A DNA stretch of 64,000 nucleotides. Source: Ruminiclostridium sp. (GTDB taxonomy: Bacteria > Bacillota > Clostridia > Oscillospirales > Ruminococcaceae). The stretch is taken from assembly GCA_024682455.1 (NCBI GenBank), contig JAIKZF010000097.1, forward strand, positions 25,767-89,766, in the 5' to 3' direction. Of this stretch, positions 1 to 64,000 are shown piece after piece. Each line of letters opens with the position of its first letter. Within the stretch, counting starts at the first letter, position 1. The notes under the pieces were generated by a model, which was given only the letters and a program-made list of their open reading frames with translations, ran no database searches and was not told the origin of the DNA. A program made the translations under genes and the position numbers.

Positions 1-855
1 ATCCGCTCCCGTCTTACATTCCATATCTATCGTGGACGACGGACAGAACACATAGAACGGAACTCCGTAATGCTTCGCGAGCACCGCGACTCCGCTCGTT
101 CCGATCTTGTTCGCTGTATCGCCGTTTGCAGCAACTCTGTCACATCCGACAAAGCAGGCGTTGATCCTGCCCTGCTTCATCACTATGCTTGCCATATTGT
201 CGCAGATGAGCGTTACGTCTATGCCTGCCTTGTCAAGCTCATAGGCGGTCAGGCGCGCGCCCTGCAGGAGCGGTCTTGTCTCGTCGGTGTAAGCGTGGAA
301 TTTGTAGCCCTTTTCGGCACCCAGTATAAGCGTCCCGAGGCCTGTCCCGTACAGCGAGGTAGCCAGCGGACCCGCGTTGCAGTGCGTAAGAACGCCGTCG
401 CCGTCCTTAACGAGCGTCAGACCGTATTCCGATATGGCTCTGCACATTGCGATGTCCTCGTCCTGTATCGCTGTACATTCCTTACGCATAGCCGCGAGCA
501 TTCCCGCTGTATCTGTCCCGGGATACTCCATAGCAGCGCTCTCGACGCGCCGCAGGGCGTGGAAAAGGTTCACCGCCGTGGGACGCGAGGAATTGATATA
601 CGCCGCTATATGGTGCATCTCAGTGAGGAATTTCTCCCTGTCCGCGTCTCCGAGGCCATTCATCGTCACATATAGTCCCATTCCTGCGCAGATGCCTATC
701 GCGGGAGCTCCGCGGACTTTGAGCGCCTTTATCGCTTCATAGAAATCCTCAGGCGTAACAAGTGAAAGATATTCAAGCCTGTTCGGAAGCTGAGTCTGGT
801 CAATTATGACAACGCTTTTTCCGTCCTCGGACAGCACTACATTTTCGGGTCTCAT
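1..855 (-). CDS. mtnA: S-methyl-5-thioribose-1-phosphate isomerase (eIF-2B alpha-like family), 3' end truncated by window edge
   Basis: Minus-strand reading frame from ATG at 855: [59 protein letters not shown]...; [18 protein letters not shown] and [17 protein letters not shown] motifs. Confidence 0.93.
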
Positions 856-870
856 AGCTTTCCTTTCAGA

Positions 871-1701
871 TCAAAGTATTTCGTGTATATTCTTTATCGA
901 AGCTCTTATCAGCTTTTTGAACAGCGGAGCCGCCTTGTCGGAAGCCTCGATGACCTCCTGATGAGTCAGCGGGTTGTCCGTAAGCCCGCAGCCGAGGTTG
1001 CAGACGCAGGAAATACCTACCACTCTCATTCCGGCATGATTGGCGGCTATCGTTTCGCAGGCTGTGCTCATGCCTATCGCGTCGGCTCCGAGCAGACGGC
1101 ACATACGCACCTCGGCGGGGGTCTCGAAATTCGGTCCGGTGAGCTGGATATATACGCCCTGCTTAAGGTCGATGTCCAGCGCCTTTGCCGCCTTTATCAC
1201 CTGCTCACGGAGCTGCTTGTCATATATTTCGTGCATATCGGGGAAACGTGTGCCCAGCTCCTCGAAATTCGCGCCTATCAGCGGACTCGGAACAAAGTTC
1301 GCTATCTGATCGGTTATCAGCATGAAGTCGCCCGCGGTGAAGTCCGTGTTGCAGGAGCCGCTGGCGTTTGTAACGAACAGCACCTTCGCGCCCATGAGCT
1401 TCATCAGGCGTGTCGGAAGCACGACGTCCTGCATAGGGTAGCCCTCGTAGTAGTGGACTCTTCCCTGCATTATCACAACAGGAACTCCCTCCATATATCC
1501 GAACACGAACCTGCCCTTGTGACCGAATACCGTCGACTGCGGGAAGCCCTCTATATCCCTGTAATCGAGCACGGCCTTCACGTCTATCTCGTCGGCAAGG
1601 GCTCCGAGCCCCGAGCCGAGTATGAGCGCGACCTCCGGCTTGAAATCTATCTTTTCCTTAAAGCATTCATAGCATTTCCCGAGCTTTTCCTGTGGTGTCA
1701 T
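871..1701 (-). CDS. Purine-nucleoside phosphorylase (trimeric PNP/MTAP family)
   Basis: LILGSGLGALAD, GRVHYYEGYPMQDVVLPTRLMKLMG, GPNFETPAEVRM and LTDNPLTHQEV motifs. Confidence 0.93.
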   Translation of the reverse strand: MTPQEKLGKCYECFKEKIDFKPEVALILGSGLGALADEIDVKAVLDYRDIEGFPQSTVFGHKGRFVFGYMEGVPVVIMQGRVHYYEGYPMQDVVLPTRLMKLMGAKVLFVTNASGSCNTDFTAGDFMLITDQIANFVPSPLIGANFEELGTRFPDMHEIYDKQLREQVIKAAKALDIDLKQGVYIQLTGPNFETPAEVRMCRLLGADAIGMSTACETIAANHAGMRVVGISCVCNLGCGLTDNPLTHQEVIEASDKAAPLFKKLIRASIKNIHEIL

Positions 1702-1850
1702 AGCGTTTGTTCCTTTCCTGATATATCAACTTTCTGTATCCGCCGAAGCTGATACAGAAATTATTATACCATATTTTTCCTTTTTTTTCAATATCTTTGT
1801 GAACAATAGTCCCGATTTTTGCAAAAACGGGACTATAATTAAAAAAAGTC

Positions 1851-1879
1851 TTGAAATCGGAGAGTTTTTGTTATATAAT
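1851..1879 (+). promoter_or_regulatory. Sigma-A-type promoter (TTGAAA-N17-TATAAT)
   Basis: ttgaaa 1851-1856, 17-nt spacer, tataat 1874-1879. Confidence 0.7.
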
Positions 1880-1916
1880 AGATGTGTTATTGATTTTCTG
1901 CGGAAAGGATACTGAA

Positions 1917-3401
1917 ATGGAAGCTGACAAAAGAATCGGATTTGACAATGACCTTTATCTCAAGACCCAGTCGGAGCATATCCGCGAGAGGATATCACAC
2001 TTTGACGACAAGCTCTACCTTGAATTCGGCGGAAAGCTTTTCGACGACTATCACGCGTCGAGGGTACTGCCGGGCTTCATGCCGGACAGCAAACTGAAAA
2101 TGCTGCTCCAGCTGAAGGACGACGCGGAGATCGTTATAGTCATAAACTCCGGCGATATCGAGAAGAACAAGATACGCGGAGACCTCGGCATTACCTATGA
2201 TGTCGATGTGATAAGACTGATAAGCGTTTTCCGCAAGATCGGACTGTATGTGAGCAGCGTGGTGCTGACGCAGTACGAAAACCAGACATCGGCGGACGCT
2301 TTCGCCGAGCGTCTCAAAGCTCTCGGCGTGAAGGTGTACCACCACTACCGCATAAGCGGCTATCCGTCCAATCTGTCGCTGATAATGAGCGACGAGGGCT
2401 ACGGAAAGAACGACTACATCGAAACGACCCGCCACCTCGTCGTTATAACCGCTCCGGGCCCCGGAAGCGGCAAAATGGCTACCTGCCTCTCCCAGCTCTA
2501 CCACGAGCATAAGCGCGGGCTGAACGCGGGCTACGCGAAGTTCGAGACCTTCCCGATATGGAACCTGCCCCTTAAGCACCCGGTGAACATCGCGTATGAG
2601 GCTGCGACCTCCGACCTGAACGACGTCAATATGATCGACCCGTTCCACGTTGAGGCTTACGGCCAGACGACCGTTAACTATAACCGCGACGTTGAGATAT
2701 TCCCCGTGCTAAATGCCATGTTCGAGAGCATTTTCGGGAAATCGCCCTACAAGTCCCCGACGGACATGGGCGTAAATATGGCGGGCAACTGCATTATAAA
2801 CGACGATATCGTGAGAGAAGCCGCCAAGGAAGAGATCATAAGGCGCTACTACGTCGGACTCTGCGACCACCGCAAGGGGCTTATCTCCGACGATGAGGTA
2901 TATAAGCTGGAGCTGCTGATGCAGCAGGCGGGCGTTACCAAGGAAGACCGCCGCGTTGTCGCTCCAGCCCTCGCGAAGGAGCAGGCGACCGGAAATCCCG
3001 CGGCGGCTATGGAGCTGCCCGACGGTACGATAATCACCGGAAAGACCTCCAATCTGCTCGGAGCCTCCTCTGCCCTGCTGCTCAACGCCCTGAAATACTT
3101 CGGCGGGATAGACGACGAAAAGCTCCTCATGTCGCCGGTGGTCATCGAGCCTATTCAGGATCTTAAAGTCAATCATCTCGGCAACATCAACCCGAGACTG
3201 CATACCGACGAGACTCTTCTAGCGCTTTCGATATGCGCCACCACAAGCGAGGACGCGAAGAAGGCTATCGAGCAGCTTTCCAAGCTCCGCGGCTGCGACG
3301 TACATTCTACGGTCATACTTTCGGCGGTAGACGAACGCACATTCAAGCGCCTGGGTGTGAACCTAACCTGTGAGCCGAAATACGGCACACCCGAATCATA
3401 A
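1917..3401 (+). CDS. DUF1846 domain-containing protein
   Basis: MEADKRIGFDNDLYLKTQSEHIRERISHFDDKLYLEFGGKLFDDYHASRVLPGF; internal ATG at 1917 preceded by ggaaagg is preferred over the 1851 ORF start. Confidence 0.88.
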   Translation: MEADKRIGFDNDLYLKTQSEHIRERISHFDDKLYLEFGGKLFDDYHASRVLPGFMPDSKLKMLLQLKDDAEIVIVINSGDIEKNKIRGDLGITYDVDVIRLISVFRKIGLYVSSVVLTQYENQTSADAFAERLKALGVKVYHHYRISGYPSNLSLIMSDEGYGKNDYIETTRHLVVITAPGPGSGKMATCLSQLYHEHKRGLNAGYAKFETFPIWNLPLKHPVNIAYEAATSDLNDVNMIDPFHVEAYGQTTVNYNRDVEIFPVLNAMFESIFGKSPYKSPTDMGVNMAGNCIINDDIVREAAKEEIIRRYYVGLCDHRKGLISDDEVYKLELLMQQAGVTKEDRRVVAPALAKEQATGNPAAAMELPDGTIITGKTSNLLGASSALLLNALKYFGGIDDEKLLMSPVVIEPIQDLKVNHLGNINPRLHTDETLLALSICATTSEDAKKAIEQLSKLRGCDVHSTVILSAVDERTFKRLGVNLTCEPKYGTPES

Positions 3402-3404
3402 GCC

Positions 3405-4193
3405 ATGCGCGTAGTTTCCATATGCAGCTCCAGCAAGGCTAACTGCACCTACATAGAGAGCGGAGGCAAAGGCTTCATAGTCGATATCGGCTGCACATAC
3501 AAAGCCTTATGCAGCGGGCTGGCACTCGCCGGACGAAGCGTTGACGACATAAACGCGGTGTTCATCACTCACGAGCATTCCGACCACATCGACGGGCTGA
3601 ACGTGCTCACAAAGCACCTGAATGTTCCCGTCTACGCCTCCGAGGGAACGATGAACGCGATAATTAGCAAGGGAAAGGCAGCTCCCGGCGCCGATCTCCG
3701 ACTCGCGGACGAAGCCGTGAACGCTCCCGTGAACGTGAAGGCTCACGCCTTCCGCACACCCCATGACAGCGCAGAAAGCACCGACTACACGTTCTCCGAC
3801 GGCGAAAGCAGGATAGCGATATGCACCGACCTCGGGAAAGTAACCGACGAGGTGCGCGAAAACCTGCTCGGCTGCCGGTTCGTGCTGCTCGAATCGAACT
3901 ATGACCCGCAGATGCTCACGCGAAACCTTAATTACAGCTACCCGCTGAAGGAACGCATACGCTCGGACAGAGGACACCTTTCTAACGGCGACTGCGCGGC
4001 TTTCGCGAGAGAGCTTGTGAGCTCGGGAACGGTATCGCTTATGCTGGGACATCTGAGCCAGAACAACAATACCCCGGAGCTCGCGCTGTCCGTTACGGAA
4101 CGCGCGCTGTCCGCCGCGGGAGCCGTTCGCGGCAGGGACTATATCCTCGGCGCTGCGGCAGTAGTCGGAAACGGGAAAGCAATAGCGATATGA
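3405..4193 (+). CDS. MBL-fold metallo-hydrolase (YycJ/WalJ-like)
   Basis: MRVVSICSSSKANCTYIES...VFITHEHSDHIDGL...LLESNYDPQML. Confidence 0.85.
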   Translation: MRVVSICSSSKANCTYIESGGKGFIVDIGCTYKALCSGLALAGRSVDDINAVFITHEHSDHIDGLNVLTKHLNVPVYASEGTMNAIISKGKAAPGADLRLADEAVNAPVNVKAHAFRTPHDSAESTDYTFSDGESRIAICTDLGKVTDEVRENLLGCRFVLLESNYDPQMLTRNLNYSYPLKERIRSDRGHLSNGDCAAFARELVSSGTVSLMLGHLSQNNNTPELALSVTERALSAAGAVRGRDYILGAAAVVGNGKAIAI

Positions 4194-5119
4194 ACGGATT
4201 TGCGTATTCTGACGACAACAAGCGCTACCATACGCTATATTACCACAATAAGCATACATACGGCCGACGGGTCGTGAAGGCGGTCATCGACGCGGGCTTT
4301 ACCTGCCCCAACATCGACGGCTCCCGCGGCACGGGCGGCTGTATTTTCTGTGACGGCGGGAGCGGCTATTTTACCGCAGAGCCCGCTGTTCCCGTCGCGG
4401 AGCAGATAAAAAGGGAAAAAGAGCGCATTTACGCCAAATACCCCGACGCGCTCATAAACGCCTATTTTCAGGCGCACACGAACACCTACGCGGATACAGA
4501 CACTCTCGGCAGACTGTACCGCGAAGCCATAAACGCCGGAGTTCACGGAATATCCGTAGCTACCCGCGCGGACTGTATCGACGACGAAAAAGCCGCGCTT
4601 CTTGCGGGACTCGGAGTGCCTGTGACCGTTGAGCTCGGATTGCAGACGATACACGACGAGACTGCGCAGAAAATGAACCGCTGTCACACCTGTGCGGAGT
4701 TTCTCGCGGGCTTTGAGCTGCTGAAACGGCACGGGCTCCGGGTGTGCGTGCATATCATTGACGGGCTGCCCGGTGAGACGCAGGATATGATGCTCGATAC
4801 CGCACGCGAGGTCGGCAGACTGCGGCCCGACGGTATAAAGATACACCTGCTGCACGTCATACGCGGAACCCAGCTCTGCGAGATGTACGAGCGCGGACTG
4901 TATGAGCCTATGAGCAGGGACGATTATATCGGGATCGTCGCCGGGCAGCTGCGGCTGATACCTCCGGAGACCGTGATCGAGCGCATTACGGGCGACGGCG
5001 ACAGGCGCACGCTTGCCGCGCCGCTCTGGAGCATCGACAAGATATCGGTGCTCGGCGGGATAGATAAATACATGAACGAGCATAATTTTTATCAGGGCGA
5101 CAGATACGAAAAAAAGTGA
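4190..5119 (+). CDS. TIGR01212-like (YhcC-type) radical SAM protein
   Basis: GFTCPNIDGSRGTGGCIFCDGGSGYF (CxnCxxC), GLQTIHDETAQKMNRCH, HIIDGLPGETQDMMLDTA. Confidence 0.88.
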   Translation: MNGFAYSDDNKRYHTLYYHNKHTYGRRVVKAVIDAGFTCPNIDGSRGTGGCIFCDGGSGYFTAEPAVPVAEQIKREKERIYAKYPDALINAYFQAHTNTYADTDTLGRLYREAINAGVHGISVATRADCIDDEKAALLAGLGVPVTVELGLQTIHDETAQKMNRCHTCAEFLAGFELLKRHGLRVCVHIIDGLPGETQDMMLDTAREVGRLRPDGIKIHLLHVIRGTQLCEMYERGLYEPMSRDDYIGIVAGQLRLIPPETVIERITGDGDRRTLAAPLWSIDKISVLGGIDKYMNEHNFYQGDRYEKK

Positions 5120-5149
5120 CCTTCCGCAAACCCGCGGAAGGTCGTTTTC
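5118..5149 (+). terminator. Intrinsic terminator
   Basis: gaccttccgc-aaacc-cgcggaaggtc followed by gtttt. Confidence 0.7.
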
Positions 5150-5173
5150 ATATATGGAGGATAAGAATTGTTA

Positions 5174-7363
5174 TCAATCGTCCACGTTGTCCTCATCGAC
5201 ATCATCTACGGCTTCTTCATCGTCGTCGCAATCGTCTGTCACTTCATCAAGCTCTTCTTCCAGAGGCATAAACTCCGCCGTTTTGCTGGACGCGAGCAGC
5301 TTTTTCAGCTTCTCCGTAAAGCCGTCGGACATCTTGAAAGGTACCGCACGAAAATGTCTGAAATACAGGATATCATCTTTGCCGACTTTTATCTCCGACA
5401 TAAAGCTGTGAACGAAAATGTTGATATCGTCGATGTTCTGTACACCGCTTCCGGCCTTCTCCACAAGATATCTCGCTGTCGTGAATTCGGACTTTATCAG
5501 ATCATATATCGCTTTCAGTTCCTCAGCGTCTTTTATTTCAAACCAGCCCTTCTGACCGTCCTTCTCGCCCCTGAAGCTTACGAGCTCGGGAACGCTGAAA
5601 TACTTCGCGGCTTCGTATTCGGCAAGTGTATCAAATATCGGTATCGTCACATTGTTCGCAGCGCCTATCGCGTTAAGGGCGTTTATGATATCCCCGCGGG
5701 TGATGCCGAACCGATACATGGCGGATTTTCCGGTCTGCACGAAGCACATTCCGTCTAAACTCATGGTAATGTCAACTCTTGCGGAAGCCTTTGTGTAGAA
5801 CGATATCAGTATCTCGCCGTTCACGTCGTATACCGCGTTTTCATTGAGATTATCGTATACATTGTCGGAGGCGTGAGAAGCGAACAGGCTTTCGATATAG
5901 TCATAGCCTATCTTCGCGCTGCTCATCTGCGTGTCGTAGATGTAATTCACGCCAGCCCATGCCTGCGCGATATTGCCCGCGTTTATGCCGAGAGCCGCGG
6001 AGATGTCGCCGACCGTCTTTACCGTGTCGGGGATATAGAGCGAGGCGAGCTTGTCGAACAGCACCGCGCATTTCTGCGCGTCGTACTTAAAGTATGTGTT
6101 CGACGGCGTATACATTATTGTTTTTCCGGTCTCGGGGTCTTTCTCGAAACGGTCTATCTTCAATGTCACGAAGCCGTTCGCGTATACGTTCAACTGGCAG
6201 AGACCTTCATCGACGACATCATAATCGTCCTCGCTGTCCTCGTCTATCCATTCGTCAGCGGCATTGTCGATATCGTAAAAAAACGGATAACGCAGCCATG
6301 CCGAATTATTGTAGAAGCTCCTCGTCATATCATGGGGCTTTATTTGCTTATTGCCCAGATAAAGGACTATCATTGCGCCCTCGGGCTGAAAATCCTCGCT
6401 GACTGCGGAAGCGTCGCCGAGACCGTGCACGAATTCCTGAATGAAGCTGTAATCGGTAAGGAAGAAGTTCAGCGTTTCAGACGAAACGTTCTGAACTCCG
6501 TTCGGACAGTATGACGCGGAATAGGCATACAGCTCCTCATACGAACCGATATCATAATTGTTTTCGGCGAACTTTTCCACAACATCTCCCAGTCTGTCGC
6601 CGTCGTTCACCGGTATCTTTACTTCCTCATCGACCTGATAGTCGCCGCTGCCCGGATCTGTTATTACAGCGTCGTCACTATCGGCTTCATCGACCGAAAT
6701 GTCATCATCTTCAGACTCGGCGATCGACGGTTCAAGAGAGGTAACGATATCGTCATCAGAATCATCGTCCGTTTCGTTATCAACGGCTTCCTCCATGTCA
6801 TTCCCGTCCTGGCTTATCGGCGCAGGATCGCCGTTTCCCGTGTTGCTGTCGGTCACATCTGACGGCACTTCTTCCGTCGGGATAGCCTGTCCGGCATCGC
6901 TTACGGAGTTTTCGGTACCGGAGGACGGCAGGATCTCTTCACTCCCGTTGTCCGCGTCGGGCGTCGCTTCCGACGAGCCGGACGTTGTGCCGGAGACCTG
7001 ATCCTTCGCAGTTTCGCTGCTTGCGGGAGCTGTCGTACCGGGTGTCGTTACAGTCACGTCCGGCTCAGGGAGCTCGGTCGTTCCCACGGTCGCGGAGGTG
7101 TCAGCAGGAGGCCGGGTATCTACCCTGTTGTTCATCAGCGCGGGTATCAGTATCGCGCTGCCTATGGCTATGACCGCACAGGCCGCGGCTGCGAGATAGC
7201 CGGGTCTCAGCCACAGCGGACGACGGCTTTTGCGGATAAGCCCGTTCATTCTGTCCTCAAATTCCGGTGAGAACTTATAGCCCGTGTCATAAGCGTCGCG
7301 GAGCTCTTCCGAGTAAAGCGGAGTCAGAGCTTCCGACAAAGCCTTTTTAAGTATATTTTCCAT
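5174..7363 (-). CDS. Anti-sigma-factor-like single-pass membrane protein with long acidic, Thr/Ser/Asp-rich extracellular region
   Basis: Translationally coupled to ECF sigma gene; ~55-aa cytosolic N-terminus, one TM (LAAAACAVIAIGSAILIPAL), disordered acidic linker, globular C-terminus and a D/E tail. Start M(ENILKK) taken at 7363. Confidence 0.65.
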   Translation of the reverse strand: MENILKKALSEALTPLYSEELRDAYDTGYKFSPEFEDRMNGLIRKSRRPLWLRPGYLAAAACAVIAIGSAILIPALMNNRVDTRPPADTSATVGTTELPEPDVTVTTPGTTAPASSETAKDQVSGTTSGSSEATPDADNGSEEILPSSGTENSVSDAGQAIPTEEVPSDVTDSNTGNGDPAPISQDGNDMEEAVDNETDDDSDDDIVTSLEPSIAESEDDDISVDEADSDDAVITDPGSGDYQVDEEVKIPVNDGDRLGDVVEKFAENNYDIGSYEELYAYSASYCPNGVQNVSSETLNFFLTDYSFIQEFVHGLGDASAVSEDFQPEGAMIVLYLGNKQIKPHDMTRSFYNNSAWLRYPFFYDIDNAADEWIDEDSEDDYDVVDEGLCQLNVYANGFVTLKIDRFEKDPETGKTIMYTPSNTYFKYDAQKCAVLFDKLASLYIPDTVKTVGDISAALGINAGNIAQAWAGVNYIYDTQMSSAKIGYDYIESLFASHASDNVYDNLNENAVYDVNGEILISFYTKASARVDITMSLDGMCFVQTGKSAMYRFGITRGDIINALNAIGAANNVTIPIFDTLAEYEAAKYFSVPELVSFRGEKDGQKGWFEIKDAEELKAIYDLIKSEFTTARYLVEKAGSGVQNIDDINIFVHSFMSEIKVGKDDILYFRHFRAVPFKMSDGFTEKLKKLLASSKTAEFMPLEEELDEVTDDCDDDEEAVDDVDEDNVDD

Positions 7364-7383
7364 ATTAAGCCTCTTTTCTGAAA

Positions 7384-7956
7384 TCAAACCGTGATACCCT
7401 GCTCGTCGAGTATCTCACGGAGTCTCGCGCGGGCACGTTCGAGCCGTTTTCTGATACCCGCGTCGGTCTCGCCTGTTATTTCGGCGATCTCTTTCGTCGG
7501 CAGTCCGGTCACACAGCGCATATAAAGCACCTGCGCGTACTGCTCCGGCAGAGAACGTATAGCGTCGACGATACGGCTGTACCCTATGTCCGACAGCGCT
7601 TCATCGGACACATCGGTGCTTTCGTCCTCGACCTCAAAACCGTCGTCATCGAGCGGTATCTCATTCCTGCTGTCTTTCTTGCGCAGAAGGTCGTATGAAC
7701 AGTTCTTCGTGACCACGCAGTAAAACGCCGCCCGCTCCTGCGGAGTACGCTCCCGAAGCTTGCCGAAATTACGTGCTATGGCGAAGAATGCGCTGCTCAC
7801 GGCTTCCTCCGCGTCGTGGTAATTGCCGGTGATCTTGTACGCTATCGAGAGCATTTTTCCTTTATATCTGTTGTATGCTTCCTCGAACTGCGCCTTATCC
7901 CCGGGCTCGTCCAGCATTGCCATATAAACCGATAACATAATTATGCCGCACCTCAC
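7384..7956 (-). CDS. RNA polymerase sigma-70 factor, ECF subfamily
   Basis: AYKITGNYHDAEEAVSSAFFAIARNF ... IRSLPEQYAQVLYMRCVTGLPTKEIAEITGETDAGIRKRLERARARLREIL. Confidence 0.9.
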   Translation of the reverse strand: MRCGIIMLSVYMAMLDEPGDKAQFEEAYNRYKGKMLSIAYKITGNYHDAEEAVSSAFFAIARNFGKLRERTPQERAAFYCVVTKNCSYDLLRKKDSRNEIPLDDDGFEVEDESTDVSDEALSDIGYSRIVDAIRSLPEQYAQVLYMRCVTGLPTKEIAEITGETDAGIRKRLERARARLREILDEQGITV

Positions 7957-8102
7957 TCAGTTGATATTCTATCTCCGGGGCTCACATCTGCCCCTCTGTA
8001 ATATATAACGATCACCAAAGCCGATTTGTGACGTGTTTTCGCTAAAAATATCTCAATTTGTTATTCTGCACAAGGCCGCTCTCATATATTTGTCGCAAAT
8101 TA

Positions 8103-8140
8103 CAAAAAAGGCATACGATCTGCAAGACTGTATGCCTTTA
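8103..8140 (-). terminator. Intrinsic terminator downstream of rsgA
   Basis: aaaaaaggcatac...gtatgccttta; T-tract on the minus strand. Confidence 0.75.
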
Positions 8141-8145
8141 TAATA

Positions 8146-9021
8146 TCAATATTTCTTTTCGAGCTCCGCGGTCTCGGCGTATATCCGGGCGTAGCTTTCG
8201 TATCTTGACCGCGCTATCAGTCCGGCGTTCACGGCCTCGGTGACCGCACAGCCGCTCTCCTTCAGGTGAGCGCAGTCCGCGAATCTGCATTTCCCGATGT
8301 ACGGAACGAACTCCGGGAAGCACCCCGCCAGCTCAGCCTTCGGTATTCTCCCGTAACGCTCGATATCCACCGTCGAAAAGCCCGGAGTATCGGCTATATA
8401 TCCTCCACCGCCCAACGGGTACATACGTACCTCACGTGTGGTATGCCTGCCGCGCCCAAGCTTCTTGCTGATCTCTCCGGTCTCGGTATTCAGCTCCGGG
8501 AATATGCGGTTCATCAGGCTCGACTTACCGACTCCCGAGTTCCCTATCATCGCTGAGGTCTTACCCTCGGCGCAGGCGCGTATATCATCGGCTCCGCGCT
8601 CCGGATCCGTGAAGAAGCAACGGTATCCCGCCTTCTCGTATATCTCCGCGAGCCCTTTGACCTCGCGCATATCCGTCTTGGTGAATATGAGCGCAGTCTC
8701 TATCTCCTTGCTTTCAAATATGGATATCAGCTTGTCGATAATATAGGCGTTCGGCGAAGGCTCGCACGACGATACCACCAGCAGCACCATATCAAGGTTC
8801 GCCAGAGGGGGTCTGATCAGCAGGTTCTTCCTTTCGGCTATGCTCTCTATCTGCGGCTCGGCGTTATCCTCCGCCGACACCGTCACATTGTCGCCCGCCG
8901 CCGGAGATACAGACCTGTTCCTGAATATCCCCCTTGCCCGGCAGGCAAGCACGCCCTCGGACGTCTCGGTATAGTATATCCCCCCGACAGCCCGGATTAT
9001 CTTTCCGTCAAGTGTTTTCAT
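8146..9021 (-). CDS. rsgA: Ribosome small subunit-dependent GTPase A
   Basis: NLLIRPPLANLDMVLLV, GNSGVGKSSLMNRI, GRGRHTTREVRMYPL, IADTPGFS, C-terminal Cys/His zinc motif (GKCRFADCAHLKESGCAV). Confidence 0.95.
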   Translation of the reverse strand: MKTLDGKIIRAVGGIYYTETSEGVLACRARGIFRNRSVSPAAGDNVTVSAEDNAEPQIESIAERKNLLIRPPLANLDMVLLVVSSCEPSPNAYIIDKLISIFESKEIETALIFTKTDMREVKGLAEIYEKAGYRCFFTDPERGADDIRACAEGKTSAMIGNSGVGKSSLMNRIFPELNTETGEISKKLGRGRHTTREVRMYPLGGGGYIADTPGFSTVDIERYGRIPKAELAGCFPEFVPYIGKCRFADCAHLKESGCAVTEAVNAGLIARSRYESYARIYAETAELEKKY

Positions 9022-11303
9022 CAGCCCTCGGCAATTATCTGCTCGTCATGGAACCCGGGCAGCGGATAGGTCTCGGCGGGCTGTTCGCCGCCCTCGCCGT
9101 TTTCTCCGTTCCCGCTGTTCTCACCTTCACCGCCGTTTTCCTCGTTTTCGCCGTTACCGCTCTCGCCGCCGCTCTCGCCGCCGTTCTCGCCGCCTTCCTC
9201 ATCAGAGGTGCCGGCAGGTGACGCGCTGAGAAGCTGCTTGAACACCTTGGGATTGAAGGTATCGCCGTAGTCCTTTGTGGGAGGATCTGTGGTGAAATCG
9301 ACCGTGCAGTTGAACAGCAGGCCCTCCGCGCCCGTATCTGTCGAGCGCACTCTTATCGCGTATTCGTGGACTCCGCTGTTGCTGAATGTCCACGTGAAAT
9401 TATCGAGCAGACTGAGGTTCTTGGTCTCGGTCTTGTCTGTCTGGAGAGTTCCGTCGATATAGTATTTGAAGTCGAACTCACCGGACGCGCTGCCGTTAAA
9501 GGAGAGCTTGATCGTGGCTTCACGCTCCTGAGCTCCGCCCGCGCTGACGACGATCTCAACGAGGGTATTCTTCTGAACTATCGTGGTAGGCTCGATATTC
9601 TGACGTATAACGTGACCCTCCTCGACCTCGTCGCTGGGTTCCTCGATGACCGTCAGCAGTATGTCATATTCCTTGGCGCGGAGCTGGGCGCTCGCGAGGG
9701 AAAGATTAATCAGCTGCGGCACGGCTGTGCTCTCGTCGCTGGGACCCGTGCTTACCAGACAGGTTATCGTGGAGCCGACCTGAACGAATTCACGCGCCGC
9801 GGGCGTTGTCCTTATAACGCAGTCCTTCGGTACTGTCTCATCCTCCGTCCATGTGAGGGAATATTTGAGCTCCTGCTTGCCGAGCATGGTTATAACGTCG
9901 TTTATCTGCTTGTTCGTGAAGTCCTCGACCTCAACGAGCTTCGGACCGTTGCTGACAGTTACCTCGATATTCTGGTTCTTTCTTATGGATCTGCCGGGCA
10001 TGACGCTCTGATTCATAACGACGTTCTTCGGATAATCGGAATCGTATTTCAGTACGGGAGTAAAGTTGAAATCGCTGTACTCCTCAAGCACCTCGTCCCA
10101 TGTCATATTCAGCAGGCTGGGCATTTTCGTCTCCTCGCCGGCCGCGACCTCGTTCTTATCTACCGTCGTGGTCACAACGTTATAAATGAGCCACGCTGTC
10201 ATTATCACGAACGCCGTAGCAAGAGCAAAGAGTATCGGAAGCACGGGAGAACGTCTCCGGCGCTCATAATAGAACTCGTCGTCGAAGTAATCCTCGTCGT
10301 CCTCTTCCTCGTCGAAGCTGTCATCATCGGCGTCGTCACCGGAAATATCCGCCGTATGCTTCCTGGTTCTGTGAGAGCTCTGGGCTTCGGCGCTCTCGGG
10401 AGTCACCTTGTCGAAATACTTTGTCGAGCCGTCCGTCGAGAAATATTTGTATTCAAACACTATACTTGGGTTCTTCTTGAACTCCTCGATGTCCTTTATC
10501 ATCTCGCCCGCGGTCTGATAACGCTTTGAAGGCTCCTTCTGCATTGCCTTCATCGTTATCTCCTCAAGCCCCTCGGGTATCGAGCTGTTTATCTCGGTCA
10601 TGGGCTTGGGCTGGGTCTGCATGTGTTTCAGGGCTATCGAAACGGGGTTGTCGCCGTCAAAGGGCTTCACGCCCGTGAGCATTTCGTAGAGCATTACGCC
10701 GACGGAATAGATATCGCTCTTTTCGTCGGTCATTTCTCCCCTCGCCTGCTCGGGGCTGATGTAATGCACGGAGCCTATCGCCTTTTCGGAGATGGTCTTG
10801 TCGGTCTCGCGGTTGAAATGCGCTATGCCGAAGTCCATGACCTTGATCGTGCCGTCCGCCATGAGCATTACGTTCTGCGACTTGATGTCGCGGTGCACTA
10901 TGCCCCTGTCGTGAGCGTGCTGGAGCGCGCGGAGTATCTGCGTGGTGAAATGCACGGCGTCGCGCCATTTGAGGACTCCCTGCCGCTCGATGTACTCCGT
11001 GAGGGTTATGCCGTCTATATATTCCATTACGATGTACTGGATCTTCTCGGTAAATCCGACATCATAGATCTTTACTATGTTCTTGTGCGAAAGAAGGGCT
11101 ATCGCCTTCGACTCGTTGCGGAAGCGGCGCTGGAAATCCTCGCTCTTGGCGAATTCGTTCTTCAGTATCTTCACAGCTACCGTACGGTTCTCGATGATAT
11201 CCGTGGCTTTATAGATATCCGCCATTCCGCCGACGCCGATGAGCTCAGTGAGCTCGTAACGGTTGTCGAGCTTCTTTCCTATGTTTTTGTCCATTAGGTT
11301 CAT
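9021..11303 (-). CDS. Serine/threonine protein kinase with three PASTA repeats (PrkC/IreK/PknB type)
   Basis: Kinase motifs (GVGGMADIYKA, HRDIKSQNVM, DFGIAH), TM near VLPILFALATAFVIMTAWLIY, three PASTA-like repeats, Gly/Glu/Asn-rich tail. Confidence 0.95.
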   Translation of the reverse strand: MNLMDKNIGKKLDNRYELTELIGVGGMADIYKATDIIENRTVAVKILKNEFAKSEDFQRRFRNESKAIALLSHKNIVKIYDVGFTEKIQYIVMEYIDGITLTEYIERQGVLKWRDAVHFTTQILRALQHAHDRGIVHRDIKSQNVMLMADGTIKVMDFGIAHFNRETDKTISEKAIGSVHYISPEQARGEMTDEKSDIYSVGVMLYEMLTGVKPFDGDNPVSIALKHMQTQPKPMTEINSSIPEGLEEITMKAMQKEPSKRYQTAGEMIKDIEEFKKNPSIVFEYKYFSTDGSTKYFDKVTPESAEAQSSHRTRKHTADISGDDADDDSFDEEEDDEDYFDDEFYYERRRRSPVLPILFALATAFVIMTAWLIYNVVTTTVDKNEVAAGEETKMPSLLNMTWDEVLEEYSDFNFTPVLKYDSDYPKNVVMNQSVMPGRSIRKNQNIEVTVSNGPKLVEVEDFTNKQINDVITMLGKQELKYSLTWTEDETVPKDCVIRTTPAAREFVQVGSTITCLVSTGPSDESTAVPQLINLSLASAQLRAKEYDILLTVIEEPSDEVEEGHVIRQNIEPTTIVQKNTLVEIVVSAGGAQEREATIKLSFNGSASGEFDFKYYIDGTLQTDKTETKNLSLLDNFTWTFSNSGVHEYAIRVRSTDTGAEGLLFNCTVDFTTDPPTKDYGDTFNPKVFKQLLSASPAGTSDEEGGENGGESGGESGNGENEENGGEGENSGNGENGEGGEQPAETYPLPGFHDEQIIAEG

Positions 11304-11359
11304 TTCCTTTCAAAGGACTATCATATATTTATCTTCCGGTGTGAGTTTTTGCCTATGTT

Positions 11360-12088
11360 CTACACTTCCACTACCGCGACGGATACGTTGTCCCGCCCGC
11401 CGTTGCCGAGGGCGTAATCTATGAGGAGGTCGCAGGCGCGGTTTATGGGGTTGTTCACGATAATCTCCGCTATTTCCGCGTCGTCGCCGTAGGAATGGAG
11501 CCCGTCCGACGAGAAGAGAAGAATGTTCCCCTCCTCAAGATCTATCTCAAAATAATCGGGAGTTATGTTCCTCTCGGCGCCTACCGCTCTGGTTATGCGG
11601 TTCCTGTCGGGGTGGGTCTTACCCTCCTCCTCGGTTATCTCGCCGCGCTCTATAAGAGTTCTGATATAAGTATGATCCTTGGTGATCTGCTGTATGCTGT
11701 CGTCGAATATGTGATACGCGCGGCTGTCACCTACATTGATTATATAGGCTCTTCCGGCGTAGATTATACCCGCGACGCAGGTTGTGCCCATACCATACTT
11801 ATCCGCCTCACGCGAGGCACGGTCGTACACGAGGCTGTTCGCCGCCGTGACTGAGGTTATGAGCAGGTTTCTTATGAAATTACGGTTAATATTGCCGCGA
11901 AATCCTTTTCTTATCCTGTCGGACATGAACTCTACGGTCATCTCGCTGGCAACGCTGCCGGCGTTCTCGCCGCCCATACCGTCACACAGTATGACCGCTA
12001 CCGCGTCCTCCTCAAGCATATCCGTCCAGACTCTGTCCTGGTTCTCGCTCCTTTTCAGGCCTATATCGGTCTTGGAAAAGCACTTCAT
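11360..12088 (-). CDS. Stp1/IreP family PP2C-type Ser/Thr phosphatase
   Basis: KTDIGLKRSENQDR, ILCDGMGGENAG, GDSRAYHI, LLFSSDGL, GGRDNVSV. Confidence 0.95.
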   Translation of the reverse strand: MKCFSKTDIGLKRSENQDRVWTDMLEEDAVAVILCDGMGGENAGSVASEMTVEFMSDRIRKGFRGNINRNFIRNLLITSVTAANSLVYDRASREADKYGMGTTCVAGIIYAGRAYIINVGDSRAYHIFDDSIQQITKDHTYIRTLIERGEITEEEGKTHPDRNRITRAVGAERNITPDYFEIDLEEGNILLFSSDGLHSYGDDAEIAEIIVNNPINRACDLLIDYALGNGGRDNVSVAVVEV

Positions 12089-12250
12089 TGATATCCCCTC
12101 TTCTCTGCGGGTATTTTTCGCTTCTTGTCAAAAAAGCTTTATCTTATCTATTATACACTTTTTTTTCAAATAAATCAACTGTAAAATGGTTACAATTTTC
12201 TTACAATTCGGTTACAATATTTAATATTTTTATCAATTCTGACGAAATTT

Positions 12251-13282
12251 TCAGTTTTCGGCAAGATTTTCACGCCTCAGCTGTCCGCAGGCTGCGTTTA
12301 TGTCCGCGCCGAGTGTCCTTCGCACCGTCGCGTTTATGCCCCCGTCGGTGAGAAGCTTCTGAAATTCCCGCACCCTGCCGCTCCGACTGTACTCGCGCTC
12401 GCGTATCTCGTTCACGGGGATAAGGTTGACGTGGCACGGAGAAACGGGCTTCAGCAGACGTATCAGCTCCTTCGCGGTCTGCGCGTCGTCGTTCACGCCC
12501 GATATCAGCGCGAACTCGAAGCTTATGCGGCGCCCCGTTCTGTCAAAATAGTATCTGCACGCGTCGATGAGCTCCGCGGTGCCGTAGCGCTTATTGACCG
12601 GCATTATGGCGCTGCGCTTCTCGTCCGTGGGCGCGTGGAGCGATACCGAGAGCGTAAGCCCCAGCCCGAGTTCCGCAAGCTCCCGTATGCGCGGGACTAT
12701 GCCGCAGGTCGAGAGCGAGACGTGCCTAAGACTCATGTTCCTGCCCTTTTCCGAGGACAGGAGCGTAAGAAAACGCATAACATTGTCATAATTGTCAAGG
12801 GGCTCGCCTATGCCCATAAGGACGAGGCTTTCCACCTTCCTGCCGCTGTCGCGCTCGCTCTCGTATATCTGGAGCAGCATTTCCGAGGGCAGCAGGTCGC
12901 GGACATAGCCCGCCTTTGTCGAGGCGCAGAAGCTGCACCCCATTTTACAGCCCACCTGCGTAGAGATGCACAGGCTGTTGCCGTGCCTGTAGCTCATCAT
13001 TACCGTTTCGCAGCGCTCGCCGTCCGGGAACTCGAACAGGTACTTTATCGTACCGTCGAGCTTTGATTCGAGCTTACGCTTCACCGACGCGCGGCGTATC
13101 TCGTATTCCTCACCGAGCCGCGATATCAGCGTTTTCGGGAGATTCGAGCACTCCGCGAAGGACAGGGCGCGCTTGACGTGCAGCCAGTCATAGAGCTGCC
13201 CGGCGCGGAATTTCTTCTCCCCCAGCGCCGCGAGGTCGGATTCGAGCTCTGGGAGGGTCATAGATAGTATGTCTTTTTTCAT
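12251..13282 (-). CDS. rlmN: 23S rRNA (adenine(2503)-C(2))-methyltransferase
   Basis: CISTQVGCKMGCSFCAST radical SAM motif, SLVLMGIGEPLDNYDNV, CGQLRRENL. Confidence 0.95.
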   Translation of the reverse strand: MKKDILSMTLPELESDLAALGEKKFRAGQLYDWLHVKRALSFAECSNLPKTLISRLGEEYEIRRASVKRKLESKLDGTIKYLFEFPDGERCETVMMSYRHGNSLCISTQVGCKMGCSFCASTKAGYVRDLLPSEMLLQIYESERDSGRKVESLVLMGIGEPLDNYDNVMRFLTLLSSEKGRNMSLRHVSLSTCGIVPRIRELAELGLGLTLSVSLHAPTDEKRSAIMPVNKRYGTAELIDACRYYFDRTGRRISFEFALISGVNDDAQTAKELIRLLKPVSPCHVNLIPVNEIREREYSRSGRVREFQKLLTDGGINATVRRTLGADINAACGQLRRENLAEN

Positions 13283-13320
13283 TTTTCGTTTATACCGCCC
13301 GCTTTACAATGAGCGTCTTT

Positions 13321-13716
13321 CTACTGTATCCACCACTCAGGCGTGATCTCTCCGAGGGTGACCGTTCTGCCGGTCTTGCAGTCGGTCATTATCTCCACCG
13401 ACTTGTAGTCTCCCGCCATAAGCTGCACCATGAGCTCGCGGCAGGCTCCGCAGGGCGCCCCCGAGCTGCCGTCCGGCATTATCGCAAGCACGCGCTTTAT
13501 ACGGTACTCGCCGTTCGTTATCATATTGAATATCGCGCTGCGCTCGGCACAGATGCCAAGCGTCGAGCAGGTGTCTACGCATACGCCGGTATATATCTTT
13601 CCGCTCTCCGACAGCACAGCCGCCGCTACCTCGCCTGCGGTGACATATTCCGATATCTTTACTTCATGCTGTACCGCCTTTGCGGCATCGTACATCTTCT
13701 GCCATGTTTCGTCCAT
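13321..13716 (-). CDS. cdd: Cytidine deaminase
   Basis: GICAERSAIFNMI (HAE/CAE variant), MPDGSSGAPCGACRELM. Confidence 0.88.
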   Translation of the reverse strand: MDETWQKMYDAAKAVQHEVKISEYVTAGEVAAAVLSESGKIYTGVCVDTCSTLGICAERSAIFNMITNGEYRIKRVLAIMPDGSSGAPCGACRELMVQLMAGDYKSVEIMTDCKTGRTVTLGEITPEWWIQ

Positions 13717-13783
13717 TTTTATTCCTTATATCCCGGTTCAGGACCTTTATACCGCCGTTCTCACGTTTATGTATGCTTTCCAA

Positions 13784-15040
13784 CTACCGTTTCCTTTCAA
13801 AAAGAGCCGTGAAGAAGCCGTCGCCCCGGTTCTCGCCGGTCAGGTTCGTTCTCTTCTCTTTCAGCACGAAATCCGCGTTTTCCGAAGCGAACGCGTCGGC
13901 TATATCGTCGTTTTCGGCGCGGTCAAGCGTGCAGGTCGAATATACCAGAGTTCCGCCCGGTCTGACGTAATTCTTCGCGTTATCGAGTATCTTCCTCTGT
14001 ATCTCCGGGAGCCCGGCAAGCTCGTCCTTGCGCTTATAGCGGATCTCGGGCTTGCGGCGGATCACGCCCAGCCCGGAGCACGGTACGTCGCAGAGAACTC
14101 TGTCAGCCTGCGGGAGCTTTCCGGCGAATACGGACGCGTCACCGGTCTCCGCTGTTATTATGTCCAGCCCGAGCCTCTGCGCTCCCTGTTTTATCAGAGA
14201 TACGCGGCTTTCGTACAGATCGAATGACAGCACTCTGCCCTTGTTGCCCATAAGCTCCGCGATCGTGAAAGTCTTGCCTCCGGGAGCCGCGCACAGGTCG
14301 ATAACCGTCTCTCCGGGCTGCGGAGCAAGCAGCTCGCAGCAGCGCTGTGAGGATATATCCTGAACATGGAACAGACCGTTCTTATAGGCGCGCAGACCTT
14401 CTATCGCGCACTGCCCCGTTATCTCAACGCAGGTCTCCGAGACTGCCTCCGACTTCACCCCGTCCTCCGCGAGCTCGTATATCAGATCGTCCGCGTCGCA
14501 TACGGAGGTATTTACCCTCGCGTAGAGCGGAGGTCTCCCGAATGACGCGGCAAGCATCTGTTCGGTACGCTCAAATCCGTACTCTCCGACCCACATCTTT
14601 ACTATCCAGCGCGCGCAGGAATACTTCACCGACATACGAAGCAGCTTATCCTCTATGCCGTCGGTCTTTAACTGTCCGCCGTCACGGATAAACGCGCGGA
14701 GCACGGCGTTTATATAGCCCTTTGAGCGCTCGGGAGCGAGCTTTACGGTCTCGTTGACCGCGGCGCTTTCGGGGATATCCATATACATGAGCTGATACAG
14801 CCCCATGCGCAGAAGCAGGAGAGTATCGCCCTCGATATCGTCAAATTCTATCCTTGAATATGCTCTTATCACATGGTCGAGCGTCATGCGGCGTTCGGCG
14901 ACTCCGTAAAACAAAGCCGTCACAAAAGCTTTATCGGCGCTCTGCGACCTGTTCAGCGCGGAATCAAGCGCTATGTTGGAATACGCGCCGTCCTCCGCGG
15001 TCTTTTTCAGAAGCCCGAAAACCTGTTCTCTGCCTGTCAT
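13784..15040 (-). CDS. rsmB: 16S rRNA (cytosine(967)-C(5))-methyltransferase
   Basis: NusB-like N-terminus; DLCAAPGGKTFTIAELM, CDVPCSGLGVIRRKPEIRYK, YSTCTL. Start taken at MTGREQ (15040). Confidence 0.93.
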   Translation of the reverse strand: MTGREQVFGLLKKTAEDGAYSNIALDSALNRSQSADKAFVTALFYGVAERRMTLDHVIRAYSRIEFDDIEGDTLLLLRMGLYQLMYMDIPESAAVNETVKLAPERSKGYINAVLRAFIRDGGQLKTDGIEDKLLRMSVKYSCARWIVKMWVGEYGFERTEQMLAASFGRPPLYARVNTSVCDADDLIYELAEDGVKSEAVSETCVEITGQCAIEGLRAYKNGLFHVQDISSQRCCELLAPQPGETVIDLCAAPGGKTFTIAELMGNKGRVLSFDLYESRVSLIKQGAQRLGLDIITAETGDASVFAGKLPQADRVLCDVPCSGLGVIRRKPEIRYKRKDELAGLPEIQRKILDNAKNYVRPGGTLVYSTCTLDRAENDDIADAFASENADFVLKEKRTNLTGENRGDGFFTALFERKR

Positions 15041-15041
15041 A

Positions 15042-15773
15042 TCAGCGTTTCCTTGAGAAGCGGAGCAGCAGCCTGATAAGCTGTATGAGCGACAGCAGGA
15101 AGCTCGCCACATAGGTCATTGCGGCGGCGCTGAGCACCTGCTTTGCTCCGTCGAGCTCGGTACCGACGAGTATCTCATTGGCATAGAGCGTATTCATGGC
15201 GCGTTTGCTCGCGTTGAACTCCACCGGGAGCGTAACGAGCTGAAAAACCACGACGAACATATAGAAAATTATGCCCACCTCGATGACCGGCATAAATTGA
15301 AGGAAAAGACCGACGGCAAGCACCCAGAACCACGCCCCGGAGCAGAACTGCACCGCCGGAGCGAGGGTATTGCGTACTTTTATCGGTCCGTAATTTCTCG
15401 CGTACTGGATAGCATGGCCGCATTCGTGCGCCGCCACGCCTATCGCGCTTATCGAATTTATGTTGTATGTCGAGTCGGACAGATACACGGTCTTGGTGCG
15501 GTCGTTATAATGATCGGTGAGAGCTCCCTCGTTATGGACCACCTGGACATTATAGAGACCGTTCATATCGAGTATCATTCTTGCGACCTCATTGCCGCGC
15601 AGACGGCTCTGCGGAGTTACCAGATTGTACTTGCCGAACGTGCTTTTTACTTTGAACTGACAGAACAAAGCAAACAGTATCATACCGATCAGCACGAAGC
15701 TGTAATACTTGCCCGCGAAAACATCAAAGATCAGATCAAATATGGCTCTTGACCGGCTTGCAAGCAATACCAT
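15042..15773 (-). CDS. Zinc metallopeptidase (YugP family), membrane protein
   Basis: GVAAHECGHAIQYA (HExxH), multiple TM segments. Confidence 0.9.
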   Translation of the reverse strand: MVLLASRSRAIFDLIFDVFAGKYYSFVLIGMILFALFCQFKVKSTFGKYNLVTPQSRLRGNEVARMILDMNGLYNVQVVHNEGALTDHYNDRTKTVYLSDSTYNINSISAIGVAAHECGHAIQYARNYGPIKVRNTLAPAVQFCSGAWFWVLAVGLFLQFMPVIEVGIIFYMFVVVFQLVTLPVEFNASKRAMNTLYANEILVGTELDGAKQVLSAAAMTYVASFLLSLIQLIRLLLRFSRKR

Positions 15774-15791
15774 GTGAATGCCCCCCTTGTT

Positions 15792-16733
15792 TTACTCTCC
15801 GAATACGGTACCTGCGGGAACTTTTTTTCCGCGGAGGTATTCGTCCGCGGTCATACGCCTGCTTCCCTCGGGCTGAACGTCCGTCAGGCGCAGTACCAAG
15901 CCTCCGCACGAAATGCCCAGTCTGTCGTCCGCCGCCGTTCCCGCGGGAAGATCGGTACTGATGCCCGTCTTTTCAGCAAAATATACCTTAAGTCGCTTTC
16001 CCTCGAGCATAGTGAACGCGCAGGGGCTCGCGGACAGCCCGCGTATCATATCATACACCTTTTCCGCCGGCTGAGTGAAATCTATCCTGCACATCTCCTT
16101 CGTCAGCATGGAGGCGTAGCAGGTATCCTCGTCGGTCTGCGGTATGCGCGGAGCCGTGCCGTCCGCGACCCTCGCAAGAGTTTCGACTATCAGCTCAGCG
16201 CCCATTTCCGACAGGCGGTCGTGGAGCACGGACGCGGTCATTCTTTCGTCTATCGCTATCCTGTCAACAAGTATCATATCGCCGGTATCGAGACCCTCTG
16301 CCATATACATGGTCGTAACGCCGGTCTCCTTCTCGCCGTTTATGATGCAGTGCTGTATCGGAGCGGCTCCCCTGTAACGCGGCAGGAGCGACGCATGTAC
16401 GTTTATGCAGCCGTACTTCGGGATATCGAGGACTTCCTTCGGAAGTATCTGTCCGTAAGCGACCACAACTATACAGTCGGGCGCGATACTCTTAAGTTCA
16501 TCTATAGCCTGCGCGGCGTCAGCGCTTTTATTCCTGCGCAGAGAGACCGGCTGGAAAACCGGTATGCCGAGGGCTTCTGCGCACTCCTTGACAGGCGTGG
16601 GCATCATCTTATGTCCGCGGTTCTTCGGCTTGTCTGGCTGTGTGAACACGGCGGCTGTCTCATGCCCTGCTTTATTCAGCGCCGTAAGGCACGGCACAGC
16701 GAAATCGGGCGTTCCCATAAATACGAGCTTCAT
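15792..16733 (-). CDS. fmt: Methionyl-tRNA formyltransferase
   Basis: MKLVFMGTPDFAVPCL, NVHASLLPRYRGAAPIQ. Confidence 0.97.
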   Translation of the reverse strand: MKLVFMGTPDFAVPCLTALNKAGHETAAVFTQPDKPKNRGHKMMPTPVKECAEALGIPVFQPVSLRRNKSADAAQAIDELKSIAPDCIVVVAYGQILPKEVLDIPKYGCINVHASLLPRYRGAAPIQHCIINGEKETGVTTMYMAEGLDTGDMILVDRIAIDERMTASVLHDRLSEMGAELIVETLARVADGTAPRIPQTDEDTCYASMLTKEMCRIDFTQPAEKVYDMIRGLSASPCAFTMLEGKRLKVYFAEKTGISTDLPAGTAADDRLGISCGGLVLRLTDVQPEGSRRMTADEYLRGKKVPAGTVFGE

Positions 16734-16744
16734 ACCGTATCTCC

Positions 16745-17236
16745 TTATTTCTTATCGTTATGTTCCTTCTTTTCCTCAAGCTCCTCGGGGTCGACCATCT
16801 CGTCCGCGAGGTCGGTGAACAGTATGCCGTTGAGGTGGTCTATCTCATGGCACAGCGCGCGCGCAAGCAGCTCGGTGCCCTCGATCTTAAATTCCTTTCC
16901 GTAGCGGTTCTGCGCGGTGACCTTCACCTTCGCGGGTCTCTCGACATAGCCCCACTGATTGGGCGAGGAAAGGCAGCCCTCGACCTCGTGCTGCTTGCCG
17001 CGCACAGATGTAATGACGGGGTTCACGAGCTCTATCGGACCCTCGCCGACATCTATGACCGCGACACGGCGAAGTATACCGATCTGCGGCGCGGCAAGAC
17101 CCACCCCGTCGGAATTCTTCATCGTCTCGTACATATCGTCGAGCATGACCCACAGCTTGTCGTTGAACTCCGTCACCTCGCGGCATTTCTTTCTCAGTCT
17201 CTCGTCTCCGAATTTTACAATGTTCCTCAGTGCCAT
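16745..17236 (-). CDS. def: Peptide deformylase
   Basis: [34 protein letters not shown]. Confidence 0.95.
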
Positions 17237-17278
17237 TTTTTGTTTCCTTTCTTTATGTGAATGCAATTATAAACTTCA

Positions 17279-17974
17279 TCAGTACGGCTTTTTTCCGTCG
17301 AGCCAGCCCTTTTCCTTCCAGTAATCGGAATCCGTCCTGTTCCAGCCGTTCTTCTGCGTCATTCCGAACAAGCCGAATAAAAACCGTATTTTAAAGCCGG
17401 TCTTTTTTGCTTTCAGACTTCTTATGACTTTACGCGCTACACTCTTTACCTGCTTTTTTATCTTGTCCTTGTCCTTGTAATCTATGTAATTGCCGCCCAT
17501 TTTCATGGTCGTGACACCATAGCTGTGAACCCCCGATATCCCCCAGTAATTCATATTGCTTTTCAGCAGCTTCACAGTTGCTTTCACGCCCGAGCCTCCG
17601 GCGGAGGTTATTATAAGCCCCGTCTTGCCGAACATACTCTCTCTCGGACGATGCACCAGCCATATATACGCAAGATGATCCAGCAGAGCCTTCATCCCGC
17701 CTGTGCATGAACCGACAAATACCGGCGTTGCGAGAATAATGAGATCCGCCTTTTCCATACGCTCTAAAATCGGCGCGATCTTATGATAATGCGGGCACTT
17801 ATCCTCGCCGTGCAGTATACAGTTCGCACAGCCGCAGCAGAATTCATCAAAATCCTTCGGCAGTACAATTTCGTCTGTCTCCGCGCCCTCCGCACGGAAC
17901 TCATCGAGAAACAGATCTGTCACCGCGCGGGTATTCCCGTTGTGCGCGGTACCGATCACAGTTAATATCCTCAT
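17279..17974 (-). CDS. NAD(P)H-dependent oxidoreductase / flavodoxin-fold protein
   Basis: GTAHNGNTRAVTDLF, CCGCANCILHGEDKCPHY, ADLIILATPVFVGSCTGGMKALLDH. Confidence 0.85.
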   Translation of the reverse strand: MRILTVIGTAHNGNTRAVTDLFLDEFRAEGAETDEIVLPKDFDEFCCGCANCILHGEDKCPHYHKIAPILERMEKADLIILATPVFVGSCTGGMKALLDHLAYIWLVHRPRESMFGKTGLIITSAGGSGVKATVKLLKSNMNYWGISGVHSYGVTTMKMGGNYIDYKDKDKIKKQVKSVARKVIRSLKAKKTGFKIRFLFGLFGMTQKNGWNRTDSDYWKEKGWLDGKKPY

Positions 17975-20406
17975 ATTATCTCTCCGTTGAAATCGGGATA
18001 GAAGCTGACTTTTTTAAATTCGGGCAGCTTGTATGCCGACATTATGACAAGCCTCAGCATATCGCGGAAGGCCTTTGTATTCCTGCATTTCACGATCAGC
18101 TTCGCGCGGAAGCTTCCGTTCAGGCGCCCGCTCGATGTGGGTCCGAGTATTATTACTGGCATTTCCCTGCCGAACTTCTTTGTCTGCTCTTCAAGCAATT
18201 CGCGGAACTTTTTTGACGCGATATCCACGGCTTTTTCCTCTGGAGAAGAAAAGGCTGTCATACAGATATCGCAGTACGGCGGGAATATCAGAGCCTCGCG
18301 CACCTGGGACTCCTGCGCGTAAAAGCCCTTGTAGTCCTGCTTCGCGGCAAGCTCCAGCACATAATGGTCGGGCGAGAAGGTCTGGAGATATGCCCTGCCC
18401 TTCTTTGAGCCTCGCCCCGAACGTCCGACTACCTGCGTTATCAGCGAGAACGTCCTCTCGAAGCCTAGATAATCGCCCGCGTAAAGCGACTTGTCGATCA
18501 GCAGCACTCCCACAAGCGTTACATTCTCGAAATTCAGCCCTTTTGCTATCATCTGCGTACCGACCATTATGTCATACTCATTGTTCGCGAATTCTGCAAA
18601 ACGCTTTTCGTATGAATACTTCGACATCGTGGTGTCCGCGTCCATGCGCAGGACACGTGCGGACGGAAAGAGCTGCTTTATCTCTTCCTCGATGCGCTGC
18701 GTGCCTGTGCCGCTCGAATATATGAACTTGCTGCCGCACTTTTCGCACGCCTCGGGCATAGACCTCCGGAAGCCGCAGTAGTGGCAGATAAGGCTGTTAT
18801 TCACCTTGTGATACGTCAGCGGTATGCCGCAGTTCGGACATTCCGCAACAGTGCCGCAGTTCACGCAGTTCACATAAGTGTGGAAGCCCCGGCGGTTGAG
18901 CAGGAGCATTGACTGCTCGCCACGTTCAAGATTGAGCGAGAGCTGCTCTATGAGCTCGCCGCTGAAATTGGAGCGGTTGCCCTTCTCGGCTTCGACGCGC
19001 ATATCTATCATCTTTACATCGGGCAGCACGGCGTCGCTGTACCGCTCGTTCATCTCGAAAAGCGAATACCGCCCGTTCAAAGCGTTGTAATAGCTGTCAA
19101 AAGACGGAGTCGCGGAAGCCAGCAGCAGCAGGGCGTTATGCCTGAAACAGCGCTGCTTGGCAATATCGCGGGCGTGATAGCGCGGCGAGCTCTCGGATTT
19201 ATAGGTATGCTCTCCCTCTTCGTCTATCACTACGATGCCGATGTTCTCCAGCGGCGCGAATATTGCGCTGCGGGTGCCTATCACGATACGCGCTTCTCCC
19301 GAGCGAATGCGCTTGTATTCGTCCGCGCGCATACCGAGAGACAGGCTGCTGTGGATTATCGCGACATTTCCTCCGAAAAGCCCGCGGAACTTGTTCACGG
19401 TCTGCGGCGTGAGTGAGATCTCGGGAATAAGCAGTATCGCGGTCTTTCCCATATTCACGCAGTATTCTATAAGCTTTATGAATACCGAGGTCTTGCCGCT
19501 GCCCGTGATACCGTGCAGAAGCGCGCATTTCGGCTCGTCGGTGTTCATCAGCTCCAGAAGTCTGTCATAGGTCTTCTGCTGGAGCGGCGAGAACCTGATA
19601 TCCGAAAGCTTTTCGGTCGCCTCGGCTCCGGCGCAGTCGCTGCGGTAGATCTCCGTATCGGAGATCACGAGCGCGTTCTTGTCGGCAAGACGCTTTATCA
19701 CGGACTCGGCGGCTCCGCTCAGATAGCTGAGTTCTTTCAGCGACGCCGCGCCGACCTCGGCGAGAGTGTCCAGCACGAGCTTCTGCTTCGGCGACAGCTT
19801 TATATCCTCGGGGAGCTCATCGACGGGAGTCACGGTCTTTTCCACCGCGTCGCCGACCTTTCTCCTCACGCTTTCATGCAGCATCAATATGCCCTTTTCC
19901 GTGAGGGTCTTTTTCGCCGCGGCATTCCCAGGAAGCTTCAGGAGCTCCTCGGCGGCAGCGTCTCCGGAGCAGCCGGAAAGCGCCTCAACAAGACTTTTCT
20001 CGTCGTCGGACAGCTCTCCGTCCGCCGCGGCGAGCCGCGCCCTGCTCACATTGAACGAGTGCTTTTCGCTTATATAGAGCGCCAGTCCCGGCGGGAGCAT
20101 GGTCCTCACGGCATCATAGTATGTACAGAACGTGCGCTCCCGCATGAACTCCGCGAGAGAGAGCATTTCGGGGCTTATTACGATACCGTCGTCAGCTGCC
20201 GCGTATATGCTCTTTATCCTGCCGGAGGGCTTTTCGTCCGACACGGAAAAAACCACGCCCACACGGTGCTTATCCGTTCTCCCGAAAGGCACAATAACAC
20301 GCATACCCGCGGTTATTGTCAAACCTGCGGGTATCTCGTATGTAAACAGCGCGTCAAACGCCGTTGTCGTCTTTTCGACCGCTACCGCGGCATACCGTGC
20401 GCTCAT
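17971..20406 (-). CDS. priA: Primosomal protein N' (replication restart helicase)
   Basis: LLHGITGSGKTSVFIKLI, VIDEEGEHTYK, two Cys pairs of Zn motif (CVNCGTVAECPNCG...CHYCG...CEKCG), GTQMIAKGLNFENVTLVGVL. Confidence 0.96.
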   Translation of the reverse strand: MSARYAAVAVEKTTTAFDALFTYEIPAGLTITAGMRVIVPFGRTDKHRVGVVFSVSDEKPSGRIKSIYAAADDGIVISPEMLSLAEFMRERTFCTYYDAVRTMLPPGLALYISEKHSFNVSRARLAAADGELSDDEKSLVEALSGCSGDAAAEELLKLPGNAAAKKTLTEKGILMLHESVRRKVGDAVEKTVTPVDELPEDIKLSPKQKLVLDTLAEVGAASLKELSYLSGAAESVIKRLADKNALVISDTEIYRSDCAGAEATEKLSDIRFSPLQQKTYDRLLELMNTDEPKCALLHGITGSGKTSVFIKLIEYCVNMGKTAILLIPEISLTPQTVNKFRGLFGGNVAIIHSSLSLGMRADEYKRIRSGEARIVIGTRSAIFAPLENIGIVVIDEEGEHTYKSESSPRYHARDIAKQRCFRHNALLLLASATPSFDSYYNALNGRYSLFEMNERYSDAVLPDVKMIDMRVEAEKGNRSNFSGELIEQLSLNLERGEQSMLLLNRRGFHTYVNCVNCGTVAECPNCGIPLTYHKVNNSLICHYCGFRRSMPEACEKCGSKFIYSSGTGTQRIEEEIKQLFPSARVLRMDADTTMSKYSYEKRFAEFANNEYDIMVGTQMIAKGLNFENVTLVGVLLIDKSLYAGDYLGFERTFSLITQVVGRSGRGSKKGRAYLQTFSPDHYVLELAAKQDYKGFYAQESQVREALIFPPYCDICMTAFSSPEEKAVDIASKKFRELLEEQTKKFGREMPVIILGPTSSGRLNGSFRAKLIVKCRNTKAFRDMLRLVIMSAYKLPEFKKVSFYPDFNGEII

Positions 20407-21008
20407 TCCGCAAGCAGTTCCCCGATAACGCCCTCACGGTTTGAGCGGCGGCATTTCTCCGCGCGCACAACGGCAAGGAAGTCGTCCACCGCGTCCTCAA
20501 GAGCCGCGTTGGTTATGAGATAATCGTAATTTCCGGCGAATTCGAGCTCTTTTCTCGCGGTCTCAAGGCGCTGCTTTATCACATCGTCGGTCTCGGTTCC
20601 GCGCTTGTGCAGACGTCTTTCGAGCTCCGCGAAGGACGGAGGCAGTATGAACACCAGCGTACAGTCAGGGAATATCCTGCGGACATTCGCCGCGCCCTCG
20701 ATCTCTATTTTCAGCACCACATCCTTGCCAGCGTCGAGCATATCGGTGACCGCTTTTTTCGGGGTCCCGTAGTAATTGCCCACATACTCGGTATACTCCA
20801 GCAGCTCGCCGTCAGCGATCATCTGCTCGAACTGCTCACGGGTCCTGAAATGGTAGCTCACCCCGTCGGTCTCTCCCGGACGCATCGCGCGGGAGGTCGC
20901 CGAGACCGAGTAATAAAGATTGCCGTTTGCCTTCAAAGCCTGTTCAAGTATCGTATCCTTGCCGCACCCGGCGGGAGCCGATACCACGATAAGTATTCCC
21001 TTTGACAT
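20403..21008 (-). CDS. gmk: Guanylate kinase
   Basis: KGILIVVSAPAGCGKDTI, SVSATSRAMRPGETDGVSYHF; start near MSKG. Confidence 0.95.
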   Translation of the reverse strand: MSKGILIVVSAPAGCGKDTILEQALKANGNLYYSVSATSRAMRPGETDGVSYHFRTREQFEQMIADGELLEYTEYVGNYYGTPKKAVTDMLDAGKDVVLKIEIEGAANVRRIFPDCTLVFILPPSFAELERRLHKRGTETDDVIKQRLETARKELEFAGNYDYLITNAALEDAVDDFLAVVRAEKCRRSNREGVIGELLAE

Positions 21009-21052
21009 GATCATCACCTGTATTTCTTTCCTGTTTTCCTGCGGTATGAACG

Positions 21053-21274
21053 TTATTCTCCGATAGCGGAGGGATCCTTCGCGGACATGACGATATGACC
21101 GCTGTCCATAACTATGACGGTCTTGGTCTTTTTGCCGCAGGTGGCGTCTATCGCCGTGAGTTTGTCCTTAGCGGCGGAGACTATGCGCTTCGCGGGGGCG
21201 GAATCTGCGCCTATGACCGCCACTATCCTGTCGCTGTTTATCCTGTTGCCGTAGCCTACGTCTATCAGCTTCAT
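21053..21274 (-). CDS. remA: Extracellular matrix regulator RemA (DUF370)
   Basis: MKLIDVGYGNRINSDRIVAVIGADSAPAKRIVSAAKD. Confidence 0.92.
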   Translation of the reverse strand: MKLIDVGYGNRINSDRIVAVIGADSAPAKRIVSAAKDKLTAIDATCGKKTKTVIVMDSGHIVMSAKDPSAIGE

Positions 21275-21332
21275 AATATCACCCGTCTATATAATATCGT
21301 ATCTTTTATTATAACATTTTACAAAGAAAAAA

Positions 21333-21923
21333 TCAATACATATTTTTCAATTCTCTCGCAAGTCTTCCTACCGGCAGTCCCATAACATTGTAGTAATCCC
21401 CCGTTATGCCGCTGACGAGCAGAGCTCCGGCGTCTTGTATCCCGTACGCGCCCGCCTTGTCGAACGGCTCGCCCGTGGCGGTATAATCCTCTATCTCCTT
21501 ATCGGAGAGCTCAAAGAAGCGCACAGCCGTGTCCTCCGCGAAGCTTATCTTCTTTTCCGGGGAAATAACGTAGACTCCCGTATAAACATGGTGCTCTCTT
21601 CCGGAAAGCAGCCGCAGCATACGTTTCGCGTCGACGGCGTCCTTCGGCTTGCCGAGTATCTCACCGTTCACCGAGACCACGGTATCCGCGCCTATGACCG
21701 TATCGTTCGGATACTGCGCCGCTATCTCCTCAGCCTTGTGCCGCGCAAGCTCGCGCACATATTCGTCGGGCGGCAGGCTCTTATCGGCTCGCTCCTCCCC
21801 CACCGCCGGTATTATCCGGAAATCCGCGGTCATAAGCGACAAAAGCTCCTTCCGGCGCGGCGATTTGCTTGCAAGTATAAGCATATCCCATTCCCTCCAA
21901 TCATAATATATCAATTTTAGCAT
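21333..21923 (-). CDS. maf: Maf family nucleotide pyrophosphatase
   Basis: LILASKSPRRKELLSLM, VIGADTVVSVNGEILGKPKD; start likely at MLILASKSP. Confidence 0.93.
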   Translation of the reverse strand: MLKLIYYDWREWDMLILASKSPRRKELLSLMTADFRIIPAVGEERADKSLPPDEYVRELARHKAEEIAAQYPNDTVIGADTVVSVNGEILGKPKDAVDAKRMLRLLSGREHHVYTGVYVISPEKKISFAEDTAVRFFELSDKEIEDYTATGEPFDKAGAYGIQDAGALLVSGITGDYYNVMGLPVGRLARELKNMY

Positions 21924-21950
21924 ATTTTTGAGCGTATGTCAAATTACCTC

Positions 21951-21979
21951 TTGACGGAGCAGGCGAAATATGATAAAAT
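21951..21979 (+). promoter_or_regulatory. Sigma-A-type promoter (TTGACG-N17-TAAAAT)
   Basis: ttgacg 21951-21956, taaaat 21974-21979. Confidence 0.55.
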
Positions 21980-22008
21980 ATATTGGAATATTATCAGCGG
22001 GAGGCATC

Positions 22009-22662
22009 ATGAAGAAGCTTATTGTGATAGAAGGGCTCGACGGAAGCGGGAAATCGACCCAGCTGGAGCTGATGAAAAGCAGATATGACGCGCATTTCAT
22101 AACTTTTCCATACTATGAGACCGACAGCGGAAGAATGATAAGCGCGTACCTGCGCGGAGACTTCAATGAGCCCGATCCGAAGGTAAGCGCGTATTCGGCA
22201 AGCATTATGTACGCCGCCGACCGTTACACAAGCTTCCGCACGCATTGGGGCCCGCTTTATGAGAGCGGTCTTCCCGTTATCTCGGCAAGATATGTCTCAT
22301 CAAACGCGATCTACCAGATGACCAAGCTGGACAGGAGCGAGTGGGACAGCTATCTCGACTGGCTGTGCGACCTTGAGTACGAAAAGCTCGGTATGCCGAG
22401 ACCCGACCTGACGATATTCCTCGATATGCCCGGCGATATTTCGCAGAAGCTTCTTCTTAAGCGCTACGGCGGAGACGAGTCTAAGAAGGATATCCACGAG
22501 CGTGATATCTCCTTCCAGCGCAGATGCAGAGAAGCCGCCCTGTATACGGCGGAAAGGTTCGGCTGGAAGCGTGTGCTCTGCGGAGAGAACGGCGAGCCGT
22601 TCAGAGCGGAAACTATCGGCTCCGCGATATCCGCGCTCATTGATGAAGAGCTGAAAAATTGA
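22009..22662 (+). CDS. Thymidylate kinase family protein
   Basis: MKKLIVIEGLDGSGKSTQLELM, DLTIFLDMP; start at ATG 22009 after gggagg. Confidence 0.88.
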   Translation: MKKLIVIEGLDGSGKSTQLELMKSRYDAHFITFPYYETDSGRMISAYLRGDFNEPDPKVSAYSASIMYAADRYTSFRTHWGPLYESGLPVISARYVSSNAIYQMTKLDRSEWDSYLDWLCDLEYEKLGMPRPDLTIFLDMPGDISQKLLLKRYGGDESKKDIHERDISFQRRCREAALYTAERFGWKRVLCGENGEPFRAETIGSAISALIDEELKN

Positions 22663-22681
22663 CCGAAAGGACTTTGATATT

Positions 22682-23224
22682 ATGATACTTGTATTTCTTG
22701 CGAACGGTTTTGAAGAGACAGAGGCTGTCGCACCCATAGACATACTCCGCAGGAACGGCAGAGATGTCGTCACGGTGGGCATCGGCGAGGAGATCATCAC
22801 AAGCGCCCACGGTTTGACGGTAGTTCCCGATGTGACGGAGGTCGACCTCGCATTGAGCGATGAGATAGAGATGATCGTGCTGCCCGGCGGTATGCCCGGT
22901 ACGCTCAACCTCGAAAAGTCCCGCACCGTTCAGGACGCCATAGACTATTGCAGCGCGAACGGCAAATATATAGCCGCTATATGCGCGGCTCCCTCGGTGA
23001 TAGGAAAGAAGGGGCTGCTGAAAGGAAAGAACGCTACCTGCTTCCCCGGCTTCGAGGAATTCCTTGAAGGCGCGAACTTCACGGGAGCTCCCGTTGAGGC
23101 GGACGGCAATATCGTCACCGCGAGAGGCGCGGGCGTAGCGCTCGAATTCGGGCTTAAGCTCGTCGAGGTGCTTTCCGGAAAGCCCGCCGCCGACAAGATA
23201 AAGGAAGCAATGCGCTGTGTCTGA
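22682..23224 (+). CDS. DJ-1/PfpI (ThiJ) family protein
   Basis: MILVFLANGFEETEAVAPIDILRR, AAICAAPSVIGKKGLLKGKNATCFPGFE. Confidence 0.93.
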   Translation: MILVFLANGFEETEAVAPIDILRRNGRDVVTVGIGEEIITSAHGLTVVPDVTEVDLALSDEIEMIVLPGGMPGTLNLEKSRTVQDAIDYCSANGKYIAAICAAPSVIGKKGLLKGKNATCFPGFEEFLEGANFTGAPVEADGNIVTARGAGVALEFGLKLVEVLSGKPAADKIKEAMRCV

Positions 23225-23780
23225 GGACAAGAAGCTGCTGAGGCGCGAGCTTGTCGCGCTGCGCAGAGCTATGTCAGAAAATGTCAGGAAAGAACTTGAC
23301 GAAAGAATATATAATAATCTTGCGGAAAACGGCCGGGTGCGGTCATGCGGGACTTTTCTGGTCTATGCTTCATCACCGGACGAGGTCGATACAAGGCGCT
23401 TCATAAACGCGCTGCTTGCCGGAGGAAAGACCGTTGCCGTGCCGAAATGCACGGGAAAGGATATGGCGTTTCTCACGGTGAAGTCGCTCGGCTCGCTGAC
23501 AAGAAGCAGCTTCGGGGTAGACGAGCCCACGGACGGCACCGAGATCACGGAATTCCGGGATACGGTATGCGTCGTGCCCGGACTGCGTTTCGACAGGAAC
23601 GGATACAGGCTCGGCTGGGGCGGAGGCTTCTATGACAGGTTCCTGGCACGCTACTCCGGATACTCCGTGGGTATCTGCTATGAATGCTGCTGCGGAGATG
23701 TACCCGCGGATACATACGATGTGCCTGTTGACGCTGTAATCACGGAAAACGGTATTTTTCCGGAAAAACCAATGCTGTAA
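23217..23780 (+). CDS. 5-formyltetrahydrofolate cyclo-ligase
   Basis: LRRELVALRRAM, GLRFDRNGYRLGWGGGFYDRFL. Confidence 0.93.
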   Translation: MSEDKKLLRRELVALRRAMSENVRKELDERIYNNLAENGRVRSCGTFLVYASSPDEVDTRRFINALLAGGKTVAVPKCTGKDMAFLTVKSLGSLTRSSFGVDEPTDGTEITEFRDTVCVVPGLRFDRNGYRLGWGGGFYDRFLARYSGYSVGICYECCCGDVPADTYDVPVDAVITENGIFPEKPML

Positions 23781-23794
23781 AGAGGTGAACCCGG

Positions 23795-25795
23795 TTGGAC
23801 GAAAACGAAGAAAAAGAATATAACGATATAGCCAGTCTCGCGGCATACCTTCACAGCGACAAGATGCAGGCCTTCAAGGCAGCCGAGGAACGCGCAGAGA
23901 AAGGACTCCCGCCGCTTGAGGACGAGCCGGAGCAGGACAGCTTTTCAAAGGACGTGCTGTTCACCTCGGACAGGCGCAGACCCGCTTCCGCGCCAAGGCG
24001 CAGGCCGTCGGCGAAACACTCCGCGGCAGCTGCACCCGTAAGCGAACCGGTGCCGAAAACTCAGCGTATCGACGAGCCGAAAACTCAGCGCATCGACGAG
24101 CCGAAAACTCAGCGCATTGATGAGCAGAAAACTCAGCGCATTGATGAGCAGAAAGCTGTCGAAGCACCGCCGAAGCCGGATGAGCACGCAAACTCCGAAC
24201 ATAACAGATACACGGACAGACCGAGAAAAAAGCACTCTGCCGCCGCTAAAACGGAAAAGCACGAATCCGCCGACGCACAGAACATTCCGGCTCTTTCCGA
24301 AAGCCTTTCCGAATCCCTGGGGCTCAGAGCAGCCGAGATAAACGAGCAGAACAGAAACGCGCTCCCGCCCGAGGATACCCCGGAGATATTCGATATCACG
24401 GAGGGCAGCGATCAGGAAAAGCAGTTCAACAACGCGGCCACAAGACTCATGAACGCGGTCAACGACCCCGTTTCCAGAAACGACGCAATGCGCGAGGATA
24501 TGGAGGCGGAGGAGGAAGAGATACGCGCCGAGAAAATGGAAGCCGCTATAATGAGGCGCAGATACGAGCGCCAGAAGCAGAGCACCAGAACTCTCGCGTA
24601 TATCCTTATCGCGCTGCTGCTGTGCACCGCGATAATCGGGGCTTCCGCTTACGCCTCGGCTCATATCGTGAAGTGGGCGCTCGACTTCACGGGGATCGCG
24701 GCGCAGGATTTCAAGATAGACGTTGAGATACCCGAGGACGCCTCGGTGGAGACCGTCGCGGCTATTCTTGCGGAAAACAACATAATCTCCGACGCGAAGT
24801 TCTTCAAGCTCTACGCAGATTTCGCGGATAAGCTCAAAGCAGATGAAAAGGATCGCAATACCGATTTCATCGGAGGCAAGTATACCGTAAGCTCCACTAT
24901 GTCGTACAGCACCCTGCTCTCTCTTTTCAGGACCGAAAAGACCCGCAAGGAAACCGTGTCCGTGCGTATCATCGAGGGTATGAACGCGCGTGAGATCGGC
25001 GACCTGCTGGAAAAGAACAATGTGTGCTACGCGGAGGATTTCGAGAAATACTACAAGGATATCCTCAACATCTATGATTTCGAGCGCAGAGTAAAGCAGA
25101 GCTCCTCAAAGATGTATCAGCTTGAGGGATATCTGTTCCCCGATACCTATGAGTTCTATGTCGTCAACGGCATGGCTGACGGCGGCGCTCCCGAAAGGGG
25201 CGAGACCGAGCAGGAAGCCAGGGAACGCATCAAAAAGGACTCGGAGGAGAACGCCCTCGTAGCCGCAAAGAAGATGTACTCGAACTTCAACGACAAGATG
25301 ACGATGAAGATGTACAAGAAAATGGGCGAGATGAATATGACCCTCGACGAGGTAGTGGCTCTCGCTTCTATCGTACAGAAGGAGGCAGGCTACACCGAGG
25401 ATATGGAAATGGTCGCTAGCGTATTCCTGAACAGAATACGTCATTCCGCCGAATTCCCCTATCTCCAGTCCGATGTCACTATCATGTATGTTGAGGACGT
25501 GATAAAGCCGAACTTCAAGGGCAGCGAGACCGCGAAAACACGTTTATGCAACGCCTACAACACGTACGTATGTCAGGGTATACCCGCGGGACCCGTGTGC
25601 AACCCCGGGCTCGACGCCATAAACGCCGTGCTGTACTCGGCGGAGTCACCGTACTTCTATTTCTGCGCGAATCCCGATACCGGCGAGATCTTCTACGCCG
25701 AGACCGAGGAAAAGCATAACGAGAACAAGATACTCGCCGGTCTGACCGGCACAGGACAGACAGCCGAAGAATACGGGGAGGGCGAAAATGGATAA
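23795..25795 (+). CDS. mltG: Endolytic transglycosylase MltG (YceG-like) with long disordered cytosolic N-terminus
   Basis: TTG start after agaggtg; TM LAYILIALLLCTAIIGASAYA; EGYLFPDTYEF, LASIVQKEAGYTEDMEMVASVFLNRI, YNTYVCQGIPAGPVCNPGLDAI. Confidence 0.95.
   Translation: MDENEEKEYNDIASLAAYLHSDKMQAFKAAEERAEKGLPPLEDEPEQDSFSKDVLFTSDRRRPASAPRRRPSAKHSAAAAPVSEPVPKTQRIDEPKTQRIDEPKTQRIDEQKTQRIDEQKAVEAPPKPDEHANSEHNRYTDRPRKKHSAAAKTEKHESADAQNIPALSESLSESLGLRAAEINEQNRNALPPEDTPEIFDITEGSDQEKQFNNAATRLMNAVNDPVSRNDAMREDMEAEEEEIRAEKMEAAIMRRRYERQKQSTRTLAYILIALLLCTAIIGASAYASAHIVKWALDFTGIAAQDFKIDVEIPEDASVETVAAILAENNIISDAKFFKLYADFADKLKADEKDRNTDFIGGKYTVSSTMSYSTLLSLFRTEKTRKETVSVRIIEGMNAREIGDLLEKNNVCYAEDFEKYYKDILNIYDFERRVKQSSSKMYQLEGYLFPDTYEFYVVNGMADGGAPERGETEQEARERIKKDSEENALVAAKKMYSNFNDKMTMKMYKKMGEMNMTLDEVVALASIVQKEAGYTEDMEMVASVFLNRIRHSAEFPYLQSDVTIMYVEDVIKPNFKGSETAKTRLCNAYNTYVCQGIPAGPVCNPGLDAINAVLYSAESPYFYFCANPDTGEIFYAETEEKHNENKILAGLTGTGQTAEEYGEGENG
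24053..24148 (+). repeat. Four in-frame 24-bp tandem repeats encoding PKTQRIDE within mltG
   Basis: (c/g)cgaaaactcagcg(t/c)at(c/t)ga(c/t)gag x4 followed by a partial unit (cagaaagct). Confidence 0.95.
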
Positions 25796-27002
25796 TACAC
25801 CCGAGCTCCTCTCTCCCGCAGGCGACCGCGAATGCCTCGAAGCAGCGGTGGACTTCGGCTGTGACGCCGTGTATCTCGGAGGACAGAGCTTCGGTATGAG
25901 AGCCGGCCCCAAGAATTTCGATATGGAGGGTCTTGCGGACGCGGTGTTATACGCTCACGACAGAGGCGTGAAGGTCTACCTTACCTGCAATACCGTACCG
26001 ACCAACGATGAGGCGGCGGCTTTTCCCGCCTTCATCGCCGAAGCCCGGAAGACAGGCATAGACGCGGCGATCATCGCGGATATAGGCGTTATGGCAATGA
26101 CCGCGAAGTACGCGCCCGGTCTCGATATACATATGTCCACTCAGGTCGGCATAATGAACAGCGAGACCGCAAAGGAGCTGTACCGGCTCGGAGCTAAAAG
26201 GGTCGTGCTCGCCCGCGAGGTCGGGCTTGCGGATATAGCCCGTATAAGAAAGGATATCCCCGCCGATATGGATATCGAGGTGTTCGTCCACGGAGCTATG
26301 TGCGTTTCCTTCTCCGGAAGATGTCTGCTGTCGAAATATCTCGCAGGCAGAGACGCGAACCGGGGAGCCTGTGCGCAGCCGTGCCGCTGGAAATACTTCC
26401 TTACCGAGGAGACACGCCCCGGAGAGATGTACGAGATCACCGAGGATAACAAAGGCACCTACATCTTCAACGCCAGAGATCTGTGCATGATAGACCATAT
26501 CCCCGACCTTCTGGAGGCGGGAGTTTCCAGCCTTAAGATCGAGGGACGCGCCAAGTCAGCCTATTACTCGGCGGTAGTGACCAACGCCTATAAAAAGGCG
26601 ATAGAATACGCCGTTAAAGGCGAAAAGCTGCCCGAAGCCATAAGCGGGGAGGTATACAAGGTCAGCCACAGACCCTACTGCACCGGCTTCTTCTATGAAC
26701 ATTCCGACGCGGAACAGTATTATCCGAGCAGCGGATATTTCCGGGATTATGAGTTCGTCGGAACGGTAGATCGCTGGGAGAACGGCATACTGCATATCAC
26801 CCAGAGGAACTACTTCACCGTGGGCAGCGAGCTTGAGGTCCTCCCTCCGAAGGGTGAGCCCGCGACCTTTACCCCGGCGGAGATGTTCAACGTAAGCGGC
26901 GAGAGCGTCACGGCAGCCAACCACGCTATGGAAAAGCTCACAATTCCCTGCCCCGCGGAATTTCCTCCGAAATCGATAATCCGTATGAAAAAGAACAAAT
27001 AA
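25788..27002 (+). CDS. Peptidase U32 family protein
   Basis: ELLSPAGDRECLEAAVDFGCDAVYLGGQSFGMRA, EVFVHGAMCVSFSGRCLLSKYLAGRDANRGACAQPCRW. Confidence 0.95.
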   Translation: MDNTPELLSPAGDRECLEAAVDFGCDAVYLGGQSFGMRAGPKNFDMEGLADAVLYAHDRGVKVYLTCNTVPTNDEAAAFPAFIAEARKTGIDAAIIADIGVMAMTAKYAPGLDIHMSTQVGIMNSETAKELYRLGAKRVVLAREVGLADIARIRKDIPADMDIEVFVHGAMCVSFSGRCLLSKYLAGRDANRGACAQPCRWKYFLTEETRPGEMYEITEDNKGTYIFNARDLCMIDHIPDLLEAGVSSLKIEGRAKSAYYSAVVTNAYKKAIEYAVKGEKLPEAISGEVYKVSHRPYCTGFFYEHSDAEQYYPSSGYFRDYEFVGTVDRWENGILHITQRNYFTVGSELEVLPPKGEPATFTPAEMFNVSGESVTAANHAMEKLTIPCPAEFPPKSIIRMKKNK

Positions 27003-27008
27003 TGAAAC

Positions 27009-27040
27009 AATGCTCCCGTTTACATACCGGGAGCATTTTA
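27009..27040 (+). terminator. Intrinsic terminator
   Basis: aatgctcccg-tttacata-ccgggagcatttta. Confidence 0.65.
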
Positions 27041-27052
27041 TAAGGAAAACGA

Positions 27053-27910
27053 ATGGAACTTACCGATATAAACACCATAAAAGACCTACTGAGCCGGAAC
27101 GGCTTTTCCTTCTCGAAGGCGCTTGGGCAGAACTTTCTGACAAACCCCACGGTATGTCCGAGGATCGCCGAAATGGGCGGCTGCCGCAGGGGGACTGCCG
27201 CGATAGAGATAGGAACGGGTATAGGAGTGCTGACAAAGGAGCTTGCTCTTCGCTGCGACAAGGTGGTCGCTGTGGAGATAGACAAGAGACTGAAACCGAT
27301 ACTCGACGAAACGCTGGAGGGCTTCGGCAATATCGAGATCGTGTTCGCGGACGTGCTTAAGACCGATCTGAGCGCTCTGATACGCGAAAAGCTCGGCGGA
27401 TATGAGGACATATACGTCTGCGCCAATCTGCCCTATTACATCACGTCGCCGGTCATTATGAAGCTTCTCGAAGAGCGGCTCCCGATAAAGGCGGTGACGG
27501 TAATGGTACAGAGGGAAGCAGCCGAAAGGCTGTGCGCCGAAGTCGGGACCCGCGAGTGCGGAGCCGTCACGGTGGCTGTCAGATATTACAGCGTGCCGGA
27601 GCTTTTGTTCAGAGTGAACCGCGGCAGCTTCATGCCAAGCCCCAACGTCGACAGCGCGGTGATACGGCTCGATACGGGCGGAGCCGCACGGTACAGCGTT
27701 TCCGACGAGAAGCTTTTCTTCAGGATCGTGCGCGCTTCGTTCTCGCAGCGAAGAAAGCAGATGCTGAACCCGCTGAGCGCGGCTCTCGGGATCGACAAGG
27801 CCGTACTGTCGGATATGTTCGTACAATGCGGGATAAAGCCGACCGCGCGCCCCGAGGAACTGAAAATGGAGGAATTTGTCGCACTCTGCGAACGAATTTC
27901 CGCGAAATAG
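27053..27910 (+). CDS. rsmA: 16S rRNA (adenine(1518)-N(6)/adenine(1519)-N(6))-dimethyltransferase
   Basis: ALGQNFLTNPTVCPRI, IEIGTGIGVLTKELA, NLPYYITSPVIMKLL. Confidence 0.96.
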   Translation: MELTDINTIKDLLSRNGFSFSKALGQNFLTNPTVCPRIAEMGGCRRGTAAIEIGTGIGVLTKELALRCDKVVAVEIDKRLKPILDETLEGFGNIEIVFADVLKTDLSALIREKLGGYEDIYVCANLPYYITSPVIMKLLEERLPIKAVTVMVQREAAERLCAEVGTRECGAVTVAVRYYSVPELLFRVNRGSFMPSPNVDSAVIRLDTGGAARYSVSDEKLFFRIVRASFSQRRKQMLNPLSAALGIDKAVLSDMFVQCGIKPTARPEELKMEEFVALCERISAK

Positions 27911-27989
27911 AATAATACACCCTTTTTCCGACAACATTTTCGTGTGATCTGTGATATCATCTATCCAAAAACACGAAAGGATGTTAAAA

Positions 27990-30272
27990 ATGGAACGAAG
28001 CATCATTGCCGAGGAGTCTGCCGGAAAGAGGGATATTTTTTTGCTCAGGGGAGCCGCGTTCTTCGCTTCGGGACTTATACTCGCGCTGACCAGACTTTTC
28101 GGCTGTCCGGCGCCGTTCGCAGCCGCAGGGCTTTTCGCCGCGAACGGGACCGAGAGCATATTCATGTTCTCGGGAGCGGTCATCGGCTATATGATAAACG
28201 GCGGATTCGGCGTCTGTGTACCATACATAGCCTCAATGGGCATTATACTGCTGATACGGTACGCCGTGGGTTTCTTCCTGCCGAGGTCAAAGTCCGTATT
28301 CGTCCGCGCTGTCTGCTCAGTTGCCGCCGGAACAGCCGTATTTGCGGCGAACCTGTTCATAGCCGAGGACGTTTACGGGATATTCGTTTCTGCGGTATTC
28401 GGGATACTTTCGGCAGGTGCCGCATACTGCGCGGACAAGCTGAGGACGACTGCCGTGAGCGAGATATTCTCCGCGCGCGGCGGCGGGACTGCGGCGGCTG
28501 CCGGGGTGCTTTTCGTGATGCTTACGGCGGCGCTTACGAGCTTACAGATCGGCGTGATTAATATCGGAGTCTTACTGTCGGCTGCGGCGGTGCTTTACGC
28601 TTCCGATATACGTGCCGACAGCAGCGCGGCGGTATGCGCAGTTCTGTCCTCTGCGGGAGTTGCCGCCGGGAACGGTGAGCTTGCGGCTTCGTGCATTATG
28701 ATCTCGGTCTCCGCTCCGGTAATCATACTTATCGGGAAACGCGGCAGGATCACAAGAGCCTGTGTGTTCATCGCGGTGACAGGGCTCGGGCTGATAATCA
28801 CGGGACCGACGGTGATAAGCGCCTCCGCGGCGATATCCGCTGTGGCTGCCGCTGTGCTGTATATGGCGCTGCCGGACAAGATTTCCGAGCTCCTCAGATC
28901 GGCGGACACAGCCGGGATAACCGGAGCGCCGAGACCATACGCAGCCTTCGGGCGCAAGCTCGAAAATATGGGCGCGGCGATAGACGAGATGAAAAAAGCG
29001 GTGATACATACCGCAAAGGCTCTCGAACAGGAGAATATCCGCGATATCTCGTGGGTATACAGCAAGACCGCCGACAAGGTCTGCAAGAGCTGTCCGGCGA
29101 ATATGACCTGCTGGGGACAGATGTACGGCGACACCGCGGACATTATGAACAAGGCGGTCGACAAGCTGCGGAAGGGCTGCTTTCTGACCGGGGATATGCT
29201 GGGAGGCCACATCGCCTCGAACTGTCCGGACAAGGCAAGGCTCGCGGAGACCCTGAACAGACAGTATGCCGCCTACTGCTCGGCGGAAAGCTCCTCCCGC
29301 AAGGTCGAGGAGATGAGGAGCGTACTTACCAATCAGCTCGGAGCTACCGAAAGCATGCTGAAAAAGCTGGGCGAGGAGCTGGAGCAGAACAACACCTACG
29401 ACGAGACCTCCGCCGCCGCAGCGGAGAAGCTGTTCTCCGAGCTCGGGCTGGTCAAGCCGTCCGTGATAGCCATGCGGCTAAACGGCAAGCTTTGTATAGA
29501 CGCGTACGGCACGGGAAATCTGTCCTACCCTCCCGAGGAGATAGCGGACAGGCTGTCCGTTGAGCTCCGCTGTGAGCTCGACCTGCCGATGATAAGCTTC
29601 ACGGACGGGAAATTCCACATCACGGTATCGGAACGGGCAAGATATGACACGGAGATCCGCGTTTTCAGGAAGAACAAGTCCGGGAGCCGCCACAGCGGTG
29701 ACTGCTCGGAGTGCTTCAACGACGGTCAGGGAAACGTATATATGATCCTTTCCGACGGTATGGGAAGCGGCAGCAGAGCAAGGATAGACAGCGCGTTCTC
29801 ATGCAGTATGCTGGAGCGGCTGCTGAAGGCGGGCATCGACCTGGAATCCTCGCTTGAGATGCTCAATACCTCGCTTCTTGTGAAGTCGTCGGACGAGAGC
29901 TTCGCGACTCTGGATATATGCAGGATCGACCTTAATTCCGGTGACGTGCTGCTCTGCAAGGCGGGCGGAGCCTCGACATACGTGCGCTGCGGGGATTCCT
30001 TCCGCGAGATAAAGGAAGAGGGAATGCCGCTCGGGGTAGGCTTCGAGGCAAACTACCGCGGGAAGCTTTTCAGACTGTCGGAGGGGGACGCTATAATAAT
30101 GACCAGCGACGGCGCGGATCCCGACAAGGCATGGCTGGAGCAGCTGATGATACGGGACAGGCGGCTCGATCTCTCCTCCGTTATAGATACTCTCGGCGAG
30201 GCTCTGAGGCTTTCCGGCGGCAAGGATAACGAGGACGATGTGACGGTGATAGGCGTTAAACTGATAAAATAA
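27990..30272 (+). CDS. spoIIE: Stage II sporulation protein E (membrane PP2C phosphatase)
   Basis: ~10 N-terminal TM segments, central Cys-rich region (CKSCPANMTCWG), C-terminal PP2C (ILSDGMGSGSRARIDS...DNEDDVTVIGVKL); start at ATG 27990 after gaaagga. Confidence 0.93.
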   Translation: MERSIIAEESAGKRDIFLLRGAAFFASGLILALTRLFGCPAPFAAAGLFAANGTESIFMFSGAVIGYMINGGFGVCVPYIASMGIILLIRYAVGFFLPRSKSVFVRAVCSVAAGTAVFAANLFIAEDVYGIFVSAVFGILSAGAAYCADKLRTTAVSEIFSARGGGTAAAAGVLFVMLTAALTSLQIGVINIGVLLSAAAVLYASDIRADSSAAVCAVLSSAGVAAGNGELAASCIMISVSAPVIILIGKRGRITRACVFIAVTGLGLIITGPTVISASAAISAVAAAVLYMALPDKISELLRSADTAGITGAPRPYAAFGRKLENMGAAIDEMKKAVIHTAKALEQENIRDISWVYSKTADKVCKSCPANMTCWGQMYGDTADIMNKAVDKLRKGCFLTGDMLGGHIASNCPDKARLAETLNRQYAAYCSAESSSRKVEEMRSVLTNQLGATESMLKKLGEELEQNNTYDETSAAAAEKLFSELGLVKPSVIAMRLNGKLCIDAYGTGNLSYPPEEIADRLSVELRCELDLPMISFTDGKFHITVSERARYDTEIRVFRKNKSGSRHSGDCSECFNDGQGNVYMILSDGMGSGSRARIDSAFSCSMLERLLKAGIDLESSLEMLNTSLLVKSSDESFATLDICRIDLNSGDVLLCKAGGASTYVRCGDSFREIKEEGMPLGVGFEANYRGKLFRLSEGDAIIMTSDGADPDKAWLEQLMIRDRRLDLSSVIDTLGEALRLSGGKDNEDDVTVIGVKLIK

Positions 30273-30435
30273 GGATTTACCGACTTTTTTATCCCATTCC
30301 GGAAAAATTTTGAATATCTATTGCATTATACGGCATTTTATGGTATAATGTATAAATGATAATATGCCATATAGCGTTTAAACAGTGGAAAACGATATTT
30401 TCCGCGCTTGAATCAGGCATATTTCGGTATTTGAT

Positions 30436-31335
30436 ATGAAACGGGGTGAGTATCGGGTGAAAAACTGCGGTTGGTATCTGTGGCTTAACGGCCGAAAGAT
30501 ATACAATATACGTGATCTCCGCGAAAACTTCGATACCGCCGTGCTTTCGGGGTATTTTCTCGGCGGCAGCCTGATGAAATGGCTGTCGGACCTCGGCGAA
30601 AACTCGATAATCAAGCGGCTCGGCTCCGTTGATATGAACAGCGACATAGGGTCTCAGCTCGAATTCGCGTTCGGCGTCTCCCCTGACATAAAGTCCGCAC
30701 ACAGCGGCGAAATAAAGCCTCAGAACCCACCTACCGAGCTTCCGGTCAAAGCCTCCGAGCTCGGTATAGGCGACACCGCCGTGTTCTGCTTCGGCAGGGC
30801 AAGCTCCTTCTCCGCATACAGCGAGGCAGCTTCGAGCTTCGGCGCAGCAGGCTCGTTCTACGGATTCGCGGAGAGCTCATTCTATGGCTTCGCGGAAAGC
30901 TCATTCTACGGATTTGCCGAAAGCTCGTTCTATTCCATAGCCGGGACGGAGTCGAGCTTCGGGCTCGCGAGCTCATACGCGGCTTTCGTTTCCGTACAGG
31001 CAGTCAATATGATACAATCCTCCGGCAGCAGCTTTCGCAGACTGTTCGCATCCTCGGAGATATTCGGAACGGCAGGGTCGTTCAGAGGCTTTTTGTCCGG
31101 CTCATATAAAGGCTTTTACGCAGGCTCCTACCTTCTGTCGCTGTTTGGTGGCTCGTTCTTGATTTCTTCCGGCATGTACGGATCGTTCCTGCGGCTTTCC
31201 GGAGCTCTCGGAGAAGGCAGCTTCGTATATATCAATAACGGCATAACCGTCACCGCGGAGGAATTCCGCAGAACACTTATTAACCTTTCGTCCTGCCCGC
31301 TCAACGCTTACGGGTACGGCATAAACCTTGTATGA
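30436..31335 (+). CDS. Low-complexity [G/S]S[F/Y]-repeat protein with short conserved-looking N-terminal domain
   Basis: ATG with upstream promoter-like tggtataatg; repeat track SSFYGFAESSFYGFAESSFYGFAESSFY...GSFRGFLSGSYKGFYAGSY; next gene starts at its stop codon. Confidence 0.75.
   Translation: MKRGEYRVKNCGWYLWLNGRKIYNIRDLRENFDTAVLSGYFLGGSLMKWLSDLGENSIIKRLGSVDMNSDIGSQLEFAFGVSPDIKSAHSGEIKPQNPPTELPVKASELGIGDTAVFCFGRASSFSAYSEAASSFGAAGSFYGFAESSFYGFAESSFYGFAESSFYSIAGTESSFGLASSYAAFVSVQAVNMIQSSGSSFRRLFASSEIFGTAGSFRGFLSGSYKGFYAGSYLLSLFGGSFLISSGMYGSFLRLSGALGEGSFVYINNGITVTAEEFRRTLINLSSCPLNAYGYGINLV
30850..30936 (+). repeat. 24-bp tandem repeats (3.6 units) encoding [GS]SFYGFAE
   Basis: ggctcgttctacggattcgcggag / agctcattctatggcttcgcggaa / agctcattctacggatttgccgaa / agctcgttctattcc. 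Confidence 0.9.
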
Positions 31336-31336
31336 T

Positions 31337-32176
31337 ATGAACGGGATACACGTAAACTCAACAGCACCGTTTTTTGTACGGCATCCGGGCGCGGAATATA
31401 CGGCAGAGGACTTCAGTCTTTACTGTACGGTCATATCCGCGCTTCAATGGCGCAAAAAAAACGGTGCTGTCTTCATGGTGACAGACCGCGCCGCGGCTGA
31501 ATATTACCGTAAAAACGGCATCGACAAGGCATGGGACAGCGTTCTGGAGCTTATCCCGGAGGATATCGAGGGTATTGATCCGGAGATGTTCTGGGCAGCG
31601 GGCAAGCTTATCGCACTGCGCGATATCCCGCAGAACGCCGCGCTCATCGACGAAGATCTTATCGTATGGAACAAAACGGAGCTTTCCGGCAAGGCTGTGA
31701 CCGTTGCGCACCGCGAATATCTGTCCCCCGATATCTACCCCGATCCGAGACTGTTCGGAGTCAGGGGCTTTCCGCTGCTGGACAGGCTGGATTTCGGTGT
31801 GCTGCCTTGCAATACCGCGTTCCTCCATATACCAGACGATTCCTTTCGTATGTTCTATGCCGGTCAGTCGATAGCGTTCATGAAAGCCGCGTCAGAGAAC
31901 AAATGCGGCGACAGGCTTTGCAGAATGGTATTCGCGGAACAGCGGCTGCTGGCTATGCTGTGCGAGCTTACAGGTACGGATATAGTGCCGCTCATGGATA
32001 TGGACAGGCTGTTCATAGCGCAGGAAAATTATACTCACCTTTGGGGCGCGAAGCAGGCTATGCGGGACAATGAGGGGCTGCGCGCGGGTTTTGTCAATCG
32101 CTGCCGGGAGCGCATAAGGAACGACTTCCCCGATCACGCGGATCTCATCGGCGCGATAGACGAGTGTACAAAATAA
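31337..32176 (+). CDS. Glycosyltransferase-like protein (DUF6734-like by recall)
   Basis: MNGIHVNSTAPFFV...AVFMVTDRAAAEYYRK...FWAAGKLIALRDIPQNAALIDEDLIVW; ID-x-D-x-x-x-W resembles a nucleotide-sugar DxD site; ATG 2 nt after upstream stop. Confidence 0.55.
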   Translation: MNGIHVNSTAPFFVRHPGAEYTAEDFSLYCTVISALQWRKKNGAVFMVTDRAAAEYYRKNGIDKAWDSVLELIPEDIEGIDPEMFWAAGKLIALRDIPQNAALIDEDLIVWNKTELSGKAVTVAHREYLSPDIYPDPRLFGVRGFPLLDRLDFGVLPCNTAFLHIPDDSFRMFYAGQSIAFMKAASENKCGDRLCRMVFAEQRLLAMLCELTGTDIVPLMDMDRLFIAQENYTHLWGAKQAMRDNEGLRAGFVNRCRERIRNDFPDHADLIGAIDECTK

Positions 32177-32207
32177 GGCTCCGCAGGCAATATGCCCACG
32201 GAGCCTT
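32175..32207. terminator. Probable bidirectional terminator between convergent genes
   Basis: aaggctccg...cggagcctt; weak T-tract. Confidence 0.5.
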
Positions 32208-32221
32208 CGTCCTTATTCCGT

Positions 32222-32467
32222 TCATTCACCGAGATAGCTCTTCACCAGCGCCTGAAGCAGCTCATCACGGTCGATGCGTCTGATAAGGCTTCTGGCGTTG
32301 TTGTAGGTCGTTATGTAGGTGGGGTCTTCCGACAGGATATACCCGACAAGCTGATTTATGGGATTATATCCCTTTTCGTTGAGAGCCTGATAGACAGTTG
32401 TGAGTATCTCCTTCATTTCATGATCACGTTCGTCCTTAACGGAGAATGTCATTGTTTTATCCTGCAT
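32222..32467 (-). CDS. ireB: IreB family regulatory phosphoprotein (DUF965)
   Basis: [75 protein letters not shown]. Confidence 0.95.
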
Positions 32468-32753
32468 ATCCTATACCTTCCTTTATTATTGATATAAAGC
32501 TCTGATTTCAAATCATTATCTCTCTATTCTATTATACACATTTTCGTAAAAATTACAATACTTTTTCTGAAAAAAATCAAATTTCTTTGAATAGATAAAA
32601 AAATATTGTGCATTTTTATCAATTATTACTATTGAAAGTAAGATACTGTTTTGCTATAATATAAATATTAGGGAACTGTGTCCCGTATTTTGTGTTGTTC
32701 AAATATCAGCGGCACAACCGGGATAACGGTACGAACTATGGAGGTAGCTTTTT

Positions 32754-35126
32754 ATGGCAGACGCTAAACAGGATAAGAACAAGCAGAAGGATATCACTAG
32801 CGAAGGCACCGGGTTTAAGACCGTCATGGGCGGCTTCGATAAAAACGAGGTCAACCTATATATCAATAAACTGAAGAGACAGATGAAGGAACAGCAGGAG
32901 GAGCTCGAAAGAAGGATCGCTAACCTGCAGACAAACCTTGAGGACGCTCATAAGGAAAGCGCTGAGGCAAAGACCGCCGCCAAGAACGCGGCTACCGCAG
33001 CAGCCGTTCCCCCGCCCAAGGATAATTCCGCGGAAACAAATAAGATAATTGACCAGCTCAAAGCGGAAAACGAAAAGAATAATTCGAAGATCATGGAGCT
33101 CCGAAAGAGCGTACTCGACGAGCGCAGAAATGTCGCGAAATTCGACAAGGAATGCGCTATGGCGAAGATGTCCGAGAAGAAGGTCCGTGAGGAATTCGAA
33201 AAGCTTAAGGCTAAATACCTCGACCTGAAAAAGAAGGGCGGCGGAGGCGGAGGCGCCGTAAATGCCGTTACGACCACCAACGCGGAAGAGGTCCTCGGCG
33301 AGGCGGAAGCCTACGCAAAGGAGATCATCGCTGCCGCCAAGAGCTACGCCGATGAGACCGTAAAGGCTGCCAACAAGTACAAGACCGATGTCGAAAGCGA
33401 GCTCAAGACCCGCGCAGACACTCTGAACGGTATCAAGAAGAAGCTCGACGATCAGATCAAAAAGACAAATGAGGAGCAGGCAAAGTCCGCAGCAAGATCA
33501 AAGGAGATCACAAGCAAGATCGGCGCGGTCACCGCTTTGTTCGATAATTTCGCAAACCAGTTCAACTCCGTGAACTCGCAGATAAACGATGTTACAGGCA
33601 AGATAGACACTATCTGCAAGCAGTTCAACGAGTCCTCCGGACAGATAACCTCCGCGGCAAAGCAGATCACCGAGACTACCAATCAGATAAGCTCGGTATC
33701 CAAGCAGATTAACGAGACCACAAGCCAGATAGACACAGTCTCCAAGCAGATTAATGAGACCACAAGCCAGATAGACACAGTCTCCAAGCAGATAAACGAG
33801 ACTACAAGCCAGATAGACAGCTTCACAAAGACGATCAACGAGACCACCGACAAGATCAATCAGGCTTCCAGGGCGATGAACGCTACCACCACCAAGATAA
33901 GCGAAACATCGAAGAAGATGAACGAGACGTCGGGTATGATCTCCGAAGCGTCGAAGAAGATGAACGAGACTACCGGTCAGATAAACGAAGCCTCCAAGAA
34001 GATGGCGGAGACCACCAGCCAGATCAATACGGCTTCCGCGCAGATGAGCGGCTTCAACGATTCTCTGAAGAGCGCGAAGAGCGGCTTCGAGAACGTTACA
34101 AAGCTTGTGGACGGTACAAAGCTTGGAGTCATCGGCGCGAAGTCCGAGGTCGACAGCGCTCACAAGGCCGCAAGCGCGCAGCTTGAAGCCGCTGACCTCT
34201 CTCCTATCGCGAAGATCGGCGAAGAGATCGCCGCTGCTGTCGGTGAGATCAAGGCTAAGCTTGTTCTGCCGACGTTTGATGAAAGCAAGTTCAGCGAAGC
34301 AAGATTCAACGAGATCAAGAAGAAATTCAAGGTCGAGACCACCTATGAGAATACCGGTGATGCCGGTGATGCCGGTGCAGCCGAAGACGATGAGTTCGAG
34401 GACAGCGATATTATCTCCTCGATGCAGATCGACAGCCCCGACACCGATACCGGCGATATGAGCTCCGATCTCTCCAGCGCTCCCGTATTTGAAGAAACAA
34501 AGCCCGCAGCGAATAAGTCCGCTTCCTCCGACGTTTCCCCTGCAAAGAAGGATAAGGGCGACAGACCCGGTCTTGACGCAGACTTTGAGGACTTCTTCGC
34601 AAAGCCTCCCAAGGACGATGACCTTTCCGGCGAAATGCCTCTCATCAATATGGAGGGCGTCGGCGCTATCGACGACTTCTCACTCGACAGCTCTCCGGAT
34701 CCCGTAGGTTCCGATTTCGAGATCACACCCAACGATCTTACAAAGAAAGCTGATAAGGGCAGCGACCTCGGCGAGGATATCTTCGATATAGCTATCAATC
34801 CGAGCAGCACGGACGATGACACTCTCGCCAATATGATGGCTGACGCCGCCGCCGCGGAAAAGGCCGCGAATAAGGACTTCACTCCCTCGGACTTCAACTT
34901 TGACGAGGACAATACCAAGCCCAGCAGCACGTCCGATGATTTCGGCGATTTTGCCGATCTCTTCGCTCAGGGCTCGACTCAGACCGATATCTCCTCCGCA
35001 AAGAAGCACGAAAAGCCCGATTTCAGAAAGCCCCCGAGCGATGACCCGTGGAGCTTCGGAGGCGATGACGGCTCCGATGATTCGGATCTTTCGTCCAACA
35101 CCGATATTTCGGATCTTCTTATATGA
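32754..35126 (+). CDS. Large coiled-coil protein with DivIVA-like N-terminus and acidic disordered C-terminus
   Basis: FKTVMGGFDKNEVNLYINKLKRQMKEQQEELE; ~10 tandem 14-residue repeats (KQINETTSQIDTVS); D/S/P-rich C-terminus. Confidence 0.75.
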   Translation: MADAKQDKNKQKDITSEGTGFKTVMGGFDKNEVNLYINKLKRQMKEQQEELERRIANLQTNLEDAHKESAEAKTAAKNAATAAAVPPPKDNSAETNKIIDQLKAENEKNNSKIMELRKSVLDERRNVAKFDKECAMAKMSEKKVREEFEKLKAKYLDLKKKGGGGGGAVNAVTTTNAEEVLGEAEAYAKEIIAAAKSYADETVKAANKYKTDVESELKTRADTLNGIKKKLDDQIKKTNEEQAKSAARSKEITSKIGAVTALFDNFANQFNSVNSQINDVTGKIDTICKQFNESSGQITSAAKQITETTNQISSVSKQINETTSQIDTVSKQINETTSQIDTVSKQINETTSQIDSFTKTINETTDKINQASRAMNATTTKISETSKKMNETSGMISEASKKMNETTGQINEASKKMAETTSQINTASAQMSGFNDSLKSAKSGFENVTKLVDGTKLGVIGAKSEVDSAHKAASAQLEAADLSPIAKIGEEIAAAVGEIKAKLVLPTFDESKFSEARFNEIKKKFKVETTYENTGDAGDAGAAEDDEFEDSDIISSMQIDSPDTDTGDMSSDLSSAPVFEETKPAANKSASSDVSPAKKDKGDRPGLDADFEDFFAKPPKDDDLSGEMPLINMEGVGAIDDFSLDSSPDPVGSDFEITPNDLTKKADKGSDLGEDIFDIAINPSSTDDDTLANMMADAAAAEKAANKDFTPSDFNFDEDNTKPSSTSDDFGDFADLFAQGSTQTDISSAKKHEKPDFRKPPSDDPWSFGGDDGSDDSDLSSNTDISDLLI
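33700..33830 (+). repeat. 42-bp tandem repeats encoding KQINETTSQIDTVS
   Basis: aagcagattaa(c/t)gagaccacaagccagatagacacagtctcc repeated nearly identically three times, with degenerate units on both sides. Confidence 0.9.
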
Positions 35127-35671
35127 AACAGATCAACGTACAGCAATTAAGAACCTTATCTCCGACGCTGAACGCCGGAGATAAGGTTCTGCTTTCGGGA
35201 ACGGTATATACCTCCCGTGACGCGGCTCACAAAAGGATAACAGAGCTCCTTGAAGCCGGAGAGCCTGTCCCCTACCCTATCGACGGAGCTGTGATATACT
35301 ACGCGGGTCCTACCGGGACCAAAGAAGGTATGGTCATAGGCTCGTGCGGCCCCACCACATCGGGACGTATGGATAAGTATTCCCCCGCTTTCCTCGATCT
35401 GGGTCTGGCGGCTATGATAGGAAAGGGCGAAAGAGATCAGTCTGTCATTGACGCGATAGAGCGCAACAAGGCTGTTTATTTCTGCGCCATAGGCGGCGCC
35501 GGAGCCCTCGCCTGCAAATGTATAAAGAGCTGCGAGGTCATTGCCTTCGAGGATCTGGGCTGCGAAAGCGTTAAAAAGCTCCTTATCGAGGACTTCCCCC
35601 TTACCGTCGCTATTGATTGTCACGGCGGCAATATTTTCTCCGAGGGCAGAAAAAAATACTGCCGACTTTAA
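35123..35671 (+). CDS. Fe-S hydro-lyase (fumarate hydratase/tartrate dehydratase) beta subunit
   Basis: AGDKVLLSGTVYTSRDAAHKRI, YYAGPTGTKEGMVIGSCGPTTSGRMDKY, AIGGAGALACKCIKSCEVIAFEDLG. Confidence 0.9.
   Translation: MKQINVQQLRTLSPTLNAGDKVLLSGTVYTSRDAAHKRITELLEAGEPVPYPIDGAVIYYAGPTGTKEGMVIGSCGPTTSGRMDKYSPAFLDLGLAAMIGKGERDQSVIDAIERNKAVYFCAIGGAGALACKCIKSCEVIAFEDLGCESVKKLLIEDFPLTVAIDCHGGNIFSEGRKKYCRL
35150..35190 (+). repeat. Perfect 15-bp inverted repeat inside the 5' coding region
   Basis: agaaccttatctccg - acgctgaacgc - cggagataaggttct. Confidence 0.95.
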
Positions 35672-35689
35672 AAAATTGCAGGAATTTTG

Positions 35690-35718
35690 TTGACAATGTG
35701 AATATTTAGTGATATAAT
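35690..35718 (+). promoter_or_regulatory. Sigma-A-type promoter (TTGACA-N17-TATAAT)
   Basis: ttgaca 35690-35695; tataat 35713-35718. Confidence 0.8.
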
Positions 35719-35747
35719 CAGTTTATTGAGTATGGAGGGTCAGCGCT

Positions 35748-36296
35748 ATGAAGGTAACCGATGAAGAGCTTGTCGGTATCATCAGGACTCAGCCCGACCC
35801 CTTGCAAAGCGGCGAGACCGCCCTGCTCATCTCGCGCTACTCCCCCGTTATCCGGCTGAAAGCCGCTAAGCTGCGCAATAAGGATATCGAGTCCGAGGAT
35901 CTCTGCCAGGAGGGTTATCTTGCTCTCTTCGACGCTATCAGAGCTTATGACAGCACAAAGGGCACCTTCTCCGCGTTTGCGGGCAGATGTATCTCCAACC
36001 GCATGATAAATTCAGCGGCAAAAGCCCGCGGCAGACTCGAAAAAGCCGATAACTTCGATTTCACTCTTGTTCCGGACAGCGCCGCTCCGACAGACGACTA
36101 CCTTATCTCCAAGGAGGACGATACCGCAGTCACGGAAAAGATGCTGACGCTTCTTTCAAAAAAGGAATATAATGTCTTCAGGCTGCATCTTGACGGATAC
36201 TCATACAGGCAGATAGCCGAAAAGCTGGGTATCCCGCCGAAATCAGCCGATAACGCGCTCTCACGTGCCAAGAAAAAGCTCAAGGAGCTTTTATGA
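35748..36296 (+). CDS. RNA polymerase sigma-70 family factor (SigH/sporulation-type by similarity)
   Basis: SEDLCQEGYLALFDAIRAYDSTKGTFSAFAGRCISNRM, region 4 HTH LHLDGYSYRQIAEKLGIPPKSADNALSRAKKKLKELL. Confidence 0.9.
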   Translation: MKVTDEELVGIIRTQPDPLQSGETALLISRYSPVIRLKAAKLRNKDIESEDLCQEGYLALFDAIRAYDSTKGTFSAFAGRCISNRMINSAAKARGRLEKADNFDFTLVPDSAAPTDDYLISKEDDTAVTEKMLTLLSKKEYNVFRLHLDGYSYRQIAEKLGIPPKSADNALSRAKKKLKELL

Positions 36297-36367
36297 CCGG
36301 TGCGACAAGGCTTCGCGGTGCAAATCCGCAAACGGTCAATATTTTATTTTATGGCGAGGTATATCGT

Positions 36368-36640
36368 ATGTACACAGACAAGACGCTTGTATGCAAGGAC
36401 TGCGGAAATGAGTTCGTATTCACCGCCGGTGAACAGGAATTCTATGCTGAAAAGGGCTTTACCAATGAGCCGCAGCGCTGCAAGCAGTGCAGAGATGCGA
36501 AGAAGAACGCATCGAGAAACAGAGAAATGTTCACAGCCATTTGCGCAAGCTGCGGAAAGGAAGCTATCATTCCTTTCAAGCCGCGTGATGACAGGCCTGT
36601 TTACTGCAGCGAGTGTTTCGCGAAGCAGAAGGGTGAATGA
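36368..36640 (+). CDS. Zinc-ribbon domain-containing protein (CxxC...CxxC x2)
   Basis: LVCKDCGNEF...RCKQCRDAKK...AICASCGKEAIIPFKPRDDRPVYCSECF; start at ATG 36368. Confidence 0.85.
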   Translation: MYTDKTLVCKDCGNEFVFTAGEQEFYAEKGFTNEPQRCKQCRDAKKNASRNREMFTAICASCGKEAIIPFKPRDDRPVYCSECFAKQKGE

Positions 36641-36735
36641 TTTCCCGGAACATCATTGACGTATGCGATATATGCTCCGCATCAGGCTCAGTTATTTCGT
36701 ATTGATCCAATGACATTTGTTTCAGGCACAAAGTC

Positions 36736-36807
36736 TCCCGACTATCGGAAGTTTTCTTTCCGGAAAACGTCCTTATGACCTCCGTGTCATAGTCGGGAAT
36801 TTTTTTG
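36736..36807 (+). ncRNA. Candidate three-stem structured RNA ending in a T-tract (terminator-like)
   Basis: P1 tcccgac/gtcggga, P2 gttttc/gaaaac, P3 tatgac/gtcata, then attttttt. Confidence 0.45.
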
Positions 36808-37019
36808 CGCAAAAAAAGCAGCCTATAACCGTACTTCGGCTACGGGGTAAAGTTTTTACGGACAGAAGAAAACCGGCGGTTATAATAATTCAGGTCTTCC
36901 ATACTCTTTGAACGATAACAAATAAATTATAACAAAAAAGAATAACAAAGAACTTTGACCTTGGACCTCTCACAGTCTGTAAATAAAGAAAACCGGTACT
37001 TCTGTCCGACGGAACATAT

Positions 37020-37532
37020 TCAGATCTCGATCTCAAACTCGACGGTATTGTTTACCGTATCGAGCGCTGTCTGCCCCTTCGCGAGAAGGTCGGATATCTC
37101 GTTATAATCCTTCTCCGCCTCAGCGATATCATAATTCGCGTAGGTATAGTCGATTATGTTAATATTGGTGGCTCTTATGCTGCGCTCGGCTCTTGTCTTG
37201 GGGAGCACGGATCTCATCTCATCGAGCTTGTCGCGCTGCCTGCAAAGCTGCGGCAGATAAACGAGCATCTGGTCTATCGTCATATCGAAGCCCGGAACGG
37301 TCTGACGAACGTTGAAAAGGTTTATTTCGTGCTTGAGCTTTCTTATCTTCGTCTCGATATTTTCGATAGCCTTCTGGGTAGCAGCGTAGTCATAAGCCGG
37401 TCTTACCGACTCGATATCCTCGCCTACCGCGGCGTTGAAGCTGCTGCTCCTGCTTTCCGCGGAAGCTATGGAATTGCGCTCGTCAACGAGCTTTCTCAGC
37501 AGCTTTGCTGCCTGTGCGGATGTAACTTTCAT
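37020..37532 (-). CDS. Conserved hypothetical coiled-coil protein (possibly DIP1984-like)
   Basis: Good RBS (ggaggaaaac); helical, charged sequence; family assignment uncertain. Confidence 0.6.
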   Translation of the reverse strand: MKVTSAQAAKLLRKLVDERNSIASAESRSSSFNAAVGEDIESVRPAYDYAATQKAIENIETKIRKLKHEINLFNVRQTVPGFDMTIDQMLVYLPQLCRQRDKLDEMRSVLPKTRAERSIRATNINIIDYTYANYDIAEAEKDYNEISDLLAKGQTALDTVNNTVEFEIEI

Positions 37533-37598
37533 AATGTTTTCCTCCTTTTTCAGACAAAAAATACCGCATAGATACGACCTCTATACGGTATTGCAGTA

Positions 37599-37674
37599 TG
37601 GAGCGGATTACGAGGCTCGAACTCGCTACCTCCACCTTGGCAAGGTGGCGCTCTACCAGATGAGCTAAATCCGC
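37599..37674 (-). tRNA. tRNA-Gly (GCC)
   Basis: Minus strand GCGGATTTAGCTCATCTGGTAGAGCGCCACCTTGCCAAGGTGGAGGTAGCGAGTTCGAGCCTCGTAATCCGCTCCA; loop TTGCCAA. Confidence 0.95.
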
Positions 37675-37698
37675 ATCTCCGATCATATAGACCGAAGT

Positions 37699-37774
37699 TG
37701 GTGCTTCCGGTCGGAATCGAACCAACGACACGGGGATTTTCAGTCCCCTGCTCTACCAACTGAGCTACAGAAGC
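37699..37774 (-). tRNA. tRNA-Phe (GAA)
   Basis: GCTTCTGTAGCTCAGTTGGTAGAGCAGGGGACTGAAAATCCCCGTGTCGTTGGTTCGATTCCGACCGGAAGCACCA; loop CTGAAAA. Confidence 0.95.
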
Positions 37775-37827
37775 ATATCCCGGAACAGTCAAGCGTACTG
37801 TCCGGAAAACCGATCAGCGCAATGCGC

Positions 37828-37904
37828 TGGCGACCCGAATGGGGCTCGAACCCATGACCTCTAGCGTGACAGGCTAGCGTTCTAACCAGCTGAACTACCG
37901 GGCC
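37828..37904 (-). tRNA. tRNA-Asp (GTC)
   Basis: GGCCCGGTAGTTCAGCTGGTTAGAACGCTAGCCTGTCACGCTAGAGGTCATGGGTTCGAGCCCCATTCGGGTCGCCA; loop CTGTCAC. Confidence 0.95.
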
Positions 37905-37952
37905 GTATATCGCTTACGCGCAAAAGCGCTGTATCCGCCGAATGATCGCGGA

Positions 37953-38028
37953 TGGTGGGAGTTACAGGGCTCGAACCTGTGACCCTCTGCTTGTAGGGCA
38001 GACGCTCTCCCAGCTGAGCTAAACTCCC
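37953..38028 (-). tRNA. tRNA-Val (TAC)
   Basis: GGGAGTTTAGCTCAGCTGGGAGAGCGTCTGCCCTACAAGCAGAGGGTCACAGGTTCGAGCCCTGTAACTCCCACCA; loop CCTACAA. Confidence 0.95.
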
Positions 38029-38048
38029 GTCCTGTAAGCGACTAGTTT

Positions 38049-38077
38049 ATTATACACTACTTGTCCCGATTTGTCAA
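38049..38077 (-). promoter_or_regulatory. Consensus promoter for tRNA operon (TTGACA-N17-TATAAT)
   Basis: Minus strand TTGACAAATCGGGACAAGTAGTGTATAAT. Confidence 0.85.
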
Positions 38078-38132
38078 GTGTTTTTTCAAATATTTTCAAA
38101 AAAATTTATAATGCCCTGTTTTTGCGGCATAA

Positions 38133-39536
38133 TCAGATACTGTCCATGCTTCTGAATACCATATCGGTGATATCACTGCATATCTTATAGATACCGTTTT
38201 CGTCGCGCTTATGGCTCGCGCCCGTAGTAAAGACTACGACCACGTTTTTTGTCTCGGGGTCATAAGAAGCCAGAGCTATTACTCCGTAGGCGTTACCGGT
38301 ATGGTAATATACGCCCTTGGTGCCGTACAGCCCCTTCATATAGCGCACGGCAAGCGCCTGCCTGAACGTGCCGCCGTATTCAGAAGCCTTCACATACTTC
38401 TTCTCCAGCAGCTCGACGGACTCGGGCGAAAGTATCTGCTCACCGGCGTAGCTGCCGTCGTTGGCAAGCATATAGAACATCTTGGCTACATCGCGCGCGG
38501 AGCCCGTAAGCCCGCCTATGTAATTGCCCGCGTTCACGGCGAGCTCACCGTCGGGGAGAAGGCACTTCGCCTCGGACACCGTGAGCTCCAGCCCGTGATC
38601 CTCCTCATAGAGCGTGGCGAGCTTGGAGGTGTTTCCCAGCCTCCCCGCAAAGAAGGACATATCCACTCCCATGGGAGCAAAGATATTCTCATGCGCGTAA
38701 TCCTCAAGTATCGTGCCCGAAGCAAGCTCAAGCGTTGCCGCGGCTATGGAGGAGGCATAGTTGTTATACCCCCACACATCACGCGTCCCGACCGTACCGT
38801 CCAGATAGTGCTTCGCATCAAGAAGCTGCTCCAGAAGAGCCTCCTTGCCCGACTTCAGCGCAAGGTACTGAAGAGTCGAGGTATGGGTGAACAGGGTCGT
38901 GAGCGAGATGCCCTTCGGAAGCTTCGCGCCCCAGTACTTATCTATGCGCTTGTTCATGCCGACTATATCCTGCTCCTGCATTTTAAGTGCGCATATAGCG
39001 ACCGCGACCTTGCTTATTGACGCGGCACGGAATTTCGTATTCTTTTTGACCTCCTTCGAGCCCCATTTCGAATAGCCGTAGGTCCAGTCGAATATCCTGC
39101 CGTCGCTGCCGCGTATGGCAGCCACCTGGACGCCGATAGCCTTCGCGTCATACGCCGTATCCGCTATAAAGCTTCTTACATCGGAATACAGGGTCCCGTC
39201 GTTCTTGTATTTTATGCGTCCGTATTTCGGCTTGGCGGATTTCTTGTAGTAGCGGCGGGAGACATTGCTTGACACCCACCCCGTAAATCCCTTTGAATCG
39301 CGCACCTTGTACCACAGTATGTCCATATTGTCGAACTGAGCTCCGAGATATTCCAGAGAGACCGGAGCTCCGGTATATCCCTTTATGTCATAGTCAGCTC
39401 CGGGACCCTCGCGGAGGTTGACGTTCTTGTTCGGGATATAGATATAGTAGTCCGTATCGGCATACGCCGCAGGAACACAGGTAAGCATTATCGCAAAGAC
39501 GGCAAACAGCGCCGCGATCCTTCTCAGCATTTTCAT
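38133..39536 (-). CDS. Secreted serine hydrolase (beta-lactamase/class C family) with N-terminal SH3b domain
   Basis: Signal peptide; NVNLREGPGADYDIKGY SH3-like; FRAASISKVAVAI (SxxK), YNNYASS (YxN). Confidence 0.88.
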   Translation of the reverse strand: MKMLRRIAALFAVFAIMLTCVPAAYADTDYYIYIPNKNVNLREGPGADYDIKGYTGAPVSLEYLGAQFDNMDILWYKVRDSKGFTGWVSSNVSRRYYKKSAKPKYGRIKYKNDGTLYSDVRSFIADTAYDAKAIGVQVAAIRGSDGRIFDWTYGYSKWGSKEVKKNTKFRAASISKVAVAICALKMQEQDIVGMNKRIDKYWGAKLPKGISLTTLFTHTSTLQYLALKSGKEALLEQLLDAKHYLDGTVGTRDVWGYNNYASSIAAATLELASGTILEDYAHENIFAPMGVDMSFFAGRLGNTSKLATLYEEDHGLELTVSEAKCLLPDGELAVNAGNYIGGLTGSARDVAKMFYMLANDGSYAGEQILSPESVELLEKKYVKASEYGGTFRQALAVRYMKGLYGTKGVYYHTGNAYGVIALASYDPETKNVVVVFTTGASHKRDENGIYKICSDITDMVFRSMDSI

Positions 39537-39610
39537 ATTATCACCTTTTCGTACTTCTTATTTATTCATTTTATCATTTTCCGTCCAAAAAGTCAATATT
39601 AAAATAGGTA

Positions 39611-39639
39611 TTGACATTAACAGGAAAATATGATATAAT
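39611..39639 (+). promoter_or_regulatory. Extended consensus promoter (TTGACA-N17-TATAAT with TGn)
   Basis: ttgaca 39611-39616; tga-tataat 39631-39639. Confidence 0.88.
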
Positions 39640-39654
39640 TCATTTGATAAAAAT

Positions 39655-39800
39655 AACAGCTTCGGGAACAGGAGAAGTACGGTGAGAATCCGTCGCAGCA
39701 GTCACTACCGTCACAGTCGGGCCGCTTGTCCTGAGGTTCGGTAGAACGCATTTTTGGGCAGTGAAAAGTGCAGCCGGCGGGGACGGCCTCCCCTGACGCG
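39655..39800 (+). promoter_or_regulatory. Cobalamin riboswitch (class uncertain)
   Basis: CGGGAACAGGAGAAGTACGGTGAGAATCCGTCGCAGCAGTCACTACCGTCACAGTCGGGCCGCTTGTCC matches the cobalamin aptamer core (GGTG.nAAUCC, GC..GUCACU.CCGU, AGUC.GG...C.UGuC B12-box-like). Confidence 0.85.
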
Positions 39801-39827
39801 CTTTCTCGCCCGCGAGAAAGCTTTTTT
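39801..39827 (+). terminator. Riboswitch expression-platform terminator
   Basis: ctttctcg-cccg-cgagaaag-ctttttt. Confidence 0.88.
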
Positions 39828-39874
39828 GATGTGTTTGACTGTTTTTATCAATGAAAGAAAAGGAAGGATATACA

Positions 39875-40795
39875 ATGAAAAAACTTATTTCGGCAGCCGC
39901 TGTGATCGCGGCTATGGGTGTGCTCACAGTCTCCGCTTATGCGGACGTTTATGTGACTATCGCGGATGAAAACGGAAACCTTGCTGTTGCGCTGGAGCCC
40001 GTCGAGCTTTCAGACGCCGACGGCGACGGTGCTATTACCGTCAACGACGCTCTCATTCTCGCGCATGACAAGTGCTACGACGGCGGCGCAGAGAGCGGCT
40101 ACGGCTATGCCGAGGGCGATTACGGCCTTATGATGACAAAGCTCTGGGGCGTTGAAAACGGCGGCAGCTACGGCTACTATGTAAACAACACGGCAGCAAT
40201 GAGCCTTGCGGACGAGGTCAAGGACGGATGCATCGTGAACGCTTTCGTTTATACCGATCTGACCGCTTGGAGCGATACATACTGCTACTTCGACTCGACA
40301 TTCGGCGGCATAGAAGACTGCGGTTATGATACTATACCCGAGTTTCGCCTCAACCTTACGGCTGCTGCGTTCGACGAGAACTGGGCTCCGATCAGTGTTC
40401 CCGTAGCAGATGCCACGATCACCGTCAACGGCGAGAAGACCGACTTTGTGACCGATGAGAACGGTGATGTTACAGTCCAGCTCCCGCAAGAGGACGGAAA
40501 GTATGTAATAAGTGCAGTCTCCGATACACAGACCCTCGCCCCCCCCGTATGCATTCTCTCGGTTTCTATGCTTAAAGACGAAAATCTCGCTCTCGATGCA
40601 GAGGAAGAAGCAGCAGTTGAGGAAGCTCCTGCTGAAGAGCCTGCAGCCGAGACAGCTCCCGCTGCCGGCGATGTTGCCGCAGCATCTGAAAGCTCGAAAG
40701 GCTCGCCCGATACCGGTATTGCCGATACCGCTGCCGTTGCCGGTCTCGCGGTAATTGCTGCCGGTGCCTTCATTATCTCCAAGAAGAGAAAGTAA
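39875..40795 (+). CDS. Secreted, sortase-anchored (SPDTG) protein with DUF4430-like segment and EF-hand/dockerin-like loop
   Basis: Signal peptide MKKLISAAAVIAAMGVLTVSAYA; DADGDGAITVNDALILAHD; LWGVENGGSYGYYVNNTAAMSLADEVKDGCIVNAFVY; C-terminal SPDTG-hydrophobic-KKRK. Confidence 0.8.
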   Translation: MKKLISAAAVIAAMGVLTVSAYADVYVTIADENGNLAVALEPVELSDADGDGAITVNDALILAHDKCYDGGAESGYGYAEGDYGLMMTKLWGVENGGSYGYYVNNTAAMSLADEVKDGCIVNAFVYTDLTAWSDTYCYFDSTFGGIEDCGYDTIPEFRLNLTAAAFDENWAPISVPVADATITVNGEKTDFVTDENGDVTVQLPQEDGKYVISAVSDTQTLAPPVCILSVSMLKDENLALDAEEEAAVEEAPAEEPAAETAPAAGDVAAASESSKGSPDTGIADTAAVAGLAVIAAGAFIISKKRK

Positions 40796-42432
40796 TGAAG
40801 CTGAGAAAAAAGATCGTATCTTTATTTATGGTATCCGCCGTGCTGATGTCATTTCTCGCGGCGGATATCTCCGCATTATACGAAAAGACCGTCGGTGAAG
40901 CCGAAAGCATCATCGGCGGGATTCTTGATTTTGAACTCGAAAAAAACGGCTGCGCCGATGCGCAGGAATGGATAAACGGCAGCATTACGGCAAACGCCGG
41001 ACAAAGCTCGGAATGGTACGCGATAATACTCTCGAAAAGCGGGGACTATGATCTTTCGGGCTACCGTGACGCGCTGAAAAAGTATATCGCGGAAAACAAG
41101 ATCAATTCCGCGACATCACGAATGAAGAACGCCCTTGCCCTGCTTGCGGCAGGAGAACCTCCCGAAACGCTCGGCGATACCGCGGAAAGCTCGGTAGGTG
41201 AACAGGGCATAATGAGCATGATCTACGGGCTTCACCTGCTGAACAACGGCTGCGAGTGCAGCAGATACACCGCCGGGACGCTCGCCGCTGAGCTGCTGTC
41301 CATGCAGTTCGCTGACGGAGGCTGGGCCGTTATGGGCGAGAACGGCGACATCGACGTCACCGCTATGGCTGTGCAGGCTCTCGCGCCGCACAATGACGAT
41401 CCCGCTGCCGCAAAGGCGATAGATTCCGCGCTTGCGTTTCTGTCGGAAAGACAGCTCGACAACGGCGGCTACAAGAGCTTCGGCACCGAGAACCCCGAAA
41501 GCGCCGCGCAGGTGCTTATCGCTATGGCTCAGCTCGGTATCGCGGCGGACGACGAGAGATTCGTAAAAAACGGAAACACGATCATCGACGGGATAACAAG
41601 GTTCAGACAGAGCGACGGCAGCTTCTCGCATACATTGGACGGCGATACCAACGAGACCGCCACAACTCAGGTCTGGCTCGCGATGACGGCATACACCGCA
41701 GCCCGGAGCGACGGCGAAAAGCTGTATATATTCGAGCGCAGGGAGCCCGCCGAACGATCCGAGCCCGAAGTCTCCGTGACAGCGGCACCGGAGCCGGTCC
41801 CGGAGACCTCTGCGGTCTCCCCTGCCCCCGCCGTCGCCGACACAGCGCGGGAGGTATCCGAAAGCGGCTCCGGTTACAAGCCTGTCGCTTATATCGTTAT
41901 CGGGGCGGCGGCTCTGACGGGATGCGTTATATTGTTCGTCCTGAAAAAGCGCAGAGCCTCGAATTTTATCGCGGTGCTCATCGTCGCGGGAGCGGCTGCG
42001 GCTTTCGTATTCTTCACGGAATTCAGAAGCACCGAGGAATATTACAGCGGAACGGACGACAGCTCTTCCGGGACAGCGGGGACAGTTACCCTCTCGATAC
42101 GCTGCGATACTATTGTCGGCAGGTACGATTCCCCATACGTCCCCGCAGACGGCATAATACTCGATACGACGGAATTCGGCATCTCCGAGGGAGAGACCGT
42201 ATATGATATACTCACGCGCGCGGCGCGGAAATACAATATCCAGCTTCAGGCGGGTGCCAACGGATATATCTCCGGTATCGGATATCTGTACGAATTCGAC
42301 TGTGGGGATCTGTCGGGCTGGATATACCACGTAAACGGCGATACGCCGTTCATGATGTGCTCGGAATATAAGCTGTCCGACGGCGACAGGGTGGAATGGC
42401 TATATACCTGCGACCTCGGAAATGATCTGTAA
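40795..42432 (+). CDS. Transcobalamin-like membrane protein: prenyltransferase/squalene-cyclase-type alpha-toroid repeats, two TM helices, C-terminal DUF4430-like domain
   Basis: Signal peptide; MQFADGGWAVMGENGDIDVTAMAVQAL, RQLDNGGYKSFG...ESAAQVLIAM, RQSDGSFSHT...TATTQVWLAM; TMs with KKRR between; C-terminal SGWIYHVNGDTPFMMCSEYKLSDGDRVEWLYT. Confidence 0.85.
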   Translation: MKLRKKIVSLFMVSAVLMSFLAADISALYEKTVGEAESIIGGILDFELEKNGCADAQEWINGSITANAGQSSEWYAIILSKSGDYDLSGYRDALKKYIAENKINSATSRMKNALALLAAGEPPETLGDTAESSVGEQGIMSMIYGLHLLNNGCECSRYTAGTLAAELLSMQFADGGWAVMGENGDIDVTAMAVQALAPHNDDPAAAKAIDSALAFLSERQLDNGGYKSFGTENPESAAQVLIAMAQLGIAADDERFVKNGNTIIDGITRFRQSDGSFSHTLDGDTNETATTQVWLAMTAYTAARSDGEKLYIFERREPAERSEPEVSVTAAPEPVPETSAVSPAPAVADTAREVSESGSGYKPVAYIVIGAAALTGCVILFVLKKRRASNFIAVLIVAGAAAAFVFFTEFRSTEEYYSGTDDSSSGTAGTVTLSIRCDTIVGRYDSPYVPADGIILDTTEFGISEGETVYDILTRAARKYNIQLQAGANGYISGIGYLYEFDCGDLSGWIYHVNGDTPFMMCSEYKLSDGDRVEWLYTCDLGNDL

Positions 42433-42446
42433 GGGAGTGAGAAGCG

Positions 42447-43325
42447 GTGCGCGGCTTTGAGGAACTTAACCCGGCTGTCCTGATGACATACTATCTGTGC
42501 GTCATAGGAACGGCTATGTTCTGCATGGATCCCGTGGTCATCGGAATATCGCTTGCAGGCGCCTGCGCGCTGTTTATCACTCTGGACGGAAAACGCGGCG
42601 CAAGAACGCATCTGTCGTTCTTCCTGCTTTTTCTCGTTATGTCGCTGATAAACCCGATATGGTATCATAACGGCGTGACTGTGCTGTTCGTGGTGAACGA
42701 CAGCCCGATAACGCTGGAGGCTCTCGCGTACGGCGTATGCGCCTCCGCTATGATCGTGTCGGTGCTGTACAGGCTCAGGACATTCACAATGATAATATCC
42801 GCGGACAAGCTGCTGTACGTATTCGGCAGGCTTTCGCCGCAGCTTTCGCTGGTGCTCTCGATGGCGCTGCGGTTTGTGCCGCTGATACGCGCGCAGACAA
42901 CGAAGGTGCGCAGCTCTCAGAAGGCTCTCGGCATATACCGCGGAGACAATATCGCCGACACGCTGAAAGGCGAAGCGCGTATATTCTCGATAACAGCAAC
43001 ATGGGCGCTGGAGAACGGTATAATAACCTCCGACAGTATGGAGGCGCGCGGCTACGGCGAGCACAGGAGAACGAGCTTTTCGGTGTTCCGGTTCACACGG
43101 GGAGACGCGCTGTTCCTTGCGCTGTGTCTTGTACCGTCAGCGGTATTCATCGCAGCGGCAGCCACGGGTGAAATGTCGTTCACGTTCTACCCCGCCATGT
43201 CCGGGATATCGCTCACTCCGCTGTCCGCGGCAGGCTACGCGTCTTACGGTTTCCTTTCACTGCTGCCCTGCATTCTTGAATGGAAGGAGGATATCCGTTG
43301 GAGATACTTGATATCAAGGATCTGA
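42447..43325 (+). CDS. Energy-coupling factor transporter transmembrane protein EcfT
   Basis: GTG start; CbiQ-like TM pattern; RFVPLIRAQTTKVRSSQKALG and SMEARGYG motifs. Confidence 0.9.
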   Translation: MRGFEELNPAVLMTYYLCVIGTAMFCMDPVVIGISLAGACALFITLDGKRGARTHLSFFLLFLVMSLINPIWYHNGVTVLFVVNDSPITLEALAYGVCASAMIVSVLYRLRTFTMIISADKLLYVFGRLSPQLSLVLSMALRFVPLIRAQTTKVRSSQKALGIYRGDNIADTLKGEARIFSITATWALENGIITSDSMEARGYGEHRRTSFSVFRFTRGDALFLALCLVPSAVFIAAAATGEMSFTFYPAMSGISLTPLSAAGYASYGFLSLLPCILEWKEDIRWRYLISRI

Positions 43326-44917
43326 GCTTTACATATAACGAAGCGAACTCACCGACTCTTAAAGATATCTCCCTGTCCGTGAACGAGGGCCAGTTCGTCG
43401 TTCTGTGCGGAGCCACGGGAAGCGGCAAGTCTACCCTGCTGCGTCTGCTGAAGCCCCAGCTCTCGCCCTACGGAAAAAGCACGGGAACGATAAGCTTCCG
43501 CGAAAAGCCCATAGGCGAGTGCGCAAGCGCCGCAGATATCGGTTTTGTGACCCAGAGACCCGAACAGCAGATAGTCACGGACAAGGTTTGGCATGAGCTT
43601 GCGTTCGGGCTGGAAAATATGGGTGTAAAGCAGCAGGACACGGCTCGAAGAACAGCCGAGATGGCAAGCTACTTCGGCATTGAGGATAAATTCGATAAGA
43701 GTACGGCGGAGCTTTCCGGCGGACAGAAACAGCTCATAAATCTCGCCGCAGTCATGGTCACCGAGCCGAAGCTGCTGATACTTGACGAGCCCACCGCGCA
43801 GCTCGACCCGATCACAGCGTCGGAATTCATAAACACCGTGAAAAAGCTGAACCGTGATCTTTCGCTGACCGTCATCATAGCCGAGCACAGGCTTGAGGAG
43901 GTCATACCGATCTGCGATAATCTCGTGATCATAGATAAAGGCCGTATCATAGCCTCCGGCGATCCGCGAGAAGTCATTTCCCGCATATACGGAAACAGCG
44001 GGATAATGCTCGGTATGCCCGCGGCTGCGCGTATCTCCGCGTATCTCGGCGAGCGTGACTGCGCACTGAGCGTCAGAGAAGGCCGCGAGCTTGTCAGACG
44101 ATTCGGAAATACCGAGACTCTCCCCGATAACGCCGTAAGCACGGATAACAAAAAAACCGTCCTTGAATTCAGGGACGTGTATTTCAGATATGAACGCGCT
44201 CTTCCCGATGTGCTGAAAGGGCTCAGCTTCACCGTGACCGAGGGCGAGATATTCTGTATACTCGGCGGGAACGGTTCCGGCAAAACGACCGCGCTCGGCA
44301 CCGCCGCGGGTATACTTAAGCCCTACGCGGGGAACATTCTTGTATTCGGGAAAAAGCTTAAGGAATACAAAAACCAGAGCCTTTACAGAGAATGTCTTGC
44401 TCTTATGCCGCAGGATATACAGACCGTTTTTCTCCGCAATACCGTGCGTGAGGAAATGGAGGACGCCGGAGCGGATATATCGTCTCTGCCCTACGACCTG
44501 ACGCCGCTGCTGGATATGCATCCTTACGATCTTTCGGGGGGCGAACAGCAGCTTGCGGCTCTCGCGAAGGTCCTCGCGCTCAAACCGAGATTACTGCTGC
44601 TGGACGAGCCCACAAAGGGGCTTGACGCGGCTTCAAAGGACAGGATAAGGAAGCTTATGCGGGAGCTCGCACATTCCGGCATCACGATAGTCGCGGTCAC
44701 TCACGATGTTGAGTTCGCGGCGGAATGTGCGGACAGATGCGCGCTGTTCTTCCGCGGGGAGATAGTGTCGACTGCTCCGCCGGAGGAATTCTTCTCCGCA
44801 AACAGCTTCTACACCACCGCCGCGAGCCGCATAACCCGCGGGCATTTCGAGCGCGCGGTCACTGCCGAAAAAGCCGCCGCCCTGTGCAGACTCAACGGCA
44901 GAAGGGCGGGTATGTGA
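43298..44917 (+). CDS. Energy-coupling factor ABC transporter ATPase, two fused ATPase domains (EcfA-EcfA')
   Basis: Two Walker A motifs (GATGSGKSTLL, GGNGSGKTTAL) and two signature/Walker B pairs (LSGGQKQL..LLILDEPTAQLD; LSGGEQQL..LLLLDEPTKGLD); TTG start after aaggagg preferred over ATG 43280. Confidence 0.93.
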   Translation: MEILDIKDLSFTYNEANSPTLKDISLSVNEGQFVVLCGATGSGKSTLLRLLKPQLSPYGKSTGTISFREKPIGECASAADIGFVTQRPEQQIVTDKVWHELAFGLENMGVKQQDTARRTAEMASYFGIEDKFDKSTAELSGGQKQLINLAAVMVTEPKLLILDEPTAQLDPITASEFINTVKKLNRDLSLTVIIAEHRLEEVIPICDNLVIIDKGRIIASGDPREVISRIYGNSGIMLGMPAAARISAYLGERDCALSVREGRELVRRFGNTETLPDNAVSTDNKKTVLEFRDVYFRYERALPDVLKGLSFTVTEGEIFCILGGNGSGKTTALGTAAGILKPYAGNILVFGKKLKEYKNQSLYRECLALMPQDIQTVFLRNTVREEMEDAGADISSLPYDLTPLLDMHPYDLSGGEQQLAALAKVLALKPRLLLLDEPTKGLDAASKDRIRKLMRELAHSGITIVAVTHDVEFAAECADRCALFFRGEIVSTAPPEEFFSANSFYTTAASRITRGHFERAVTAEKAAALCRLNGRRAGM

Positions 44918-45603
44918 TGTTACTGATAAAAAACAGGAATCTACGCGCCTTCATCGTCAGGGCGTTCCCGTTCGTACTGATACCTGCCGCAGCGATACTC
45001 GGCGCCGTGGTATTCGACAACAGCCGGCACCTGATAATCTCGCTCGCTGTGGCTGTGATGACGCTTCTGGTGTTCGCAGCCGGCTACGAAAAGAAGAAGG
45101 TCGGCACCTGGCGCATGGTGATAGCCTCCGTGATGACGGCGCTGTGCGTATTCGGCAGGTTCATACCGCTGTTCAAGCCGATAACCGCGATAACGATCAT
45201 CACGGGAATGTACATAGGCAGCGAGACCGGCTTTTTGGTAGGCGCCATGTCCGCACTCATATCCAACATCTATATGGGACAGGGGCCGTGGACGGCTTTC
45301 CAGATGCTCGCGTGGGGGCTTATCGGATATATCGCCGGTATCATCGCCGAGCCGCTGAAAAGGCACAGGTGGCTGCTGCTCTTTTACGGCGTGGTCACGG
45401 GTATCGCTTACTCGTTCATAATGGATATCTGGACGACTCTGTGGTACAGCGGAGGCTTCGATATCGGCGTTTATCTGTCTGCTCTCATTACCGCGATCCC
45501 ATATACCGTGAGCTACGCCGTATCCAATCTGATCTTTCTGCTGTTCCTCGCGAAGCCTTTCGGTGAAAAGCTTGAACGAATACGAAAAAAATACGGACTA
45601 TAA
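44917..45603 (+). CDS. ECF transporter S component (probable cobalamin-specific, CbrT-like by context)
   Basis: Six hydrophobic segments; ATG overlaps stop of EcfAA'; SALISNIYMGQGPWTAFQMLAWGLIGYIAG. Confidence 0.82.
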   Translation: MLLIKNRNLRAFIVRAFPFVLIPAAAILGAVVFDNSRHLIISLAVAVMTLLVFAAGYEKKKVGTWRMVIASVMTALCVFGRFIPLFKPITAITIITGMYIGSETGFLVGAMSALISNIYMGQGPWTAFQMLAWGLIGYIAGIIAEPLKRHRWLLLFYGVVTGIAYSFIMDIWTTLWYSGGFDIGVYLSALITAIPYTVSYAVSNLIFLLFLAKPFGEKLERIRKKYGL

Positions 45604-45760
45604 TACTAAATTCAGTCCTATCTATAGACATCTTGACGGCTATAATTTCGTCAAACTTCGTCACCCTCCCTTGACTTGCGAAAGCAAGCCTGCGGTCGGG
45701 TTCCTTGTTTGGCGAAATTCTATCTCGCCAATATGTCCACAGATAGAACTGAAATTAGTA
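45604..45760 (-). mobile_element. MITE-like cloverleaf repeat element, copy 1 (157 nt), flanked by TAA
   Basis: TIRs tactaaattcagtcctatctatagacat / atgtccacagatagaactgaaattagta; core shared with 60925-61082 in opposite orientation; TAA at both ends. Confidence 0.85.
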
Positions 45761-45761
45761 T

Positions 45762-45790
45762 AAAAAGGAACCGAAGTCGGTTCCTTTTTT
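45762..45790. terminator. Bidirectional intrinsic terminator
   Basis: aaaaaggaaccg-aagt-cggttcctttttt. Confidence 0.85.
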
Positions 45791-45841
45791 ATATCAGCGA
45801 AACAGCGGACCTGCCGCCAAATAGATTTACCCGGTCACCTG

Positions 45842-46273
45842 TCATATCCCGCCGAGCACCTTGTACAGCAGCCTGTGGAGCTCTGCCGCCTCATCAGGTT
45901 CGAGCGAGACGCAGCAGGCTATCTTCGGCGGTATCTCCGCCGCGCGTTCCTCCAGCCTGTCGCCCTCGGGAGTGATATCCACGATCAGCACGCGCTCATC
46001 CTCAGCGGAACGGGTCCTCGTCACAAAGCCTTTGGCTTCAAGGCTTTTCAGCACCGGGGTAAGAGTGCCGGAATCAAGATAAAGCCGTTCCCCGAGACGC
46101 TTTACGCTTATCCTCCTGTCCTCCCACATCACGAGCATTACTATGTACTGCGTATAGGTGAGACCAAGCTCCTCCAGAAGCGGATTATACTTTTTCACTA
46201 TCTCGCGGGAACAGGCGTAAAGCGGGAAGCAGAGCTGATTTCCGAGCCTCAGCATTTCATTTTTCTTTTTCAT
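45842..46273 (-). CDS. MarR family transcriptional regulator
   Basis: YTQYIVMLVMWEDRRISVKRLGERLYLDSGTLTPVLKSLEAKGFVTRTRSAEDERVLIVDITPEG. Confidence 0.92.
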   Translation of the reverse strand: MKKKNEMLRLGNQLCFPLYACSREIVKKYNPLLEELGLTYTQYIVMLVMWEDRRISVKRLGERLYLDSGTLTPVLKSLEAKGFVTRTRSAEDERVLIVDITPEGDRLEERAAEIPPKIACCVSLEPDEAAELHRLLYKVLGGI

Positions 46274-46285
46274 TCCGCGGCACCG

Positions 46286-46549
46286 TCAGACAGCACTTCT
46301 GCTTTCGTCGTACGCCTGACGCACAGCCTTCGCGAGCTGATCCGCGCAGGACGTGGGCTTGGTGTTGCAGGTGTTTCCGCCGAGTATGCTTTCTATCTGC
46401 TCCACGGTCATTCCGTCAACGAGCTTTGACACGGCCTTAAGGTTCCCGTTGCAGCCTCCCGTGAACGATACGTTGGTCACCCTGTCGTCATCGAGCGTAA
46501 ATCTGATCTCGGTCGCACAGACCATTCTTGTCTTGTATCTGTAATCCAT
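46286..46549 (-). CDS. TSCPD domain-containing protein (TIGR03905-like)
   Basis: TEIRFTLDDDRVTNVSFTGGCNGNLKAVSKLVDGMTVEQIESILGGNTCNTKPTSCADQLAKAVRQA. Confidence 0.92.
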   Translation of the reverse strand: MDYRYKTRMVCATEIRFTLDDDRVTNVSFTGGCNGNLKAVSKLVDGMTVEQIESILGGNTCNTKPTSCADQLAKAVRQAYDESRSAV

Positions 46550-46660
46550 ATCTTGTACTCCTTTCGGCGCTCAATTTCATTGAGCACAATTTGATTATAT
46601 CCCATTTATCCCGTTTTGTCAACAGTTTTCCGGAAATTTGCCTCAATTTCGTTATTATTG

Positions 46661-46689
46661 TTGACATTTGACCCCGACAGCGGTATAAT
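46661..46689 (+). promoter_or_regulatory. Sigma-A-type promoter (TTGACA-N17-TATAAT)
   Basis: ttgaca 46661-46666; tataat 46684-46689. Confidence 0.8.
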
Positions 46690-46778
46690 GTTATTCGGGT
46701 ATGTATAAGTTTCCGGGCGGCAGAAAAACGCTCACGCGCATATAATAAAGCACCACAGGTTTCGAGGGAGGTGCTTCC

Positions 46779-46919
46779 ATGAACGTTATATGCTGCTTTC
46801 TTGCGCTTTTCTGCGGTATATTCGGAGCTTATATGATCGTCTGTATGATATACGACCGGACGATATCTTTTTTTCAACGGAGGAAGATCAGGGAATGCCG
46901 TCACCAACGGAAGAGATAA
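46779..46919 (+). CDS. Putative 46-aa single-pass membrane smORF overlapping recD2 start
   Basis: gggaggtgcttccATG; MNVICCFLALFCGIFGAYMIVCMIYDRTISFFQRRKIRECRHQRKR*; hydrophobic N-terminal half then basic tail. Confidence 0.5.
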   Translation: MNVICCFLALFCGIFGAYMIVCMIYDRTISFFQRRKIRECRHQRKR

Positions 46920-49123
46920 TAACAATAAGCGGAACAGCCGAAGAGATAATATTCAAAAACCCCGACAACGGATATATCGTAGTGATGATGGATATCAACG
47001 GCTCGCCGGAGACCGCGGTGGGCAACCTCGGCGATATAGCCGAGGGCGAGTCTCTGATACTTCGCGGAAACTACATCGAAAGCGCCAAATACGGCAGGCA
47101 GTTCAAGGCTGTCACCTGCGAACGAAAGCTGCCTACCACTCCCGAGGAGATAAAAAAATACCTGGGAAGCGGCATAATCAAGGGGCTCGGCCCCTCTATC
47201 GCGAGAAAGATCGTTGCCGCTTTCGGCGACAGGTCACTTGAGATCATCGAGAACGATCCCACTCAGCTTACCTGTATCAAGGGTCTGACAAATGATAAGG
47301 CTCTGTATATCGGCAGAGAGTTCAGGAACCTGTGCGGCGTGCGCACCATTATCGAATTCCTCGGCAGCTATGAGATAAGCCCGCTGACCGCCTCGCTGGT
47401 CTGGAAGGCTCACGAGGGCAGGAGCATGGGACTTGTGCGGAAAAACCCGTACATTCTCTGCGACAGCGCGTTCAATGTGGAATTCGGCACCGCCGACAGG
47501 ATAGCGTACGACCTGGGGCTCCCGATGTCGAACCATGACCGCATAAAGGCTGCGATAACCTACGTTCTCAGGCGCAACGCGAACGCCGGACATACCTGCG
47601 TACCGCGCAGCGAGCTTTGCAAGGTCGTGTGTCCGCTCATACGCGTAGACGAGGACGAATATGACAAGGCTCTTTTCGAGGGCGCCGAGGAGGGTCAGTT
47701 CGCGCTGTACGAGACCTCAAGGCGGGAATATGTCTACCTCGCCGAATACTTTGCGGCGGAAAAATATATATCGAAGAAAATAAGCGAGATGCTGAAGCTT
47801 TCGATACATACGGACAAGGATCACTCCGAGGAAATAAAGATCATCGAATGGGAGCAGAACATAACGTATGAGGGGCTTCAGAAGGCTGCAATAAACGCCG
47901 CGCTCGGCAACAGCGTCTTTATCCTCACGGGCGGTCCCGGCACCGGTAAGACCACGGCTCTGAACGCCGTCATCAGACTTTTCGAGAACAGGAAGAAAAA
48001 GCTCCTGCTCGCGGCTCCGACCGGACGCGCCGCAAAGAGAATGAGCGACCTTACCGGCAGACCCGCGCGTACCATACACAGACTGCTTGAAACGGAATTC
48101 TCCGAGCAGACCGGACGTCATACCTTCAAGCACAACGAAAGCAATCCCCTGCGAGCCGACATCATCATCATCGACGAGATGTCCATGGTGGACACGCTGC
48201 TTTTCGAATCGCTGCTGAAAGCGATCAAAACTGACTGCAAGCTGATAATGGTCGGCGACACGAACCAGCTCCCGAGCGTAGGAGCCGGCAACGTGCTGAG
48301 AGATCTTATCGCCACAAGACTGATACCGACGATCGAGCTTAAGGAGATATTCAGGCAGGCTGCGGAAAGCCTTATAATCACGAACGCTCACAGAATCGTG
48401 CACGGCGAATACCCGGAGCTCGACGAACGAAAGAAGGATTTCTTCTTTATGCCGACCTCCGGCGACGAGGAAACGGCGGAGCTGGTCATAAGCCTCGCAA
48501 AGACGCGTCTGCCGAACAGATACGGATATTCCCCTATCGACGACATACAGGTGCTCTCCCCCACCAAAATGAGCCCCGCAGGTACAAAGGAGCTCAACGC
48601 CTCGCTCCAGCTCGCGCTCAATCCGCCTTCGTTCAGGAAGAAGGAGCTTCGCTTTTTCGACAGCGTGTTCCGTATGGGCGACAAGGTGATGCAGATAAAA
48701 AACGACTACGATATCGTGTGGAAACGCGGTCCTGACAGCGGTACAGGCATTTTCAACGGTGATATCGGCATCATATATGAGGTCGACGTAAACGGCTCTC
48801 TGCTGTATATAGATTTTGACGGGCGCAAAGCCGTATACACACATGAAATGCTGAACAAGCTTGAGCTTGCGTACGCTGTCACCATACACAAAAGTCAGGG
48901 CAGCGAATACAAGGCGGTCATAATGCCGCTCACGATGTACTCCGACCAGCTGCTTTACCGCAATCTGCTCTATACGGGCGTTACGCGCGCAAAGGAGATC
49001 CTGATAATCGTCGGGAGCCGGGAAGCTGTCATGAGAATGGTCGATAACGACAAAAAGACCAACCGCTTCTCATGTATGCGGGATATGCTTGAAATATATT
49101 ACACACAGGACGGTACGAACTGA
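46895..49123 (+). CDS. SF1B ATP-dependent DNA helicase, RecD2-like
   Basis: LTGGPGTGKTTALNAVIRLF, IIDEMSMVDTLLFESLL, VGDTNQLPSVGAGNVLRDL, AVTIHKSQGSEY; start at ATG 46895 (cggaggaagatcaggga). Confidence 0.93.
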   Translation: MPSPTEEIITISGTAEEIIFKNPDNGYIVVMMDINGSPETAVGNLGDIAEGESLILRGNYIESAKYGRQFKAVTCERKLPTTPEEIKKYLGSGIIKGLGPSIARKIVAAFGDRSLEIIENDPTQLTCIKGLTNDKALYIGREFRNLCGVRTIIEFLGSYEISPLTASLVWKAHEGRSMGLVRKNPYILCDSAFNVEFGTADRIAYDLGLPMSNHDRIKAAITYVLRRNANAGHTCVPRSELCKVVCPLIRVDEDEYDKALFEGAEEGQFALYETSRREYVYLAEYFAAEKYISKKISEMLKLSIHTDKDHSEEIKIIEWEQNITYEGLQKAAINAALGNSVFILTGGPGTGKTTALNAVIRLFENRKKKLLLAAPTGRAAKRMSDLTGRPARTIHRLLETEFSEQTGRHTFKHNESNPLRADIIIIDEMSMVDTLLFESLLKAIKTDCKLIMVGDTNQLPSVGAGNVLRDLIATRLIPTIELKEIFRQAAESLIITNAHRIVHGEYPELDERKKDFFFMPTSGDEETAELVISLAKTRLPNRYGYSPIDDIQVLSPTKMSPAGTKELNASLQLALNPPSFRKKELRFFDSVFRMGDKVMQIKNDYDIVWKRGPDSGTGIFNGDIGIIYEVDVNGSLLYIDFDGRKAVYTHEMLNKLELAYAVTIHKSQGSEYKAVIMPLTMYSDQLLYRNLLYTGVTRAKEILIIVGSREAVMRMVDNDKKTNRFSCMRDMLEIYYTQDGTN

Positions 49124-50514
49124 TGCACGAAAAGATAAAGGAATATATATACTCCAACCGCCAGAGGCTCCTGTCGGTGCTCGACGAGCTTGTAGCGGTG
49201 AAGAGCGTCAAGGGCGAGCCTGCTCCGGGCGCGCCGTTCGGCAGAGGACCCAGAGCGGCGCTCGACAAGATGCTCGGTATATGCAGGAGCGCGGGGTTTG
49301 ACACAAAGCTGTACTACGACGTTATCGGCACCGCGGATCTGTGCCCCGAGGACGACTTCCCCGAGCTCGGGATACTGTGCCACCTCGACGTGGTACCGGC
49401 CGAGGGACAGACAGGTTGGAAGACCGATCCGTTCAAGATGTCCGAAAAGGACGGCATACTGTACGGACGCGGGGTGATCGACGACAAAGGCCCCCTCGCG
49501 GCGGCGTTCATCGCTATGAAGTGCATAAAGGATCTCGGCATACCGCTGAAAAAGGGCGTAAGGCTGATATTCGGCACGGACGAGGAGAACGGGTCGCAAG
49601 ACCTTGAACTGTATACCGCGAAGAACAGGCTCCCCGACCATATTTTCACTCCGGACGCGGCTTTCCCGGTCATAAATATCGAAAAGGGAATGATGCGCTC
49701 GAAGTTTTCGGGGTCTTACCGCGGAGGGAGCATAATAAAATTCCGCGGAGGCAGCATACCGAACGCTGTGCCGGATTACGCGGAATGTGAGCTGAGCGGT
49801 ATCTCCCTGCCGCTCATCAGGCAGGAAACCAACCTTGACCGCAGCGGAGCCGTATTCACGGTTATCGACGCGGGAAAGAGCGTTATGATCGAGTGCAGCG
49901 GGCGCTCCGCTCACGCCTCGACTCCGGAAAGCGGGATAAACGCGGTCACGGCGCTTATCGCCGTGCTTAACAGGCTGCCGCTCGCGGAAGGAAAGCAGAA
50001 GGAGATCATAAAGGGGCTCGGCAGCATATTCCCGTTCGGCGAGACGGACGGAACGAACGCGGGACTGAAATGCACCTACGACAGCTCCGGTGCTCTCACG
50101 CTCGTTTTCAGCATATTCAATATGGAAAACGGCAAGTGCGGCGGTACGATCGACGTGAGATTTCCTGCGTGTATGTCGCTGGCGGAGGTCGAGAACGGTG
50201 AAAAGACAGCTCTCGCGGCAGCGGGCTGCGTCTTTGACGGATATATGGGCGACGAGCCCCATGTGACCGACAGCAGCAGCGACTTCGTGAAAAAGCTCCT
50301 TGCCGCGTACGAGCGCGTCGAGGGAACTAAGGGCGAATGTATCGCCGTCGGAGGCAATACCTACGTCCATAACATAAAAGGAGGCGTGGCGTTCGGCGTA
50401 GAGCGCGACGGCACCGACTACAATATGCACGGGGCAAACGAATATATAACGATCGAAGAGCTCCTTAAGGACGCGCAGATATTCGCGGAAGCTATCGCGG
50501 AAATATGCTGCTGA
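49123..50514 (+). CDS. Sapep/PepV family Mn2+-dependent dipeptidase (M20)
   Basis: ELGILCHLDVVPAEG, LYGRGVIDDKGPLAAAFIAMK, FGTDEENGSQDLELY, CSGRSAHASTPESGINAV. Confidence 0.93.
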   Translation: MHEKIKEYIYSNRQRLLSVLDELVAVKSVKGEPAPGAPFGRGPRAALDKMLGICRSAGFDTKLYYDVIGTADLCPEDDFPELGILCHLDVVPAEGQTGWKTDPFKMSEKDGILYGRGVIDDKGPLAAAFIAMKCIKDLGIPLKKGVRLIFGTDEENGSQDLELYTAKNRLPDHIFTPDAAFPVINIEKGMMRSKFSGSYRGGSIIKFRGGSIPNAVPDYAECELSGISLPLIRQETNLDRSGAVFTVIDAGKSVMIECSGRSAHASTPESGINAVTALIAVLNRLPLAEGKQKEIIKGLGSIFPFGETDGTNAGLKCTYDSSGALTLVFSIFNMENGKCGGTIDVRFPACMSLAEVENGEKTALAAAGCVFDGYMGDEPHVTDSSSDFVKKLLAAYERVEGTKGECIAVGGNTYVHNIKGGVAFGVERDGTDYNMHGANEYITIEELLKDAQIFAEAIAEICC

Positions 50515-50538
50515 AAGAAAAGAAAGGAACAGACAGAA

Positions 50539-51633
50539 ATGAAACTCGGTATGGTAGGACTCCCGAATGTCGGGAAAAGCACTTTATTCAACGCACTCAC
50601 GAACGCGGGAGCCGAATCGGCTAACTATCCGTTCTGCACCATTGAGCCTAATGTAGGCGTGGTATCGGTGCCGGACGAACGGCTCGACAAGCTCGCGGAA
50701 ATGTACAAGCCCGAAAAATTCACACCGGCTATGCTTGAATTCGTAGATATAGCGGGACTGGTCAAGGGCGCGTCCAACGGCGAAGGACTGGGCAACAAAT
50801 TCCTCGCGAATATCCGTGAGGTGGACGCGATAATCCACGTAGTGCGGTGCTTCGAGAACGATAATATCGTACACGTCGACGGAAGCATCGGAGCAAAGCG
50901 TGATATCGAAACTATAAATCTCGAACTGATATTCAGCGACATCGAGATACTCGGCAGACGTATCGACCGCGAGAAAAAGCTCGTAAAGGGCGACAAGTCG
51001 CTCCAGAAGGAAATAGACTTTCTTGAGAAGCTCATGGCGCATCTCGAAGAGGGCAGATCGGCGAGATCCTTCGACTTCACGGAGGACGAGGCCGAGATAA
51101 TAAAATCCACTCCCCTGCTCTCCAACAAGCCTGTCATTTACGCGGCGAACCTCAGCGAGGACGACTTCCGCAGCAATTATGAGAACAACGAGCAGTACAA
51201 GGCGGTAAAAGCGATCGCCGAGGAGGAGAACAGCGCCGTTCTCCCTATCTGTGCACAGATAGAGGCTGATATCGCGGATATGGACGCGGAGGAAAAGGAG
51301 CTGTTCCTGTCAGATCTCAACCTGACCGAATCGGGACTTTCAAGAATAATCAAGACCGGCTACTCGCTGCTCGGACTTATATCGTTCCTCACCGCGGGTC
51401 CGCAGGAGGTACGCGCGTGGACTATCACAAAGGGTACAAAGGCTCCGCAGGCTGCCGGCAAGATACACACGGACTTTGAGAAGGGCTTCATAAGAGCGGA
51501 GGTCGTTTCCTTCGACGATCTCGTAAGCTGCGGCGGCATGACCGGAGCCAAGGAAAAGGGACTTGTACGGCTCGAAGGAAAAGACTACGTCATGCAGGAC
51601 GGAGATGTCGTTCTGTTCAGGTTCAATGTATAA
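50539..51633 (+). CDS. ychF: Redox-regulated ATPase YchF
   Basis: GMVGLPNVGKSTLFNALTNAGAESANYPFCTIEPNVGVV, C-terminal TGS domain. Confidence 0.97.
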   Translation: MKLGMVGLPNVGKSTLFNALTNAGAESANYPFCTIEPNVGVVSVPDERLDKLAEMYKPEKFTPAMLEFVDIAGLVKGASNGEGLGNKFLANIREVDAIIHVVRCFENDNIVHVDGSIGAKRDIETINLELIFSDIEILGRRIDREKKLVKGDKSLQKEIDFLEKLMAHLEEGRSARSFDFTEDEAEIIKSTPLLSNKPVIYAANLSEDDFRSNYENNEQYKAVKAIAEEENSAVLPICAQIEADIADMDAEEKELFLSDLNLTESGLSRIIKTGYSLLGLISFLTAGPQEVRAWTITKGTKAPQAAGKIHTDFEKGFIRAEVVSFDDLVSCGGMTGAKEKGLVRLEGKDYVMQDGDVVLFRFNV

Positions 51634-52400
51634 TGAAGATCTATAAAAGCAGGAATCCCAACAAGATAAGGATAGGCGTACTGTTCGCGCTGCAGGTCAT
51701 ATTCGGGGCGCTGCCGGCGATACTGTTCGTTATCTTCGCGGTGGACAATATGCGCTTCGCAAACTCGAACCCGGAGAGCATCGCGGCATCGACCAATTTC
51801 ATCGGCGCCTATGTTTCGGCGGCGGCTATCGTTCTGTGCGCTCTCGCATACTTTATTCTCGCGAGAAGATACAACATACTGCTCTCGGGCATCAAGGGCG
51901 AGCGCTCGCTGGCAAAGATCGCGAAACGCCACAGGAACCATTACGACATCTTCATCAACTACCCCATTCAGTATAAGCGCAACCGTTCGGAGATAGACAT
52001 GATACTCGTGGGCAAGGACGGTCTCATCATCATAGAGGTCAAGAACCACTCGGGTACTGTCTGCGGCTCCGACAGCGATGAAAAGTGGTGTCAGTACAAG
52101 CACTACAAGGACGGCAGGAATACCGAAGCGGAGATGAAGAACCCTATCAAGCAGATCACAAGGCAGCGCGATATACTGAAAAGCATACTGCATGCCAACG
52201 GCGTTGACGCGTGGATCGACGGTATCGTGTATTTCTCGAACCCTATGATAAGACTGAAACTCTCCCTGAAAAACAAGAGCAGCATAGTCTGTGCGGGTGA
52301 AAAGGAGCTTGACAAGTTCCTCACGAACTACACGTCTCCCAGACCGCTGAAAAAAGAGGATACCGAAAAGATACTTGAAGCCCTGCGTTCGCAGATGTAA
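51633..52400 (+). CDS. NERD (nuclease-related) domain-containing membrane protein
   Basis: Two N-terminal TMs; EIDMILVGKDGLIIIEVKNHSGTVCG...KNPIKQITRQRDILKSIL. Confidence 0.88.
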   Translation: MKIYKSRNPNKIRIGVLFALQVIFGALPAILFVIFAVDNMRFANSNPESIAASTNFIGAYVSAAAIVLCALAYFILARRYNILLSGIKGERSLAKIAKRHRNHYDIFINYPIQYKRNRSEIDMILVGKDGLIIIEVKNHSGTVCGSDSDEKWCQYKHYKDGRNTEAEMKNPIKQITRQRDILKSILHANGVDAWIDGIVYFSNPMIRLKLSLKNKSSIVCAGEKELDKFLTNYTSPRPLKKEDTEKILEALRSQM

Positions 52401-52525
52401 CGTTCCGGAGCGGTTTTATGTAACCGTTCTGCAAGCCTTGGTGGTAACCTTTTACAATTTTGTGACGGGCTTTTTGTAATAATGTATAAATTTTCGCTTT
52501 TTGTTAACTTTTTTTGTATATGTTA

Positions 52526-52554
52526 TTGACAAAAAGTTAAATAAGCGTTATAAT
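52526..52554 (+). promoter_or_regulatory. Consensus promoter (TTGACA-N17-TATAAT) of orphan transcript
   Basis: ttgaca 52526-52531; tataat 52549-52554. Confidence 0.85.
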
Positions 52555-52560
52555 GCAATT

Positions 52561-52704
52561 GTAAGAAGAGGTCAGCAGCGGCTGCCTGTTCTTACAGAAG
52601 ATTGTTTTGACTTTTCGTTTTGTTTTAGTTGTCTCCTTTCTTTTGTTCTACACATTATACATTATTTCAGTTTGAGAACCGGTTTTCGGTTCTCTCTTTT
52701 TTTG
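52561..52704 (+). ncRNA. Candidate small RNA: 5' hairpin, pyrimidine-rich single-stranded middle, intrinsic terminator
   Basis: 5' stem gtaagaa-g-agg-t-cagc-agcg-gctg-cct-g-ttcttac; gtctcctttcttttgttct tract; terminator gagaaccggttttcggttctc+T8; no convincing ORF. Confidence 0.7.
52674..52704 (+). terminator. Intrinsic terminator
   Basis: gagaaccg-gtttt-cggttctc-tcttttttt. Confidence 0.88.
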
Positions 52705-52857
52705 TCCGGATCATTATTTTTTTATCGAGCTCGCGCCGCCGTTAATATCCCGGAGAGCTTTGCGCGAATTTTATTTTCCTTCTCCTATTGCCTTTTTCTT
52801 CTATATGTGGTATAATATATTATTGTTTAAATAACAACAAGAAAGGAATTTACAATT

Positions 52858-54045
52858 ATGAATGCTTTTTCGGACAGAATACGCAGACTTCAGCCCTCCG
52901 CGATACGTGAGATACTGAAATTCACCTCCTACCCCGATGTTATAAGCTTTGCAGGCGGAAATCCCGCGCCGGAGGCTTTCCCAGTACAGGAAGTCAAGGA
53001 GATAATGAACGACATTATGGACAACGACCCCATTACAGCTCTCCAGTATTCGGTGTCCGAAGGATATACTCCCCTGCGCGACTGGCTCAAGGACGATCTC
53101 GCCAACAAGGGCATCTTCAACTGGAACAACGACGATCTCATCATAACCGCCGGTGCTCAGCAGGTAATGGAAATGACCTCGAAGGTCATCTGCAACGAGG
53201 GTGATGCAATAATCTGCGAGGAGCCCAGCTTCATCGGCTCGCTCAACTCCTTCCGCTCCTATAACGCGAGACTTCTCGGCGTGCCTATGGACGATGAGGG
53301 CATTGATATCGAAAAGCTCGACGAGACCCTGCGCAACAACAGACGCACAGCTTTCATCTACCTGATACCCAATTTCCAGAACCCCACCGGCAGAACAATG
53401 AGCCTCGAAAGAAGAAAGCAGGTGCTTGAGCTCGCTTATAAGTACAATGTCTACATCATCGAGGACAACCCCTACGGCGACCTGAGATTTTCGGGAGACG
53501 ACGTTCCGAGCTTACGCTCCATGGATACAAAGGGTCTCGTGATCTACGCGGGAACATTCTCAAAGACCGTAGCTCCTGGACTGCGCGTGGGCTATATGGT
53601 AGCCGAGAAGAGCGTCATCTCCAAGGCGATCTGCGCTCTCCAGGTATCGACCGTTCATACGAGCATCCTTTCGCAGATGATAGTACATCGCTTCATCACA
53701 AAGTACGACTACCCCGCTCACCTCGAAAAGATACGCGGCATTTACGGTCACAAGTGCGACCTCATGCTCACCAACCTTAAGCTCAAAATGCCGTCCTCGA
53801 TAAAGTTCACCGAGCCCGACGGAGGTCTGTTCATCTGGGGCACTCTGCCGAGCGGAGATATGGATTACTTCGTGAAAAAGGCTATCGAACGCAAGGTTGC
53901 GATAGTCACCGGCAAGGCGTTCCTCGTTGACGAGAACAAGCCCTGTATGTCGTTCAGACTCAACTACTCCACCCCGAGAGACGATCAGATCGAAAAGGGC
54001 GTGGATATCCTCGCCGAGGTCGCAAAGTCGATCTACAAAGCATAA
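52858..54045 (+). CDS. PLP-dependent aminotransferase (fold type I, 2-aminoadipate/MocR-like)
   Basis: VISFAGGNPAPEAFPV, LIPNFQNPTGRTMS, YAGTFSKTVAPGLRVGYMV. Confidence 0.93.
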   Translation: MNAFSDRIRRLQPSAIREILKFTSYPDVISFAGGNPAPEAFPVQEVKEIMNDIMDNDPITALQYSVSEGYTPLRDWLKDDLANKGIFNWNNDDLIITAGAQQVMEMTSKVICNEGDAIICEEPSFIGSLNSFRSYNARLLGVPMDDEGIDIEKLDETLRNNRRTAFIYLIPNFQNPTGRTMSLERRKQVLELAYKYNVYIIEDNPYGDLRFSGDDVPSLRSMDTKGLVIYAGTFSKTVAPGLRVGYMVAEKSVISKAICALQVSTVHTSILSQMIVHRFITKYDYPAHLEKIRGIYGHKCDLMLTNLKLKMPSSIKFTEPDGGLFIWGTLPSGDMDYFVKKAIERKVAIVTGKAFLVDENKPCMSFRLNYSTPRDDQIEKGVDILAEVAKSIYKA

Positions 54046-54072
54046 AGCCTATAATATTTCTGGAGGAAGAAC

Positions 54073-55173
54073 ATGAAAAATATAATTCTCACCGGCGACC
54101 GTCCCACGGGACGCCTGCACCTCGGTCATTATGTGGGCTCGCTCAAAAGAAGAGTCGAGCTCCAGAATTCCGGAAAGTTCGATGAGATCAACATTCTTAT
54201 CGCGGACGATCAGGCTCTTACCGACAACGCGGACGATCCCGGCAAAATTCGCGACAATATAGTTAATGTCGTTCTCGATTATCTTTCGGTGGGCATTGAC
54301 CCCGCAAAGACGACTGTCTGTGTGCAGTCGGCGCTTCCGGCTCTCCACGCCCTGACCTTCTACTACCTCAACCTCGTCACTACCGCAAGACTTTCCCGCA
54401 ACCCCACGATAAAGGCCGAGATACAGATGAGAGGCTTCTCCGAAGAGGGTCTGCCGGCAGGCTTTTTCACTTATCCCGTTTCGCAGACCGCCGATATCAC
54501 AGCCTTCGACGCGAATGTCGTTCCCGTCGGAGAGGATCAGCTCCCCATGCTCGAACAGGCAAGAGAGATAGTCGAGAAATTCAACAAGATATACGGAGAA
54601 ACACTTGTACTGCCCACAGCAATGATACCCGAGAACGCTGTTCAGCGCAGACTTCCCGGGGTCGACGGCAAAGCCAAGATGAGCAAGTCCCTCGGGAACT
54701 GCATCTACTTGTCCGATACCGCCGCCGCGGTCAAGAAGCAGGTCAACGGTAAAATGTACACAGACCCCCTGCACTTACAGATCAGCGACCCCGGTCACAC
54801 CGAGGGCAACGTTGTATTCACATACCTCGACGCGCTGTGCACAGACGCTCATTTCGCGGAATACCTGCCGGACTACGCGAATCTGGACGAAATGAAGGAG
54901 CATTACCGCCGCGGAGGTCTCGGAGACGGCGTTTGCAAGAAGTTCCTCATAAACGTGCTTGAAGAGACTCTCAGCCCTATCAGGACGGAACGCGCCAAAT
55001 GGGAAAACGACATCGGCTCCGTTTACGATATCATTTCTGCGGGAACCGCAAAGGCTGTCGAAAGAACGAACGAAACTCTTGCCCGCGTCCGCAGAGCCAT
55101 GAGGATCAATTACTTTGAAGACCGCTCCATAATCAAGGAATGGGAGCAGCTTCTCAGGAACGCGGGACAGTAA
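54073..55173 (+). CDS. trpS: Tryptophan--tRNA ligase
   Basis: TGDRPTGRLHLGHYVGSLKRR; PVGEDQLPMLEQAREI; KAKMSKSLGNCI. Confidence 0.96.
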   Translation: MKNIILTGDRPTGRLHLGHYVGSLKRRVELQNSGKFDEINILIADDQALTDNADDPGKIRDNIVNVVLDYLSVGIDPAKTTVCVQSALPALHALTFYYLNLVTTARLSRNPTIKAEIQMRGFSEEGLPAGFFTYPVSQTADITAFDANVVPVGEDQLPMLEQAREIVEKFNKIYGETLVLPTAMIPENAVQRRLPGVDGKAKMSKSLGNCIYLSDTAAAVKKQVNGKMYTDPLHLQISDPGHTEGNVVFTYLDALCTDAHFAEYLPDYANLDEMKEHYRRGGLGDGVCKKFLINVLEETLSPIRTERAKWENDIGSVYDIISAGTAKAVERTNETLARVRRAMRINYFEDRSIIKEWEQLLRNAGQ

Positions 55174-55991
55174 TGAAAAGAAAAACCTTTATCGCTGTCT
55201 CCGCCGTTCTCACCGCTCTTGCAGTCGCAATACCCTTCTCATGCAGCGAAAAGCTCTGCGAGCGCTACTATACGTTCAGCTCCGGAAAACTCACAGCCCC
55301 TCTTAAGATAGCGTTTCTGTCCGACGTACACAATACGCCCTACGGCGAGGATATGTCGGAGCTGACTGAGGCTGTGGATAAATTCGGACCCGACGCCGTT
55401 GTCTTCGGCGGTGATCTTTTCGATCACTTTCCCGATGAGAAGAATTCCTTGCTGCTCGTCGACATTCTCGCCAAAAAGTACCCCTGCTACTACGCACTCG
55501 GCAACCATGAGCTCAGACACGGTTTTCAGGCGAAAATACGCAGTACCGTAGCCGAGCGCGGCGTGACCGTGCTCTCGATGAAAAACAATCACGCCGATCT
55601 CACAGTCGGCAATGACACCGTGAGATTTCTCGGTATCGACGGTATTCTGTACTCCGATCAGTACGAACGCGCCAAGGAAGCGATATCGGATAAATACTAC
55701 AATATCCTGATCGACCATTTTCCCGAAGAATACCCGCACATTTCCGCGGACGGCTTCGAGCTTATACTGGCCGGACACACACACGGCGGTCAGGTCAGGA
55801 TACCTTTCCTGCTGAACGGTCTCTACGCTCCTAATCAGGGATTGTTCCCAAAATACGGCGGCGGAGTATACAGCGAGAACGGCTCGGATATGGTAGTGAG
55901 CCGCGGGCTTATGAGGTGCGCGTACGATATCATCGTACCGAGAGTATTCAACAGACCCGAGATCGTATTTGTAACCGTACTTCCAAAATAA
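55173..55991 (+). CDS. Metallophosphoesterase
   Basis: IAFLSDVHNTPYGEDM, VVFGGDLFDH, ALGNHELRHG, LILAGHTHGGQVRIPF. Confidence 0.93.
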   Translation: MKRKTFIAVSAVLTALAVAIPFSCSEKLCERYYTFSSGKLTAPLKIAFLSDVHNTPYGEDMSELTEAVDKFGPDAVVFGGDLFDHFPDEKNSLLLVDILAKKYPCYYALGNHELRHGFQAKIRSTVAERGVTVLSMKNNHADLTVGNDTVRFLGIDGILYSDQYERAKEAISDKYYNILIDHFPEEYPHISADGFELILAGHTHGGQVRIPFLLNGLYAPNQGLFPKYGGGVYSENGSDMVVSRGLMRCAYDIIVPRVFNRPEIVFVTVLPK

Positions 55992-56022
55992 AAAACGGTA
56001 TCGCACGAGCGATACCGTTTTT
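55991..56022. terminator. Bidirectional intrinsic terminator
   Basis: aaaaacggtatcg-cacgag-cgataccgttttt. Confidence 0.9.
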
Positions 56023-56034
56023 GTTTGCCTGTTA

Positions 56035-57204
56035 TTACAGAGCAGCCTTGAGAGCCTCTGTCTTGTCTGTCTTTTCCCACGCAACTCCGAGCTCCTCGCG
56101 TCCGAGGTGACCGTAAGCCGCAAGAGCCTTATACTGAGGCTTTCTGAGGTCGAGCATCTTAATGATGCCTGCGGGGCGAAGGTCGAACACCTTGTTCACA
56201 GCCTCGCTTATCTGTTCGTCGCTGTACTTGCCTGTGCCGAACGTATCAACAAGCACCGATACGGGCTTTGCCACACCGATAGCGTATGCGAGCTCTACCT
56301 CGCACTTATCCGCGAGACCTGCCGCTACGATGTTCTTCGCCACGTATCTTGCCGCGTATGCACCGGAGCGGTCGACCTTTGTCGGGTCCTTGCCGGAGAA
56401 TGCGCCGCCTCCGTGACGGGAATATCCGCCGTATGTATCAACGATTATCTTTCTGCCTGTAAGTCCGCTGTCGCCCTGGGGACCGCCGACTACGAAGCGG
56501 CCTGTCGGGTTCACGAAATACTTTGTGTTCTCATCGAGAAGCTCAGCGGGAATAGTGGGCTTGATTATCTTCTCGATAACGTCCTTTCTGATCTGTTCGA
56601 GACCGGCACTTGCCTTGTGCTGCGAGGAGATGACTACCGTATCTACTCTCGCGGGCTTGCCGTCGATGTATTCTACCGTTACCTGAGACTTTCCGTCCGG
56701 GAGAAGGTAATCTATCTCGCCGTTCTTACGAGCCTCGGTAAGGCGCTTTGTGAGCCTGTGCGCGAGCGATATCGGCAGAGGCATGAGCTCGGGGGTCTCG
56801 TTGCAGGCGAAGCCGAACATCATACCCTGATCGCCGGCTCCAATGTCCATAGCGTTCTCTTCCCTGCCCTCAAGCGCGTTGTCGACGCCCATTGCAATAT
56901 CGGGGGACTGCTTGTCGAGCGTGGTCATTACCGCGCAGGTATTGCAGTCAAAGCCGTACTCGGCGTTGTCATAACCGATCTCCCTTACTGTCTGGCGAAC
57001 GATAGCGGGGATATCGACCACAGCCTTTGTGGTGATCTCGCCCATGACCATTACGAGACCGGTCGTTGTGCAGGTCTCGCACGCCACTCTGGACATAGGA
57101 TCCTGCTCAAGCATCGCGTCGAGGATGCTGTCGGAGATCTTGTCGCAGATCTTATCGGGATGTCCCTCGGTCACACTCTCGGATGTGAATAAAAATCTTG
57201 CCAT
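56035..57204 (-). CDS. metK: Methionine adenosyltransferase (S-adenosylmethionine synthetase)
   Basis: [62 protein letters not shown]. Confidence 0.98.
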
Positions 57205-57241
57205 TTGTTTTTTCCTTTCCTGTATACATTTTTATTTCAAC

Positions 57242-57278
57242 AAAAAAGACTCCTTCGGCGCTTCGCCGTACGGGAGCC
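57242..57278 (-). terminator. SAM riboswitch expression-platform terminator
   Basis: Minus strand GGCTCCCGTACGGCGAAGCGCCGAAGGAGTCTTTTTT. Confidence 0.85.
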
Positions 57279-57297
57279 TAAATCCTCTTTACACTCC

Positions 57298-57396
57298 CTC
57301 ATCTTCCACCTCTTACGGTGCGGGAATTGGCACCTTTGCTCTCACGCAGGTTGCCGCGGCTTCATCGGACCCGTTTCCTCCGCCGCTCTTGATAAG
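57298..57396 (-). promoter_or_regulatory. SAM-I (S-box) riboswitch upstream of metK
   Basis: Minus strand CTTATCAAGAGCGGCGGAGGAAACGGGTCCGATGAAGCCGCGGCAACCTGCGTG...GGTGCCAATTCCCGCACCGTAAGAGGTGGAAGATGAG. Confidence 0.96.
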
Positions 57397-57472
57397 GATA
57401 TTTTTGTCGATAAAAGTATTCTATCATATTTTATAGGATTTGTCAATAGTATTCTGTAATTTTGCACAAAAT

Positions 57473-57982
57473 CTATTTGAGAAAAGTATTATCGTCGTAC
57501 TTATTGAGTCCGAAGGTCTCCAGCAGCGAACAATACTTATCCGCGGCGCAGACCAGCCAGCTCTCACGGTATTTCGGGATTTTCGTCAGGGTCAGAGGCC
57601 ACATATGCTTGCGGATTATATCGAGCTCGCGTTTATTGAGCCTGAAATCACGCACGGCGTTCTTCGATGCCGTGGCAGGGTGAGCGAAGCCGTGGAGCCC
57701 GTCGCCGACATTTATGATCTTATGCCAGTCATAGAGGAAGAAGTCGTGCAGCATTGCTCCGCGTATCAGACTGCGTTTGTCGCAGGATATGCCGAGCTTC
57801 TTCGCGAGCTTTACGCTGTAATACGCTACCGCCACGGAATGTGCGAATACCGATACGCTGCCGTGCTGAGTGAGCTTCCGCGTCTTCTGCATATTCTTAT
57901 GCTCCGCTATCGTCGCCGCGACGCTTCTGAAATAATCGAGCTCACGCGTCAGAGCTTTCTTCATCGGTCTGTGAATTGCCAT
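57473..57982 (-). CDS. HD domain-containing phosphohydrolase
   Basis: SVFAHSVAVAYYSVKLAKKLG...GAMLHDFFLYDWH; start taken at MAIHRPMKKA. Confidence 0.85.
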   Translation of the reverse strand: MAIHRPMKKALTRELDYFRSVAATIAEHKNMQKTRKLTQHGSVSVFAHSVAVAYYSVKLAKKLGISCDKRSLIRGAMLHDFFLYDWHKIINVGDGLHGFAHPATASKNAVRDFRLNKRELDIIRKHMWPLTLTKIPKYRESWLVCAADKYCSLLETFGLNKYDDNTFLK

Positions 57983-58673
57983 AGTTTTCCTCAAAATCCT
58001 CGTCCTCGTCGGTAGATTCAACGCTGAGCTTCATCTTTGAAAGCAGCATATTGAAGCGTTCACGTCTCTTCGCCACCGCGCCGCCGAGCTGGATGAACTT
58101 CTCCGTCATCAGCTGTCTTGCCTTGTCATAGGGCAGGCTCTTAAGCTTCTCCCGGAAGGATATCTGTCCGGATATGCTTATTACCGTGTCAACGCTCATC
58201 GCTATCGTCATAGCGATATCGTACGCCAGTATGAACTTGGGATCGAACACGGTAACTAGAGTGTCCATTATACCGTAAAGGATATATACCATAAACAGCG
58301 ACAGCAGTCCCCAGAACAGCGAGGACAGCAGCGATATGCGGTTCTTGTACGTGAACCGGAGCATACTGTAATCCCAGAACTGCTTATGGAACAGAGTTTC
58401 CATGAGCCAGCCGACGAAATACTCCAGCACGGTACAGCTCAGCATACCCACGAAATACACCGCGAACCCGTTTTCTCTGTATGGCATACATACCAGCAGC
58501 ATCGTCATTCCGCCGATACCGTATATAGGTATGTACGGTCCCTTCAGGAACCCGCGGTTTATCAGTCTTCTATGATATATCGACTCGATTATGGATTCCT
58601 GCACCCAGCCATAATTGCAGAAAACGAAAAACATGAACCACAGCTGAGTATAGTTATAATTCATCATTATCAT
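57942..58673 (-). CDS. Putative ABC-transporter type IV (CmpB-like) membrane protein
   Basis: FCNYGWVQESIIESIYHRRLINRGFLKGPYIPIYGIGGM; several TM segments. Confidence 0.8.
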   Translation of the reverse strand: MIMMNYNYTQLWFMFFVFCNYGWVQESIIESIYHRRLINRGFLKGPYIPIYGIGGMTMLLVCMPYRENGFAVYFVGMLSCTVLEYFVGWLMETLFHKQFWDYSMLRFTYKNRISLLSSLFWGLLSLFMVYILYGIMDTLVTVFDPKFILAYDIAMTIAMSVDTVISISGQISFREKLKSLPYDKARQLMTEKFIQLGGAVAKRRERFNMLLSKMKLSVESTDEDEDFEENYGNSQTDEESSDA

Positions 58674-58715
58674 ACAGTATTCCTCTTCCGTTCCTCCTAT
58701 GCGTTATGATCGCGT

Positions 58716-59717
58716 TCAGGGTTTCGAGCCCGACGGACCCTCCTGCTCCGATGTAATGTTCTTGTTTATCACGGCGCAGTCTACCTTCTGCCACTTCGGC
58801 GCGTTTATCTGTATCTCACGGTCTGCGTCGTAGATACTGTCGGAATGGTTCTTCAGCTGACTCGCCTGTATACGCTTCTTGCTGTCTTCGCTCAGTTTCA
58901 GCTGAAGATAAGCCTCGCTGTTTTCATCTATCGTGTAGTACAAATATATATATGTGGGGTTGTCATGCTCCACCACCACACGGTAGATATCCATTTTATC
59001 CACTCCGTGGTAGCTTGTAAGCCCATAGAGCATACATTCATCGGAAAGCTCACGGTTCCACACATAAGCCCTGTACACGTAGAAATCCGTATTGGGGCTG
59101 AGCTTGCTGTTTACGGCGTTTGCAGCCTTTATGGCGAACTGCTCGTTTCCGGACTTGATGACGTCGGTAAACATCAGCAGACATACGCAGAAACCAAGAG
59201 CTGCGGCCACTACGGCGGCTACGACCGTTATGATGCGGGAAAGGAGCACGGGATCGACAGGCTTCTTTTCCTTCTTCGGCTTTTCTTTCTTCTCCTTCGG
59301 CTGCTTTTCCTTTTTCTTCTTCTTTCCGTTATCTGCCGGAGCGCTGTTTTCATCGGACTCGGGCTGCATCTCCGCGGCGAGACCCTCGCGCAGCTTGTCG
59401 GCGATCATATCGTCCTCATCGCGCGGAGGCTCGGGCTCCGGTTTTTCCTCGGGGACCTCGGGAGCGGGTGCTTCGGATACGCTTTCCGTGTTCTGACCCT
59501 CTCCGGGAGGCACGCTGTTATTTATTGCGAGCATTGCCTCTATCTGAGCCTGAGAGAGCTTTCCTGCCCCGGCGGTAAGCTGTGTTCCTGCGGACGATGA
59601 TTCCTGGTTCTCTGACGGAGATGCTCCGACCTGTTTCTGGGCAGCGTTCAGCATAGAATTGAATCGTTCGTTTTCAGCCTCGTCCACCATATTCTCGTTA
59701 TCGTCCAAATCACTCAC
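58716..59717 (-). CDS. Hypothetical single-pass membrane protein with acidic N-terminus and Lys-rich juxtamembrane region
   Basis: NGKKKKKEKQPKEKKEKPKKEKKP then TM IITVVAAVVAAALGFCVCLLMF. Confidence 0.75.
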   Translation of the reverse strand: MSDLDDNENMVDEAENERFNSMLNAAQKQVGASPSENQESSSAGTQLTAGAGKLSQAQIEAMLAINNSVPPGEGQNTESVSEAPAPEVPEEKPEPEPPRDEDDMIADKLREGLAAEMQPESDENSAPADNGKKKKKEKQPKEKKEKPKKEKKPVDPVLLSRIITVVAAVVAAALGFCVCLLMFTDVIKSGNEQFAIKAANAVNSKLSPNTDFYVYRAYVWNRELSDECMLYGLTSYHGVDKMDIYRVVVEHDNPTYIYLYYTIDENSEAYLQLKLSEDSKKRIQASQLKNHSDSIYDADREIQINAPKWQKVDCAVINKNITSEQEGPSGSKP

Positions 59718-59827
59718 CTCTTAATGCTTACGCGCGGGAGCGCATAGTTATAATTATATGTATTATATCATAATCTGTCGGGAAATGCAATAGTTTTTAA
59801 TTATTTTGATAAAATTAAAAAAAACAC

Positions 59828-59856
59828 TTGACAAAATCAACTCCGTCTGATATAAT
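59828..59856 (+). promoter_or_regulatory. Sigma-A-type promoter upstream of cysK (TTGACA-N17-TATAAT)
   Basis: ttgaca 59828-59833; tataat 59851-59856. Confidence 0.82.
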
Positions 59857-59997
59857 ATAAGCATATCATACAGATAGGAATTATAAGAGTTATGAACACT
59901 ATTCTTAAACGATGTTGACCCGGACAGTTTCCCCGCAGAACACCAAAAGCATATAATAATTATAATATGAATAAATTCATTTAAGGAGAATATCATC

Positions 59998-60924
59998 ATG
60001 AAAATCAACAAGAAGATCAGCGACCTCATCGGAAGAACTCCCCTGCTCGAACTCGGAAACATCGAAGAAAAATTCGGACTCGGCGCAAAGCTCGTCGTGA
60101 AGCTCGAATACTTCAACCCCGCGGGAAGCGTAAAGGATCGTATAGCAAAAGGAATGATAGATGACGCGGAGGCAAGCGGCAAGCTTAAGCCCGGCAGCGT
60201 AATGATCGAACCCACCAGCGGAAATACCGGCATAGGCCTCGCTTCCGTTGCCGCCGCGAGAGGCTACAGACTGATAATCACTATGCCCGAAACTATGAGC
60301 ATAGAGCGCAGAAAGCTTATGAAGGCATACGGCGCCGAGCTCGTCCTCACCGAGGGCGCAAAGGGTATGAAGGGCGCTATCGAAAAGGCTAACGAGCTTG
60401 CTAAGGAGATACCGGACAGCTTTATCCCCTCTCAGTTCACCAATCCCGCCAACCCCTCCACTCACGAAAAGACGACCGGCCCCGAGATCTGGGAGGATAC
60501 CGACGGTACGGTAGATATATTCGTAGCGGGCGTAGGCACCGGCGGTACTATCTCCGGCATAGGCAAATATCTCAAATCCAAGAAGCCCGAGGTCAAGGTC
60601 GTGGCGGTAGAGCCTAAGGACTCGCCCGTTCTCTCCGAGGGCAGATCCGGTCCCCACAAGATACAGGGTATAGGCGCAGGCTTCGTTCCCGATACGCTGG
60701 ACACCAAGATATATGACGAGATAATCCCCGTAGCAAATGAGGACGCCTTCGAGACAGGCAGACTTATCGCACAGAACGAGGGCGTGCTTGTCGGAATATC
60801 CTCCGGAGCCGCTCTGTTCGCGGCTATCCAGCTTGCAAAGCGCCCGGAGAACAAGGGCAAGACCATAGTCGCCCTGCTCCCCGATACGGGCGAAAGATAC
60901 CTTTCTTCCACAATGTTTGAATAA
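59998..60924 (+). CDS. cysK: Cysteine synthase A
   Basis: [71 protein letters not shown]. Confidence 0.97.
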
Positions 60925-61082
60925 TACTAATTCCTGTTCAAAATGTGAAAAATATGGCGAGATAAAATTTCGTCAGACAAGGAACCCGACCGCAGGCTTG
61001 CTGGTGCAAGTCAAGGGAGAGTGACGTAGTATGACGGAATTTTAGCCGTCAGATTTTTCATTATTTTGATCAGGTGTTAGTA
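60925..61082 (+). mobile_element. MITE-like cloverleaf repeat element, copy 2 (158 nt), flanked by TAA
   Basis: TIRs tactaattcctgttcaaaatgtgaaaaat / tttttcattattttgatcaggtgttagta; core atggcgagata.aatttcg.ca.acaaggaacccgaccgcaggcttgct...gcaagtcaagggag.gtgacg.agt.tgacg.aatt.tagccgtca shared with copy 1. Confidence 0.85.
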
Positions 61083-61095
61083 TAATACATCAGAG

Positions 61096-61135
61096 CCGCG
61101 GCGCTTCCCTGTTCGGGCAAGTGCCGCGGTTTTTT
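61096..61135 (+). terminator. Intrinsic terminator downstream of cysK
   Basis: ccgcggcgctt...aagtgccgcgg-tttttt. Confidence 0.85.
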
Positions 61136-61136
61136 G

Positions 61137-61165
61137 TTGACAAAGCTCTCGTTTTGTTGTATAAT
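61137..61165 (+). promoter_or_regulatory. Sigma-A-type promoter (TTGACA-N17-TATAAT)
   Basis: ttgaca 61137-61142; tataat 61160-61165. Confidence 0.82.
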
Positions 61166-61200
61166 TCTGATATTGAAGATAACAAGGAGAATCCGTCCCC

Positions 61201-62757
61201 ATGAGAAAAAGCTTGTGTTTTTTGGCTATCCTTTCTTTACTGACCGTGACAGGCTCCTGCGGCACGGGAAACGAAAAAAACGTGACAGCTGCCGTTACCT
61301 CGGAACGCGTATCGGAGACAATGACAGTAACCGAGGAACGCGCGCCGGAAACAACGACATCGGTCTCAACGGTCACAGAGACCGCCGAAAGCGTTGCCGA
61401 GGCTCCAAAGCCTCAGTCGTCCGCCGCGAAGCTCACTAACAAAATGACGGAATTTGAGCGCGCGTATATAACAAAGCGCGGTCTCACGCTTACAGACGGT
61501 CTTAACGATACGCCCGATGTCAGGCTTGAAAACGTGATCGTCACTAAAGAAGCCTCAGAGGTGCTCTACCGGAATATGCTAAAAAAAGGTGTCCTGACCG
61601 AGGAAGAGTATCGGCAGTACATAGCTGACGCAGTCGGATATTCCTATAACGAGGTCATGATAAACGGCGTGATATACGACGGCTTCACGCCCCCCGAGAA
61701 CTATGACGGCGGCAGGCTCGATTACGCTTACTTTGACGAGCTTACCTTCGAAAACAAGGAGGAATACTATGACTGGCTGCTTGACTATTATCTGAGGGAG
61801 CGCAGCCCGGTAATGTCCGAAGCGGAAAACTACCTTGAACAGACAAAGGCTGTATTTGACGCGGTCATAAACGGTACATACACCGTGATGCCGGACAGAT
61901 ATGAGTCCTTTGAACGGTTATCGTTCGTATCCGACCCGCTCGCCGATCTCAGCTTTACGTGGGAATACGACAAAGACGCTCTTGAAAGCATAAGAGACCG
62001 TATCGAGGAGTACAGCGTCTATGACGAACAGCTCGGGGTCGAATTCATCGTACACGTGACTCTGCCGCCGCATTATGACAGCACAAAGACCTATCCTGTC
62101 TTTTTCATGACAGACGGAGTATGGAGACTGAACGATCACGCGGCATTGTATAAGGCTATGGAACGCGGCGAGGCTGCCGATGTCATTCTCGTCAGTCTCG
62201 GCTTCAACTACAATATCAAAAACACCGATAACTTTGTTCGCTTCGAGCTCTTTATCTCACACAGAGCAGGACTGCTTGACTTCATCACCGACGACCTGAT
62301 GCCGTTTCTCTGCGAAAATTACAGGATCGACTGCACATCCTCTGCCCTGTTCGGACATTCAATGGGAGGCGTATTCTCTCATTACGCGCTTTTCTGCTCA
62401 GACAAGTATGAGAATCAGCCGTTCGGCAGGTATATCATCGGCAGCCCGGCGCTGTTCAATCTATATGACTCATATCTGGATCTCGGTGCGGAGGACGCGG
62501 TCAACGACTATGGTTATTTCGACAGACATGACAGCCTTGACAAGAAGGTATTCCTCTGCGGCGGCTCGATGGAGGATCCCGATTACGCGGATCAGTACAA
62601 CGGACACGACAGCACGCTGGAAGGGCTCAGAAAAATGAATGACCGCCTTGCAGAGCATAATGCCGACCTCACATACAGACTTTATGAGTCTCATCACTAT
62701 CAGTATATTCCCGATATGCTCATGGAATATCTTAAGGAAGCATATCCCGCGGACTGA
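61201..62757 (+). CDS. Lipoprotein esterase (alpha/beta hydrolase, esterase D/enterochelin-esterase-like)
   Basis: Lipobox LTVTGSC; GVEFIVHVTLPPHYDSTKTYPVFFMTDG; ALFGHSMGGVFSHYAL nucleophile elbow. Confidence 0.88.
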   Translation: MRKSLCFLAILSLLTVTGSCGTGNEKNVTAAVTSERVSETMTVTEERAPETTTSVSTVTETAESVAEAPKPQSSAAKLTNKMTEFERAYITKRGLTLTDGLNDTPDVRLENVIVTKEASEVLYRNMLKKGVLTEEEYRQYIADAVGYSYNEVMINGVIYDGFTPPENYDGGRLDYAYFDELTFENKEEYYDWLLDYYLRERSPVMSEAENYLEQTKAVFDAVINGTYTVMPDRYESFERLSFVSDPLADLSFTWEYDKDALESIRDRIEEYSVYDEQLGVEFIVHVTLPPHYDSTKTYPVFFMTDGVWRLNDHAALYKAMERGEAADVILVSLGFNYNIKNTDNFVRFELFISHRAGLLDFITDDLMPFLCENYRIDCTSSALFGHSMGGVFSHYALFCSDKYENQPFGRYIIGSPALFNLYDSYLDLGAEDAVNDYGYFDRHDSLDKKVFLCGGSMEDPDYADQYNGHDSTLEGLRKMNDRLAEHNADLTYRLYESHHYQYIPDMLMEYLKEAYPAD

Positions 62758-62789
62758 CATACTATGTCCCAAGAACCGAGGAAACAGCC

Positions 62790-64000
62790 ATGATTAAAAA
62801 AATTCGCAGAAGCTTTATCACGACCGCAATGCTGTCTGTGACCATTGTTCTCGCGGTCATCGTCGCGGTACTGAATATCGCCAACTACATAAACTCCGAC
62901 AATGAGGCCGAGCAGCTCCTTCGTTTCCTTGCGGGAAACGGCGGCAGCTTCGCCATGCCTCCGGACGAGTTCCGTGAGATGCCCGAGGGTGAGACGCCGC
63001 CGGAGAAGCCGGACGGCTCGGAAAAGCACCACTCCGATGAAGAGCTACGCTTCGACCCGCAGGCAGCCAATATGTTCGTCGGTATGTGGGGACGGGGTTT
63101 CATGACCGAGGAGACTCCATACGAAACACGCTTTTTCACAGTTCTTATGGGCTCCGACGGCAAAGCCGCTGAGACAAACACCGGTAAAATAGCCGCCGTG
63201 ACCAACGATGAGGCTGCCGGTATAGCCGCGGAACTCATGAGTGCGGGAAAAAAGTCCGGTTATTACGGAAATTACAGATTTCTTGCGTCCGACAAGGATA
63301 ACGGCATACTGTATATCTTCGTTGACCGTACACAATCTCTCCGCTCCGTGTCCGATATCATGCTGATAAGCATTCTTGTGGCGGTCGGAGCGGCAGCGGC
63401 GATATTTCTGCTCGTCATAGTATTCTCACGTATTTTCATTAAGCCTATCGCCGAAAGCTATGAAAAGCAGACAATATTCATCACGAACGCCGGTCATGAG
63501 CTTAAAACTCCCCTCGCCGTTATAAATTCCTGCAACGAGGTCATAGAGCTCGAACAGGGCGAAACCAAGTGGACGCAAAGTATCGCCGCACAGACGGAAA
63601 AGCTCTCCGCGCTGACGAACGAGCTCGTCGCTCTCGCAAGAATGGACGAGGGCACCGTGCTGACAAAGGAGGAATTCCCGCTGTCGGAAACGGCGGAGGA
63701 GATACTCGACCCGTATGTGCTCATGGCTGAAAGAAAGGGGCTCACGCTTACCTCGGACATACAGCCGGACATTATGTACAAGGGCGACAGGAACATGATC
63801 GCCAGACTCTTCTCCGTTCTCGCGGACAACGCTCTGAAATATACCCCCGACGGCGGCAGCATAAGCTTCAGGCTTTCGGCAAAGAACAAAAAAATAACGT
63901 TCCGTACCGAAAACACGGCACAAAACGTTGAGAAAGGCGATCACCCGGAGCTTTTCGACCGTTTCCGGCGCGGTGACGCCTCGCATAACGGCGCTATACC
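62790..64000 (+). CDS. Sensor histidine kinase (3' end truncated by window edge)
   Basis: MIKKIRRSFITTAMLSVTIVLAVIVAVLNIAN...TM...FITNAGHELKTPLAVINSCNEVIEL (H-box), ADNALKYTPDGG (N-box); not in ORF track because it has no stop in the window. Confidence 0.93.
   Translation, partial: MIKKIRRSFITTAMLSVTIVLAVIVAVLNIANYINSDNEAEQLLRFLAGNGGSFAMPPDEFREMPEGETPPEKPDGSEKHHSDEELRFDPQAANMFVGMWGRGFMTEETPYETRFFTVLMGSDGKAAETNTGKIAAVTNDEAAGIAAELMSAGKKSGYYGNYRFLASDKDNGILYIFVDRTQSLRSVSDIMLISILVAVGAAAAIFLLVIVFSRIFIKPIAESYEKQTIFITNAGHELKTPLAVINSCNEVIELEQGETKWTQSIAAQTEKLSALTNELVALARMDEGTVLTKEEFPLSETAEEILDPYVLMAERKGLTLTSDIQPDIMYKGDRNMIARLFSVLADNALKYTPDGGSISFRLSAKNKKITFRTENTAQNVEKGDHPELFDRFRRGDASHNGAI

Follow-up and report, generated by a model that had tools for sequence, protein, structure and literature searches.

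The locus lies in a window of 64 kb (the whole stretch of DNA that was analysed) and forms an operon on the forward strand, in which a promoter, a riboswitch and a terminator are followed by the genes for a first surface protein, the toroid-hairpin-DUF4430 protein studied here, EcfT, EcfAA and EcfS. The individual features are these:

39611..39639, forward strand: sigma-70-type promoter, 12/12 consensus positions, extended −10
39650..39741, forward strand: AdoCbl-II-like cobalamin riboswitch aptamer (RF01689 and a model built from relatives)
39800..39829, forward strand: intrinsic terminator, 9-bp stem (39800-39821) and U run, between the aptamer and the first gene
39875..40795, forward strand: first gene, coding for a secreted protein of 306 aa that has a putative beta-grasp of DUF4430 type (predicted secondary structure and a motif), another beta domain and, at its C-terminus, an SPDTG anchor
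40795-42432, forward strand: toroid-transmembrane hairpin-DUF4430 protein, an open reading frame of 545 aa
40912..41730, forward strand: its alpha/alpha toroid, residues ~40-312 (AlphaFold2, fold search, Prenyltrans/SQHop in relatives)
41875..42015, forward strand: its predicted transmembrane (TM) hairpin, TM1 361-382, KKRR turn, TM2 388-407 (AlphaFold2 and loop charge)
42079..42408, forward strand: its DUF4430 or transcobalamin-like beta-grasp, residues 429-538 (PF14478, AlphaFold2, fold search, hhalign)
42447..43325, forward strand: EcfT-like transmembrane component (CbiQ 20.9 bits, below the cut-off of 25; conserved position)
43280..44917, forward strand: EcfAA, two fused ECF ATPases (ECF_ATPase_1 334 bits, cut-off 315)
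44917..45603, forward strand: EcfS, CbrT-like B12 S-component (phmmer against the PDB, 6fnp_A, E 1.3e-11)
45767..45790 (approximate), forward strand: hairpin then U run past the last gene, read from an alignment of chance sRNA matches; probably the operon end

The gene of the toroid-hairpin-DUF4430 protein starts with an ATG that overlaps the stop codon of the upstream gene, and its coordinates and length are exactly those given in the preliminary description. The product consists of an N-terminal hydrophobic signal-like segment, the toroid, a low-confidence disordered linker, the TM hairpin and DUF4430, and hydropathy located three hydrophobic segments (residues 7-25, 364-382 and 390-408). 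In an alignment of 64 members with 37-67% identity to the protein, the hairpin was predicted in every sequence; the loop between the two helices is 4-15 aa long, carries a net charge of +3 to +5 and exceeds both flanks in positive charge in 58 of the 64. Because of this basic loop and the signal-like N-terminus, both large domains are predicted to lie outside the cell, the topology that had also been proposed initially. The linkers (family medians: 54 residues from the toroid to TM1, 21 from TM2 to the beta domain) are in principle long enough for the toroid and DUF4430 to meet. Residues D187, M191, Q220, Q239, W509, N514 and Y537, which span both domains, are invariant (64/64), and Q292 and H279 are kept in 62/64.

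The AlphaFold2 model, built with 64 aligned relatives, had a mean pLDDT of 89.1 and a pTM of 0.70. It placed toroid helices up to residue ~306, disorder at ~337-358, TM helices at 361-382 and 388-407 and, after TM2, the order beta1-beta2-alpha-hairpin-beta, and thus contained both the alpha/alpha toroid and the beta domain. When the model was searched against 350,542 PDB chains, ranks 1-15 were all transcobalamin, intrinsic factor or haptocorrin, the animal B12 carriers to which the preliminary description had likened the protein, and terpene cyclases came next. These 15 matches covered both domains, with E values from 2.3e-7 to 2.0e-5 and TM-scores by target of up to 0.57; the rmsd to full-length carriers was 9-18 Å, and the isolated human transcobalamin (TC) beta domain reached a TM-score of 0.68 by target. 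The predicted overall fold, an alpha/alpha toroid followed by a beta domain, is that of the animal B12 carrier family. Layout and domain order as first described were borne out by the PF14478 match, the model and the fold search.

Residues 466-538 matched PF14478 (DUF4430) with E = 1.6e-13 and 51.3 bits (cut-off 23.8), and so did all 64 members of the alignment. Segments of human, rat and bovine TC also matched DUF4430, and the human one, identical to residues 173-409 of a PDB TC chain, did so with 26.3 bits, above the cut-off of 23.8. In the model this half has strands at 429-436 and 454-463, a helix at 469-479 and strands at 484-486, 492-495, 508-513 and 532-538, which makes it a beta-grasp whose helix is followed by an inserted beta-hairpin. 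An hhalign comparison of human TC with the bacterial profile of DUF4430 gave an in-register alignment over the domain, weak and of low probability, the TC profile being a thin one of three sequences; a sequence-only comparison of the DUF4430 profile with solved structures returned nothing at E<=10. The link to the carriers rests on the fold and the common Pfam family. Between convergence and shared ancestry, left as alternatives in the preliminary description, membership of TC and the protein in the same DUF4430 family favours shared ancestry for the beta domain, and convergence of this domain was set aside on that ground, but the toroid lacks PF01122.

PF01122 (Cobalamin_bind), which matched TC segments at up to 4.7e-51, gave no match in the protein at E<=1. 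The Prenyltrans and SQHop models matched the toroid below their cut-offs and reached E<=0.01 in 40-52 of the 64 relatives. Toroid sequence profiles retrieved terpene cyclases and not transcobalamin. Two short motifs nevertheless have equal spacing in TC and the toroid: SVDTAAM (D176, M180) of TC and DIDVTAM (D187, M191), and NALMISQ (N267, Q273) of TC and NETATTQ (N286, Q292). D176 and Q273 of TC are presumably in contact with cobalamin. For the toroid, the support for kinship to the animal carriers thus consists of the predicted fold and a few matching positions.

The B12-type leader that had been noted upstream proved to be the aptamer at 39650-39741. With RF01689 it scored 33.0 bits (E 9.5e-5; Rfam cut-off 36.5), and three relatives (L033, L037 and L053) were above that cut-off. 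When a covariance model was trained on 13 relatives, with the window excluded, it gave the aptamer 71.9 bits (E=1.8e-20), the next best match in the 64 kb being 11.3 bits. RF00174 was absent from the host genome by search, and the window element is of the AdoCbl-II type. The terminator that follows is expected to be the riboswitch expression platform. Among 80 relatives, the relatives-built model matched 44 at E<=1e-3, its 13 training members included, all on the operon strand; RF00174 was above its cut-off in 5 further loci, so that at least 49/80 have a cobalamin riboswitch on the operon strand. The riboswitch core pattern, sought on both strands of 1.03 Mb, was matched 31 times, and 30 of these matches fell within the interval that precedes the operon. 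In one relative (L076), EcfT opens the operon and the riboswitch precedes EcfT. Two others have two cobalamin-type riboswitch matches each, one before the surface-protein genes (5898-6006 in L068, 5814-5918 in L069) and one before EcfT (8729-8836 and 8664-8771, respectively), and EcfAA and EcfS in one long ORF; there the system seems to be divided into two separately regulated units.

The first protein scored 18.8 bits with Rumino_NPXTG, below the cut-off of 23.5. Its profile had no real match to that of the toroid-hairpin-DUF4430 protein and its fold search returned unspecific Ig-like matches only; because these searches were uninformative, we base its putative DUF4430-like identity on the predicted strand order and a motif. 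The beta-grasp of this protein contains a D-x-D-x-D-G calcium-loop or dockerin-like motif, and in some relatives its N-terminus is lipoprotein-like and the wall anchor is missing. For EcfS, 6fnp_A (CbrT) was the sole credible PDB match by phmmer, and the EcfS family profile matched CbrT at 1.5e-19 and otherwise only the S-component 4hzu_S, at 0.002. By sequence homology, EcfS belongs with CbrT and not with the other S-components. CbrT, as part of ECF-CbrT (structure 6FNP), has been shown by experiment to import cobalamin and cobinamide (PMC5997447).

The host genome, which is 86% complete, encodes one B12-binding protein, a MetH-type methyltransferase. No corrin methyltransferases were seen in this 86% complete assembly; its single TP_methylase-family protein looks like RsmI and not like a corrin enzyme, and we therefore see no sign of corrin ring synthesis.

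The fused toroid-hairpin-DUF4430 architecture was found in 80 species-representative genomes, mostly metagenome-assembled, and since these loci were picked as best matches the counts describe the fused group and not all bacteria. Cultured Ruminococcus flavefaciens strains (L038, L042, L044) are among them. The first protein is adjacent in 71/80 and EcfT is present in 74/80, downstream in 70 and upstream in 4. In most of 20 loci from the same taxonomic order, and also in Latilactobacillus curvatus, a separate toroid gene is followed by a separate DUF4430 gene. The separate toroid protein ends in a TM segment with a basic tail, an LPXTG signal or SLH-like repeats; the separate DUF4430 protein has an N-terminal TM segment, and EcfT, EcfAA and EcfS usually come next. 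A cobalamin riboswitch was present in 6 of 10 such separate-gene loci examined. Several of the separate-gene relatives (L113-L132) carry additional toroid or DUF4430 copies within large multidomain proteins.

Because the halves are separate yet adjacent in these relatives, the hairpin, across which the preliminary description had seen the two domains split, is most likely the product of gene fusion or fission, a C-anchored toroid gene having been joined to a neighbouring N-anchored DUF4430 gene. The direction cannot be read from the EcfAA tree, in which fused and separate forms need at least 3 changes by a quick method and with some long branches. A joint function is supported by the occurrence of the two halves in both states, fused and as neighbouring genes. 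When TC alpha and beta are produced as isolated domains, they assemble on Cbl (PMC5599065), and cleaved intrinsic factor fragments retain tight cobalamin binding (PMC6257451); these separable domains are a precedent for halves on separate chains.

Taken together, the toroid-hairpin-DUF4430 protein is very probably a tethered corrinoid-capture protein, made of a toroid and a transcobalamin-like beta-grasp, that works with a CbrT-type ECF B12 importer. From the domain content, predicted fold, operon, regulatory signal, S-component kinship and recurrence, all obtained by computation, we infer corrinoid binding, domain closure and hand-over along the following lines. At low cellular cobalamin, the riboswitch would let transcription past the terminator, and the toroid-DUF4430 pair would be displayed outside the cell along with the first protein, which is anchored to the wall. 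The toroid, on its linker of ~50 residues, and DUF4430, ~20 residues above the membrane, would clamp one corrinoid in the manner of transcobalamin. The clamped corrinoid would be passed to EcfS, and ATP hydrolysis by EcfAA together with EcfT would drive import, supplying MetH. The ECF transporter class is thought to need its S-component only. Chances seem to us about even that the ECF transporters of these operons have a dedicated membrane-tethered, transcobalamin-like two-domain clamp, with the hairpin positioning it over the CbrT-like subunit for direct hand-over.

The main substrate might be a corrinoid precursor or another cobamide (cobinamide, a lower-ligand variant) and not cobalamin itself. 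Cobinamide is also transported by CbrT (PMC5997447), and the evidence from the operon does not discriminate between cobamides; the riboswitch class and the MetH requirement, however, point to complete cobamides, with precursors still allowed, and we hold such a main substrate to be possible but not probable. To our knowledge, characterised ECF transporters function without an extracellular capture protein. If S-component binding suffices, the toroid-hairpin-DUF4430 protein could serve the ECF complex structurally or as a sensor and capture no substrate itself, consistent with the activity of ECF-CbrT without such a protein (PMC5997447); however, each of its two domains is related to known B12 binders by homology or by fold match, and the polar D187, Q239, Q292 and W509 are invariant or nearly so, which makes such a role very unlikely. 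A catalytic toroid, terpene-cyclase-like or glycan-active, with DUF4430 alone binding the vitamin, would fit the nearest sequence kin of the toroid, squalene-hopene and drimenyl cyclases, but is very unlikely: residues 185-188, at the site of the DxDD motif of class II terpene cyclases, read DIDV and end in V in 54/64 aligned sequences and in D in one, cyclases come after B12 carriers in the search with the full-length fold, and the predicted topology puts the toroid outside the cell; a terpene-cyclase role was dropped because DxDD is missing.

The reading as a corrinoid-capture protein has a predecessor. Burroughs et al. described in 2007 toroid-SLBB fusions with signal peptides in Gram-positive bacteria, in operons with CbiO/CbiQ and a second, paralogous extracellular SLBB protein, and proposed B12 scavenging and a transfer to animals (PMC1796856). 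The transcobalamin-like SLBB clade (PMC1796856) shares with our protein the toroid-beta-grasp fusion, the signal peptides, the transporter operon and the second surface protein, but here a TM hairpin connects the two domains. Neither hairpin nor riboswitch was found in the text of that paper, and a literature search, mostly of papers open without subscription, brought up neither experimental work on a bacterial protein of this type nor any account of the hairpin form, the riboswitch link or the CbrT link. The B12-carrier idea of the preliminary description is thus supported by fold and DUF4430 but is not new: the general idea has been known as a prediction since 2007 (PMC1796856), and the hairpin form and the riboswitch and CbrT links are new to the literature searched.

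Animal transcobalamin II, intrinsic factor and haptocorrin have the same order of toroid then beta domain, the latter in the DUF4430 Pfam family, but they are soluble proteins whose linker is flexible and whose toroid matches PF01122, whereas the bacterial protein is predicted to be membrane-tethered, lacks PF01122 and is encoded beside an importer. ECF-CbrT of Lactobacillus delbrueckii (6FNP) likewise combines an ECF module with CbrT, to which EcfS is homologous; the window operon differs in its own dedicated ECF module and two surface proteins. A plasmid operon of Latilactobacillus curvatus (CP117684.1) has the same order of toroid, DUF4430, EcfT, EcfAA and EcfS, but there the toroid and DUF4430 are on separate chains with an LPXTG sortase anchor in place of the hairpin. 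RUMGNA_00854 of Ruminococcus gnavus (3U7Z), a stand-alone 96-residue domain deposited as a putative metal binding protein, matches the DUF4430 part of the model with a TM-score of 0.73 by target.

Identifying the B12 transport systems of many gut bacteria has been called an open problem (PMC6593275). The operon offers a concrete candidate for the importer of Clostridia that depend on B12, cultured Ruminococcus flavefaciens strains among them, and the hairpin form suggests a way in which the vitamin may be captured by many gut bacteria that need it. The protein also provides a bacterial relative for testing the proposal that the animal B12 carriers came from bacteria.

Around the operon, a cluster of four tRNA genes (37602-38028, reverse strand) adjoins it, and two relatives (L034, L035) likewise have such a cluster close to the operon. 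The divergent gene beside it (38133-39536, reverse strand) encodes a secreted beta-lactamase/serine-hydrolase-fold protein with an SH3 domain. A SAM riboswitch was found at 57296-57398 (reverse strand; 89.8 bits).
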